Shown one piece after another: positions 1 through 64,000 of a stretch of DNA of 64,000 bases; the stretch's first letter is position 1, and the number at the start of each line of letters is the position of its first letter. This DNA comes from Phycomyces nitens. Its lineage: Eukaryota; Mucoromycota; Mucoromycetes; Mucorales; Phycomycetaceae. The stretch covers positions 434,001 through 498,000 of the forward strand of contig JAHRBC010000004.1 of the NCBI GenBank assembly GCA_022702545.1. The letters are read 5' to 3'. The notes beneath the pieces were generated by a model. The model made no database searches. It was not told the DNA's origin and worked only from the letters and a program-made list of their open reading frames with translations. The position numbers and the translations under genes are program-made.

Positions 1-770
1 TACTTGCAATTTCGAATTCAATGTCGGTTTAGTTGACACTATTCACTCAAACCAAACCCCCCAAATAATAATAATAATAAAGATACTATTGAAAGTGAAA
101 GAAAGGTAGCGAGATAATAAATTAAAGACTCGAACAAGGCTAAACAAAAGCAGATACAATGGATCACTTTTTTCTCAAATGTCTAGTTGTTGACATAAAA
201 GTGCATTCTACATTCAAAGAAAATCAACTTGATAGAGAAAAAGCAAACTATCAAGTCTGTCAATTACATACAATACTTGTTGCCATACTTTTTTCATTTT
301 CATTTTCATTTTCTATATTACATGGAGCTCCAATGTCAGAAATATATAGACAAACTTAACATGTTCCTGACTGGCCATCACAAAGTCCTGACTTGAGTCC
401 AAAGGAGAATATCTAAAATATACTGTGAGGGTAATATGGGGTCAAAGTTAATCCAACCTGTGATACCAAAACAGTTGAGAGGTGCTCTGACCAAAGAGTA
501 GGTAATTACAAGAGAGTATGAAGTAAGTATTGTTCTTTCATACATAATACATTTCTAGCTTTAGAAAAGTATAAATATAGCCTTATCACTTATTGAATAA
601 ATGGCTTGGCTTTATTGCATGGACTACACAAGGTATACTTTGTAATGATAGATTCATAGATCGATTGGTTGTATAAATTAAGAATAAGATCAATGTAAAT
701 ACACTTCTTTAATATACACCTTGAACAGATCTTACAATCGCTTAATATTCCTATAGTAACCTTGTATAAT
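1..770 (+). mobile_element. Tc1/mariner transposase relic, copy 1 (truncated by window start)
   Basis: The stretch is nearly identical to 18100-18835, in the same orientation. Around 320-412 the plus strand reads HGAPMS, then after a stop DWPSQSPDLSPKEN, the signature of the C-terminal catalytic region of Tc1/mariner transposases (family form: DxAPxH ... DWPxQSPDLNPIEN). The second catalytic Asp appears as His (LHGAP), and stops interrupt the frame at 357-359 and inside the ENI segment, so no active enzyme can be made. The upstream open frame at 159-359 (66 codons) belongs to the same relic. No terminal inverted repeats were recognised. The copy may start before the window. Confidence 0.75.
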
Positions 771-1487
771 GATACAAGTAATGTCTTTCAAGTATTTACA
801 AAATTCAATACTTTTGTCATCATGGCTTGAATCCAATGCAGTTTGATTGTATATTCACATACTCTCTTGTGCTGTGTCCAGCATTTCTAAACCTGCCAAA
901 CACATTGTAAAACATAATCCGTTCTTATAGCCCTCTAATGGTATGGTATGAGTCCTGAAAACAACTAATTGTAAATCTCATTCTACGGACAGATTATACA
1001 TGCTTGGATTACTATATATACCTATGATACCTATGATACAATCCACGAGGTTCTACGTTTTATTGCTTATTGACAAAATACATGGAACTCAAAGAGAATA
1101 ACGACGAACTTATATTACGAGTATTGATCAAGGCTGTCTTTAAGACTGAGAGCTATGCAAGTCTAACACTTGGTAGGCATTGTGATTAGCATTAATAAAT
1201 CTAGATGATTACCATTATACATCATGTTTCTTGATAGTATACATGTCGCATTTACATAATCGAAGCTTTTTACATTGCTTGTACAATAAAGTAAACTTGA
1301 TGATTCCTTTAAATGAATAGCATGGCTTATGGCATAAATGTCCTACAAGTTAATCACACTTTATTTTATTTTTTCTTGCCATGAAAAATTCATGTTACTG
1401 CTTTTTTTTTGCATAGTCTCCTTACTATCTCTTACGCGCCTTTTTGGTTAACCTCTTGGTGTAAATGCACTTTTGTTGATAGACCTA
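771..1487. other. intergenic, no gene seen
   Basis: AT-rich sequence with stops in all frames between the mariner relic and MED1. It should hold the MED1 promoter. I see no clear TATA box or other element that I can defend. Confidence 0.5.
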
Positions 1488-4306
1488 ATGTCAAAAGCAC
1501 CAGAGCCTAAAAACGCAATCAGCACCTCGGTGTTTGGACTCCAAGAAACCCTGCGGAATCTCCAAAAACAATGTCCAATCCTTTCAATTTCACAACCCAA
1601 TTCACTTGATCCTCCCTGTCCTATAACTGCTGGCAATGGTAAACTTGTGTTTGGGAATCATTAATCTTGATTTATAGATATTAAACCACTGGCAATAGAA
1701 CTACATGCCTTTGGAGCTGCAAATCTCGACAAAGTACGCCAAGAGTTTACAAATCACATTAATCCCATCTGTACAATTTGTTCTCAATTTGAGACCGAAG
1801 TATTGGGAGATGTCATGAAGATGGGCTCTGGAGCAGATCCTGCATTCCGTAAACATTTTACTCACCTGAAAGTAAGCGTTAATTCTCAAGATATAGGTTA
1901 TTTATGAGTGGGATTAGGAACAAGCACTTTTGGAGAGCACTGTATTGAAAGTAAAGGATACATTAAAACACACACGAGAATACTTGGATGAATCACTGGA
2001 TGATTCTGGAGACTCAAAGGCAAAGATCAAGATCCAGAAGATTGAGCGCCTGGCTCAGTCCATTGGGTAACATTACTAAACAAAACGAGTGCTTTATACA
2101 AGAGATTAATGAAAGTGTATAGGCTAATGACATTTGTGGATTCGTCTCAAAAGACTTCATCTGGGATTCCAATGACAACCATTACTCTTGGTGGCACTGT
2201 GATTGTGGTTGATGTATGGGATTTGAGATCATAGAGATGTTACTAATGCCAATAATCAGATTGATATCGATGCTATTGGCAGTGTATTGCGGGCAAAGGT
2301 GACATATGTGTCAGAAGCACTCCAGAATGACCAGGATGAGAGAGTATGTTATTATTAGGGTCAGTCAAGCCATATATTGACCTGTGTCTAGGTGGATAGG
2401 ATGCTGGCACAGAACCTTCGATTGAAAAGTTTGGATCTATTCAAGCATAATTTGGGAACATTGGCACTCTTGGACCGTTTGAATGTCAAGTACGCCCCTA
2501 CCGACTTTTTCCTGATCATCAAATGGCTTTTGGGTGATCTAAAGTCCATTTATAGTCAAGAAGTGTAAGTAGATTATCTTTATATAATGGTCAAATTCAT
2601 GTGTCTTTTAGGCTTGTACTCGATGATAATCTGGCGAGTGTTTTAATGGAAGGCCATGGTATTCCAAGCATGTATTTGGATAATCCTGGTATATCAATCT
2701 CTTACTGGATCGATAAAAAATATGTACTTGGCGGTAACTGGAAAGCCGTGCAGGAAAGCATAGACAAAGGTAAGTTTAATAGACCCAAAGTCTGCTATTA
2801 ATCATTGTTACTATAGATCAGAACAACCAATTGCTCCATAAATCACACAAGTTGGTCCTCTCATTTGAAGCATCTCTTCACCCTCAACAATTCTTGCCTC
2901 CTTCAAGAACAAATTATCTGTTGGGATTCGATGAGACCGAAGACTCTGTTCAGGAAGGCCCTAATGGGTAAATGTCTATAGACACCACAATGCTACAGAC
3001 TCTAATATTCTTGTCCTTGATATATAGCATCTATTACAAGATTGTAAAGGAAACCGAATCACCAAAGTTTATTGGTGCATTGAGATTTGTCAAACCTTTA
3101 CCTACATTCCCTGGGCTCCAGTCAATTCCTGTGCGATTTGTGGCAATACTTGATCCTCCTGTTCCTGCGTCTGATATTATAGTCCAAAAGTTGATGAAGA
3201 TCACTGGGTTTTCAAGAGAAGGTAAAGGCGATTATTAAAGTGTAAGTAATGCTTGTAAGACTAATGTAATTCTAGACTTGAAGATCCAAAAAGTAACAAC
3301 AAACACGAGCTCAGATGCTCTCTCGTTAGAAGAACTACTGGTAGGAATATGCCAAGGATCTTTATTTAGTGTATACTAATATTATCCTTTAGGTTATTGA
3401 TGTCAAGAATACCTCGAGTACCCCCCATACAAAAGATAGTATATTTAAAACCAATGCGCAAATTAGTTTGGTAAATGTCATATGTGTGCAAAAGAAGTAT
3501 AACTAATAGTCGTGTGTACTTTTTATATAGAGTATGAATGATAGTAAAGATCAGGTTTACAAATGGACAGGATCTCAACAAATATCTGGGAAACTTATTG
3601 ACCGCATACCCTTTAATCATCCTGTCCAACTGTTTAATATTATTCAGGTAATATTCACCAAGAAGCTGTACTTGACATCTAAGACGCCTTGTTTGAACAG
3701 TGTCTTCGCCAACAACAAATGTACAATACTCTATTCCAGAGCATATTCTACCAAAAAACACACAAATCCACAGTCTTGACCACAACCTCTCTACAGACAT
3801 TATCTCTAGACGATATTATTAAAGGTAAATACCGTGAATTATCGATAATCAGACCTTTTTATGCCATTTAAATCACTTTAGGGGAGACTACCGAAAGTTG
3901 TATACATATCGAGGTTACCGCCATCAACAATCCCCACACACTCCATCTCACTCTATCTCTACCACCCACTCATCCATTATCGCCACTCTTGTTGATTCCA
4001 TTGGCGATCAACATTCCAACTGATTCACCTACACTTCCTGTAGTACGTCTAGAACAACCTAGTCCGTTTGGGACCCAAACCCACCAGTCTACAAACTGGA
4101 ACCCATATGTATTTGACGAGGAGAAAATGACACGGGTAATCAGAACTGGATACAACATTCCACTTCTTGTCCGCTGGTTGTGGAAGCGGATCAAAGCAAA
4201 CGAAACTAGCCTGATAGTCAAGGCAGATCCGTTCTTAAAGAGACCCCATGATGATCCTTTATTCTGGAAAGAAGAAAAGTACATGAAAATGGATACTAGC
4301 GATTGA
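1488..4306 (+). CDS. MED1: Mediator complex subunit 1 (MED1)-like, many exons
   Basis: MED1 is a middle-module subunit of Mediator, which links activators to RNA polymerase II in the nucleus. The first ATG is 1488 (MSKAPEPKN); exon 1 ends at 1638 and exon 2 starts at 1678. Later exons join in frame through short GT-AG introns. Family-like segments appear in the expected order: an N-terminal LQETLRNLQKQCP helix; GLMTFVDSS followed by MTTITLGGTVIVVDV; NLGTLALLDRLNVKYAP; then IPFNHPVQLFNIIQ and LFEQCLRQQQMYNTLFQSIF, close to the MED1 pattern of an HP-x-Q...ILxxLRxQ..FN.L motif. The C-terminal exon ends at 4306 (KMDTSD). Length is about 750-800 residues by my estimate, not verified exon by exon. 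The assignment rests on recalled family patterns; no alignment was run. An unrelated fungal protein is the alternative. Confidence 0.72.
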
Positions 4307-6138
4307 AGCCCTGTTTATTTGTGATATGGTTTCTATATAAACCTCCAAATTATAAAGATGCTATCTTGTAGGCCATATTAAGCTACAATTTAAAGAGAAT
4401 ATTCTCTGTAGTGATTTGATGAATGATAAAACAGGTTATATTTATCAAATGTTTCATCTATGCCAGACTGATACCTTGTAGAATCCAATCATTTAAAAGC
4501 TTATAGTAGAAATGACAAAATTATTTCATGAAAGCGTTTGATTATTTGGTAACTAAGTATGGCTTTACAAGGATACATTACAAAAAGAGGTACAAAATGA
4601 TTGATTTTGATGAGGGATTTAAAGTCAAGATTGATTGGTCAAAATTGATTGAAAATGAAATTATATATTAAATTAAAGAAACTCCTCTTCTCCAGTCTTT
4701 GGGAAATGATGATTATGCCTTCATTCCATAACAAATGCCAATCTTATGGAATTGTGCGTAGCTGGGTAAATACAATATCTAAAATTCACTATATCGACCT
4801 ATATTTTTCACAAGTCCTGGCTGATATGATAAAAAAGGCAGCATTTATGATATAATGGCAAGATACCATACGTGGCCATGTGGATATTGTTACTTGTGAC
4901 TGGGGACTCTTTCTGACTTGTATTTATAGAAAAATCAGCAGTAGGCGAGAGTCTCATCTTGTGCACGCTTTTTTTATTTACCAACCTGGGTGATCCCTAA
5001 ACTCCTTTTTTTCCATTACGAATGCCCCATTTCAGCATCCTTTCCTCATTTGATGACGCGTCTATAGGTGTCTCCTAAGCTTATTTGTCCTGTTGGGTGC
5101 CCTCCTACTTCTTCCCGTCATCTAAATACAATGAACATGAGAAAAAAAAACGCCAACAGCAGCGACAACAACAACAACAAGGCAAAACTATTTACCTTTG
5201 TCTCCAGTTGACATTTACGCCAACCTGGTCCTGTTCATCCTGAAGTAGTACTCTTTATAAGATACGCCAGCGAAAAGGAAAATACTTGTGCTAGACTAAG
5301 CCTGGACTGGCAATCATTTGGGGTTTTCAATCAGCAATTGTCGACCCCCTCTGCATTCCATAACACATTGTTAAATTGGATAAGAGCAGGGGGGTTGTGA
5401 AAAGGTGGGCTAATAAGAAACCTGTGTAGAGCAATAGCTAAGTGTTTTATACTTGTTTTTCTTATTAGTTGTCGCAAAAAAAAAAACGACAAGTTTTAGA
5501 AGTACTCAAGCTGTAAACCTGGAGGGGGAATACGAATGGACTCTTTAAAAAGCCTGGGTGTGTACTATCTATCACTGGTGTTTCCGGTGTTAAATTGATA
5601 CAGACAGAAATGAAAGATCGATACTGGAGCAATATTATAAGGGGCAACTTTTAATGGTTGGGCTCCCTATCTGTGATATCCAACCTTACCGTCGGTTGGA
5701 TTATACTCAGAATATTATGAGATGACGCCTGTGCAAAGGGCAGCTTCCAATAAACGACCACAATAAACCATTTTATACGTGAAGCCAGATGGACAGATCA
5801 AATGATCAACATAAATATATTATACACTTATATATCTTTGAAACTTTAGCCCTGGGAGAGTATGTGCTGTCAGTATATAGATATATAGATATGTAGATAT
5901 ATATATATATTTGCTATAATGGCTATTTGGATAATTTTGGTGCTGTAAATAATAGATATTGAACCAAAATGGCAAACTGGATTTTTGATCAATTACTTGA
6001 AAATAATAATATTGGATTTAAACCCCGACATCTGCATTCATGATTCTTGCCTTGTCTACGTAGACAGCAGTCACTTGAAGGCAATGGAGAGAAACCAAGC
6101 TTGGAGTGAAAGAAAAAGATTAGGCATCCATTGAAACG
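4307..6138. other. intergenic, no gene seen
   Basis: AT-rich spacer of about 1.8 kb between MED1 and the p14 gene, two genes on the same strand. Only short frames occur, none with a recognisable domain. A short (AT) and (GATATATA) microsatellite lies at 5875-5912. The 3' part should hold the p14 promoter. Confidence 0.5.
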
Positions 6139-6760
6139 ATGAATGCAGTTAATAAAGGCGGTCGTGGTGTAGGTCCACTGGAACCCTATACATGGTCTTG
6201 TACTAATCAATCTATCCATTTTGCTAGGCAAGACTTCCACCAGAAGTAAACAGAGTGCTGTTTGTTAGGTAAACAAAAATGAAAGACGCGATCAAGATAG
6301 ATGGATGATCAGATGGATTATTAAACGACTGAATCAATACAATAGGAATCTTCCTTTCAAGATCACTGCAGAGGAAATGTATGAGGTCTTTGGAAAATAT
6401 GGACCAGTACGCCAGATCAGAGTGTACGTCTAGTCTAGTGCTTTAAATGTCTTTTTTGTTTGTGACCTAAACGAATGGACGATTTTAGAGGAAATGCTAC
6501 GGACACACGAGGAACTGCATTTGTAGTCTATGAGGATATTTTCGATGCAAAGAATGCGTGTGAACATCTTCAGGGTTTCAATATCCTAGGTCGTTACTTG
6601 ATTGTCTTGTATTACCAGCAAAACAAGGTGACCAAGAAGATGAACCTGCAAAAGAAAGAAGAGGAGCTAAAGGAGCTCAAGACGTAAGTTTGGCTGGTTG
6701 GTTTGTGATGATTTGGTACTGATGTCTGCTTATAGTCGTTATGGTGTTGGTGATGATTAA
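6139..6760 (+). CDS. SF3B6: Splicing factor 3B subunit 6 (p14, branch-site binding)
   Basis: p14 is a small RRM protein of the SF3b complex in the U2 snRNP; it sits at the pre-mRNA branch adenosine next to SF3B1. Five exons join cleanly: 6139-6168, 6228-6268, 6346-6423, 6489-6683 and 6736-6760, giving 122 residues, the usual family length. The product begins [17 protein letters not shown] and contains RNP2 (VLFVRNLPF) and RNP1 (RGTAFVVY), then [16 protein letters not shown] and YLIVLYYQ, all near identical to the human protein as I remember it. The start is chosen because the 30-nt first exon ends in a GT donor, the intron contains a TACTAATC branch sequence, and the frame joins exactly to ARLPPEV. 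It ends ...RYGVGDD. Confidence in identity is very high; the first exon is slightly less sure. Confidence 0.94.
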
Positions 6761-7489
6761 CTGCCATTGAGGAAATGGATCGCCATTAACAGCCAAGAGG
6801 TCTTTCTCTTTATATACACATACATATATATTTTTCAAAATTCTATCCTCACTTCATCTTCCACCCTTTACAAATCGGTACGCATATACACCCGGATAGC
6901 TCGTTCATTCTGATAGTACTGTGTTGAATTATTGCTTTTTTTTTTTACATTTTACGATGCTTTATATATTTAAAAAAGATTAAGACTGATAATCTATTGC
7001 TTGTGCGAGATTCAAATGCTTTGGTCATGTTCTACAAAGGTAGAGCATCTTTGGCCTGACTGCCTACAGATTGCCATCAAATGAACAAAAGTTCCTTGTT
7101 GGGTACTCAGCTATCACCCGCTTTCACAGCCAAATGCATGGCAGGAAGGATAACCACACTATGATGGTTCTAAGCCTATCCAAAAATAGATCAAGATCTT
7201 CATGTTTCCTATTTCTGTCTTATTTGGCTATATAAATACAATGCATCATATGCTGGAGTGGTTGCCATGCCAACAAAAATAAGGCTCATAATTATATCAT
7301 TTTAATGATCAGAGATGACAGGCCTTTTTTTGTACTGATTTGTAACCCACATGCTAAAGTTGGGCGATAAAGCCTATTGCGGTTCATGTCCACACTTATC
7401 TCAGGGTGAAGGAAAACGAGGGCAGAAGTGGCGCTGATACATGTCTATTGGTAAGCCGAAAACCCACACACACACACACTTTATTCAAG
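6761..7489. other. intergenic, no gene seen
   Basis: Spacer between p14 and the MFS transporter. It is AT-rich with no recognisable coding. A (CA) run at 7466-7479 lies just before the transporter start, in its probable 5' leader. Confidence 0.5.
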
Positions 7490-9161
7490 ATGCGCGCTAC
7501 CCGAAAGAAACGTTTCTCTTGCTCTTCTTCCTCATCTCCATTCAGAATGTCCTCCACTCAACTTTCGCTTGGGGTGTCATTTGCCATGGCGCTTTTGGTG
7601 GCCAATGTTTCTGGGCCACAATATGTCTACCCGGCGTTTGGCAGCTCTCTGGCCAGTCGGTTTGAATGGACAGCTCTTCAGAACAGCCTTGTCAGCACAG
7701 CGTCTTTTGTAGGCGTCTCTTTCTCGGGCCCTTTGAACTCATGGCTAATTGAACTCTGGGGCATTCCAAAGTAAGTTATCAAGAACTATTTTTCCGATTA
7801 TTGACCTGTCTCTAGCACACTGCGAGCAACAAGTCTGTTGGGCTTCACTGGCTTCTTTCTACTTGCTCAGACCTATGTAGGACGGTTGCCAGGCCATTTC
7901 GTACTCAGTGCGATATACTTGGCCATGACTGGAATTGCAGGCGCAGCTGGCTATCTATGCGCCCTAGATTCACAGGTAAGCACCGGATACTCATTATCTG
8001 TGCCATAGACCCAAGCTAGCTTTTGCTGACCCATTTCTAGTCCCACAATTTCAAGTCTCATCGTGGTATGAGTATGGGATTGACAAGTGCTTCGATCGGT
8101 CTGTCTGGCCTTGTTTTCTCTCAAATCAACGACCACTACTTCAAATCCAGCAGTGAAGTAGACGATGGCACCTACTACTTCTTGCTCTTCCTTGCCGTCG
8201 TTATGGCCACTGGCTTAATGATTGGATCATACACCCTTGGCCCACTTCGAACGGACAAGGACATCAATGATGAGTATGTGCCTATCGAAACAGACGACCC
8301 CAACATAGACCCTAGCCGTTCAATTCTCGAAGAAGCCAGACCATTGTTCAGCACCAGGCAAAAGGAGATTTCTGGCCTTGATCTTTTATCTCATCCGGTA
8401 TCGCTAACCCTCTTTTTCGCCTTGTTTGTAATCCTTGGCATTGGCTATGTTTACCTGGCTTCTATTGGACAAATCCTGTCATCCCTTACAACATCGTCGT
8501 CCGATCACGACTCCCAACATCTCCGCAACCTTCACGTATCCATCTTCAGCATTGCCAACTGTGCATCCCGGGCCATATTCGGCACCTTGAGCGATATTGG
8601 AAAGACACGGTTCGGTGTCCATCGGTTGTGGATATTTTGGCTGGCCTTGATCTGGCTGGTGTTTGGCATGATCTATCTGGTTGCTATGGTCAGCACTGTA
8701 GGCGACCTTACTATCTGCACCGTGGTTGTTGCAATTGTATATGGTATTGGTTTTGGTGTTGCGCCGGCCGTAACAGCAGAATTTGGTGCAAAGGTAAGCA
8801 ATGACTTTGCAAGTGTTATTTTTTTTAACCCATTCGTTTGGACGTTTATTTGCAGGTCTTTGCTCGTAACTGGTAAGCACAAAGGATTGTTTATTTTCCA
8901 ACTTTTGGTTTTTAATAATGATGTCTTAGGGGCTGGCTGTTGTTTGCACCTGCATTGGGAAGCCAACTGTTCAACGTGTTATTTGGAGCTATTTATGACT
9001 ATCAGGCAAAACAACAGCATTCTCATGTTTGCCAAGGTCCAATCTGCTTTCAGGACACATTTAGAATTGCTGCCATTTGTTCTGCATTCTGTGTGTGCAT
9101 GTTGTCCTGGGCAATCTATCGCCAAGGTCTCTATCGATCCCAGAAACCTACTGCTGTTTAA
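7490..9161 (+). CDS. MCH1: MFS transporter, MCH1/nodulin-like type
   Basis: This is a polytopic membrane transporter of the major facilitator superfamily, in the monocarboxylate-porter-like MCH1 group; the substrate is unknown (yeast Mch1 is not a proven monocarboxylate carrier). Exons: 7490-7770, 7816-7975, 8041-8793, 8856-8872 (a 17-nt microexon) and 8930-9161. The joined frame is open and ends ...YRSQKPTAV. I see about ten to twelve hydrophobic segments, an N-terminal half starting LSLGVSFAMALLVANVSGPQ, a central hydrophilic loop (about TDKDINDEYVPIETDDPN to ISGLDLLSHP), and the second-half signature SRAIFGTLSDIGKTRFGVHR. Two in-frame starts are possible: 7490 (MRATRKK) and 7547 (MSSTQLS); 7547 gives a protein that begins right at the first membrane segment. 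It is followed by a convergent gene on the minus strand. Confidence 0.85.
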
Positions 9162-9827
9162 TATATATATATATATAAATCTTGGAAAACAGCAGAATAA
9201 TCTTTTAGAAATAGACAAAAACTATATACAGCATATATACATATAATTTACCCTTTCTTGTTTATCAAAAGACGATTGAATTACACGCATACATTTGGCA
9301 TTGTAGATAAGGCAATCTAGAATAGTAATATCCCCCTTTTTTAGCCCTAGGCAAATAAAATTTTATTAGCTGCAAACCCTTTGTATCATATTGCAATCAA
9401 ATATGGCTTAAATGCGCTATAAATGTTTAGGTCTCTTGGCACATTGATAAACCCAAAGCTTATCTCACAGGTCAATTGTCTTTATAGCAGAAAATAATAT
9501 TGAAACATATATTGCCAAGTAGAAATTAAAATTATTATGTGTGTAAATAAAATAAAATAAAATAAAATAAATAGGAAAAAAAAATCAAATGTGTTTAATA
9601 GCAGAAAGAAGTTTATAATACATGTCTAGAGAACTCGACTTCAAACGCCTTGTTCATGGCTTATGTTCAGAAAACACCAAAAGAATATCTTTTTTATAGT
9701 CTTGTCTCTTTTTCTCTGTATCTATTTTTTGTTTTGGCGTGAATGTGAATCTCGAGATGTCTTTGTCTTGGTTGCCCTGTCAGTTACTTGTGAGCTAAAT
9801 ATTTTCATAGATGACAAGCCTTTTTAC
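9162..9827. other. convergent 3' intergenic, no gene seen
   Basis: AT-rich region between the 3' ends of the transporter (+) and the unknown minus-strand gene. A short (TA) run occurs at 9162-9177 and an (AAAAT) pentamer run at 9547-9571. Both are simple repeats. Confidence 0.5.
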
Positions 9828-11099
9828 CTACTTTCCAGAGGTATTTGGATAAGGGTGAAAAGCAGGAGTGGGGCTTCGGCTATGGACACGACGGCGAGAT
9901 ATATGGAGTGAAGGACTAGAGGGTGGATTCTGGTCTGTTGTCTCGGTCTGACCGGAAGGATCTGCTGCCGAGTCATTCAATGCAGTAGGTTGTGTATTTA
10001 CAGCAGGCGTACTTTCTGTAACAGCACTGTCTTCGTTGTCTCCTTCACCCTCATCATCATCACCACTTGTTACTTCTGACTCATCGTCGTCATCAACCAA
10101 AGCATCCGTAGCATTCTATAAGTCACAATCTAATTAATACAGGTCACATCATTCCTTTTTTCTTTAAATAGTATATATATTTACCTCGCGCGTAGCTTGG
10201 CTTCTGATGAAACTTCTCCATTTAGTAGACAAGAGGTAGTGGGCAGCCCAAGACTTTTCGCATTGGCCAAGATATACACCAAATGCAGCAGTATCCCGTT
10301 CCAATTGGCCATAAGCAGGGAGTCTGACTTCAGGGCCAATATGAGCCCAACGTGGATAAGGGTTTCCTTGTTCCCGCAAACTGGCATGCATAGCCTTCAT
10401 TACCATGCGTGCACATCGCGAGACCTGAAGTCCGAGTTGCTTTGCCTTTGCTGCATCATTATTAGCCCATCGTTCTTTAATCATCTGTAACACAGCTGTG
10501 GCAGACTTTCGACAGCTTTTTCCCGTAACATCCCTAGGAGCAGGAATAGTAACGCGTGGTGCAATGACAAAGGATCTAGGAGGTAAAGGCACAACAGCTC
10601 GATGATGAGACGGAGACCCGGTATGCATAGGAGGAGGAGGGGGAGGAGGGGTAGGGTTGTGTATCATGTGCCTTTGAGCCTCCATATATCCTGGTTGCAT
10701 TGGTGGCATTGGTGGCATGGATTGCATTGATTGCATTGGCTGCATTGGTTGCATGGATTGCATGGATTGCATTGGCTGCATGGATTGCATTGGCTGAATT
10801 GGTGCTTCATGGATTGGTTGGGACTGAGGTGGTGGTGCTGGTGCTGGTGGTGGTTGAGATTGAGATTGTGGTTGAGATTGAGGTGAAGATTGAGGGTCTG
10901 GGACAATGGGCGTACTAGGCTTGCGGCTCTCAATCATATTTTCGGACATCTCTTTCTGAACGCGAGAAATGTCGCCAAGATCATTTATAAGCTTGTTCTG
11001 CATCCTTGTCATGTCATCAACGCGTCCGGTTAGGAGCGTAATCTGGCCTTGAACATTGATGAGTAGATCAAATATTTGACTGTTGGTAATGGTCGACAT
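9828..11099 (-). CDS. unknown protein, Q/M/P-rich with conserved-looking C-terminal domain
   Basis: I do not recognise this protein. Two exons, 11099-10185 and 10115-9828, give about 400 residues; the intron (10184-10116) has GT-AG ends and keeps phase 0. Residues 1-65 look like a short coiled coil ([20 protein letters not shown]). Residues about 70-185 are low complexity: SQPQ and PPP runs and a tandem QPMQSM-type repeat encoded by 9-bp units at 10690-10800. Residues about 190-305 form a compact, evenly composed region ([54 protein letters not shown]) that could be a helical nucleic-acid or protein binding domain. The second exon is acidic ([19 protein letters not shown]) and ends in an Arg/Ser-rich tail. 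The pattern of coiled coil, Gln-rich part and acidic tail suggests a nuclear regulator, but that is inference only. Confidence 0.75.
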
Positions 11100-11640
11100 T
11101 GAGAAAAGAAATGGTGAATATTTTTGCGCTTCCTGCTGATTTTTATTGTTATTTCTTGCGTTTACGGGGGACTTTTTTTTTTACACGTCAGGACCATGAC
11201 ATCCACGAGAATTTTTTTGGGTATTTATGATCTCCGCTAAGAATTATGATTGATGACGCAAAAAAAATGAGAATTAGTGGATAGAAAATCAGGATCAATT
11301 GCCTTTTTTATGTTAATAACCACCTTTATTAATTGTATAATTAGTAAATATAGAATATTAAGACAAGTTATAAAGAGAATATAAGACTGTCAGGAGCTGG
11401 TTAGTCTTTTTTGTGCAATTGGAAAAAAAGGAAAAGAATATGTACCCACAGAACTCATCTTTTGAGTATAGAAGTTGGGTTCGTATGTGTTTTTTATACA
11501 AAAAGTTGCGTTGTAGGCTTTTTCCCAATATTTTTTTTTATTCAAAATTAATAAAATTTATTGATTCCATTGTACAATAGTTCCATTCATTAATATGATT
11601 ATTAATTATCCGCTGATAATCAGACTGCAATATAAAAAGA
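11100..11640. other. intergenic / promoter of the minus-strand unknown gene
   Basis: AT-rich leader region with poly-T stretches. I see no gene and no regulatory motif that I can defend. Confidence 0.45.
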
Positions 11641-12290
11641 GGTTTTCTTTATGGATCAAGTTAAAAGCAAGTTATATGAGACTCACAATGTCCAGGTTAA
11701 CTATAACTGCTGTATACATAGTGAATGCATAATGCGCATTTACCAATTCTTTAACAGAGATAAACTAGGCTGGTCCATAGCTCCAAGTAACTCCTATATT
11801 ATATACAGTCTCTACAGCAATTCAATAAACAAAAATATCTGGACACAATTGGTACAGGAAAAAAAAGTATCTTGGAGTGCTTTGTTCCTCAATTCCAGCC
11901 AAAATATAGATTTATGCCTGATATAGACAATGCGTTTATCAGAATTCAATTATCAGAAAATTGTTGATAACGATTGATCAACAGCAGTTTACGATGCGTA
12001 CGCTGATACCTTTAAAGGTCCATACTTATTCCAAACCGGTTTCTGTTGTTATATTTACATAAATATATGTCTGTTTATTATCCTACACTGAATTCAATTG
12101 AGCATTCCTGATAAGTTTTCAATAAACTCAATCAAAATAGCCCCAGAAAAAAAAAGACAGATAAATTGCTATAATTAGCAAGATAGCCGAGAGCTTATAT
12201 TAAAGTAAAAACACCTTTTCTTGTCCTTTTCAGAGAATTTGATGAATACATCAAAGAGAAGGTTTTCTAAAGCAAAAGATATTTTCCCCT
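11641..12290 (+). pseudogene. possible DDE transposase relic
   Basis: On the plus strand DIDNAFIRIQ (about 11918-11947) and YYPTLNSIEHS (about 12077-12109) resemble the second-Asp (DNAxIH) and Glu (YSPxLNPIE) blocks of Tc1/mariner-type or DDE_3 transposases, with stops in between and around them. The distance between the two blocks is longer than the usual 34-35 residue spacing, so an insertion or chance resemblance is possible. No inverted repeats were found. Confidence 0.25.
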
Positions 12291-13080
12291 TAACTATTCA
12301 ATCTTTTTTTTAACAAAAATACAAGACGAGCGGCTTTGTGCCTTGTATAAAGACACTTATGCCCAGGCTTTGCAACATTAAATTGAAAATATTATATTAA
12401 AAAAAAAGGTAATTATAATAAGCATGTACAGAGACATGCATAAAAAATAAAGTTACTAGGGATCCGAAATGCAATTACAGATTCAAGAAAACATCAATCA
12501 ATGGACTTGTTGCTAAATAAAAAGTAGTCTATGTCAAGTCCAAGCATGAAGATACATTCTTCCAAAACAATATATGGTTGCCGGGTTGCTATAAACCAGA
12601 TTTTCCTCAAATTATAATCTATCAATGACTGGTATAATGATATCAGGTTCCAAAGGAGCATTTTGATTATCAGTCTATCCATATATCTCAGCACAATTTT
12701 CTGATATACTAATTGTGCATAACTAGAGAAATAAATATACAGGTGAATAATTCGATTCTCGTCATGGATTGTGTTTTGAGTTTGGTTTAAATTGATCTGA
12801 AAAGTTGATTTTCCAATATATATATAACTTTTATTAGAAATAAAAGAGTCCAAAAATATCATCATCAGAGCAAACAACGTAGTCTTGATTAATGCATAGT
12901 ACAGGAATGTTTTACTGTTACCTTTACATACTATTGGATCACTTGTAGGCCAAAATCTCTTCATATTTTTCTGTTAAAAATGGGCCATGAAAACTTGACA
13001 CTTCAATAATAAATACTTTGCCAAGAATAAACAAATATTGATAGTGATATACAGCGTTACTATCAAAATATCGAGCAATA
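12291..13080. other. no supported gene
   Basis: A 156-codon open frame on the minus strand (12964-12494) has the composition of translated AT-rich DNA and no recognisable domain. I treat the stretch as non-coding. Confidence 0.4.
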
Positions 13081-13089
13081 GTAAGCTCG

Positions 13090-14600
13090 GCCATAACGTG
13101 TGAATAAAAGGCATATACTTACATTGATATTATGCTTAATATATACAAGCGATTGGTCCAGGAATATCCAACTTTCTTCTCCCAGGATTGAGGGGGAGGC
13201 ACCAGACTTTCTTCTAATACCACCTGCTCCTATAAAGTGTCTTTTATACACTGATGATATTGCTTTAATAGGGACACCAAAAGATGTATGTAAACTATTG
13301 TTCGTTGCAGAGATACATTCAAATCTTCTTGGGTATAAGTAAAGTCCATCAAATGCAAAGTCTTCAACCTCCCGTCCAGTCTGCCTCTTACTCTGCATGG
13401 GAACGGTCTACTTTTTTAAACCACTTTCAAATACCTAGACATTCCTTTCTCTGGCCATGGAATAGATCGGCCAGCCGTCTTTACTCGCTCTCAGCAAACG
13501 GATAGCGCAACGATGCGCATGCTTGAAACTCTGGGTACTCATATGTATGCCTTTGGTCTACCCGCAGATATCCGGGGTTATCTTATTTTTGTTCGTTCTA
13601 TTCTTGAGTATGGCCTAGAAATTGTTTCTGCTGGTCGAGTGGACCCTACTCCTTTGAAAAAGGCCCAAAATGCTTGTCTCAGGACTAGTATCTGCTAGTC
13701 TAAGACATCTATGAGTGTGGTCTATATTGCCGTTTTAGTTGTTCTACCCAACATATACACATGGCTTCAGGCTCTCCAAACCAAGTTTCTTCGTCGTACC
13801 CTTACACTACGCCCAGACTCCTTGCCCAAAGCCCTTACCATGCAGCTGGATATTACAAAAGCCAAAACTGAATGGGAAAAAATTTGCCATAGTGTACTTT
13901 GGAAACATGTCCAACATTTGGAAAGGCGCCAAACAGCTTGCGGGCAAGAATCCCCCAATTATTGTTGCTCGATGTTTGTGCAAACCTGTTTGGGATCAGG
14001 TCTTACTACTGTCTTGGACACGTCGGGAATCTCGTTGTCTGATCAAATGGCGTTTTGATTGGCTTCCCCCACTCCATCTGTACCATGTAAATATGACGAT
14101 ATTAAAGGTACCCGGGCAAGTATGCTAGTATAACCAACTACAACTGCGATGGTACAGCATCTTCAAAGATATTTGGACCCTCCCCTGCCACAGACCGTCC
14201 ATATAATTGATCATATTCAACTGCCTTTCCAGGTCTGTCAGGCCGGATAGTGCATTATGGGATTGGTGGTCGTACTTGCTTGCTTTTCTGCGTGCTATTG
14301 ATCAAATCATTTCTCAATGCACAATACCCCACGAGCCATATCTTGGTCAAATTCTCATTGGTCTTGCAACCTCCTACCATTCCAAAAAAAAACTCTCGTC
14401 CACTCCTCAACAACAGAGAGAGACTGTCCCTGGTGATCCATTCCTTCGGCTTACCTCCAAAATCTCTACCGTTCCTGTCAACCCCTGCTGACTGCGTCCT
14501 CCCAAATTTGTGCCTATTATTATCAAGTTTTATTGGCTCTGTTGTGCGATCACTTTCGTATATCAACCGTCCAAGTTTATAAAGGGGATCACTCTTTGGA
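13090..14600 (+). pseudogene. non-LTR retrotransposon (LINE-type) reverse transcriptase relic
   Basis: Successive plus-strand frames carry recognisable reverse-transcriptase pieces broken by stops and frameshifts. CLLYTDDIALIGTP (about 13238-13276) is the catalytic palm box (family YADD, here YTDD). After a frameshift come VFNLPSSLPL, FKYLDIPFSGHGID (13426 on) and RGYLIFVRSILEYGLEIV (13576 on), typical of the RT thumb region. KKAQNACLRT follows, and then RRESRCLIKWRFDWLP (about 14020-14070), resembling the C-terminal part of Mucoralean LINEs. The 5' part (ORF1, endonuclease, start of RT) is missing or unrecognisable. There is no long terminal repeat, which fits a 5'-truncated LINE. It cannot encode a working protein. 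Confidence 0.75.
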
Positions 14601-15280
14601 ACTATCCTTACTGAAATCTGTTCTCAATATTGGTGTCACCAGCACCTCATTTATTCTCGCTTATTTACGTCTCATTCTTTTCTTTCTCTATATAATTAAT
14701 TTGTCTGTATTGTTACAAGCTGTATGTTTCTACTTTACTTTCTTAAAAGCTATTTTCCCCTACTGGAGTTTTTTTTATACTCTCTTTTCCTTTTCCCTTA
14801 TTACCATCTCTGTCATTCCGGGTCAAACACTATTAGTTTTTTCTTCGATCTCCTGACTAATTTCTTTTCTGCCAGTATTTAGGGCTTTCTTTTTACTATT
14901 TATTTTATGCATTTTCGATTATTCCTTTCGCTCTCATGGAAAGGGGCATATGCCTACAGGCTCTAGGCCTTGATATACTCACTAAATAAAGCAATATACT
15001 TTTACCTGATATAACTAGTGATGATCAGCTCTTAAGAGTTCTACTAATTATAGGTCCTTTTTTATAAGCTAAAAGCTCCTTCTGTCTATCAAGGAGTTCG
15101 TTGTTGTTTTGTTGGGACATGGTGATTCAAATGAGGAAAGCACTGTGAAAAATTAAATAAGAAGGTTATGGTACTGACTCTTTATTTTTTGAGGTTTAAA
15201 TCAATTGTCCTTAATCTTGGTATGAGTCTGTATGAATATTACATCAAACAAAGAAAGGAATATTTAGAAAATAAAACTAT
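14601..15280. other. LINE 3' flank and intergenic
   Basis: Pyrimidine-rich sequence that may be the 3' tail of the LINE relic, ending in AATAAAG near 14986. A 30-codon minus-strand frame begins at about 15121 (MSQQNNNELLDRQKEL) and stops at once; it may be a mobile-element fragment. No gene is supported. Confidence 0.35.
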
Positions 15281-15286
15281 CTAAAA

Positions 15287-15374
15287 GTCTCTGTGAGATT
15301 CGAACTCACGGTCTTCCAACCAAGGCCGGAAAACCACCTGTCAAGTCAACCAAAAGTCAACTATAGACCGAGAC
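15287..15374 (-). repeat. tRNA-like element, degenerate
   Basis: On the minus strand an 88-nt unit begins GTCTCGG and ends CAGAGAC, so the ends can pair over 6 of 7 positions. Near the 3' end GTGAG-TTCGAAT-CTCAC forms a perfect T-arm, and TTTT, a possible Pol III stop, follows. The D-arm and a seven-base anticodon loop cannot be drawn cleanly; an 8-bp stem, GGTTTTCC with GGAAGACC, sits where the anticodon or variable arm should be. It could be a tRNA pseudogene, a tRNA with a long variable arm, or the head of a SINE. tRNAscan-SE or Infernal would decide. Confidence 0.35.
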
Positions 15375-15599
15375 GGGATGTTCAAAAGAACAACAAAATT
15401 CAAAAGACTAGGGCTATTCCTCACTGTTTTAAGCAACAAAGGCTATATTCAGTTACGAGACCCCGCCTCTTTCGTTTCATCTAAACGCGATTTTACATTC
15501 TCTGGATTAACATTATCAAAGTGCTCTTGGGTATAGCTACTAGAGTAGCACAACCAAGAACGATCAATATAGTCTTGTAGCCCAGGGGGGCTACGGGCG

Positions 15600-16200
15600 A
15601 GAATTGAACATTGTTTCCAGCGCAAGATAATGGCCTAAAGACGTTCAACCAAAATCCTGACAAGCACATCTTCGCAGCACCTGGTTCCATTAACCGACCA
15701 CGAGAGATTGGAAGCTTGAATAAAGTAGGACTTTATACACTGTCACAATATTGATTATCGGATAGCAAGAGATTGGCCAGATATCGCAACGTCCATGTAC
15801 CAGATTCAGGGCTGAAATCCCTACTCAGGCTTTGGAATTGAATGTCCCAACTTGAGAAGACAGCCATACCCCAGACACAGAAGTGCCTCTCGCACAGGCT
15901 GAGTTGGTTTAGTTGCCAAGAGATAGCTTCGTCACTGAAACGCTCAGATGCCAATCTCAAGGCGACTGAACTGCCTCGAATCATTGAACTTCCCCATCTG
16001 TTGCCAACGAAAGTTGCATCATTTTGGCCTGTCATGAAGAGTGGTGGTATCTCATTGGCGCCCGATGGCTCCCACCTATTCTGCACCTCTTCATGACCGG
16101 ACTCGACCTAGAGTCCAGCCAGGTTCCAGACTGGAAGAAATCAAGACAGAACAGGGTTTCTTGCCGGCCGATTTCAGACCAATGCCTGAAAGGTGTTTGG
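15600..16200 (-). pseudogene. 25S rRNA-like block, strongly diverged
   Basis: This stretch is richer in GC than its surroundings. Read on the minus strand, 16089-16041 closely follows the 25S rRNA segment GTAGAATAGGTGGGAGC ... CGCCAGTGAAATACCAC; here it reads GCAGAATAGGTGGGAGCC ... CGCCAATGAGATACCAC. Upstream ACCCTGTTCTGTCTTGA and GGACTCTAGG, and downstream GATGGGGAAGTTCAATG, GATTTCAGCCCTGAATC and TCTGGCCAATCTC, fall in the same order as their 25S counterparts. Positions that are nearly invariant in working LSU rRNA are changed, so I call it a pseudogene. The comparison is from memory. Open frames on either strand here (minus 16086-15733, plus 15842-16096 and 16024-16251) are probably spurious rRNA-derived frames. 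Confidence 0.5.
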
Positions 16201-16259
16201 TTTGACAGTTTTGATTTTCATCGCAACCGTCTTTACAAGAGGCTTACTTGATAGCGAGT

Positions 16260-17490
16260 TATCAAGTCCAAGGCAGGGACGTCTTATAGGCAGAACCAGG
16301 GAGGAGCATATTATTGAATAAAAGTTTATGAGTTTTGAATTGGGATGTTTTGACTTTTGACATTACTTACATTGACAGAGTAGTCCAAGTGAAAAAGTGG
16401 TTAAAAACAAAGTCCGCATGTCAATATGTTAGTCATTGCAAACCAATGGACAAAAATTATGTAGCATTCAGCTCATTAGAGTACTACATTACTTACCGGA
16501 GCAGCGTGTCAAAGCAAGAGGTGAGTGGGAAAAAAGGTGTCTTGTTTCTTCCCACACCAAAGGCTTACTTATTATTATTTTTTGATTGCTGTGATGACGC
16601 GAGCCTGGGTTGGCCAATGAGATATCCCGTGATTCCTGAGATCACATGAGAGTCTGGGAGACTTTGACATGCTCCAATACAAACCCGTAATAAAGCATGT
16701 AAAGGAAAGCAATAAAACAATCCACGTAAAAGCAGTAAAGAAGTGTAACTTTTGGACAATGCAGTTGTAATATTGTACTCCGTTAACGAGTTTGAATGAC
16801 TATTCAATACCAGTCTAAAAGTGTAACCAAGTTCCGTGGTTTTGTATACCTTGAGATATACACACCCAGCTGAATAAAGTCCAAACTCTACAACCGATCT
16901 CTGGCTATTCTTTGCAAATACATGGCAAGCTAATGTCTGAATAGTTATACATCAAGCCCTCATACATCTCATATCAAGTGATAACCGATTATTATACAAC
17001 AGATATTCAAACTACAAGGACATTAGAACAATTTAAAATAGTAATTTGACACCATGAACACTGTAAAATATTCTTTGGATAGAATACTAAAACCGATTAA
17101 AAAGGGGGGTTCAATAACAGATTTTCAAAGTATTGATTGCTAATAAATAAAACTTGGAAAATAAAATCAATGAAACCCCCTAATAAATATATTTGAAAAA
17201 TAAAAAATAAAATAAAATAAACAATAGCAGTAGTCTACTAAGCTCTCATTCTTAGTAGATTGGAATCTTTGAGGCCACCAAAGTGTCAGACATTTATGAT
17301 GGCTGAGTAGGTTTAGAAAAGATATAAAAGAGGACAATATTTCATTGAATAAAAAAGCATCTATCTTTCTATCCTCGTTTACGATTCCCAGTGGGTTTGA
17401 CCAATATGGACTGTATTATAGCATTGGAAGAACAACCTAGATCTAAAACGACAAATAAAAATTTAAATTAAAAACAAAAACAAAACAGTA
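16260..17490. other. repeat-rich spacer, no gene seen
   Basis: Mixed-composition sequence with short frames only (for example plus 16335-16649 and minus 16807-16565) and no recognisable domain. The 13-mer ATTGGAATCTTTG occurs at 17259-17271 and again at 17508-17520, and its core ATTGGAATCT occurs inverted near 17942, hinting at small mobile-element ends. Confidence 0.4.
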
Positions 17491-17514
17491 CTGATTTGGT
17501 CTGCCATATTGGAA

Positions 17515-17700
17515 TCTTTGTCAGAGATCCCGGCTTGGACTTCGGTGGCTACGAAGTCCCAGGTACTGCCCCGACGTACCACCCAGCTGATTAAGAATTT
17601 TCAGCTCCCCAATTTCCAAGCCCGGGAATCGAACCCCGGACCTGGACCTTGGAAATCCAACGTCTTAACCAACTGAGTCATACCCCAGTATATTACACGG
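17515..17700 (-). mobile_element. tRNA-derived SINE candidate
   Basis: Read on the minus strand, 17680-17669 (TGACTCAGTTGG) matches a Pol III A box with one mismatch. 17635-17625 (GGTTCGATTCC) matches the B box perfectly, 33 nt downstream, which is normal tRNA spacing. A six-pair stem around TTCCAAG would give a CCA (Trp-like) anticodon loop, but the acceptor ends do not pair, so a functional tRNA is unlikely. A GC-rich body follows with a perfect 8-bp inverted repeat, GGACTTCG (17537-17544) and CGAAGTCC (17552-17559). A tRNA-like head plus a structured unrelated body is what a SINE looks like. No target-site duplication was confirmed. It could instead be a lone tRNA pseudogene. Confidence 0.5.
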
Positions 17701-18099
17701 TATAGAAAATTAAGAAATACCTGCAACGCTTTGCTTGCCTTTTATGGTGATAGGATCTTTATAGTGTCTACTGGGTTTCTACACTCAAAATAATAATAGA
17801 TTCTTTACATCTGTAGCTAATCATCAACTCATGCTAATTCATTCCTCTTTTTTCTTCTTCTTTTTCTGCTAATGTTGTTTTTATAGTTTTTCCTGTGTTT
17901 TAAATAAAGCATAAAAAAACAGTCTTTGGTTCTAATGTAGTAGATTCCAATTGAGATTACTTTTTTATGCTCAATCTACTCAATCAATGTCCTGCCAGTA
18001 ACAAAAATATCAATCTATTTCTTGCCTTAGCCAACGCACAAAAATAAATGAAATAATTACTTTGCAACTATTTGTTACTATTGTTTTCTCTATCAAAGC
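17701..18099. other. intergenic spacer
   Basis: AT-rich sequence between the SINE candidate and mariner copy 2. I see no gene. Confidence 0.45.
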
Positions 18100-18835
18100 T
18101 ACTTGCAATTTCGAATTCAATGTCGGTTTAGTTGACACTATTCACTCAAACCAAACCCCCCAAAAAATAATAATAATAAAAAAGATACTATTGAAAGTGA
18201 AAGAAAGGTAGCAAGATAATAAACTAAAGACTCGAACAAGGCTAAACAAAAGCAGATACAATGGATCACTTTTTTCTCAAATGTCTAGTTGTTGACATAA
18301 AAGTGCATTCTATATTCAAAGAAAATCAACTTGATAGAGAAAAAGCAGACTATCAAGTCTGTCAATTACATACAATACTTGTTGCCATACTTTTTTTCAT
18401 TTTTCTTTTCTATATTACATGGAGCTCCAATGTCAGAAATATGTAAAGACAAACTTAACATGCTCCTGACTGGCCATCATAAAGTCCTGACTTGAGTCCA
18501 AAGGAGAACATCTAAAATATACTGTGGGGTAATATGGGGTCAAAGTTAATCCAACATGTTATACCAAAACAGTTAAGAGGTGCTCTGACCAAAGAGCGTG
18601 TAAGTACAAGAGAGTATAAGTATAAAAGGAAGGCTTATACAATATCGAATAAATATATTGGTTTTAGCATGTATATTATTTAGGATACTTTATGATTATA
18701 TATTTCTAGGTCCATTGCGTGTAACAGTAAAGAAAAAAGTAGATCAGTGTAAAGGCATTCCTTTCATTTACGTCTTATGCCGAAACTTACAATTGCTTAA
18801 TATTTTGATAGTAACCTTGTATATATTACTTTATA
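18100..18835 (+). mobile_element. Tc1/mariner transposase relic, copy 2
   Basis: Second copy of the 1-770 relic in the same orientation, starting with the same ACTTGCAATTTCGAATTC and carrying the 61-codon frame MDHFFLKCLVVDIKVHS at 18261-18446. The catalytic-region pieces recur near 18418-18515 with an extra stop (DWPS-stop-SPDLSPKEN). It lacks a TTTTCA expansion present in copy 1 near 290-312. Similarity weakens after about 18600 but returns at AATTGCTTAATATT near 18790. It is non-functional. Confidence 0.75.
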
Positions 18836-21165
18836 TGTATTGTGTGCAAAAGAAAATATTTCTCAAATATAGTACTTTATAATAATTGACAAGATTCCGT
18901 TCAATGGCTTAAAAGGCCAGGGTATATAACTCTTTAGGGTATCTATGAAGATAATGCTTCAAGAAAACAACGCCTACTCCAATTGAATAGTCTACCAATA
19001 TAAAAACATATGTTTATCCAAGTTATTCAGTTTCATCACAAAAATTAATAACAGAAAAGTCTGAAAGGATACAAAGAGTTAAAAGTGAGTCTATGAAATC
19101 TATTTTTGCCCAAGGTAGTCTAAATATTTGACGATCTTTGGTAGAATGTAAAGCAGTACTATTATGAATGTATTTCAATGCTTTTGTATCGATATCTAAA
19201 GGATATATTTTACCTTGTGTATATTTGATAAAATTATGATATACCCAAATTTTACACGATTAATAAGTGTCTCTAAAAAAAAGGGGTTGAAGTTTGATGA
19301 TTGACCCTGAAAACTCAATTTCCAAAAGAAATGGCTGACCTAATATATCCTAACATTTAAATAAAAAGGATCTCGATTGTTTTCAAAGACTTTTCATGTT
19401 TAGGATTCTATAATAACCAAAATTCCATGACATTTTGAAATTCAAATATAAAGATTTCCAGAAAATAAAAGAGGTAATAATAGAATGTTTTTGCCCAGTT
19501 AAAAAAACCCCTAAATGAGGATCAGCCATAGGCTAAAAAAAACTGAATACATAGAGAAAGGAATTGGGGTATTGGGCTTATTAAATACTTGGCCTTTATT
19601 TAAATGTGCTTAAAAGTTAATAGACTTCAGAATAGTAAAAGGCATTGATCAATCATACTAGTTTTTGCTATTCCAAAACCAAAAATAAAGGTAATAATAT
19701 TCAGGATATTTTCTGTATATTTTTACCTTTTCAATGCCAACTAAATCATTGACCATTTACTAGCCAAGTGCAAAACTTATTATGTGTATTTAAAAGCGGT
19801 ATATTACTGTGGGAAAAATAATTAATTTGGGTGTTTAAAATTGTCTAGATTCTCAGAAATCTTATCTGGCAAGATAATATATACTTTCCGATACAGTGAA
19901 AGATATTTACAAAGAAAAATTAGGGTAATAAGTTAGAATATTATTATTTTACTTTGGACAAATAAATCCTCTCTCACTTCATCTAATAGTCAATAATAAT
20001 CATATTTCATGTCGCAAGCTATATTGTGGATGGTTATATTTTCACGTGTAAAAATGAATTTATACCTAAAATATTTTTACTAGATGAAAAAAGTATGATT
20101 ACAAATGGTCTATTCTAAGATCATCAAGGATCATCTACTTGGAAAGATTTAAATTGTTCTCTTTATAAAAATAGAAAATATTATTCCTGTTAAAAATACT
20201 GTCATTGAGTAGCGTGAAATGACTTTTTAAAAAAACTGTACTGAATACAAAAGAGTTTGTACTGTTATAAATGTTGGTTAAATAACTGCAGCTACCAAGC
20301 CAAATGTATACTCATATTAGAATAGCAGAATTGCCTTGAACTTTTTTTTTATCAAGATAGCTCATTTTATATTTTTCCTTTCGATACAAAACAGATATAC
20401 GTTTTAAAATATTTAACCTGATGCCCAAGCCTTTTTTTTAAGAAAATATAGTTTAATACAAAACAATGTCTCTTGAAGAGACGTCAAAAACTAGACTTTG
20501 ATAATAGCTCTTCTTGTACTCGAAATCAGTTAATTGCTATGTGGAAGTTCTGTTGGAAAATAATTTCAGATCTTTTTGTCTTGAAAACTGTTGAGACTTT
20601 TGATGAGACTCTTTGACATACTCTTTGACATACTCTTTGATTTCGGTACATGGCAACAACTTTAAATTTCCGACATACTATTTTATGATTATATCTAGCA
20701 TGATTTAAATATTTAAAGGTGATATAGGACAAGGAGTGGAGCCTTGGTCGATAAAAACTATTCTCTAGCAGGCTAAAATATATATAAAATAATACACCTA
20801 ATGTCCCATTCATGAGAAAAAAAAAATATTTGACTATAACAGTCATAACGATGACTAATATTCAGGGTTACTCTTACATCTCAATAACTATAAATATCCA
20901 TACAATTACTCAATAGTTAAAAATTTGATTTGGCCTGCCATCTATTCAAATACAATAAAAGAGTCCAAGTGCATACCATCCCTTTTCACCTGGGCATAAA
21001 ATATTGCAAAAGGCGTCTTAAAGAACAAAAACACGTTTAGATATATTATCTCTTAAAAATATACAGCTGCTCATTTATTTTGCATGTGCAACATTTCAAA
21101 AAGTGAAAGGGGCTCTATTGTAAGATCAATAATCAATAGGCTTTTATACAAAAAATACTCATAAT

Positions 21166-21204
<39 letters not shown>

Positions 21205-21967
21205 GATACACATATATGAAGGTGGTATAAGCATCTAAACAACCATTATTTTAGCAAAAAGAAAAAAGATTGCTTTCCTCAAAATATTCCAGCCACAAAT
21301 TCATTATACCCTGTATAGTCAACTAGATAACTTTCTCTAGTGAACGTGAACTATGAGATGCTGTCAGACAAGGTAAAAAGTTAGACCGAAAGAGATTCTA
21401 AAGAGTCATATCTGTACTCCTATTTCACGAACAATCTATTAAAATCCGGAGAGTTCATCATTTGGAGTGCCCTGGGAATTTGAGTCTATGACATGCAACA
21501 ATCAATTTTAGTACATTGACTGTATCTTAGTTTGTTAGATGATATGGTATTAAATCTATTGATAATAATGACATGCTCACAATTCAGAGGCTGAAGTGGA
21601 AGCTCGGTAAGTTGGCAAGTAGACTGTGATTGATTTTTGTGACGTTTAATATTTAGACAGCTCTCTATACTACTTTGGTAAAATGGTCAGTACCTTTACT
21701 GCCCTTACCACTGAATATGTGCCATTAGAGATCGACTATATCACGGCATATATACTTGAGATTGTGTCTATAATATTAAAATATCAATTGCACGCAGCCA
21801 GAGGAATGTGCACGCAAAGATAAAAAGAGAAAGAGAAAGAGAGGGATTTGATGAGTGAGATGTCTTGGCTCCGTGAAAATGGCATATTAGAGCGTTGATT
21901 TAAAATATAATAAAAAGATAGATTTGTCCCGCTTACACCGTTCTTGTTCTCTTTAAAAAATATTATT
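18836..21967. other. 3.1-kb AT-rich block without a gene
   Basis: Long AT-rich stretch with stops throughout both strands. Simple repeats include an (AAT) run at about 21169-21202 and three ACTCTTTGACAT-type units at 20606-20640. The 106-codon minus frame at 20846-20526 covers those units and is not convincing as a gene. The last few hundred bases should hold the promoter of the next gene. Confidence 0.5.
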
Positions 21968-23378
21968 ATGAACAGTCCAAGTGTTGGCTGTCTTTTTGTG
22001 ACCCCAGATATCTCTGCAGCTCATCAGCCTGGTGCCCAGGATATTTTAAGAGATCAAGATATTCTCGAGATTTTCCGACTCATAAAACAAATCCTCCGTC
22101 ATAACGTTGGCCCTGAACGACTTGCCCGCCTACTCTTTTGCATATTTTATGCCCTTGGAGACAGTGTTCAGTTTAGCAAACCTGCTCATGAAAACATGGT
22201 CCTGTTTAGGGCTTATTCTGGACACTCATTATTGGTTCACGCTGTTCAATTGCCCAAGTATTGTTCATGTTGTCCATCCGAGACCTCAGCATGGGGATTT
22301 ACCAGGGAATTATTCCCCGAGAACGATTGGACTGCTACAACAGGATCGCGTATCCAAGAACTTCGAATGGTTTGTACCTCCCCAATTGAACCTTGTATGG
22401 AGCCTCGAGAACGAGGATTCTATTATCAAGATGGTCGAATTCAACGCGAATCAGTATTACTACAGCGTTTTGCTGAACAAGGCATTTTGACCCAAGAATC
22501 AATCGTACGCAAACGTCGCAAGGCTACCCCACCATCACTTGAAAGTATTTCTGTACCACTGATACATAAAAAGCCAAAAATACCTCACAGACACGGTGAT
22601 TTTGATCAAAGACGTAAGTAGAATGTTAATAACGAGAATATGGTTCGTCTATTGGCACTGTCTTTTTAATATACAAATTTATAAAGGAGACACCATAGTA
22701 TTGAGGCTCCAGGCAATCTCCTTGATCGAATTAGAAAAGAAGGTGTCTTCTTTACCTAGTAACGTTAGCCTCGAGGTCGAGACTGTCCCCCTTGACGATA
22801 TTTCCCCTGCTCTTCGGGTCCTGATATCCCATGCCAACCAAAAACCGCACCTTGACAACGGAATGAACCAATACGGGATTTACTATAATATCGATTACTA
22901 CAAGCTCTATGTGGCTTTTGAACAGTTTCAACAAGCCTTTGCGGGTTTGTATCCAGATCAAGTCGTCGCTAGTCGACTGCCGAACCCCGACAGAATTCCA
23001 AATGATCGTGAGCGCAGTGCGAACATGAAAGCTTACCGCCCATTGATCGAACCATTATTGTCCCAAGAGTCAAACTGGGCTGCCTTTCGACGCAACATCA
23101 TTGTAGGCGAGCGGATGGTTCAATTGGCTCGGCTGGTTGGGCAGGGTGTGCTACTGATGACAAAAGAAATCAGCGGGTCCAAGCTTCACCTCACATTCAC
23201 TAATAAAGAGTGGGCCAGTTTCTTGGAAGAGATGCAGTCGGGAAAATGGGATACGCCTGAAACCACCGGAGCTGGCTGGCTCATGTCAGTTCAGCAGAAA
23301 TTAGCGACAAAATATTGGTTTTCTCCTTTTGGGAAACCCATTGTATCTACAGAACGCAAAAGTTTGTTTGGCTTATAG
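21968..23378 (+). CDS. unknown protein, 445 residues
   Basis: I do not recognise this protein. Exons 21968-22613 and 22687-23378 join in phase 1 (…FDQR|RDTIVLR…) across a GT-AG intron and give 445 residues. The composition is even and globular, with no signal peptide or membrane segment. The N-terminal half (LRDQDILEIFRLIKQILRHN, ARLLFCIFYALGD) contains a Cys pair in KYCSCCPSE. A basic hinge, RKRRKATPPS with KKPKIPHRH, precedes the intron and could be a nuclear localisation signal. The C-terminal half has distinctive segments NQYGIYYNIDYYKLYVAFEQ, NWAAFRRNIIVGERM and LHLTFTNKEWASFLEEM, ending WFSPFGKPIVSTERKSLFGL. Regular codon use and the clean splice support a real gene. It may be a lineage-specific Mucoralean family. 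Confidence 0.82.
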
Positions 23379-24379
23379 CATCTTGTCTGTCCGGTCAATC
23401 GGTAAACTGAATAAAGGAATATGATTATAATGATATTTTCCAGGTACACAAAACATGTTGCTTGCATGTTCGCAGTATGTGCTACGGCGGTGTCAACCAG
23501 TGCTACAGAACTGTGGCGATGTTGAATGTGAAGAGGAGCTGAAAGCAAAAATAAATACCCAAATATACCCTCTAGTCTATATTTCTGACTATCTTTCTCT
23601 CATAAAGCCACATTATAGACATGCAGAAGAAATATTAAAAATTACAAGCTGAATTAGGCAGATATACCTGGTCTGTGTGGAAGCCTAATAAACAGCTTGC
23701 TTTGTGTACTCATACGGCAGAAATATGGCTCAATTAGAGGACCTTTAAAGAGTGCCTTTATACCACAAACCCATAAAAAGCACTGCTGGCCAATTGGTGA
23801 ATCCCAAACCCCAACAGACCAGATTAAAAATAAACAGTGAGGAATCCCTGAGAATAAAGCAAAATATTTTTTATAGTCCAGTATTCTCTCAAACTATTAA
23901 TTGACAGCTAGTATAAAATTAGAGGATTTTAATACATTTACTGCTTTTGCCCTGATTACACATAATAGGTTTCACAACATTTTTCGTATGGATATATGGC
24001 AATTGGATATCTAGACTGCGCCAATCAAGACAATGTCGATATTTCTAGATAGAATTCCTTGAGCTCTTGTTTTTTATATATATATATAGACACCAACCGT
24101 GTGAGGGTACTGATTTTTGTTTGAATGCCAGAGATCTCCTAGGATACCGATTAATCTACCTTTTTCATTCAAATGTATACCATGTATATTACTTGAAATT
24201 CACACTATAAAAACCCAATTGATGCTGGTGTAAATAGCTACCCTTTTTGGAAGTGAAGGGGAAGAGTCGTCACCCATCTGCACACGCGGCCTTTATTTTC
24301 TACATCCACGCTTTAGACTGCTGGAGACGCAAGCCCATCGTTTCTCTTTTTTTTTATCTTATTTCGATTCTACACAACA
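23379..24379. other. intergenic, promoter of the proteasome gene
   Basis: One kilobase with no supported gene; the 65-codon frame at 23455-23652 is not convincing. The (TA) run at 24075-24088 is simple sequence. I could not identify a proteasome-associated control element. Confidence 0.5.
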
Positions 24380-25721
24380 ATGACCTCGATTGGTACTGGT
24401 GTAAGTTGAACAGGCTCTTTTCCTCTTGTACAGGAACCCGTCTTTTTCAAGTAATTAGACCCAAACTCATCATTCCATAGTATGATCTTTCGGTGTCTAC
24501 CTATTCCCCTGATGGACGCGTCTTCCAAGTCGAATATGCAAACAAGGCCGTTGATAACAGCGGGTAAAAAAAAACAACTATACATGCCCTCAAAAATTAA
24601 AACAGAACTCTGGTTCAATGACAACGTACCCCTTTCAATTTTCGTCTTTATATATCTTGGACTATAAAGGACAAATTTTAAAAGAAAGAAAAGACTGACA
24701 TTGTATGCATTCTTAATTCAGAACTGCCATTGGCCTCCGTGTCAAGGATGGTGTTGTGCTTGCAGTAGAAAAGTTGGTTCAGTCCAAGCTTTTGGTTGCA
24801 AATGCCAACCGTCGCATTCAGAGTGCTGATTTGCACATTGGTGTTGTAAGTAAAAATAAAATGCTTTATGATTGTATTGTATGACGTGGCATAATGCTAA
24901 TATTCTTATCCATGGGATTATTTGTCTCTTAGGCCACTGCTGGACTCTTGGCTGACGGCAGACATTTGGTCAACCGTGCACGCGATGAAGCACAGTCCTG
25001 GAGAGATATCTATCGCCAGCCAATTCCTGGCAAGGTAATGAAAAAAAAATCTATATAAGCATATAAGCATAAACTGACAGGTAGATTTGGAATTGTTCGG
25101 ATTAGGCCATTGCTGATCGTTTAGGTCAATATGTTTCTGCCTATACTCTTTATTCGAGCGTTCGTCCCTTTGGCTGCGGCACCATTGTCGGTGCCATGAC
25201 TGAGGGTGAACCTTCCTTATATCTTATTGAGCCATCTGGTGTCTACTGGGTAAGTCAACCGAAAAACTTAAAGAGTCGGAATATCGAGTTAATCGAGCGG
25301 TACATACAAAGGGTTACCGTGGCTGTGCTGTTGGCAAGGGCAAGTCTGTTGCCAAGACAGAAATCGAGAAACTCAAGATGGAAGAAATGACAGTTCGTGA
25401 GGCAGTTAATGAGATTACTCGCATGCAAGTATTATTATTATTATCTTAATAAGGTTACTTTTACTGACATGCAAATGCTCTTGTATTCAATATCCAGTAT
25501 TTATACCTGTCACGACGAGGCAAAGGATAAAGATTTTGAGTTGGAATTGAGCTGGATTTGCCCAGAGTCCAAGTACAAGCACCAGTTTGTGCCAAAGGAA
25601 ATCAAGGAAGAGGCCGAGAGACTTGCCAAGGTAAGATATGGAATTCCTCGCGAGACTGGTTATGGAACTAATAAAAAAAATGTGTATTTAGGAATCTTTG
25701 GATGATGAGATGGAGGATTGA
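24380..25721 (+). CDS. PRE10: 20S proteasome subunit alpha type-3 (alpha7)
   Basis: This is an outer-ring alpha subunit of the 20S proteasome (human PSMA3, yeast PRE10). Eight exons: 24380-24400, 24481-24563, 24722-24845, 24933-25034, 25106-25249, 25312-25424, 25498-25630 and 25692-25721, totalling 249 residues, close to the family's length. The product begins MTSIGTG|YDLSVSTYSPDGRVFQVE, the classic alpha N-terminal helix. It continues with TAIGLRVKDGVVLAVEKLV, TAGLLADGRHLVNRARDEA, LYSSVRPFGCG, YRGCAVGKGKSVAKTEIEKL and CHDEAKDKDFELELSWI, all characteristic of this subunit, and ends ...ESLDDEMED. Intron 6 (25425-25497) begins GCAAGT instead of GT; only this junction gives ...NEITR-IIYTCHDE in frame. 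The gene is convergent with the histidine kinase, 312 bp away. Confidence 0.97.
25425..25497 (+). other. GC-AG intron in the proteasome gene
   Basis: The 73-nt intron has donor GCAAGT and acceptor CCAG. The coding frame across it (TRI|IYTCHDE) matches the conserved PSMA3 sequence exactly, whereas nearby GT donors would break it. Confidence 0.88.
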
Positions 25722-26033
25722 AGAAACTAATTAAAACAAAAAAGAAAACATGAAGAATAGGATAATAAAATAAGCACAATGTTATTCTCTGGGTTTAGTC
25801 ATGAAAATACAGAAAGGTAAATAAGCTGAATGGTTAGTAAAAGAGAAAGGTTTGGGGTTTTGGTTGATTTGGCTGATTCGAGGACTTTTTTTTTAAAGAA
25901 AAAAAAAGTTTTTATATATGAATATGTATATATATAATATATATTTGTGTGTGTATGTGTGTGTTTTTTTCTTTTAAAAAAAAGGGGGGAAGAACAAGAG
26001 AAATATAAGAGAAACGATGTAAGGATGTGGGGA
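25722..26033. other. convergent 3' spacer
   Basis: Very AT-rich 312-bp spacer between two converging stop codons, containing poly-A, poly-T and (TG/TA) runs. It should hold both polyadenylation regions. I see no gene. Confidence 0.55.
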
Positions 26034-29000
26034 TCAAGAAGTGGCCTCTCGTAAAGGACCATCAATAAAAGATGAATTAACAATAGCAGGATCAGTACCA
26101 TTCGGTCGTGGAGGTATCATACTGCTGCTCTCTATACCAGTCATTGGGTCGTCTTCCATAACCTCCCCAGCTTTTCTTCGTTTCTTACGCTTGCTTACAC
26201 AACTTTTGATAGAGGCCTTCATTTCCATCATTGTGAATGGCTTACTGATAAAGTCATTCATTCCGGCATCAATACAGATCTGTCTGTCTTGCTTGGATGC
26301 CGAGGCCGTAAGAGCAATAATATATACATCAGAAGCATTTAGCAATGGCCGATGGACAGCCGAAGTTTGTCGCTCATTTATAATCGCCCGTGTGGCCTCT
26401 AGACCATCTAGCTCGGGCATATACAAGTCCATCTGTTTAGAGTTGATATTAGCCAATCTGCCTACCAATTGCACACAATACTTGCAAATATGACATCGAA
26501 CTTTGTGGTCCGCATCAGGTCCAGGGCTTCTCTTCCATTGTTTGCAATCACTGCATCGTGATACCCAAGCCTCTTGAGTATACTGATTGCAATTTTTTGG
26601 TTCACTAATTGAGTAGTTAATACAAATATGGCCATGTTTTATCAATTCATGCTTACAAACATTATCTTCTGCCAACATAATCTTGATGGGGAACTGGACA
26701 GCAAGGTTCTCTTCGCTGTTTGTCGATTTACGGTGATGGTAATGCGGTTTGCCAGCTGTAGCTCGAGAAGACCTGGCGTCAATGGTAAGTTTGGTCTTGT
26801 CAGCAATGTCCCGGTGTGGCCTTGCTGATGGCCGCTTTGTATCTACCGACCGACTGTGCGTAGCGTACATATCTACTGCAGGAGAGACAGCAAGGGCCAT
26901 GGTGGGTATAGGCGGAATAGAACTATTGTTAGTCGGGGTGCTCAGGGGTGCCCAGTGGGGGAGGGACATGTCTGCAGACGAGCGTTGGCCAAAGTAAGGG
27001 GAAACGCACGAAGATGAAGAAGGAGGAGAAGGAATATGGGGAGAATGGGTGTGGTAATAGCCTCCTCCAGGTCCAGTAATGGCTGGAGACATGAGCGGAT
27101 CAATACGGTGTTCATTTATGCTTCCTCCTCCGTCTGACACAGTTGAGCTTGGAGAAGGAGGAGAGGTCAGGACGGTCGATAGACTATCTGAAGGAGTGCG
27201 TTCCTTGAGACGCGTGGGTGCAATTGACATTGGAAGTGTCAGTGCAAACCTAGATCCCTCGCCTTCTTCGGATTCGACCCACAAACCGCCGCCCATTCGG
27301 TTCACAAGAGTGCTCGAGATTGCCAGTCCCAGACCAGTCCCACCATAGCGGCGAGCTGTGGAGATGTCGATCTGAGAAAAGGAGCGGAAGAGACGTGGTA
27401 GACGGTCAGCAGGGATACCTATACCTGTATCAGTAACAGATATCTCCAGAATAACCTTGTCGCAATCTTCGCTCTCATCATCGCTTGCGCCAGCGCGAGC
27501 GTCTCCATCCTTTTGCCGCCTTGTCTGCTTGTTTCCCATCACAATCGACCAAATTGTCTCCATCTTGGCATCATACCGCTGTTTGAATGACATTCGAGAT
27601 GATTGCTGCACTGTTTGACTAGGGATCGGTACATACAGTTTGATGCCCACGCGAATCCCACCCTTTTTTGTAAACTATACAAAGAATCAGATTGAGATTT
27701 GTAGTCAAGCATTTACCTTTACGGCATTTGAACACAAATTCAATAAGATCTGGGTGAGTCTCATTGTGTCTCCCATCAGATGGTCTGGCACGTCTGCATC
27801 GATTTTGTACAAGAGTGGAAGGACGGTCTTGGTCTTGTGTACAGGCAAGGGCATACGTTCCAACTCGGCTAACATTTGGGAGAGTGGCATGTTCTCATCC
27901 ATATCGGCTGGACATTCGAATACTGACACGACCTTATTCTGCTGGCTCATGGATGCTTGGTGGCGAGCCATATTCAGGGCATCTTGTTTTGAATGGTTTA
28001 GTGCCCATTACACTCGAAAACTGATTACCTTTTACACATTTACGTAAACTGAAGCGCCTGCTTTCCAGTTTGAATTTCGGGTCGTGGTTGATCTTTGAAA
28101 TGTCGAGAATATCATTGATAACCTACACAGATGCATACCTCCATGCACCATTTGTTAAAATAAAAATGTTCAAATCACAAGTCAAGTAAGAGAGCAGAGG
28201 CACGTTACCGTCAATAGATGGTGGCCACTTGTCTGGATGACTTCAAGGTGCTCGGTTTGTTCTTCATTTAGGGTGGACCTTTCTTGGAGTAGCAGGTCTG
28301 TGAGGGCAATCACTGCATTCATCGGCGTCCTGGGGTCGATTAGCACAAGATCCCACACAATACGATGTTTAAATATTTAAAGAAATAAATAAATATGCTA
28401 TGCCATGCCATGCCATGCTATGCCATGTTATATATTATATATATATATATATATTATATATATATGTATTTTTCTTTTTTGGCTTGTGTGTGTGTGTGTG
28501 TGTGTGTGTCTTGATCTCCCTTTTGGTTTTATTATTATTTACCTGATCTCATGGCTCATGTCTGCTAAGAAACGGATTTTGTTTTCTGCATCCAGTTTGG
28601 CAGCATCCTTGGCTCGCTTGAGATCTTCCTCTTCTCTGATCCGACCCAGTTCGCGAGATATACGTGGCTGTAGAGCGTGGAGTAAGGTTGTAGCTACGGA
28701 TAATGCTTGAGGGTGCATCGGCGTGTCTGTCATGAGGCAAAGCAGTCCGAGAACCTGACCATCAGTGTCACTACTGATACGTACCCCCGCAAAACTATTA
28801 TGGGAAGGCATGTAACAAGAAGTCTCTACTGTATCCTGTATCCCAAAGGATCCTTCTGTCAACACCTGAATATAGGGCGTATCTTGGAGTAGTTCAAGGG
28901 GAACAGATGTGTGTTGTTTACTTTTGAACAATAAGAATGATTACTCTAATAGTCGTTTTATTCTATGCTTACATTGTCTCGAGAGTTGATGTCGAGTAGA

Positions 29001-29388
29001 CTGCTCTGACGAATAGATTGTTCTGGGAAAATGGAGTGTTTTCGTCATCCTGACCTCGTTCATCCCCAGACCGGTCAAAGGTTGGTGATGGCAGGGGCGG
29101 AATTGGCTGGGTGGTTTTGATGTATGGGATCCTCTTGGTTTTGGTGGATTGAGAATCTGTTGTTTCATGTGTGTTTTCTTCTGGAGTGAGTAATTCTTGC
29201 AAGATCACTGTCTGTGCTAGAGTGACTTTTGCAATCTCCCGCAAGAGTGCATCCAAGAAAGGTTTTCCTACTAGGTCATATGTTGAAGCGTATAATGATT
29301 GGAGTAAGAGCGAGGGGTTTGCTGTAGAGAGTGAGTGATGTCGGCTATCGATTGGTTCTGTCTGTTGTTCTCTCGCTTGTAAGTCCAT
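26034..29388 (-). CDS. soluble hybrid histidine kinase: GAF-HisKA-HATPase-REC
   Basis: This is a hybrid sensor kinase of the fungal multistep phosphorelay, which would pass phosphate to an HPt protein such as Ypd1. Eight exons, 29388-28973, 28920-28543, 28329-28209, 28122-28029, 27982-27717, 27674-26657, 26604-26486 and 26432-26034, give 936 residues. Residues about 30-245 look like a GAF domain (PFLDALLREIAKVTLAQTVI ... DGQVLGLLCLMTD). The H-box MSHEIRTPMN puts the phosphorylated His at about 262. The ATPase part has the N-box QILLNLCSNAVKFT, then DTGIGIP and GGTGLGLAIS. A proline/serine-rich linker (about residues 500-690) leads to a receiver domain with KIMLAEDNVLNQKIAI and phospho-acceptor Asp about 806 (FDVIFMDLYMPELDG), then ALTAS and SKPF. 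No membrane segment is present, so it is probably cytosolic. All catalytic residues that I checked are intact. Confidence 0.95.
26433..26485 (-). other. GC-AG intron inside the receiver domain
   Basis: A 53-nt intron read on the minus strand from GCAAGTATTG to CTCTAAACAG, with a likely CTAAT branch sequence. Splicing here gives FDVIF|MDLYMPELDG, the conserved receiver-domain core. Other junctions insert foreign residues before the Asp. The donor hexamer is identical to that of the proteasome intron next door. Confidence 0.88.
28330..28542 (-). repeat. microsatellite-filled intron of the kinase gene
   Basis: The intron holds a (TG) run at about 28485-28509, an (AT) run near 28433-28466 and ATGCC-type pentamers at 28394-28428. 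At 213 nt it is the longest intron of this gene. Confidence 0.75.
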
Positions 29389-32300
29389 TGTTTGAGGAAT
29401 CCTGCAAGCAGGTTAGAATGTGTAAAAGAGAAAGAATGTGTGTATATATCTAAATAAATATATGTATATATGTGTATATATACATGTATGTATGTGTATA
29501 TGTATATATATATAATATCTCTGGTAGGTAGTTGAGGTGTATACGAATATAAATATGTGCGTGTCTGCGTGTTGGTAGTGTGGTAATGCTAGTGGTGGTA
29601 ACAATAATAGTAAAAATATATAGTAATAATAATAATTTATATATAAATATATTTATATTTATATGTGTATATGTATATATATGTATAAATATATATATAT
29701 ATAAATATATATATATAATTTTATATATGTGTATATGTATATAGAAAATAAAGGAAGAAAAATAAAATAATAGAATAAAGTTAAATAAAATAAAATAATA
29801 AATAATAAAAATATATTGGCTGAAAATAAGCTTTGAAATACAACAATTATATATATATATATTTAGATATATAATATTGCAATTGGTTTTTCTTTACTTA
29901 TTGATATATAGATATCTGTTTATCTATATATTTGTATATAATTGTAGTGCTTGGTTTCTGGCCCAAAAAAATACGCAAAGAGTATAACCAGGAAGAACAA
30001 GAGATTGGGCTTGTTAATGATGTATATGTGGGTTAATCATAAATTAGAGCAAGAGAAGGGATATTAAGCGGAGTACACGAAAAAAAAACTGCTGGACGTC
30101 ACGATCAAATTTGACAAACCGAAAAAAAGGCACTAAAAAAGAAATTACTTTTGAAGGGAATCAATGATGTATGAGCAACTGGGATATTTAGATACAGTGC
30201 TTCCAGCTAGCCCTGTCACAGCCAATCAGAATCGAGATCCCCACTATATAAATTACCCGACTTCTCGAGGCAGAAAATATCTGGGAGGTACAAGGATCAA
30301 TTTCCCTTCATTTCAATTGAATTTGAGGCCCAAAGGTCAACTGTCAAGTAAAATAAGTCTGGGCAAACAGGGGAATGCACCTTTAGTTCCACTTGGAAGA
30401 TGTCTTGTACCTTTCACAGGCATATAAAAGGAATCTACACAAAGTAAACATATTTATCCTTTTAGTAGCCATATAAAGCTAATGAATATCTCAATTTATG
30501 AGCTATTCATAGATTCTACTTTAAACCTCTTTAAAATCTACTCACATCAAACAAGCCTCCTTGGTCTGTTATTCTTGGAAGAATAAATTAATTTGGTCTA
30601 TTTGATACAAAATTGTTCTTTAGATAAATATAATCATACGGTAACAGATCAAGTGCTTCAAGAATATTATTTATATCTTGTAAGCAAATATTGAACACTG
30701 ATTTAGAAAAATGAAGAGTTAATAAATTAGTTTAATGAATTAAATTATCATATGTAGTAATGACTCTGGTGCTGGTATAATCTCCAGCCATTTTTGATAA
30801 ACTGGTCAAAGTATTCTACTATTAAGAATCAGTGCAATGTTGTATAAAGATGGAATATTAGCAATTACAATTTTAATATTTATTTATTTACAGGTAATAA
30901 ATACTTTAAAGGATTTCAATATTTCTACCATCCTACTCACACTTGAAATGAATGCTACATTTTATTAAAACGCTGAATTGTAACCAAAAATAAAATAAAA
31001 ACATGTTATATTCTCTATTTACATGTCATTTCTTTGGGGTGTTTGAACTGATGAAGTTTCTGTATCAAACTTTGTTATTGAAAGTGGTGCACATATAGCT
31101 TAGATTATTATTATTTTGTAAATATGGTTGTCTGGTTTGATGAGCTACAACAACATTAATTTTGTGACCAACAAAAACTAGCATTGTAGTTTTAATCAAT
31201 AGCAATATTGGACTAGTCAGGAAAACATCTGAGAAGGACCATGTCGCTCCAGAAAGAATAACCGTCAGTATGGCTAAAACATATGGGTAGTTGATGAGTA
31301 ATTAAGGGGCAATGTCTACTTTATCATATAGTTTTTTTAAGCTCCATAATTAAATATATATTTCCGCGGAAAGTGCAAAAAAAATAGTATCCGTCAGTCC
31401 AATTTACAAGGCAGATCGACCGATATTGAGAAAAAGAAATCCCCAAAGCAGGATGACTTTTTGTTCATTTGAAACCACATCAACTTTTTATGTTTTGCAT
31501 GCTACTCTTTCAATAGTAAGCATGGGACATTTGATATCCCTTCTCCATGTCTCCATTTTTCAATTGTATAAAATTGAATAGCTTAGTCATCGAATAAACT
31601 TGATTTATTGCAGTCTTTGAATAATGGTTCTATTTGATTGCTAAGCTAATAATTGATGGGTATTGGGATAAATCTCCCGGCCAACACTCTTTTTCTCTCT
31701 ATTTTTGAAACTTTCTTTTTCAAACATCCTTTATTGCGTGACAATAATTGATTTGAATAATAGGCAATGCAATAATACCAACAAAACAGTTATATGCCCT
31801 GACTAGCCGTTTAAGATCTTATCACGTTTTGAGCTTGTGAGAAATAGCACTCTAATGGCATTTAAACAGCAAAGTACCAATGTAAAATGATCAAAGCATT
31901 TTCCTTGTACTGGTTTATTCATTTTATTAAAAAAATAATAATTGATCAATACGAATCTGTTGATTGCATACCTTGTCAGTTTATTTTCATGCATTTATGA
32001 GACCATGTTAGGCAAAGAAGTGGGTCACTTTAAGAAAGTAGCAGCAATCACCTGTTCTCATTGCTGTTTTCTGCAACATCACATTGTTTGCTGTCAATAG
32101 ATAGCCGGTAGCTGATTCGATGATCCCCCCCAAAAACTTGCCAATGCCGTATAACCTATAATACAAGAATAAAAATGATATTAAATACCCTTGTTGATAT
32201 TTACTCTAGGACTTGTAAGAATCCGAGACGAAACACTTATAGTAGCTTGTAACCTCACATTTGCAGGATTTTGTATATTCCATAAAACATCTTGGTTTAA

Positions 32301-35035
32301 AAACATGAACACTTGACTTATTCTTTGTCACTGTTCATATTTACTCTATTGGGTTAAACTCGCATGAATAAGTAGAAAGATGGGCACATTTGTGTCCTAG
32401 ATACTCGATATACTTTATGTTTGCTTGAATGTAAACTACATATCAATAGATATAATTATTTATTTTTTATATATGGATATATTTTCATTTTATAGAACCA
32501 TTTTGAAGAAATCGACGTAGTTATCTGCTGCAGTTCATAAGCCAATATAGCCTCCAATCTTTCTTTTAGCAGGTCTTGGCTTTTTACGCCAAATGTAACC
32601 AGACCTGTGGCAGAGATAGTCCCCAATGTAGATATTGTGTCTGTTCTCGTAGTAGAACTGGCAATAACAATACGAACACCCTTTTTTTAAAACCAATCTC
32701 TTTAGCGTTTCATATCTATATCACAAATAGGCCCGTCAAGAAATACACAATTCGTCAGAAACTTTTTTTTTCTTGGGTATCTTGCAATTTATATATCCAA
32801 ATGTACCTCTTTTCGATAACACTCGTTTTATATGGTCTCTAGTCAAAATAGATTTATAGGCTATTCATTTTGCAACTCTCAAAAATACTACCAGGGATAC
32901 ATTTTACTGTACCCCATCTTTGCGCTGTTCAAATGTAAAGACCCAATTGCTTTTCTGCAGCTGATGCACTCGTACACTTTCAATGTTTAAAAGGAAAAAA
33001 AAAAACTAGCCTTATCCTGAACAGTTTAGCCAACAGCTCTAGTTTATAGATATCTATAAAACTACATTTGTCTTTAGGGTTTTTTTTTTCTATAAAGATT
33101 GGATAAGCAAAAGAAGATTCAATATTTTCAGCCTTATTCTAATTAATAGCATTTCCATTCCTGTCTTGTGTAAAAACAAAAAATACCTAAAATAATAATC
33201 ACTCAATTTATGCTTTTCAAGTGTCAAGATTTACGGATGCTTTCTTGGCAGTCAATGCAGCTTCTAAAAATATGACTTTAATTTCCGAAAATATGAAATT
33301 GACCCTGATTGGCTTATGGAATCGTTTTTTTTTTCTTTAAACAAATAAATTGACTAGCAACGACAAGTTTGATTAACTATGGCCTTGTTAGTTGAAAGCA
33401 TTGAATGTGTAATAGTCTGTATGTAATTTGTATTCTGCAAATTTAAAGGGCTAGAATTTCAATTTATACAACAATAATTTGAACGCTACAGCCAAGCCTT
33501 TATTTTTTTTCTGCAGAATTAAATTAAATTAAATTAAATTCCCAGAAATCACAATAGTAAAAACATTGGATAATTCTACAAACAGTATAGAATCAAATAT
33601 AAAGTATACGCCCAACCTTGTATTTTTTATAAATATTCTTTATTTTCTTTCTTTCTTTATTCCTTTGAAATATCAAAGCAATATATACATATATCAACTA
33701 TCAACTATCCTTATCCTTATTATATATCATGATTTGCTAGTCAGCCAAGTTGACAGGCAATCAACAACCATTCTCAATGCTCTATTCTATTTATAGTCCG
33801 CTGTTTTTGCTGGATTATTGGGATTTGTATATGCTGTATATACAGTATTATAAAGCATAAAAAAAGGAGTTTAATTAAATTAAATTAAAAATCAAAGCGT
33901 TTGGTAGATGTTTTAGGTACCTGAATGCCAAAAAACATTCAGGGTCATTTTTTGCTTTGTTTCTTTTGAATAATGCGCTGTTTTAATCATTGAAGAAGTG
34001 TATCTAATAAGCAAACACAATCTTTAAACTTCTTTTTTTTTTTAAAAAAAACAAACACATAAAGTGTGATTTGGTCAGAAACGCCAATAACAAAAAGACT
34101 CAACACTAAAGAAAAAGTTTATATTTGGGTTGGTTGCACATTAATCAGTTGCAAAGCAAATAAGAATAATATTTCAAAATCAAGTAACATAAAGAACAAT
34201 GCACTAGAATATCCATTATACTATCATTCATGTTAATTTGTTACATAAGCCACTATAGTCTTGCAAAGAATCACTTTATGGAATACAATTATGCCGTGCC
34301 AATGGTCCAGAGATCACCCAAATCAAACATGATTTTATAGTTGCAGTGAATTGGTTTCGTAATTTCAATCATGAGCTGCATCTATAGCAAACAAGTCAAT
34401 GGTAATAATATTGTATGATCACTAGACATTTTTGTCACTTGTGCCATTTTGAAGCAGCACAGTCAGTTATCTGTTGAATCCTTTAGATCCTACTAGATTA
34501 CACAAGCACCAATATAACCAAATATATTGTGGTGATTGTATAGCCTATAAAAAAAAGGTACTTTGGACATAAAAGATCATGCTCAACGCATATCTGTTTG
34601 TGCGCACATCGCGTAATACATTTGAATTGAAGAGATTTTACCCGGTAACATTTGAGTTGTTGGGATCAATACGACATTGCTATTTTGATTTACAATATTG
34701 TGCTCATTGTCCAATTGTTACAATAGCCATTAATCGTCCATCGCATTCATTCTTATCATTAGAAACCAATCCCCCCCATTTCCATCGATAGCAACGGTGT
34801 TCCAATGCCATAGAGATAATTAAATTACCTCCGAAAAATAAAAATAAAATCTGTGAATTAAAAAAAAAAGCAGAGATGTGGTTTTGGAAATGTTACTGTA
34901 AGAGATGAAGAAGATTGTAGGTCGATAAATATCATCTTGCTGATGCGATCTTTGTTGATTAGGGCCCGTTTACTTTTCTCTTTTGGTTTCCAATTAAACA
35001 TCCATATCAAAGATCCATACAGATCAAATCGATTT
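29389..35035. other. 5.6-kb gene-poor AT-rich region
   Basis: The first part (29389-29950) is the kinase promoter and is dominated by (TATATG) simple sequence. The rest has only short frames on both strands. The longest are 30164-30427 (+, 87 codons, MMYEQLGYLDTVL), which follows a CTATATAAAT-containing stretch, and 32576-32842 (+, 88 codons); neither shows a recognisable domain. AATTA pentamer runs occur near 33519-33540 and 33869-33888. Decayed repeats are likely but I cannot name them. Confidence 0.5.
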
Positions 35036-35598
35036 TTACAATCTAAAAGACATTGCTCTTATGAAAACTGCCATGATAAAGGCTACCATTATTAAGAGAC
35101 TGATAAAACTGATAACGACAGGTGTCTTTTTCTGTTGGATTGATAGGCGGGGTACCGAAATACCAGAGACTGAATCCAAAAAAAAATATTTATAAAAAAA
35201 GAAACCTGAATCAACATATCCTGTTTCTCCTCCGCGGATAATAGATGACATACCACTCAAACCAAAAGCAAGGGTCCGGGCACCCTGATTCTCAACGATT
35301 ATACATTTGCCTTGATGAGTATCACTGATGAAGCTCGATTTGTCTAATCGGTTTCTGACCATTTCAATATGTACATATTTATTAGTGAATTCTTTCAATT
35401 GTTGGCGATGATATTGGATCAATTGCTTTATTTAACACATTCTTATAATCCACAAGCCTACATCACCCCAATCTTCTCATATAAGACAGGAGTTATTAGT
35501 AGACAGCTCATGATAAGACCCAATGGGTTGATTTACGCGCCTGTTGATGGGGCTGTTTCTTCTTGAATTTTCGTCACAAGGTTTACTATCACGGCCAT
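35036..35598 (-). CDS. candidate tail-anchored small protein (exon structure partial)
   Basis: Not recognised. The C-terminal frame ends in a strong membrane segment, TPVVISFISLLIMVAFIMAV, followed by only FIRAMSFRL, the layout of a tail-anchored protein facing the cytosol. A plausible first exon is 35598-35537 (MAVIVNLVTKIQEETAPSTG), joined through a 79-nt intron (35536-35458, GTAAAT...GTAG, with a TACTAATAAC branch sequence) to LVDYKNVLNKAIDPISSPT. A further junction is then needed to reach the frame NRLDKSSFISDTHQGKCI that leads to the membrane segment; I could not fix it. A TATATA box lies about 40 bp upstream of the ATG (35642-35637). Small helical tail-anchored proteins include SNAREs, but no SNARE heptads are obvious. 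The gene is real with moderate confidence; its function is unknown. Confidence 0.5.
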
Positions 35599-35636
35599 CT
35601 CCGAGGATTCGAATGAGCTGTAGGATAGGCTCCGCC

Positions 35637-35642
35637 TATATA
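35637..35642 (-). promoter_or_regulatory. TATA-like box upstream of the tail-anchored candidate
   Basis: Minus-strand GGGGATATATAGGCGG about 40 bp before the proposed ATG at 35598. The position and flanking GC fit a core promoter. Confidence 0.4.
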
Positions 35643-35992
35643 TCCCCTTTATTTTTCCCTTAATCGACCTGTGCAACTTTTTTTTTGTATCTTTCTTCTT
35701 TTATTGCATCATGCAGACAACAGAAACTCTATATATTTATGCATATTTATTCGAGAATTTAGTTTCAATAATAAAGAACCTTTGTGATGCTGTGGATAAT
35801 AAATATTTGACATGTGTCTTGGCGTTTTTGGACTATCAAAAACAAAAGTATACAATAACAATGATTGTTTTTATACATGTACAATCACAAAAGAACATCA
35901 ATGCTGTGTTTAATATATTTAGAACGTATAAGATTCATCGAGAAATAAGCTTTGAGATCCAATCTTACAAATATAGATTTCGAACAATAAAG

Positions 35993-36083
35993 GTTACCAT
36001 AGTAACTATAAAAGATTACAAGTTGGCATGACAACTAATCTTTTGCTTGTTGCCATTGTAACCAACGGATGTGCCATGACAAC
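35993..36083. promoter_or_regulatory. cluster of four RFX-type X-box-like sites
   Basis: 35993-36006 (GTTACCATAGTAAC) matches the X-box consensus GTHNYYATRRNAAC at every position. 36022-36035 (GTTGGCATGACAAC) and 36049-36062 (GTTGCCATTGTAAC) each have one mismatch, and 36070-36083 (TGTGCCATGACAAC) has two. The centres are spaced about 27, 27 and 21 bp. Such imperfect palindromes bind RFX-family winged-helix factors; yeast Crt1/Rfx1 uses clusters of strong and weak X-boxes in DNA-damage-regulated promoters. The nearest start is the tail-anchored candidate (35598, minus), about 400-490 bp away. Confidence 0.65.
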
Positions 36084-36698
36084 CAAATTTACCCGTAAAT
36101 TTCTGCTGAAACTTTGTAAAGCACAAGTTTTTGATTTTGATTTTTTTTAAATAGACATTTATACAAATATTTACTTTATTGATTTATTTGCAAGTCGAAA
36201 ACTGTTCTTACATGTTTAAGAATCCAAATGAATTTCTTTTCTTTTTTAATAATAGAAAATATATATATAAACGTCTATTAAGCTTGGGTAGAGTATCATT
36301 GTATCGCTGCCTACATCATATATATATATACATAGAGAGAGAAAGAGAATGCAAGATTGCTTAAACGTATGCTGATAATGACAAAGAGGGAATGAATGAG
36401 TTTAGATGATGAAGATAAAAGAAAAGTATGGCATAAGTGATTGTTTCCAGTCATGGTTCTCTTAGGATGATAGAGGTTATAAAGGGGAGCATATATACAA
36501 GGTTTGCCAGATGAGAATATAGAAAAAAAAACGTTATAGTTAAAGAGAGGTAAAGAGAGAGGAGGGGGAGATATAAGGGCAAGCGATTCAATGACACAAT
36601 AGAAAGCGTTTTTTTTTTAAAAAAAAAAAACAAAATAAATAAATATATAAAGATAGTTGGTGTGTGAAATAGGAGAGGGACATATGGGAATAAGGAGA
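36084..36698. other. 3' region of the C2H2 gene and spacer
   Basis: AT-rich with a (TA) run near 36319-36331 and poly-T/poly-A at 36608-36631. I see no gene; the 61-codon plus frame at 36179-36364 is not convincing. Confidence 0.45.
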
Positions 36699-37418
36699 TC
36701 AGAGTAGAGAATGAATGGGCGGGAGTGTGATTGGCTCGAGTGAGTCTGACATGATCGGTATTCTTCTTGCCCATGGCGAGAATAGGTGGGACGGGGACGG
36801 AAGAGCTGGGCGATCGACGGAAGAATAGGCCATACTACACTCTATAGGTTGTGGTTTCTGGTCGATCAATGGTGGAAGGGTGAAGATCGCCCTGGGTTGA
36901 GTCGGGAAGCGGCGGGAGGCGGTAGGCTGTGGACAAAGGGTCGGGGAGCTGGTGGGTGTATAGACGATTTCACTTTCCGAGTCCGAGCAGTATGGAGTCT
37001 GCGTCATCGCGAGGGTTGTGGGAGGAAGCGGAAAAAAAGAGCGTTCCTGTGTGGATTCGAATGAAGAGGTGGTGGAGAGTGCGGGGCTCGGAGGAAGGGA
37101 GAAATGAGGTGGTAGCCGGGCTGGTTCGATGGTCGGGTAGGACATGAGTGTCGGCAGGGGGCGAATCATGGTTGTGGTTGTTGCCTTGCGTTCTCTGCGC
37201 TTGTTTGGCGATGTGTGGATTCGAGTGTGTCTGGTAAGCTCGTCCAGACGGGAGAAGCGCTTCTCGCAGCCATTAAATGTACATGAATGAGGCTTCTCTC
37301 CAGTATGAGTGCGGATATGGCGTGTTTGATGCTCTAGTCGATAAAATGCTTTTGAACACATTGGGCAATTGTAAGCCCGACGTGTAGTGGTCGATCTCTT
37401 GGCTCGGTCAGCTGTCAT
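36699..37418 (-). CDS. CreA/Mig1-like C2H2 zinc-finger regulator
   Basis: This is a nuclear DNA-binding protein of the family that carries out carbon catabolite repression in fungi. The start at 37418 ([15 protein letters not shown]) gives 239 residues with the fingers at residues about 17-70. Finger 1 is [21 protein letters not shown] (C2-12-H3) and finger 2 is [19 protein letters not shown] plus TRIH (C4-12-H3), joined by TGEKPHS, the CreA/Mig1 arrangement that reads GC-rich SYGGRG sites. The base-contacting residues R, E/H and R of both helices are kept, with Leu replacing the usual Ser in RSDELTR. The remainder is Pro/Ser/Thr-rich. The frame stays open upstream to an ATG at 37763, but that part looks like translated leader, and a TTTTCCTAG acceptor-like sequence sits at about 37449-37457. 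Confidence 0.88.
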
Positions 37419-39456
37419 GGATGTGGAGAGGGAAGGATGTTGTGGGCTAGGAAAAAGAAAGCAATAAGTAAAGGAGGATGGGTTGCTCGGTTTTATAGTG
37501 ATAAGGCTTGGGATTTTATTTGCTGACACTAAAGAGATATCGATGAAGGGCGAGAATTGTCTATCAAATAGATTTTGCCATTCAGAATGAGTAGATCTGT
37601 GCGATAACCATTTTGCCACGCGCGGATGATTAAAACGGTGTTCGGGTCTATAATAAGGGCAAACGGAGTCATAATATATTGTGTAGAAAGAACAAATTTT
37701 GCACTCTGTATCCTTTTGGTTGTGTGATGAACAATTTCCTTTGCTTGTTTTGCTCATGTTCATCCAAAAACAATTATAAAATAAATAACCTTAGCCTAAA
37801 TCTAAAGCGCAGCATTATACAGTACAGGCATCACCACACTGCCAAATAAATAACTAAATTCCCAGCCCTGTTTTCCCCATGGGCCATTTCACCTGCAAAA
37901 TTCCAAATAATCCTTTATCTTGACCATCTATACCCCCCGTGTTTCCCCTCCCCCCCCTTTCTCTCTTTCTCTCTCTGCCTCTGTCTGTCTCTAACCCCCT
38001 CCATGTAATTTTCGTCTGTCTTGTTCACTCCAAATCCCCCCTCTTTTTCATGTATCTTATCACCTCATACAATTCAACCTCCTTGTTTTATTTTAAAATT
38101 ATATACAGTGTGCATTACATCTATACATATATACACACACGTCTTTTTTTATTGTCTTGTCAAGTTTGGTAGTTTGATTAATAACAAGTCTCCATGATAA
38201 CAAGCATGTACTGGAATGTGCCTCAGTCTTGTTCAACATTAAAAAAGAACCAAATTCAAGGTTCTGGCACTCGGACAGATTCCCGTACAATGGACTAATT
38301 TCGTGTCTAGTCCGTCTCAAAAAAGGACATCTCCAAAAAAACAACAAAAACAATCAATGGAGCACTTTGAATTCCACATGGCCACTTTTATATCTTGGTG
38401 TCACCAGGCCCGTACGTTTTCCCATATAACCTACAGCCAAACTGCTTCTATCTTGTTAACAATAGCAAATCATTGTTTTATTTTTTTTGGGTATTGGGTC
38501 CAAAGGGCTCACATGTAGCTACATTGTCTTTTAACCCCCCAGAAAAAAAAGCGCACCACTGTAACGATTTGCCACACAGACACACCTTCAGTGTCATGCC
38601 ACTTGGAAGCTAAATCTCCCAGTTTTGGGAAATGTGTTGTCCTCTCCGGAACAAAAGAGATATAAATTATTGCAATATTATAATAAATTGACGGCTATTT
38701 AATATGATCGATCCAAGTGAATGGATTGTGGTTCATTTGTTATCCTGTAGATCTAAATGGGCTTACAAGGTGTAAAATAGATGTAAAAAGTGGAATGCTC
38801 TTAATATTATTTATATATATGTATATGGATTTAATGTTTAAGTAGCCGGTTAAACACCAACGTGCTTGACTCTATATGGTCATGTCCCGAGCCACAGCCC
38901 GTTACACGCACAAGAGTGAGTAGAATTTCAATAGTTTCTCAACCACCAAGATACAAGAATTCAAATCATATATTTCGCAAACAATCTCAATATAAACCCT
39001 CAGAGGGGTTTCCAATCGACAAACTCTTGTTGCTCAAAAATAATAATACTAATAATAATTGTATTTGCGTTTATCAACTAATCTATGCTGCCCGATAGAC
39101 AGCTCACATATCTTTTCACTTGCACCCCTCTGCAACTTATCTGCTGACAAGAAACTGCCTATATGGATCACCAGGCAAGAAAATCTTGTGATTGATTGAG
39201 AGAATTTCCCCACCCTTGCCTGTAAAGCCTTTTTTTGTGCCCAAAAATGCCCTCTTTATTTATTTTGACCTTGTAAAGCCTTTTTTATCAAATAACTCAT
39301 ATTTTATTAACCAAACAAATCAATAAATAAACAAAAATATGAATCGCATATGAATTTTGAGTATTCTCACAAGAGAGCGTCACAATTCAGCGTTTATTTT
39401 AGCTTTTATACACGCAAATCCAAGTCCATACTGGCCTTTAGCTGATTGATCACAGC
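37419..39456. other. divergent promoter region of the C2H2 and methyltransferase genes
   Basis: About 2 kb between divergent starts at 37418 (-) and 39457 (+). A pyrimidine-rich tract with CCCCTCC and long C/T runs at 37927-37986 lies upstream of the zinc-finger gene and is typical of a fungal promoter. Several short plus frames (38229-38613) overlap one another and have no domain. No other gene is supported. Confidence 0.5.
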
Positions 39457-40404
39457 ATGATTGAGATTGATGGTCAGAAATGGCCCACAATAAATCTAGC
39501 TGACATTCGCGCTCTTGTTCCAGAGATCGTCGTATGGATTACCACTTTCTATTTAAAAAAAACTGATTCATTAAAACAATTAATAGATCAAGATTGAAAG
39601 TGATTCAAAAACAGGATTCTCAATCGACAGTTGTGCATCAGGCCCCATTCCTAAACCAGAAAAACAGGCGCTGAACGATCTATCTCCAGATTCTTTAAAG
39701 GAATGGCAAGAGTATACTCTTGATGACTTTTCTGTTTATGGATCCACCCGTCATAAGCTTCAGTCACTCATCAACCCATTGGCAAAAATGAGGTTTGAAG
39801 GAGTGATCACTGACAGTAAAGGCAATTCGGTGAGGGTTTGCAAAGGAGAAATGACCTTGGCAAGTTTGACAGGAATGGCAGACGATTCAGAATACCCGAG
39901 TGTCTGGCTGAGAAGTTCTTCCAACAAGGATGAGATTTATTATCTTCTCAAGACACCTAGCAGAGAATATCAGCCACTTTTTGACGAATTTAAATGGAGT
40001 CTACGCCTGTCAAAAATAATTTTGTATGTGAATTTAGTATATGATGGATTGAATGGCTGTCAAGATGACATTATTAACACCAACAATATACATGTGCATT
40101 TGTCTACCCTAGCAATTTCCTCAATCTCTATACAGATGCAACCGTAAAAGACACAAAGCTAGGTGGTCTATTGAACCAGCATGCCTGTCAAAAGTATCCT
40201 GACGAACGTAAGTTAACTGGTATCAAACTTGATTTGATTTGGCTGCTTATACTTGTGTTTATCAGCTTGGGCAAAGTGGAATCTATTTCCTCATATCATG
40301 ACACACGCACATTCGCTCCTCGACCAAATCTGTTTCTTGGTAGTGAATACTTTTTCTTCTTCTTCTTTTAATATTTTTGGTACCAAAAGTATAGAATTAT
40401 TCTC

Positions 40405-40439
<35 letters not shown>

Positions 40440-43400
40440 TTAAAGAATATGGCCTTGAACCAATTGCTCAATCCATGTCTTCTAGTCTGATGAAGTCACA
40501 GCCGAAATACATTCTCATCCATTCTGGAATAGTAAGGTATTTATGATTGATTTGCCCAGCCTACTGATCTACTCGATCTTCTTCTTTTTTTTTTCAAGAC
40601 CCTATTTTCGAAACTCCAAGAAAGAAGCTCACGGGTCGAGTAAGTCTGGTGCACAATAAACCCATCCCAAGCTAAAGATCATCATATTGGACAACTATCC
40701 AGGTCATCAAAACACCATTTTATCAGGATGAGATGATAATTGTCACACCTTTAGCGCACACGTTCTTTACGCCGATTTTTGGTGACTTTATAAAGGTCAA
40801 CAAGCCAAAAGGCTATCCAAAAATCAGTCTAAAGGATCTACCAGCTGCTTCGGCTGTAATGATGAAGGACTTTTTTAGAGAACCAAAGGGTAAAAGCAAA
40901 TATAGAGTGCTTGATTCTGACCTCTGGTGTCTGGAAGACCCACTTGGATTTCAAGAAGGCTGCGTTTACTTTAACAAGGTTTTGATTGACACTCAATTTG
41001 TTCATGTTGGAGACTGTGTGCAATTGAGAAACGAAGACATGGACATATGGATTGCGTAAGTAGATGTATAGCAGATGTACATTTGGGATGAGAGCAGAAA
41101 TATTGGTAGTAATATGATTGAATATTCTTTTAGGCGAGTTACTTCAATATACTATACCGACCCAAAGAATCCCAAGATTAAGATCCACTGGCTATACAAG
41201 AGCTCTGATACTGTACTTGCGCCTATAGACAATAGAGAACAGCATTTCTCGCCAAAAGAACTTTGGTACACTCATCACTGTGAATGCAAATCAAGTGTAG
41301 AACTACCTTTATGTACGATATACCGCAAAGTCAATGTCAGGTTCAATAGCACCTGGTGTCCAGGTAATTTATACTTGTTTTTTTTTGGGTGAAATGTATC
41401 TTACTCGTATATTCTAGACAAACCACATCATTACTTTTGTAAAAGCTTCTACTCCCACTTGACGGCCTGGTTCGAGGACCTCAAACCAGCCCATCTAGAG
41501 ATCTCCAATAGATGTTCCTGCCGACCTCCTTCCCTTGCAGAGTCGTTGGATAAATTCAAAAAGCATGCCGTCGGAGATCTTGTCCATCTCACCCATCTTC
41601 ATACCTTGCTAACCTTGCACGAAATCGTGTCAATTACAGAAGCTGCAGTTGAACTTCGTCCCTTGCTTTTACTTGACCAACTCCCTAAAGAACATGTTTC
41701 CATGTGCTTACCTCACAAAGGCCGTAGATTCCAGAATGAAGTTGTGTACTCTGAAACAACAACGACCTTTTCTATTGCTGAACTTGTTGAAGGTTCATTT
41801 GTCAAACATATCGAGACAACTCACCTGGAATTCTATGAGCCTTCTAATCCATTACCAAACAATCTGGCTCACAATGGAGCAGGTCATCATGTAAGACCTC
41901 TTGAATATTAAACAATTGCTTACTCTTTTTTTTGCCTAGTATTTTTTCAACAAAGTATTTGATTCTGAAGCAAATATCTTGTCTCCTTTGACTGACTCGG
42001 CTAAATTCAATATTATTTATCCTCCCTGGAAATCCAATGCCAAGAAATTGGCCACACTTGATCTATTCTGTGGTGGTGGAAGCTTTGGCCATGGTTTGGA
42101 GGATTCTGGTATTGCTGAATGCAAATGGTAAAAAAAGCAAAAAACATTTGGAAATCTAGACTCTGGAAATCTCAAAAAGAAAATCTCTATTTCTTACAGG
42201 GCAGTTGATGTGTTTGATTCAGCATTACACACCTACTCTGTAAATACAGAACGTCCTCACACTGTTCATTATGAGAGCGTAAATGCGCTCTTGAAGGAGA
42301 CCATTAATAACAAACCTCGCTCCAATTGGCCTGTAAAAGTAATGTATTTGGTAGCTAGGGATCTCCCATCCCTCCTTTGGTTCTGATGGTTTAGTATTTT
42401 TAGGGTGAAGTAGATTTAATTATTGCCGGAAATCCCTGCCAAGGATTCAGTCGATTGAACGCTTTTCAATTTGACACCTCTTCTATCAAAAAAAGGTACC
42501 GAGAGATTCATAATACGTTTTTCTTTTCTTTTTTAAAACATACTACTAATATTAATTCTTATAACATAGTGCTTTGCTGGCTAGTGTAGCATCCTATATA
42601 GAGCATTATCGCCCTCGGTTTTTTCTAATGGAAAATGTAGCAAACCTGATTCGATTCCAATACAAAAAGAGTGAAGATTCAGAAGAGCTTCTTCCTTTTA
42701 ATCAAACAATTGGACTATTCGTTAAGCTGGGATACCAGGTCCGATGGGGTGTCATTGACGCGAGTTCTCATGGTCTTCCGCAGGTAAATATTGTCTAGAT
42801 AAGCAAAAACACATTTTTAACAAGACGGTTATGTGAGTGTAGATCAGGAACCGTGTTTTCATTTGGGGTGCCGGTGAGATTTGATTTGTTTGACTAGACA
42901 ACCAGGTTTTGGGTTCACACGTCTTTTTTTTTTTTTTTTTTTTTTTTTTAGCTCCTGGTGAGTCTTTGCCAACGTTTCCTATATCTTCACACATGAAAAG
43001 TCTCGGAGGTATGTGGGGAAAGGGTGTATTTCTTCCAAATGGCTATCAGACGGATGGTATGCACCAAGAGGAAAAGACTGCATTTCCAAAGAGTACCATT
43101 AGACGGGCCATTAAAGATCTTCCTAAGATCTCTAAAAAAAGAAAGGTAAGACTGGATAAACATCTTTGTTGACCTTTTAATGCTAAAGATTCGTTACCTT
43201 GACCCATAATATAGTTTCCAGCAGAATGGGTTGATCATAAAACACTTCCAGTCTCCAAAATTATACAAGACATTATTGACATTATTCCTACAAGTCCAAA
43301 AGGATCTGGGGTTATCGATCTCTTGGAAATATGTCCAATGCACCCAAATCTAGATTCACCGTAAGTGTCTTTATCCATCGACTTGTTTTTAAAAAAAGCC

Positions 43401-43924
43401 ATCTAATCAACCAATTGGTTTTCCTTTTAAAAAAAGATATGTTAAAAAGTAAGTAGTCTTGATAAGTGTCTAGGATCCAGAACCATCTTGTCCAACTTAT
43501 TGACTCTTTCTTTCTTTTTTTATACATCGGCTTTTGTAGGTTGAAGTATCTAAAACGTACTAACTCGGATATCAAGTTTCGAGATCTGACGCGTGTTGAT
43601 CCAAACAATGTCATCTCGACTGTCACGACCGCTCCTTCATACAGAGGATTCCAAGCCATGCCGGCCGTCCATTACTCTGAGCCCCGAATACTGAGTCTAC
43701 GTGAATATGCAAGGGCCCAAGGCAAGTTGATATAGACGCAAAAATATACAGACTTTTATATGAAATTTACAAAAAATAATAATAATATTCTGGACACATT
43801 TGCTTTTATAGGATTCTTGGATACCGATGTTATAATTGGACCCCTGCGTGACAAGCATCGTATCGTTGGAAATGCTGTAGCACGACCAGTAGCATTCGCT
43901 CTTGGACTCAATGTTAAAGTCTAA
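39457..43924 (+). CDS. DNA (cytosine-5) methyltransferase, DIM-2/DNMT1-like, with BAH region
   Basis: This predicted nuclear enzyme transfers a methyl group from S-adenosylmethionine to cytosine in DNA. Exon 1 is 39457-39531 (MIEIDGQKWPTINLADI), exon 2 39587-40023 and exon 3 40113-40207. The N-terminal part (LKTPSREYQPLFDEF) resembles the replication-foci (RFTS) region of DNMT1. After 40700 come a BAH domain (CVYFNKVLIDTQFVHVGD ... IARVTSIYY) and a second BAH-like part with CSC. The catalytic domain has motif I LDLFCGGGSFGHGLEDSG, motif IV GNPCQGFS with the nucleophilic Cys, motif VI ENV, motif VIII QIRNR, motif IX RVDPNNVISTVTTAPS and motif X GNAVARPVA, all intact. Motif IV reads GNPC rather than the common GPPC. 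Splicing between 40208 and 40700 is unclear: I could not find one frame-consistent path there, so an error, an unusual splice or a lesion is possible. The last codons are at 43916-43924. Confidence 0.92.
40405..40438. repeat. (ATT) microsatellite in a methyltransferase intron
   Basis: About eleven ATT units inside the poorly resolved intron region of the methyltransferase gene. The length probably varies between strains. Confidence 0.8.
43437..43448 (+). other. 12-nt microexon of the methyltransferase gene
   Basis: The sequence ATATGTTAAAAA lies between a TTTTAAAAAAAG acceptor and a GTAAGT donor. Including it joins ...NLDSP to YVKK and then LKYLKRTNSDIK without breaking the frame: the upstream exon ends in phase 2 before GTAAGT and the downstream exon begins after TTTGTAG. 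Without it the Pro codon and the frame are lost. Confidence 0.75.
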
Positions 43925-46628
43925 AGTTGTAAATGTGTACAGTCTATTTTTATTTTATTTTTCCTCTAAAGCAAAGCCTTTTTAAATCTCAAGTATGACA
44001 CCAGCATATACACACACACACAAAAAAACAAGTTTTGGGTATTTGAATGAGTTCCCCCTCTTTATGGTCCCTGAGCGGTGCCAATAATTCGGATTTCCAT
44101 ACAAAGTAATCCCAAAGATCGACACCCGAGTGTTCGGTAAGAAACGGTAAACGGGAAACGGGGGGAGTGATATGTGTAACCATGGTTCCCCTTGAAACAC
44201 AGTTTGTAGGATTGAATCTCAGATATATTACACATTATTACATAAATCTATATATGCATGTATTGTTGATTTTGACACGTTACTTTTCAGGCCAGAGAGT
44301 GAGGGTATCTATGGAACAATTGAATCAAATTTATAAAAATAATACAATCTGACGTACAGATTGCATTTAATGGTGTGAGTTTATGAAATGATGTTGTACA
44401 ATGCGATTAAACTTTTTTTTAAGAAAAAATATATATATATATAAAAATAATAATAATTATTAATATCCTTATTATCGTACTCATCTATAGACCTTAAAAT
44501 GTGGGGTGCATTCTTCACACCCCATAGCAAACTAAAGAGGTCATGAGAAATGCTTTTCTTTTGCTTAGTTTAGGGCTCCAAGGCCTTTTCTTCTTCTTAT
44601 TATTGCTCTGGTTGCGAGGATCCAGAGAATAAATTAATCAACGAATAATTTGTAGAAACTTTAACCCGGTGTCTATTTTTGAAGGGACTAAATTACGGCA
44701 CATCTCGCTTCAGACCATTCCGTTTCCCTCCCACACTTTACGTATTTACCCTTTAGGATCTTGTACCGCGTTAACCCCAACCAACACACAAAAAAAAAGG
44801 AAGATGCAATATCTTTGAACCACAGAAGGAAAAAGGCTTTTTATTTTTATATATATATTTTTATTATTTTTATAAAACGGCCATTTGTTTTTTAGGGATA
44901 AAATATGCCACAGGGTTGGACATCACGTGCGAGTCGAGGCCTTTGCCCTACACCATAGTCGTACATCTTGGGCTGGTTTAATGTCTCTTTTATCTCTGTT
45001 TTTTCTTTGATTTGTGCTGCAGTAAAGCTGATTGTGGATCAACAAGGCATTGGGATAGTCAAAATACCAGGAGACATGGAATAAATTAGAAATCTCGTTG
45101 GCCATTGATAATTGGGTCTTGGCAATATAATTTGCTGATCTCCAGATTTGCTTACCTAAATCATAAGCATTTTATCACTTGCTTAGATAATCCAATGTTT
45201 GATTAATATTATCGATCATATAGAATATCTGTCAATCCTTAAATAAGCCAAGTTGACAAGCTCATTAGTATATACCCTAAAATACTTGTTTTTAATAATC
45301 AATAAGCCAACCTAGGCTATAATTGAATGCTTTATGGGGATTGTAATACTGTCATAAGCAAACCGGCTTTCCTGCACTTGCACAGCTAGATCAAGACTGA
45401 TACTCTGTTGAATATCACCTAATATCCTGCAAACAAACAGTCTAGATTGACTAATATCGAGAATATATATCTACAAACTTGTGCTTTTATTTTATTTCTG
45501 GTAGAGAAGCCTATTAAACAAGAAGCATTCACCACGTTTCCAAAATGCTTTTCTTTGGTTTCTTGACTATTATACCTAAACCTATTTTCTATCATTTTTT
45601 TTTAGCCTGGCACTGTGTATCTTGGCGATACAATCTAGACATCTAGGTATCTAGGTATCTAGGTATCTAGGTATCTAGGTATTTCCTTTATCACCTTTTT
45701 ACCAACAATTATACAGCCCTGGGTGTGTTACCCACGAGCATATTACTGCCTTTCCAGCGTGGGATCATGACCCTTTGAATTGGGTGATTCATGTCTGGTA
45801 AGAAATTATTTTTACTCCACATTCTCCTTCTTCTTATCTGTAATTTCTCGTCACATGTTCATATAAAAAGGGAATCTGATAGTTGTGTACCACCAAACAA
45901 GCAAGAAATCCACCTCTCGAATGATTGTCTAGGACCCAATAGCCGAGACTACAAGACCGATCAATAATATATACATATTTATACTTATTAGTCTTGTCCA
46001 ATTAGACTTTCTTATTGTCCATTCGACAAAATAATAATAATAATAATAATAGAATTTGCCTAGAATTCAAACATTTTTTTTAGAATGCAGATTTCATATG
46101 AACCCAAGAGCATCTTATTCAAATGTATTTTTATTACTATTATTATTTGCAGAATTGCCATTATGGTGCAACGTCTCTTCAATAATCAAAAAGATCGTGT
46201 GCAAAAATTGGCAAATTATACTAATTGCTTATCAGAACGGATCTACACCCTTTACATTTCCTTGTCTCAAGCATCTTTAATGAACCTGGATTTGTTAAAA
46301 ATAAAAACAAATTTTTAATTTTGTAACATGATTATCATGAACCACTTTTTTATTTCAAACAGGTGCCTTCAAAAAAAGTGTGGGCTTGTCAGGATCCAAA
46401 GAAAAAAGGTTTTTTTTTCCTTGATTTACAGTCCATGATAGAGTCTCTATAATAATTGATTTTATAATATAGTATATAATATATAATATAATACTTCTAA
46501 AGTGTAAATTTTAATGTTCAAGTTTTTTGGGGGGGGGTGGTTTTTTTTTATATATGATAAAGCTATACATGCATGGTGGGAATCTATTATAACGTCCCAA
46601 AGAAATATATATGTTCAAGATGATCCAT
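43925..46628. other. convergent 3' spacer, no gene seen
   Basis: 2.7 kb between the converging methyltransferase and EF-G genes. It holds an 8-bp tandem repeat (ATCTAGGT, about five units, 45640-45684), an (AAT) run at 46030-46051 and (TA) runs. Short frames such as minus 45105-44923 are not convincing. Confidence 0.5.
45640..45684. repeat. tandem repeat of ATCTAGGT, about 5 units
   Basis: Perfect 8-bp head-to-tail units in intergenic DNA. Each unit contains the palindrome CTAG. No function is evident. Confidence 0.9.
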
Positions 46629-49074
46629 CTATTTGGTCTTTGAAGCCTCCTTCTTCTTGTACTCCTGAATAAGCTGTTCCTGGACGTGGGTTTGGACAGG
46701 CTGGTGATCCTTGTACTCCATCGAGAACTCACCCTTGCCCTGAGTGGCCGAACGAAGCTCGGTAGAGTAACCAAACATGTCGTTGAGGGGAACATCGGCA
46801 GTGACATTAAAGTAATCTTCCTGGATTTCAGTATCAACAACAGTGCCCTTGCGCTTGTTGAGACCACCGATAACTGCACCCTGGAACTCAGTGGGAGCAG
46901 TAATGGCAACGTTCATAATGGGCTCGAGAATAGTAGGCTTGGCCTTGGCAAATGCTTCGATAAAGGCGTTCTTGGTGGCAATTCTGAAAGCCAATTCACT
47001 AGAATCGACAGCATGGGAAGCACCATCCTCAAGAACCATACGCAGACCGTTGACGGGGTGGCCGATAAGAGGACCCTTTTCGAGAGCATCGACGAAACCC
47101 TTTTCGCAAGCAGGGATGAAGTTGGTAGGAATGTTACCACCAATCACACGGTTCTCGAAAGCGACATCCTTGCCAGTCTCCTCATCAAGCTCCATTGGCT
47201 CCAAGACACCCATAACACGACCAAACTGACCGGCACCACCAGACTGCTTCTTGTGAGTGTAGTTGAACTTGGCGGCCTGGGTGATGGTCTCACGGAATGC
47301 TACCTGGGGCTTACCAGTAGAGCACTCGACATTGTACTCACGCTTCATACGCTCGACGTAGATCTGGAGATGGAGTTCACCCATACCAGAGATAATGGTC
47401 TCCTTGCTCTCCTTGTCAACATGGACACGGAAAGTAGGATCTTCCTTTTGGAAACGGTTGAGGGCCTTTGAGAAGTTGGGGCTCTCCTTGCCAATGGGGC
47501 TCAGAGAGAGAGAGATGACGGGCTGGGGAACAAACATGGAGGAGAGCGAGACCTGGACGGTACCATCGGTAAATGTATCACCACTGGCACAGTCGACACC
47601 AAACATGGCACCAATCTCGCCAGCTCCAAGTTCATCAACATCCTCCATATCAGAAGCATGCATACGAACAAGACGGGGGACCTTGATCTTCTTTCCAGTC
47701 TTTACATTGGTAATGAAAGAGCCCTTCTTGAGAGCACCCTGGTAGATGCGCATGTAGGTAAGCTGACCATAGCGACCTTCTTCGAGCTTGAAAGCAAGAC
47801 CGACAAAGGGGTTTCCAGTGTAAGGGGTGAGTTCGACAGGCTTCTCGCCATCAGCAATGTTGAGAGCAGTGTTGGTGACTTCGGTGGGGTTGGGCAGGTA
47901 ATCAACAATGGCGTTCAACAAGGGCTGGACAGCTGTGTTCTTGAATGCAGATCCCATCAACACAGGAGTAAACTTAAGGTTAATGGTAGCAGTACGGATA
48001 GCAGTAATAAATTGTTCAGCAGTAGGGATTTCCTCATTGAGATAAATGTCGGCGATGTTGTCGTCCACATTAGCCAGTTGTTCGATAAGTTCATGGCGTT
48101 TCTCGGTAGCAAGGTCAATCAGGTCGGCAGGAATGTCTTTGGAAACCAAGTTTTCACTATTTCAGACATGAGTTACTCGTCCTTTTAAGCCTTTTTCCAC
48201 ATCTACCCCCAACTACAACTTGATAATAATAATAATAATATGATGATGATTATTTACCCATTATCGCCTTCATTGTACAGAGCCTTCCACTGGATCAGAT
48301 CAACAACACCGCGGAACTGGTCCTCGGTACCAATGGGGATCTGAACAGCAGCAGCAGTCAACTTGAGCTTTTGTCTCATTTGGTCAATAATACGGAAGGG
48401 GTTGGCACCGGCTCTGTCCATCTTGTTGATGAACGAGAGACGAGGGACATTATAACGACGCATCTGACGATCGACAGTGATCGTCTGAGACTGGACACCA
48501 GATACAGAGCAGAGAATCAAACAGGCACCATCCAACACACGCAAAGCACGCTCAACTTCGATAGTAAAGTCAACGTGACCAGGAGTGTCAATGATATTCA
48601 CATTGTAATCACCCCAGCTGGCATAAGTAGCAGCCGACTGGATAGTGATTCCCTTTTCTCTTTCCAATTCCATGGAGTCCATCTTGGCTCCCACACCATC
48701 ACGACCACGAACATCGTGAATCTCCTTGATACGGCCGGTATAGAACAAGATACGTTCTGTACAGGTAGTCTTTCCGGAATCAATGTGAGCAGAGATACCA
48801 ATGTTACGGAGCATGCTCAGACGTTTCTACAAGACAACCATTAGATCTCTATCCAATTCACCAAAGAAAAAAAAACACAATATCCACTCACCATATCTGC
48901 ACCGTCGATGGGTTTCTCGGTCGAGGTTGATTGGAAACGACGCAACATCGAGACAGGTACGGAATAGGTCTGCTGGGCAGCCAAAGGTGCTGATGCAGCA
49001 ACTGCATTCTGGAATGCAGCAACAGACTGAGCCCTTCCGGGTAGCCCTCCAAAGAGGGTTTTCACAAATGACAT
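46629..49074 (-). CDS. MEF1: mitochondrial translation elongation factor G
   Basis: This GTPase drives tRNA-mRNA translocation on the mitochondrial ribosome (EF-G1mt, yeast MEF1). Exons 49074-48892, 48826-48258 and 48156-46629 give 759 residues, normal for the family. The first 50 residues ([20 protein letters not shown] ... MLRRFQSTS) form an Arg/Ser/Ala-rich mitochondrial targeting peptide. GTPase motifs: G1 AHIDSGKTT, switch region [13 protein letters not shown]3 DTPGH and G4 NKMDR. Domain II and later segments follow in order ([74 protein letters not shown]), ending ...[12 protein letters not shown]. Codon use is much more GC-biased at the third position than in the flanking DNA, consistent with good expression. 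The coding sequence is intact and the splice phases close perfectly. Confidence 0.97.
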
Positions 49075-52000
49075 GGCGCAGGTTTACCCAAGAAAGCAAG
49101 CGTTGACAACTGTGGTGAAGCTGATAAAAAAAAATAGCAAGGACCCTCGTCCGTGACTGTTCAGGAACCCATCTGTCAAACGGAATATGAAAATCTTTAA
49201 AACATATGTAAAACTCATTGTGACCTCTGACTCTCTCTCTCTGTTATTTTTTTTTGTATGTGACCTTTGAGATTTGTCTCAAACTTGAGTTTTTTTTTCC
49301 TTGGCTGACTTTGAAAACCAAGCCAAGGGTTTCGGGAAAACATATTTTCCAGGTATAAGAATTAAGTCTCCGTCTACTTATGCCAAACGAGAAAGTCTGT
49401 ATTTTGAAGTATTCAGTAATGATATTTGTATTTCTCTGTCAACAAGCGTTATACACAGTGCAATTCCAAGGTAATAATAAAACATGAAAGTCAAAAACTA
49501 TACCTCTTGTCTTTTTTTCAGAGTGACAATTATCTTTATGTAAACCACATTTGCAAAATGCAAAGTTTAGATTTTGGTTGATTCCGATCAATGTCCCCAG
49601 AAAACCCCAAGCCTCACCGACTACAGAGACACGCCAATAACACTATAATTGGTTTTATTGTCCATTTACCAAGAAATATATTTTAGGGTTGCAAAAACTA
49701 ACATGTCCAACAAAAAAGACCTTTTTTTTTTACTAGACATATTACAGTATTGGAGAAGAATTACTTTATATATATAATCTAGGTCAACCACAAGTAGATA
49801 GAGTTGGATTAGCATGAGTAAAAAAATACATTTAGTTAATAAATGGTGGCAAAATTTCAGCTAAAATATAAAGAAACTCCAAAGGGATTTAATTAACAAT
49901 GATACAAACCCAATAGAAGCGTCAAATGTTTGGTAGATTTAGCTCAAGTGCAACAGTTCAGGTGAACATGGTCTTATCCATCAGATTGCCAACAAAGACA
50001 GTAGAAATGTCTTTATATATATTGATATCTATGCTGAAACTAGTTCGCGTATATAAAATGTTGGTAACGATATGCAACTAGTTTTAAAGAAATGAATTGA
50101 TCTCTGCTCTCAAACAATGGTTCATAAAGTAAACCAAGAACCTAGTATTCTTTCAAATACAAACAAAGAGTGCAAATATGCCTTGGAATAGGGCATTCTA
50201 TAGTGAAATGAGTCAATTAATAGAGAAATCAGTTTATGAAGCAGAAAAGAGAGGACACTGTTGACAATTAGGTAGAGATAGACAGGTGAACGCGATCATA
50301 CGCGTCTTGGCTCAGTGATAATACTATCAAGAACAATTGCAAGGTTTGGGTATAGCTAGCAAGACAAAATTCCATGCCATCATTTAAATTGAATCGATTG
50401 ATCATGAAAACGGTTCAATGTTGGGTAATAGACATATTGATATAATGAATGAAAGCATCCAAAAGTCTTGTGAAATTAATAAAATGCGGTGCCTAAAAGC
50501 CGATTGAAATCTCAAGTATGAGCAAGAGACACCTTTGGTATCAATTACACGACCAACAGAGTCAAAAGGTGTAGTCGCGTATTTTTGGGGGAGTCTCTGC
50601 CTAATGTTGCAGAATATTATGCTTATTAGACTGCCCATCTTATTTATATTATATATCAGCGTGTTAGGCGTACGATACACATGAATTGGCACTAGACGTT
50701 TAACTTTAGTCAAGTACTCGGGTTTATTAGACAGCTTAGCAGATGTACTGAGCAACCCAAGTACTCTGGAGAGCATTGTGAGATTAAATCTACCCTTTAA
50801 ATATCTTATATACATGGAATCCAAAGCTGTTGACCACTCTTAAAATGTCCCATAGCTGATCAGAGAGACTTGATGGTTCAGTTGTAAAAAAGAAAAGAAA
50901 AGAAAAGAAAGAAAGACAGTCTGTTATTTCTACACAGCCACGCTTCTCAGCTACTATCAATTCTGGGAATGTTTCGATGGCCTCCGATCCAACAGAGTGT
51001 GATTTGAAAAGTACTTGGTTTCAATGGCTTGATCCAGTTTGCAACCTGCTGAGAAAATTCTAAACAAACTTTATATCTGCAAGACAAACCCAATTATGTG
51101 CCAAGAAATATTGTTAAATATAGTTTCCAAGCTCTAAATATTAATGTACCATTGAATATAACCAAAAAATATCCAAAGAGTATATTCTTGTAAATGAAAA
51201 AAAAGAGAGAGGATAAATACAAGATAACCATTTCAATTTTTATATTTTTCATGTTATAAAACTAATAAAGACCGTATTAACAAGGACTCATGAATGCTTT
51301 GATGCAATGATAAAAGAGCCAGAAAGAATAATAAAAAAAGTTTCATCAATAAGCATATTCTAAAATAACCTCTAGACACTACAAATAAAAACAAGCCATT
51401 TTTGGATATTATACTGCAATGCATGGCACAAGTGAGCGTACCATACGTGTCTCGTAAATCACAAATGTTTCAACAATTGTATCAATACTGATACATACCT
51501 TTGGAGTTTTAGTCAGTCTTGTATTTGTGAATGGGAAAGAACTTGATATTGGTTGGTTTTATAATCAGTCAACTGCTTCTTGGGCAGGATAAATGCATGG
51601 TATGCAGAATATAAATTTATATAAATAAAGAAATATACAAATGGCATTGATCTAAAGAGAGTTTATATGCTTGCAAAATGCTGCAAGTACAATAAATGTA
51701 CCAAAACGAATTGTATTGGTACTATTCAAGCATTGTAAAATTGCAAATAGAATCTACAAGGTCATTTTCCATAATCCTAGACTCATTAATATGCTCTGGT
51801 TTCAAGGATAGAGTAGGCCTAGATGCAATTGCAGTCTAATGGTAGCCCTACTATACTCTATCAAACTATACTCAAGAATTGTCAATAGAGAAAATCACAT
51901 TCGTGCAACCAAATAGATTAAACATTTCATGAATTTCAAGGTGAAATCCGAAATAATTGAATTCCACAGCTGTACATTAGTAATATATACATTTAATCCA

Positions 52001-52268
52001 ATCAAAAACAAGAGGTAGGAATGGTTCAAGAAGTCTATTGCTCAAACCAGACGCCTTCCAGACCAACCCTCAAGCCAAGCAAATCACCCACTTTTAACTG
52101 CTAATTGTTGTTATCCCATCAGACGAGTCACTTTTGTATCCAGTAAAAAAAAATGGGGGTGCAGAAAGTGGGGGGTGTGGTGCAAATAGGGCATCCTCGC
52201 CACAAAGGCCGCTCAAAGGCCATACCATATGTACCTTCTTTCTAGTTTGCCGATCGACGGTTTTCGCC
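49075..52268. other. 3.2-kb gene-free AT-rich region
   Basis: It separates the divergent EF-G (-) and eL42 (+) genes. The longest open frame, minus 50824-50402 (140 codons), has no recognisable domain and its composition matches the surrounding DNA. An (AAAAG) run is at 50887-50912. The region next to 52269 should contain the eL42 promoter. Confidence 0.5.
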
Positions 52269-52837
52269 ATGGTAGGTAGATCTATTTGGCTTTGTAGCAT
52301 CAGATACGAAATGGATGGGATATTACAAACGACCGATTGATGGATGAAACGAATAAACAGACGGATGGATAAAGATCGACACGAGAAATATAATAATATA
52401 TATTTATATAAATATATGTATATATGTATATATATATGTATATATAAATATATATATAAAAACAATTATATAAAATGACCAAGATTGTGGACAAGATCAC
52501 TTATCCAGCATCGTTATAGGTTAACATCCCCAAGACCAGAAACACCTTCTGCAAGGGCGTCAAGTGCAAGAAGCACACCCCCCACAAAGTCACCCAGTAC
52601 AAGGCTGGTAAGGCTTCCCTCTTTGCCCAGGGTAAGAGACGTTATGACCGTAAGCAGTCTGGTTATGGTGGTCAGACCAAGCCCGTCTTCCACAAGAAAG
52701 CCAAGACTACCAAGAAGATCGTTCTCCGTCTTGAGTGCACTGCCTGCAAGTACAAGATGCAGTTGTCCATCAAGCGCTGCAAGCACTTTGAGTTGGGTGG
52801 TGACAAGAAGACCAAGGGTGCTGCCCTTGTCTTTTAA
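52269..52837 (+). CDS. RPL42: 60S ribosomal protein eL42 (L44/L36a)
   Basis: eL42 is a zinc-ribbon protein of the large cytosolic ribosomal subunit, close to the E site. The first exon is the start codon alone (52269-52271), followed by a 248-nt GTAGGT...TATAG intron (52272-52519); exon 2 is 52520-52837. The 106-residue product begins [20 protein letters not shown], the universal eL42 start, which proves the unusual split. Zinc-binding Cys pairs lie at CKGVKC and [19 protein letters not shown]. Pro56 in [11 protein letters not shown] is retained; a change at this residue is known to confer cycloheximide resistance in yeasts, so a sensitive ribosome is predicted. Strong C/G third-position bias marks a highly expressed gene. 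The intron contains a long (TATATA) tract at about 52396-52460. Confidence 0.97.
52272..52519 (+). other. intron after the ATG-only exon of eL42
   Basis: Donor GTAGGT directly after the ATG and acceptor CGTTATAG before GTTAACATC. It is long for this window and contains a (TATATG) microsatellite. Misleading ATGs inside (for example at 52474) lie in other frames. Confidence 0.85.
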
Positions 52838-52921
52838 ATCAAATCATATACATTTGCATATATCTTTTGCGCTTTTAATAAAAACAAAACTAAACAGTAA
52901 TAATAATAATAATAATATTTA

Positions 52922-52946
52922 TGATTTTGATTTTGATTTTGATTTT
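52922..52946. repeat. GATTTT tandem repeat in the eL42-siroheme spacer
   Basis: Four GATTTT units about 85 bp after the eL42 stop, near an (AAT) run. They are probably in the 3' UTR. Confidence 0.75.
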
Positions 52947-53008
52947 GGTGTAAAGAAATGCCAAATAAAATTATTTATTTTTCATATTAAATTAAATAAT
53001 AATATTGC

Positions 53009-53023
53009 ATGGACAAAATCTGA
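53009..53023 (+). promoter_or_regulatory. minimal upstream ORF before siroheme synthase
   Basis: ATGGACAAAATCTGA (four codons and stop) ends 26 bp before the siroheme synthase ATG and is in a different frame. If it lies in the transcript leader it could reduce initiation at the main start; the transcription start is not known. Confidence 0.35.
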
Positions 53024-53049
53024 GTGGATTCAAACAACGCCTCTTTGTC

Positions 53050-54501
53050 ATGTCAACATCATTCACACCAATTCAGGGTGGTGGGTCCCTTGTACTTGCC
53101 TGGAGAACAGCCCAAAAAAATATCCTCATTGTCGGTGGAGGAAATGTAGCAGCCCAACGCATCGTGTCTGTAAAGACAGCAGATGCCAATGTCACACTCG
53201 TGTGTCCAGCACAAGGCTTGATTGACGAGACACGCTACCGTATTGAAAACAAAGAGGTGATCTGGATAGATCGCCAGTTTGTAGACAGTGATCTCGATGG
53301 GATGGACATGGTGCTGACAGCTATGGATGATCATGAAGAATCAGCGAGAATTGGACACTTGTGTCGCTCAAAGAGAATCCCTGTCAATGTGGCAGATGTG
53401 CCTCCACTCTGTGACTTTTACTTTATGAGCCAACACCGGGATGGACCATTGCAGGTAGCAGTGTCTACCAATGGACAGGGCCCAAAGCTTGCCAATATGA
53501 TTAGAACCAGATTGGCAGCCGCATTACCAAATGACATTGGCAAGACGATTGACAAGATGGGCCAGCTGCGTGCAAAGGTGCGCGAATGGGAACCTGCGAT
53601 TGAAAACTCTGGAAAGCGTATGGGCTGGGTAATTCGATGCTGTGAAACCTGGGGACTGGAAACTATGAGCAAGCTAAATGATATTAGAGGAAAAGAAGAG
53701 GAGAATCTGTACAGGGTACTGGAAGAATATTTCAAAAAAAACGAGGTACCACCAGCCAGCCTCGTGTTTCCTTCATCTCCCGAGATTGCGCTGATCGGGG
53801 CAGGTCCGGGCGATCCAGAGTTGATTACTGTAAAGGCCAAGAGGTGTCTGTTAGAGGCAGACTTGGTGGTCAGCGATCGTCTGATCCCCCAACAAGTATT
53901 GGACCTGGTCAAGGGTGAATTGAGAATCGCACGCAAGACGACGGGCAGATCAGACGAAGCACAGGAAGAATTGCTGGAATGGTGCCTACAAGGCCTCCAG
54001 AAAAACCAGCGGGTCGTCAGGCTCAAGATTGGAGACCCCCTGCTTTTTGGGCGTGGTGGCGAAGAGATCCTGTGGTTCCGTGAGCGTGGCTATGAACCTG
54101 TGATGGTGCCTGGCATTTCGAGCGCATTTTCAGCACCAATGGCAGCCATGATTCCCGTCACCTTTAGAGGCGTATCTGACCAAGTCATCATTACAACTGG
54201 AAGAGGTACCAAAGGCTCGATGCCTGATCTGCCCGAATACGGTTCCACGCGTATGCTGGTAGTGCTCATGGCAGTTGGAAGGGCAGTTGAACTTAGACAA
54301 ATGCTTCTGGAGCGTGACTATCCCCTAGCAACACCGATATGCTGGGTGGAGAATGCAAATTGCCCTGAAGAGAGAGTCATTTTAGGCATATTGGAAACGA
54401 TGGCTTCTTTAGTAGTAGACAAGGCCATAAAGGCACCCGCCGTCCTGATTGTCGGCAAAAGCGTCGACGTCCTTGCACGCACGCACGACAATGTGAAATA
54501 A
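53050..54501 (+). CDS. fused siroheme synthase (MET8-like plus MET1-like)
   Basis: The enzyme makes siroheme, the cofactor of sulfite and nitrite reductase, from uroporphyrinogen III. This intronless 483-residue protein joins two activities. Residues about 10-240 are the precorrin-2 dehydrogenase/ferrochelatase part (yeast Met8): NILIVGGGNVAAQRIV is the NAD-binding glycine loop, followed by NVADVPPLCDFYF and STNGQGPKLANMIR. Residues about 255-475 are the uroporphyrinogen III C-methyltransferase part (yeast Met1): IALIGAGPGDPELITVKA, VVSDRL, RLKIGDPLLFGRGGEE, VPGISSAF and GRGTKGSMPD are its SAM-binding and substrate motifs. The layout is like bacterial CysG and the fused fission-yeast protein, whereas budding yeast has two genes. 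The ATG at 53050 precedes the glycine loop by about 30 residues. All motifs are intact. It supports assimilation of sulfate and possibly nitrate. Confidence 0.95.
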   Translation: MSTSFTPIQGGGSLVLAWRTAQKNILIVGGGNVAAQRIVSVKTADANVTLVCPAQGLIDETRYRIENKEVIWIDRQFVDSDLDGMDMVLTAMDDHEESARIGHLCRSKRIPVNVADVPPLCDFYFMSQHRDGPLQVAVSTNGQGPKLANMIRTRLAAALPNDIGKTIDKMGQLRAKVREWEPAIENSGKRMGWVIRCCETWGLETMSKLNDIRGKEEENLYRVLEEYFKKNEVPPASLVFPSSPEIALIGAGPGDPELITVKAKRCLLEADLVVSDRLIPQQVLDLVKGELRIARKTTGRSDEAQEELLEWCLQGLQKNQRVVRLKIGDPLLFGRGGEEILWFRERGYEPVMVPGISSAFSAPMAAMIPVTFRGVSDQVIITTGRGTKGSMPDLPEYGSTRMLVVLMAVGRAVELRQMLLERDYPLATPICWVENANCPEERVILGILETMASLVVDKAIKAPAVLIVGKSVDVLARTHDNVK

Positions 54502-54699
54502 ATAAGAGTTTTTAGAACAAGTGCGCTGATTCCTAAATAAATAGCTTGTGCACCCATTCATTTGACTTTTGAGATTGACTAGCAGTGACGGACGGACCTT
54601 CTTACTTCTTTGTCTCCTGCTTGGTCTCATCATCACAGTGTCTCCCCACCTTTCTCCTCCAGAGGCGTTGATGGACTTGCTTTTCTCTGCATTCCATTC

Positions 54700-57600
54700 A
54701 TGAGTACCATATCCTCCTCTAACCCATCGCCGTCTACTACGGCACACACAATGTCGGCCGCCATGTCCCGATCCGGCTCCAATCTGTCCATCTTTCGAGA
54801 CCCAGCTGTCAACAATCCACCCACCGGTCGAGTAAACCGGTCCAGAAGAATGACAATGGGTGAAGACGACCTGTCCCGCAACATTAGCGCAGACTACCAG
54901 GAGATACAGATGCGTACACTAACAAAATGGGTCAATGTGCAACTCAGCCAAGTCAATGACTCCATCCAAAACATCGCCACCGATCTTCGGGACGGCAAAC
55001 GCCTATTAAAACTACTTGCTGTCGTCTCCAAAGATCCACCACCAAAACCAGAACGAATGAATATGCGGATCCACCAGCTTTCAAATGTCGCCCAAGCATT
55101 AAGCTTTCTCGAAACCCAAGTGGGCGCAGACTCGATGCCTGATATCGGCAACGAGGCAATTGTCAACGGCGACATGAAAAAGACACTTGCCCTGCTTTTT
55201 TTTATTATGCTTAAATATCAAATACAGCTTATCCTCAGCGACCATGGAAAAGACTATGGAACCTCTCTAGCTGTAAGTTTGTATTATTTGTTGGAGGGCC
55301 AGGTTTGATTGACTGATTCCATAGACCATATCCAACCGTCGTACCAGTCTGCAGGATCTACCACTCCTGGCTACTGAGAACAGCCAGCAGCAGCAACCAC
55401 CATCAAAACCTCTGCTTACTCTCCCAGGACGCAAAGGAACCTTGGCATTTGACAAGAATGGAAACACTAATACTTCTTCTGCCACAGATTCAAAGGTTGC
55501 GCTCCTATTCTGGGTCCGTATCCAGCTCGAAGACTATATTGCTGCGAGCATCATACCCTCTGTCCAGGACTTTTCAAGGTCCTGGCGCACAGGCCTAGCG
55601 TTTTGTTTGCTCATCCATCGTCACAACCCACTCTTGATACCCGATATCCTCTCACGTACAGACAGCCAAGACAAGTCTGTCTGGTTAGAGCTACTCACCC
55701 TTGCATTCGAACTAGCATCTGCTCACATGGGAATCTCAAACTACCTTGAACCAGCTGATTTGATCGATGTCGACCACCCACACGAACCAAGTGTTATGAT
55801 GTATGTGAGCGAATACTATAAAGTCATGTCTAGTTCACAGCGAGAGGAATCCCCTGCAACCCGCCAAGAAAAGACCCACACTCGCCGAGTACTGATAGCC
55901 AAAGCAACCGGAGGAGAGATTGAAGAAGACGAAGACGAAGTAGTAGTAGTAGAAGAGCAACCCACCTTTGACTCTCCTCCCTCTGACCTCACCATTCTGG
56001 CCAACAAGGCACCCCCAAGCCCACTATGCTTGAGTCCATCGTCTTCGGCATCGCTGCTGACTCCTGTGCCAGTGCCAATGCCCTCGGCAAGGCGCAAGAT
56101 TCCTAACCGACAATCAACCTTGTGTGAAGAGGACAAGGCACGGATCAAGGCCGATCTCAACAGTCGGCTTATGATGCAGTTGACAGGCCATCTGCCGCAC
56201 GGTGTCCATCCAGTGCTTGACCAGCTGCTCACAATCCATGACACCGTACTAACGTTTGTAAAGACTGGAACACGGACCATTGACGAAATACCTGAAGAAT
56301 TCGAACGATCTATTGCTGTTGCCGAATACATTGAAGCACTCGATAGCATGGAAGAACAGTCGATAAACGAGGCATTCTTGTTACAGGCTGCCCAAGAGGC
56401 TCGCACAACCCTTGTCACGCCACCCGAGACTGCGGACGATACTCTTATCCGCCTGACAGACCACCAGCGCGGACAGATTATACATCTTCACGATAACCTG
56501 GTAAAGGAATGGAAGGAGTTTACAGAGCTCCTAAAGTCCACAAAGACAGATCTGCTCTCAATCGAGTCTGATCTTATGGAGACCGAAAAAGGTGTCAAAT
56601 TATTTCAGCAAGAAGCCGATATGATCCAGGATTGTCTTTATCGCTTTTCCATCCGTGTCACTCAACTGCTCCCTGCCAAGAATGGCCAAAAGATACACCC
56701 TTTGAATGCCACGTCACTAGACCTACAGGCCTATGACGCTGATGTCAAACAGACCACCAGAGACTTTGACGGTGTCGAGTTGCGCTGGAGAACATTTCGT
56801 TCCTTTATCCGCGGCCTAAGTCCGGGAGTTCTGCAGCTGGTCCAGGGTCGTTCAAAGGATCTTCAGGAGAGGTTCGAAAGTCTGGGCGAGGCTGTGCGGG
56901 CATCGCGTCGCCAGTGCACTGACTACCGCCGAGCCATGACATTTGCCGAACGTTTTGTATCTCTGCACAGATCCCTGGAGGCCATTGAGGCCAAGATGAG
57001 CAGCAGCGAGAGAGCAACGACTGATGTAGTCATTGTTGATCTCGAGAACAAGGTCAGCCTTGTACGGTCAACCCTATATGCCTCTCGGGAAGAGTATAGT
57101 GATCTTATGGACCTCAAAGACCCACAGCTGCAAAAGCGTTTTGACGATGTACAGGATCGCTATGTCCGGGTACGCGATTGGGTTGACCAGATTCGTCAGT
57201 GGTTTGGAGAAGCAGAGCGTATCTCAAAATGGATCAATGCTCGCACGAGCACACTGGAAATCAGGCTGACAGAGGACTGGGAACCATTGGCCAAAGAAGT
57301 TATGCCCGAGAAGCAGGCTGCACGGTTACATGAAGAGCATCAAAAGATCAAGCGAGAAATTGAGCAGTTTAATGCTGACGACATGGACCGTCTCAGGGTC
57401 CATGTGAAATCTCTCACAGCCGAAAGCGACAGGATACACGATCTTTCACCAGCCGATACTTCCACAATCGAAATCACACTCAAAACCCTTAATGATCTAA
57501 ACCGGCTCTTGGTCTTGCTCGGAAAACGTACCCATTCTGTAGAGCTTCTGTGGCAGCGTTTGCAATGGGAACGCATGTTGATTGCAGCACTTCAGTGGAT

Positions 57601-60600
57601 AGACAGCACTGATATAAGTATCACCGATTTCCTACAGAAAGATGCCTGGTGGCAAGAGAACGGCTCTGAGCGCGATGTGATTGTGAATGGCTTGGTTTCG
57701 CTTGAGAAACAGATCAGTGTATTTGATGCTGGAGACTACACAACCCTTTTAGAAGCCTATCAGGCAATGGAAGACATTGTTGGGGAGCCTCTGCCAGATT
57801 ACCTTGATAGCCGGCAGTCAAACTGTGAATTATCGTTTGCAGAACTAATGAGTAGATGTGGATTTGCACGCAAGGTTGTAGAGCAGTGTCTGGTGCTCCA
57901 AGATGTTCTTGCCCAATGTCTTGCGCTGAGAGAACAAGGTGACCAGCTACGTAGTGTCATGATGGATGCCAGTGAATCCGAAGAGGATCTTTACGGCGAA
58001 TCTGTTCAGAACTTTAAAGACTCAATGTCCCACTGGGTGACCGAGGTAGTTGGCAATGTGCCCTATACCGAATCACCCTCTTCATTCCAAGACCAGCAGG
58101 ACCAGAGAGTTGCTCATGAACGTATACGCACAACACTCGACCAACAAAACGTGTCGCTCTATATGTTGTCCGAGACTCTTGAAGAACTATTGTCTCAACA
58201 TCGTCAGAATCTTTCATTGCAACAGCGCGCAACCCTCGCCCAGGAAGAAATGGCACGACTAATTGTTTGGATGGACGACCGTACTCGCACAATTGACAAG
58301 ACAATCATTGCTACCGAAGGTCTTGTAGCAGATGATACCCTGGAACGCCTCGAGAAAGAGCGTGATGTGATTGCAACCAATCTGCTGCAGATGGAGTACG
58401 ATGACCTGGCAAAGGCACGAGAGAGTGTCCGTGTAATAGAAAACGAGATTGATGAGACAAACGCCGTGTCCGTCGACCGTCAGAGTCTTGTGAATTGCGT
58501 AGATGCCTTTGAACAAAGCTTTGCCCATCTCAAGGGACGTCTTGAAGAGAGAGCCAATGAATTGGCAGTTGGAAAAAAGAGGATACAGTGGCAAAAGGAG
58601 TTACAGGAGGCAAACGACATTATTGTCGCAGTTGCAGACGCCATCTGGGACTTTATTATCAAATACGCACGCTATGACACTACCTTGGATCATCCTCAAC
58701 CTTCACCCGATGAAGAAGTCTGGAGAGAGTTGATGGACCGGGTGGCCAATGTATGCTTATTGGGTGTGTTTTCGCCTCAGGGTATCTACAATGAGCTTGA
58801 GAAAGCATATGAAGATCAAGGCGAGAGTGTACCAGACACAATTGACTCTCAACAAAAGAAAAAGGTCCAAGACAAGGACGACCTGGCTGCTCTTGCCGAG
58901 TATGCGTCCGATCTTATCACACAGCACAACGATGTCAGCACATTCTTGAGACTAGCCCAGCCTCTACTGGAAAGTAGCCAAAATATCAGAGATACAATTG
59001 TAAAATATCAACGGCGTACAGAGAAGCAAGACGATACAGAAACTCTTGATTCAAGTGTAATGGAGCTAGAAAAGAACACGCACGAGCTATGGGAGAAGAA
59101 TGGGTCGGCTATTGCCTATCCTTTGGGACAGTCATGGCTCCAGCTCGACCAGGCACACGAATGGATCTCAGAACACAACGACCAAGTCCGTGATTTTATT
59201 AAGCGCGTATACGACGAGCTTTTGGAGAGCACCCATGATGTCCGTCGTTTGTCTGACCTGTATTGCGATACCACCCACAAACGTCAATTACGACTAGATT
59301 ACGAGGGCGAAATTACAGAGCTCCAACAATGGGTCGATGCTCAGGCCCTGTGTATTCGCCAGCGACATGTATCACTCGATATTGAGCAACCTACCGATGT
59401 TTCAGAGGAAGAGCTAAAGTACCACTCTGAAGCCCACAAGACGCTTGCTGCAGACCTGATTCTCTTTGAGACCTCAAGACTAGGACCTCTGGGAGCAAAG
59501 ATCGAAAGCCTAAACCACTTTAAGGAAGACGATGACCTGACAAAGCATTTTATGCACTTGAAAGCAAGTCTGGAACAGCTCAATAAAGATATGATAGAGG
59601 AGACAGTTGGACTGGCTATCATGACAGCACGCAGTGACTGGGAGCAGACACTAAGAGCCAGCACTATCTGGATCGACACAATGCACGAGCAACTTCGCCA
59701 ATGTACAGCCCAAAAGAACAAGTGGCTCGCACAAGACGATGGCACTGCAGACTGGGAATCCATGAAGCGCCAAGTTGTCTGCTTGGAAGAATGGGAGGCT
59801 GAATGGTGCGGGTTTGAAGGAAAGTCGATTATAAAGCACTATGATGCGATTCTAGCCGGTCTTGGTATGCTGAATCGTCCAGTACCAGAACATGTACAAT
59901 CAAAAATGGAGACTTATCTACGTATAACTCGAAAGCTCAAGGAGACCATCCAGTCCCGAGCCAAGGAACTCGTATTGATTGAAGAAAGGTGTGCCTGGGA
60001 GCAGGATGCTATGAGGATCCTGAAATCAATTGCAGCACAAGAAACAGCCCTGAGTGGGTTCGTTGAGGACCAGGCTCGCTGGACGCACACTTCAAAGTAC
60101 ATTGACCCCATTGCCTTGCGTGCCTTGTGGACTGACCTCGATCAAGGCTGTTCGACCTATGAGACCAGTACGACCTTGAAGCTCAAGGCTACCCTTGAAA
60201 CACTCCAAGAAACAGCTTCCAATTATACACCATCACTAATCTCAGAAACCCTTTGGAATAAGCTTCTAGAGGTTGAAGAAGCCAATTCTGCACTTCAGAA
60301 CTACCGTGTGTTTGCAAAGGCCATGGTCGACCAATGCTGTCTGGTCACAGGATTCTTGGTCGAGACCGATGCATTGGAAGCCACGGCCGAGGAGATTAGA
60401 GAGGAGCTCTTGACAGCCGATGAGATTATCGAGGAGAGCCAGAGACTCGACGACCTTGAATCCAGAATCAAGACTGTCGATACAGTCATGATGGCCGAGA
60501 TTCCTTACCCTGTTCGACCCAACCAGTCGAATACTTCTCAGAATGTGAGAGATGACACGTCGCATGTAATCATTCGAGATATGCTAAAGATGAAGGTCGA

Positions 60601-63600
60601 AAGACTTGTGGGACTCGCAGCCAGTCTGCGTCAGCTTCTATTATCGCGTGCATCAATGACCAGGCTTCAGATGACCCAAGAAGATTACCAACAGCAGTTG
60701 GATACATGTGGTGCTTGGATTGATGCACGTCTAAGTGTAATAAAGACATTGGAGCCCTTGATTACCCAAGAGACTGTCGATCTTGAAAGCCTAAGACACG
60801 CAGTGAGTAGTGCCGAGAGTATGGTGGCAGCTATGCAGGGCAATGTTACCATGCTACATTCTTTGACAGCAGCACTCGAAAAGTGCAAGGTTGCATTGGA
60901 TGGTGTACAGGGTGGCGAAGAGCAAGTGAGAAAGAAGTTGATGTCTAGCCATACAGCAATGAAGCAACGTTGGGATAATCTGGAAACAAAGGCTATCCAA
61001 ATATCTGAAGAACTAAACCAGATCTTGATCCCAGCCGAGCATATTAATCGCACAGAAAAGCTCTTGGAAGCATGCTGTAAGCTTCAGGCAGAAATGGAAG
61101 CCATGGACAGTGGAATTGTAACCGACGAACAGATTACACTATGGCAGCATCAAATAGATCATCTTGAAACACGCGAGTATAACAGCCTTCAGAAACTATC
61201 TACCAAAGGATTCAAGGGTATAGCCTTGGTTCGTCTTCAGCGTGCCAAGCAGCTACTCGAACAGGCTGGCGATAAGATTCTCGAAACAAGAGCATCTCTA
61301 ACCCAACTCTATGATCTTGTCAATCTTAACCGTCTAAGAAAAACCCATGCCGAAAGTGCTGTTACGGTCCAGCTGCGTATCGATGATGTCCGTTCCATGA
61401 TTACAACTGCTCAAAAGAATTTTGGAATTGTACCAGAGTCTTCAGTGGATGCTCGTGCTCAGCAATATCAGGCACTGGTTTCTGTTAACCGTGAAATCAA
61501 ACAACAGATCAGTAACTGTGAAGAAGCTTACGATGACCTATGTGGATACTATAGCTTTATGCAGATGCAAGGTGAGCAGGGTGTTGCAAAGCCGATTCAA
61601 ACAAAGGTCGATGAAGCATGGGCCAAAGCACGCGAAGAAGCCAGTGGTCTGTCAGCCTTGGTGGCTCGCCATGCACGCTGGGGCGAGAGTTATGATACCT
61701 TGGATAGGCTGCACCATGAACTTAGACTTGCTGAGCGAGAACTTGAGATAACCGAGAGTAACAATGCAGTACCGGAAGTGTCTGTACTGGACGATGTTGA
61801 GAAGCGTATGCGAGATGTTGGCCGATCCCTCGAATCTTTGGCTGCAATGACCCAGAATGTTATGGCTGTAGACACAGATAATGCAACATTGTACAACAAG
61901 CATCATTCTCAAATACTTGCCCTCTCTAAAACAGTACGCACAACTCTATCTGACCACAAGCTCACTCTTGATCGTCTCAGTCTAGCCGAATCATTTGGAC
62001 AAGACACTCGACGATTGTGTGGTATGTGTGAAGAGCAACTGTCCTTTATCAAGCAGCGTACCATGGCTACACCCGAAATTATCGGTAAAAAGGCAGAAGC
62101 AATCAAGCAAATCATCAAAACCTACACCACCGTACTGAACAGTGCCCGCGACATCTACAAACGTTGCAAAGACGAGTTTGAAGGAACTTTGAGCGAACAG
62201 GCCGATCGTCTGACCAACGCCTTGCACTACTCTCGTTCTGAAGTAAATCGTACCAAGCAGCCTCTCGAACGTCTATTGAATGAATTGGACCATACAATCA
62301 AGACCGAAGACGAATATTGCAAGTCGCTTGCAGCTGTATCTCGACATGCTCAATTGGACGCCGAAGTACACAAGTCTATGGATGACTTCAAAGCCTTGGT
62401 ATCCCGCTATGCAAAAGGTGCTCTATTGCGCAACAAGCCTAGTCTGCTGCCTGATGTTACAGAGTTTCGCCGTAGATACACACTCGTTGACGACTCGGTT
62501 AAGAACTTTTACAGTGTCGGTGGTGAGCTCAAGAGCCATCTTCAGAAAACAATTGGTGTAGCACGTATGGCTTCTATCGGGAGAAACGTTGATCAGCGTC
62601 ATGACGATGTTAAGAAGAAGTGGTCAGAGATAAAGATGCTTGCAGACGAGACAAAGCTTCGTCTCGAGGAGACCCAGAAGCGCCAGAATGCTACTGCAAA
62701 ATTGACAGAATGTTCACGCTATGTCAGTGACCTCAAGGACCGGCTGAATACAATAAAGTTTTCAGGAAAGAGTGTTGCAGTAGAAGAAGCGGAATTCAAG
62801 GGATTGATGGAAGACATTGAAGTTGGTCTGGTCGAAAAGGTTTCTGAAGCCGATCGACTTGTGAGACTGGCCACTGACACGGATAACCACCTTCGAAAGC
62901 AAAAGATTCAATTGAACGAGGCCATAAAGGAGCTCCACAAGCTAGTGGCCATCCGCCAGCAACAGGCCAAGACCGAAGGAAACATTACGCTGTTCATGGG
63001 CATGATTGACCAGATTGATGATCATATTAGCCAGCTATCACTTGCTATCGATAAGGCTGCCCCACACCACGCTGGCGTTACCAATGACAAGCTTAATAAA
63101 CCCCAACTCCATGTCATGCTACGTACACTTGTCAATACATTCAAGGCCAGTGAAGCTGTCATAACAGACCTCCTCAACAAAGCCCGGTCTGAAGCGCAAA
63201 AGCAATTCTTGGATGACAATGCACGAGTATCCCGCCGCCTAGAAAAGACAGTAGACAAGTGGAAGAAGGCGTCGGCAGCAGCACAGACTCGCCAGCGTGA
63301 GATACAAGCCTGTATCCACCAGCTCAACAACGAGTACTTTGCCAAGCTTGCCACGACCAAGAACACAAACCGAGCCAAGACCACGACCCCTCCTCCACAA
63401 ATGAAGCCAAATGTACCAAGACAGAGTCAAGGCCTGAATGGTGGCCTGAATGGAAACGGCCCATCATCCGGAGGCAACCGACGACCAAGTTTCAAAGAGG
63501 CAAGACAGGACAACCGGTCTCTTTCTCCTGGAATGAATCCAGCAATGCGCCGCTCCCAGACACCTAATTCTACACGTTCCCGCGAACGCCAGGCCCGGAC

Positions 63601-63988
63601 AGGATATGTGCCAGATCCCAAAAACGAACTGGATGTTCAGCTTGGTCGTATTGTTAACGAGAGTCCGTATCAGATGAAGATTAAGATGGTCCAAGGCCAG
63701 GCTGGAAAGTATTGGTTCGGTGATGAACATCCTCGACTGGTGTATTGCCGTATCCTTCCCAGCCAACTTGTCATGGTCCGTGTTGGTGGTGGTTGGGTTG
63801 ATCTGACAAAGTTCTTGAAAGGTATGTAATGAATAACAAGTGATAGCTTTGGCTCATATTTTGTCTATTATCTAGATCATGGCCACCCAGAAGCCCTCAA
63901 GTCAGACCCCACAACCACTCAGTCTTCTTCGGCGTCTATCCTGGACAATAAGTCTGGAACCAATACACCTACACCCATGAATCGAAGG
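54700..63988 (+). CDS. giant spectraplakin-like protein: CH-CH-spectrin-like rod-GAS2 (3' end beyond window)
   Basis: Predicted cytoskeletal crosslinker. Exons 54700-55272, 55325-63821 and 63876-63988 give at least 3,061 residues; a GTAAGC donor at 63989 shows that the gene continues. Residues about 66-176 form calponin-homology domain 1 (LTKWVNVQLSQV, DLRDGKRLLKLLAVVS). Residues about 249-360 form CH2 (LLFWVRIQLEDYI, DFSRSWRTGLAFCLLIHRHN, DLIDVDHPHEPSVMMYVSEY), together an actin-binding module of the alpha-actinin/spectrin type. A Pro-rich hinge follows, then about 2,500 residues of charged helix with recurring Trp (QRLQWERMLIAALQWI, REWEPL-like and W-x-W spacing) that look like diverged spectrin repeats. 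A basic Ser/Pro-rich segment precedes a GAS2/GAR domain at about 2960-3024 (GKYWFGDEHPRLVYCRIL, VMVRVGGGWVDLTKFL), known to bind microtubules. The zinc-type Cys residues of animal GAR domains are not seen. The start is the first ATG in the open frame. Confidence 0.9.
63876..63988 (+). other. third exon of the spectraplakin-like gene, just after the GAR domain
   Basis: Acceptor TATCTAG at 63869-63875 joins ...FLK to DHGHPEALKSDP in frame, completing the end of the GAR domain, and continues as a Ser/Thr-rich tail (TTTQSSSASILDNKSGTNTP). The exon ends NRR before GTAAGC. Animal GAS2 proteins carry similar basic Ser-rich tails, often with SxIP motifs; none is visible in the part shown. Confidence 0.8.
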
Positions 63989-64000
63989 GTAAGCAATGCC

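Follow-up and report, generated by a model that had tools for sequence, protein, structure and literature searches.

The 64,000-nucleotide stretch of the Phycomyces nitens genome analysed here (the window) carries a gene whose predicted product of 3,118 residues consists of two CH domains (CH1 and CH2), a rod of ~2,400 residues, a GAS2/GAR domain and a short tail. This protein is spectraplakin-like in architecture and probably also in action, i.e., in cross-linking actin filaments to microtubules; judging from its domain families, there is a good likelihood that it is a giant actin-filament/microtubule cross-linker built like a spectraplakin. To our knowledge, giant proteins that join actin and microtubules directly are mostly discussed as an animal theme. 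The preliminary description of this DNA had proposed tandem CH domains, a long rod and a GAR domain within one fungal protein longer than 3,000 residues, and this proposal holds, with the CH and GAS2 domains recognised by Pfam.

The gene runs in three exons from 54700 to 64162 and ends 162 bases past the window; its splice sites are predicted, read from the genomic sequence:

54700..55272, + strand: exon 1, encoding residues 1-191 with CH1 and a head rich in Ser
55273..55324, + strand: intron 1, 52 nt, GT..AG, between CH1 and CH2
55325..63821, + strand: exon 2, a single open frame that holds the linker, CH2, the rod and almost the whole of GAR
63822..63875, + strand: intron 2, 54 nt, GT..AG
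63876..64000 (within the window), + strand: exon 3, which probably completes GAR and encodes the C-terminal tail, continuing to the stop at 64162

The ATG at 54700 is retained as the start, the frame being open from just before 54589, after a stop. The gene end, placed at 63988 in the preliminary description, had to be moved, because the frame continues to the stop at 64162, outside the window, which also makes the intron proposed after 63988 unneeded. CH2, the rod and nearly all of GAS2/GAR share one frame of 2,834 codons (8.5 kb) that includes exon 2, a length far beyond chance, and the alternative of two genes read as one is rejected on account of this single frame from CH2 to GAR. The intron after CH1 lies at about the same place in a paralogue on C8 (P8, below), the splice sites being predicted in both genes. 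Elsewhere in the window are a sirohaem synthase-type gene at 52996-54501, with TP_methylase, NAD_binding_7 and Sirohm_synth domains, and a minus-strand frame at 26034-27674 with histidine-kinase ATPase and response regulator domains.

The following parts of the product were assigned:

54907..55221, + strand: CH1, residues 70-174; Pfam CH E 2.1e-14, best PDB match beta-spectrin (E 1.1e-22)
55490..55828, + strand: CH2; Pfam CH E 4.1e-15, best PDB match alpha-actinin-like protein 1 (5bvr, E 5.7e-17)
56069..63361, + strand: rod of ~2,400 residues (approximately 440-2870) with ~20 spectrin-like repeats, limits and repeat count putative
63263..63592, + strand: basic stretch (net charge +15, pI 11.8) that precedes GAR, residues 2838-2947, overlapping the rod end
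63638..63820, + strand: GAS2/GAR; Pfam GAS2 E 3.6e-12, MACF1 GAR (5ve9) E 2.1e-5

When exons 1 and 2 were scanned separately against Pfam, with families listed at E up to 10, CH1, CH2 and GAS2 all exceeded the curated cut-offs, including the GAS2 domain, whose lack of significance had been named beforehand as a possible refutation. Compared alone with PDB chains, GAR matches MACF1 (E 2.1e-5) and GAS2 (E 0.0025), and the domain probably continues into exon 3, past its Pfam-matched part. The CH domains are separated by a low-complexity linker of ~66 residues. No EF-hand family was listed for exons 1 and 2 at E up to 10, or for the three giant paralogues described below at E up to 1, and no plakin domain family appeared in the Pfam scans of the four proteins, which are a sequence test only. 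The tail of the window protein has no SxIP motif; only SIIP within CH2 and SLLP at rod residue 2564 were found. Its C-terminal ~30 residues (DGDKYV, then MTKA) contain a motif common to the window protein, P8 and P1 and, in part, to P4.

GAS2 domains occur at six places in the genome, which correspond to four giants and two Kar9-like proteins. Besides the window protein, the giants are P8 (3,009 aa, CH-CH-rod-GAS2), P4 on C4 (2,900 aa) and P1 on C1, a shortened member with a 1,964-codon frame and a separate upstream CH1 frame (CH scores 26.8 and 32.9). In P4 one CH2-like CH domain was found, at 25.4 or 30.6 bits in two scans against a cut-off of 26, and CH1 was not found. The long frame of the window gene is 36% identical to P8; by blastp, identity to P8 is 34% over 2,602 columns and 46% over the head, and identity to P4 and P1 is 19-31% over parts. 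That no CH1 was found in P4 and that the CH1 of P1 is decayed suggests that the giants differ in actin binding. A 322-bp stretch of the window upstream of the gene (52516-52837), which we take to be a ribosomal protein eL42-like gene, is 95.3% identical to L035:2784-3105 on C8, ~7 kb upstream of P8; such a pair could be the result of a segmental or whole-genome duplication, and among the other neighbours no match was found between the flanks compared.

The genome also holds an alpha-actinin-like gene, separate from the giants. An initial reading that alpha-actinin is absent was wrong: on C5 an EFhand_Ca_insen match and a CH fragment are 1.7 kb apart, and the frames between them read as an alpha-actinin-like gene. 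The remaining CH matches (18 in total) presumably represent, by eye, fimbrin (4 matches), two IQGAPs, a transgelin-like protein and three PH-domain proteins of a single type. Chitin synthase gave 13 matches in the genome, counted exon by exon, which, like the Kar9-domain proteins, fits a fungal source.

Animal spectraplakins (MACF1/ACF7, dystonin and Shot) and the window protein have in common a CH-CH head, a long rod with spectrin-fold repeats (predicted in the window protein), a GAR domain near the C-terminus and a length above 3,000 residues. In the animal proteins, however, an EF-hand pair directly precedes GAR, the main isoforms carry a plakin domain after the CH pair, and the tail contains an SxIP motif that binds EB1; in the window protein neither an EF-hand pair nor a plakin domain was detected, the tail is without SxIP, and the CH domains are set apart by the low-complexity linker. 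Thus, the CH pair, rod and GAR of the layout first proposed stand, whereas two further parts of animal spectraplakins, the EF-hands and the plakin domain, were not found. Other families match in part. Alpha-actinin and beta-spectrin have the same type of CH pair and spectrin-fold repeats, but relative to alpha-actinin the window protein has a far longer rod, GAR at its end and no C-terminal EF-hands that could be found. GAS2 and GAS2-like proteins also combine CH with GAR; they have one CH domain and are not known to carry a long rod.

These likenesses bear on where the architecture came from. One reading, whose chances we put somewhat below even, is that the giants were assembled independently from an alpha-actinin-like fungal protein with CH-CH and spectrin repeats, by expansion of the rod, loss of the EF-hands and acquisition of GAR, and share no descent with animal spectraplakins; it concerns their origin and leaves their action as proposed. 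In line with this reading, the Pfam scans turned up neither EF-hands nor a plakin domain, and the joined CH pair matches beta-spectrin (138 bits) and alpha-actinins (up to 132) better than MACF1 (101), with 5bvr at 125, dystrophin at 118, plectin at 117, filamin at 93 and fimbrin-like chains at 33. The CH pair is 36% identical to that of MACF1 in the window protein and 34% in P8. In a CH-pair tree of 10 rows, from which P1 (CH1 too decayed) and P4 (one CH found) were left out, the window protein and P8 grouped together (100/100) on a long branch, with p-AU 0.146 when held with plakins and 0.163 with actinins, so that neither placement is rejected. Adding the genome's own alpha-actinin (11 rows) gave 0.093 with plakins, 0.257 with that actinin and 0.285 with all actinins; these values lean towards independent assembly, but again the tree rejects neither grouping. 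Against this origin, the head of the genome's own alpha-actinin is 50-51% identical to three alpha-actinin chains (and 51% to beta-spectrin) but only 32-35% to the giants, which are therefore no recent offshoot of it. The CH-pair comparisons, including the phylogeny called for in the preliminary description, thus set fimbrin far off, but give no placement among actinin, spectrin, dystrophin and plakin.

The other reading of the origin, likewise possible at a little under an even chance, is common descent: a protein with CH-CH, a spectrin-type rod and GAR would have existed before animals and fungi split and been kept here, and Kar9 would be a cut-down relative with the last repeats, SxIP and GAR. 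The Kar9 family functions in spindle positioning. Its two members here, L012 (C1:2002000-2009000) and L013 (C6:6429500-6436500), are encoded by frames of 964 and 1,055 codons and combine GAS2 with a KAR9 domain that passes the Pfam cut-off. Relative to the giants they are shorter, are without detected CH domains and have near the C-terminus an SxIP motif, TPSMIPR[AP]KTP, that the giants are without; conversely, the KAR9 domain (PF08580) was not listed in the Pfam scans of the giants. Each of the two genes is followed by a biotin-dependent carboxylase gene, presumably a pyruvate carboxylase by eye, and the two loci form a duplicated segment. The GAR domains of the giants and the Kar9-like proteins have a common start, about LD[VM]....I[VI]N..P. 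In addition, the Kar9 domain of L013/L012 aligns to residues ~2536-2840 of the window protein, the rod end before GAR (301 columns, P 46.1, E 2e-4). Among 33 forward rod windows only the three with the best coverage of 2536-2840 exceed 2.5 (46.1, 44.9 and 13.2), whereas 32 reversed windows reach at most 0.6 and 40 block permutations at most 16.2. This position-specific match is weak, however: it falls to 14.5% when the entire rod is compared, profiles of two rows reach just 6.9% and in another part of the rod, and the Kar9 structure 7ag9 is not significantly matched by the Kar9 domain (E 0.37 by sequence). It therefore hints at shared ancestry of the Kar9 domain and the rod end as a lead rather than a result. 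Common descent also has to accommodate that no EF-hands were found and that the CH tree places the giants firmly with neither plakins nor actinins. Tentatively, and as a proposal that may well not hold, a spectraplakin-like cross-linker would predate the animal/fungal split, the four giants would have kept it, and Kar9 would be a relative that dispensed with the actin head and most of the rod and relies on SxIP.

The rod, described earlier as charged and helical with recurrent Trp, does show such Trp places, and the following parts of it bear on its fold:

57164..58276, + strand: three modelled repeats, residues 805-1175; AlphaFold2 mean pLDDT 75.3
62348..62671, + strand: best spectrin-profile repeat, residues 2533-2640; 35.1% with the rod compared as a whole, 87.9% when stacked from four rows
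62978..63310, + strand: spectrin-profile repeat near the rod end, residues 2743-2853, overlapping the Kar9-like stretch; whole-rod 24.6%, stack 81.1% over 66/103 columns

Comparison of profile windows in coordinates of the window protein, built from up to four paralogues (1,330 window pairs), revealed strong internal repeats at offsets of 341-356, 466, 694 and 812-816, i.e., about 3, 4, 6 and 7 units of ~116 residues; some of the pairs are trivial, overlapping by ten columns at offset 0, and were left unused. A spectrin profile was then made from 12 real spectrin repeats of PDB chains, which had been located with a consensus sequence. Among 83 rod windows, 5 exceed 70% against this profile, 9 exceed 30% and 15 exceed 10%, whereas none of 83 reversed windows reaches 10%. 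Ten block-shuffled rods, in which 28-column blocks were permuted and most of the helix and heptad character was kept, gave no window above 50%, and windows above 10% in 3/10 (best 32.8). Repeat stacks of classes A to G scored 75.1, 29.1, 2.0, 87.9, 81.1 (66/103 columns), 48.9 and 2.2, against at most 1.3 for reversed stacks, so that three of the seven classes match spectrin clearly, two weakly and two do not; high A-B, A-C, B-C and C-F scores among the stacks stem from overlapping intervals and were left unused. The best PDB matches of the AlphaFold2 model are spectrin and plectin repeats; residues 2470-3022 modelled alone gave a pLDDT of 47.7. The Pfam Spectrin model was not listed for the rod at E up to 10 and matched P1 below its cut-off (E 0.15). 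Thus, of the Pfam families to be searched, both CH domains and GAS2 were recovered above cut-off but Spectrin went unrecognised, and the spectrin-like character first ascribed to the rod rests on the profile and fold prediction, not on Pfam. A myosin-tail family search of the same genome, intended as a coiled-coil control, found nothing. Because of the ~116-residue repeats, the profile scores above those of reversed and shuffled rods and the fold matches of the model, a spectrin-repeat rod is favoured, and the rod is probably built of spectrin-fold repeats, a fold predicted for part of it. That it is an unrelated long coiled coil, spectrin-like by helix content only, is very unlikely: although neither Pfam nor HMMER comparisons (a profile of rod blocks against PDB, block rows against Pfam) saw spectrin, reversed and block-permuted rods keep the helix content and lose most of the signal, and the fold match spans three consecutive repeats. 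The outcome weighed against a spectraplakin in the preliminary description, an unrelated coiled coil with CH domains grouping with fimbrin or alpha-actinin only, was not seen.

In the proposed cross-linker, the tandem CH head would bind F-actin, and GAR, together with the preceding basic stretch, would bind the microtubule lattice, as their domain families do. Between them, ~20 spectrin-fold repeats, at ~5 nm for a spectrin repeat, would form a spacer of about 100 nm. The members of the four-giant family would differ in actin head and rod length, and the two proteins with Kar9, SxIP and GAR probably have a related job, linking microtubule plus ends. By the same reasoning from domain families, the window protein may serve hyphal polarity or transport. 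The existence of a four-member fungal family makes it testable, for this architecture, whether it is ancestral or evolved twice, and the family suggests one simple way in which Kar9 may have arisen. The giants are thus candidates for long-distance coordination of actin and microtubules in hyphae.
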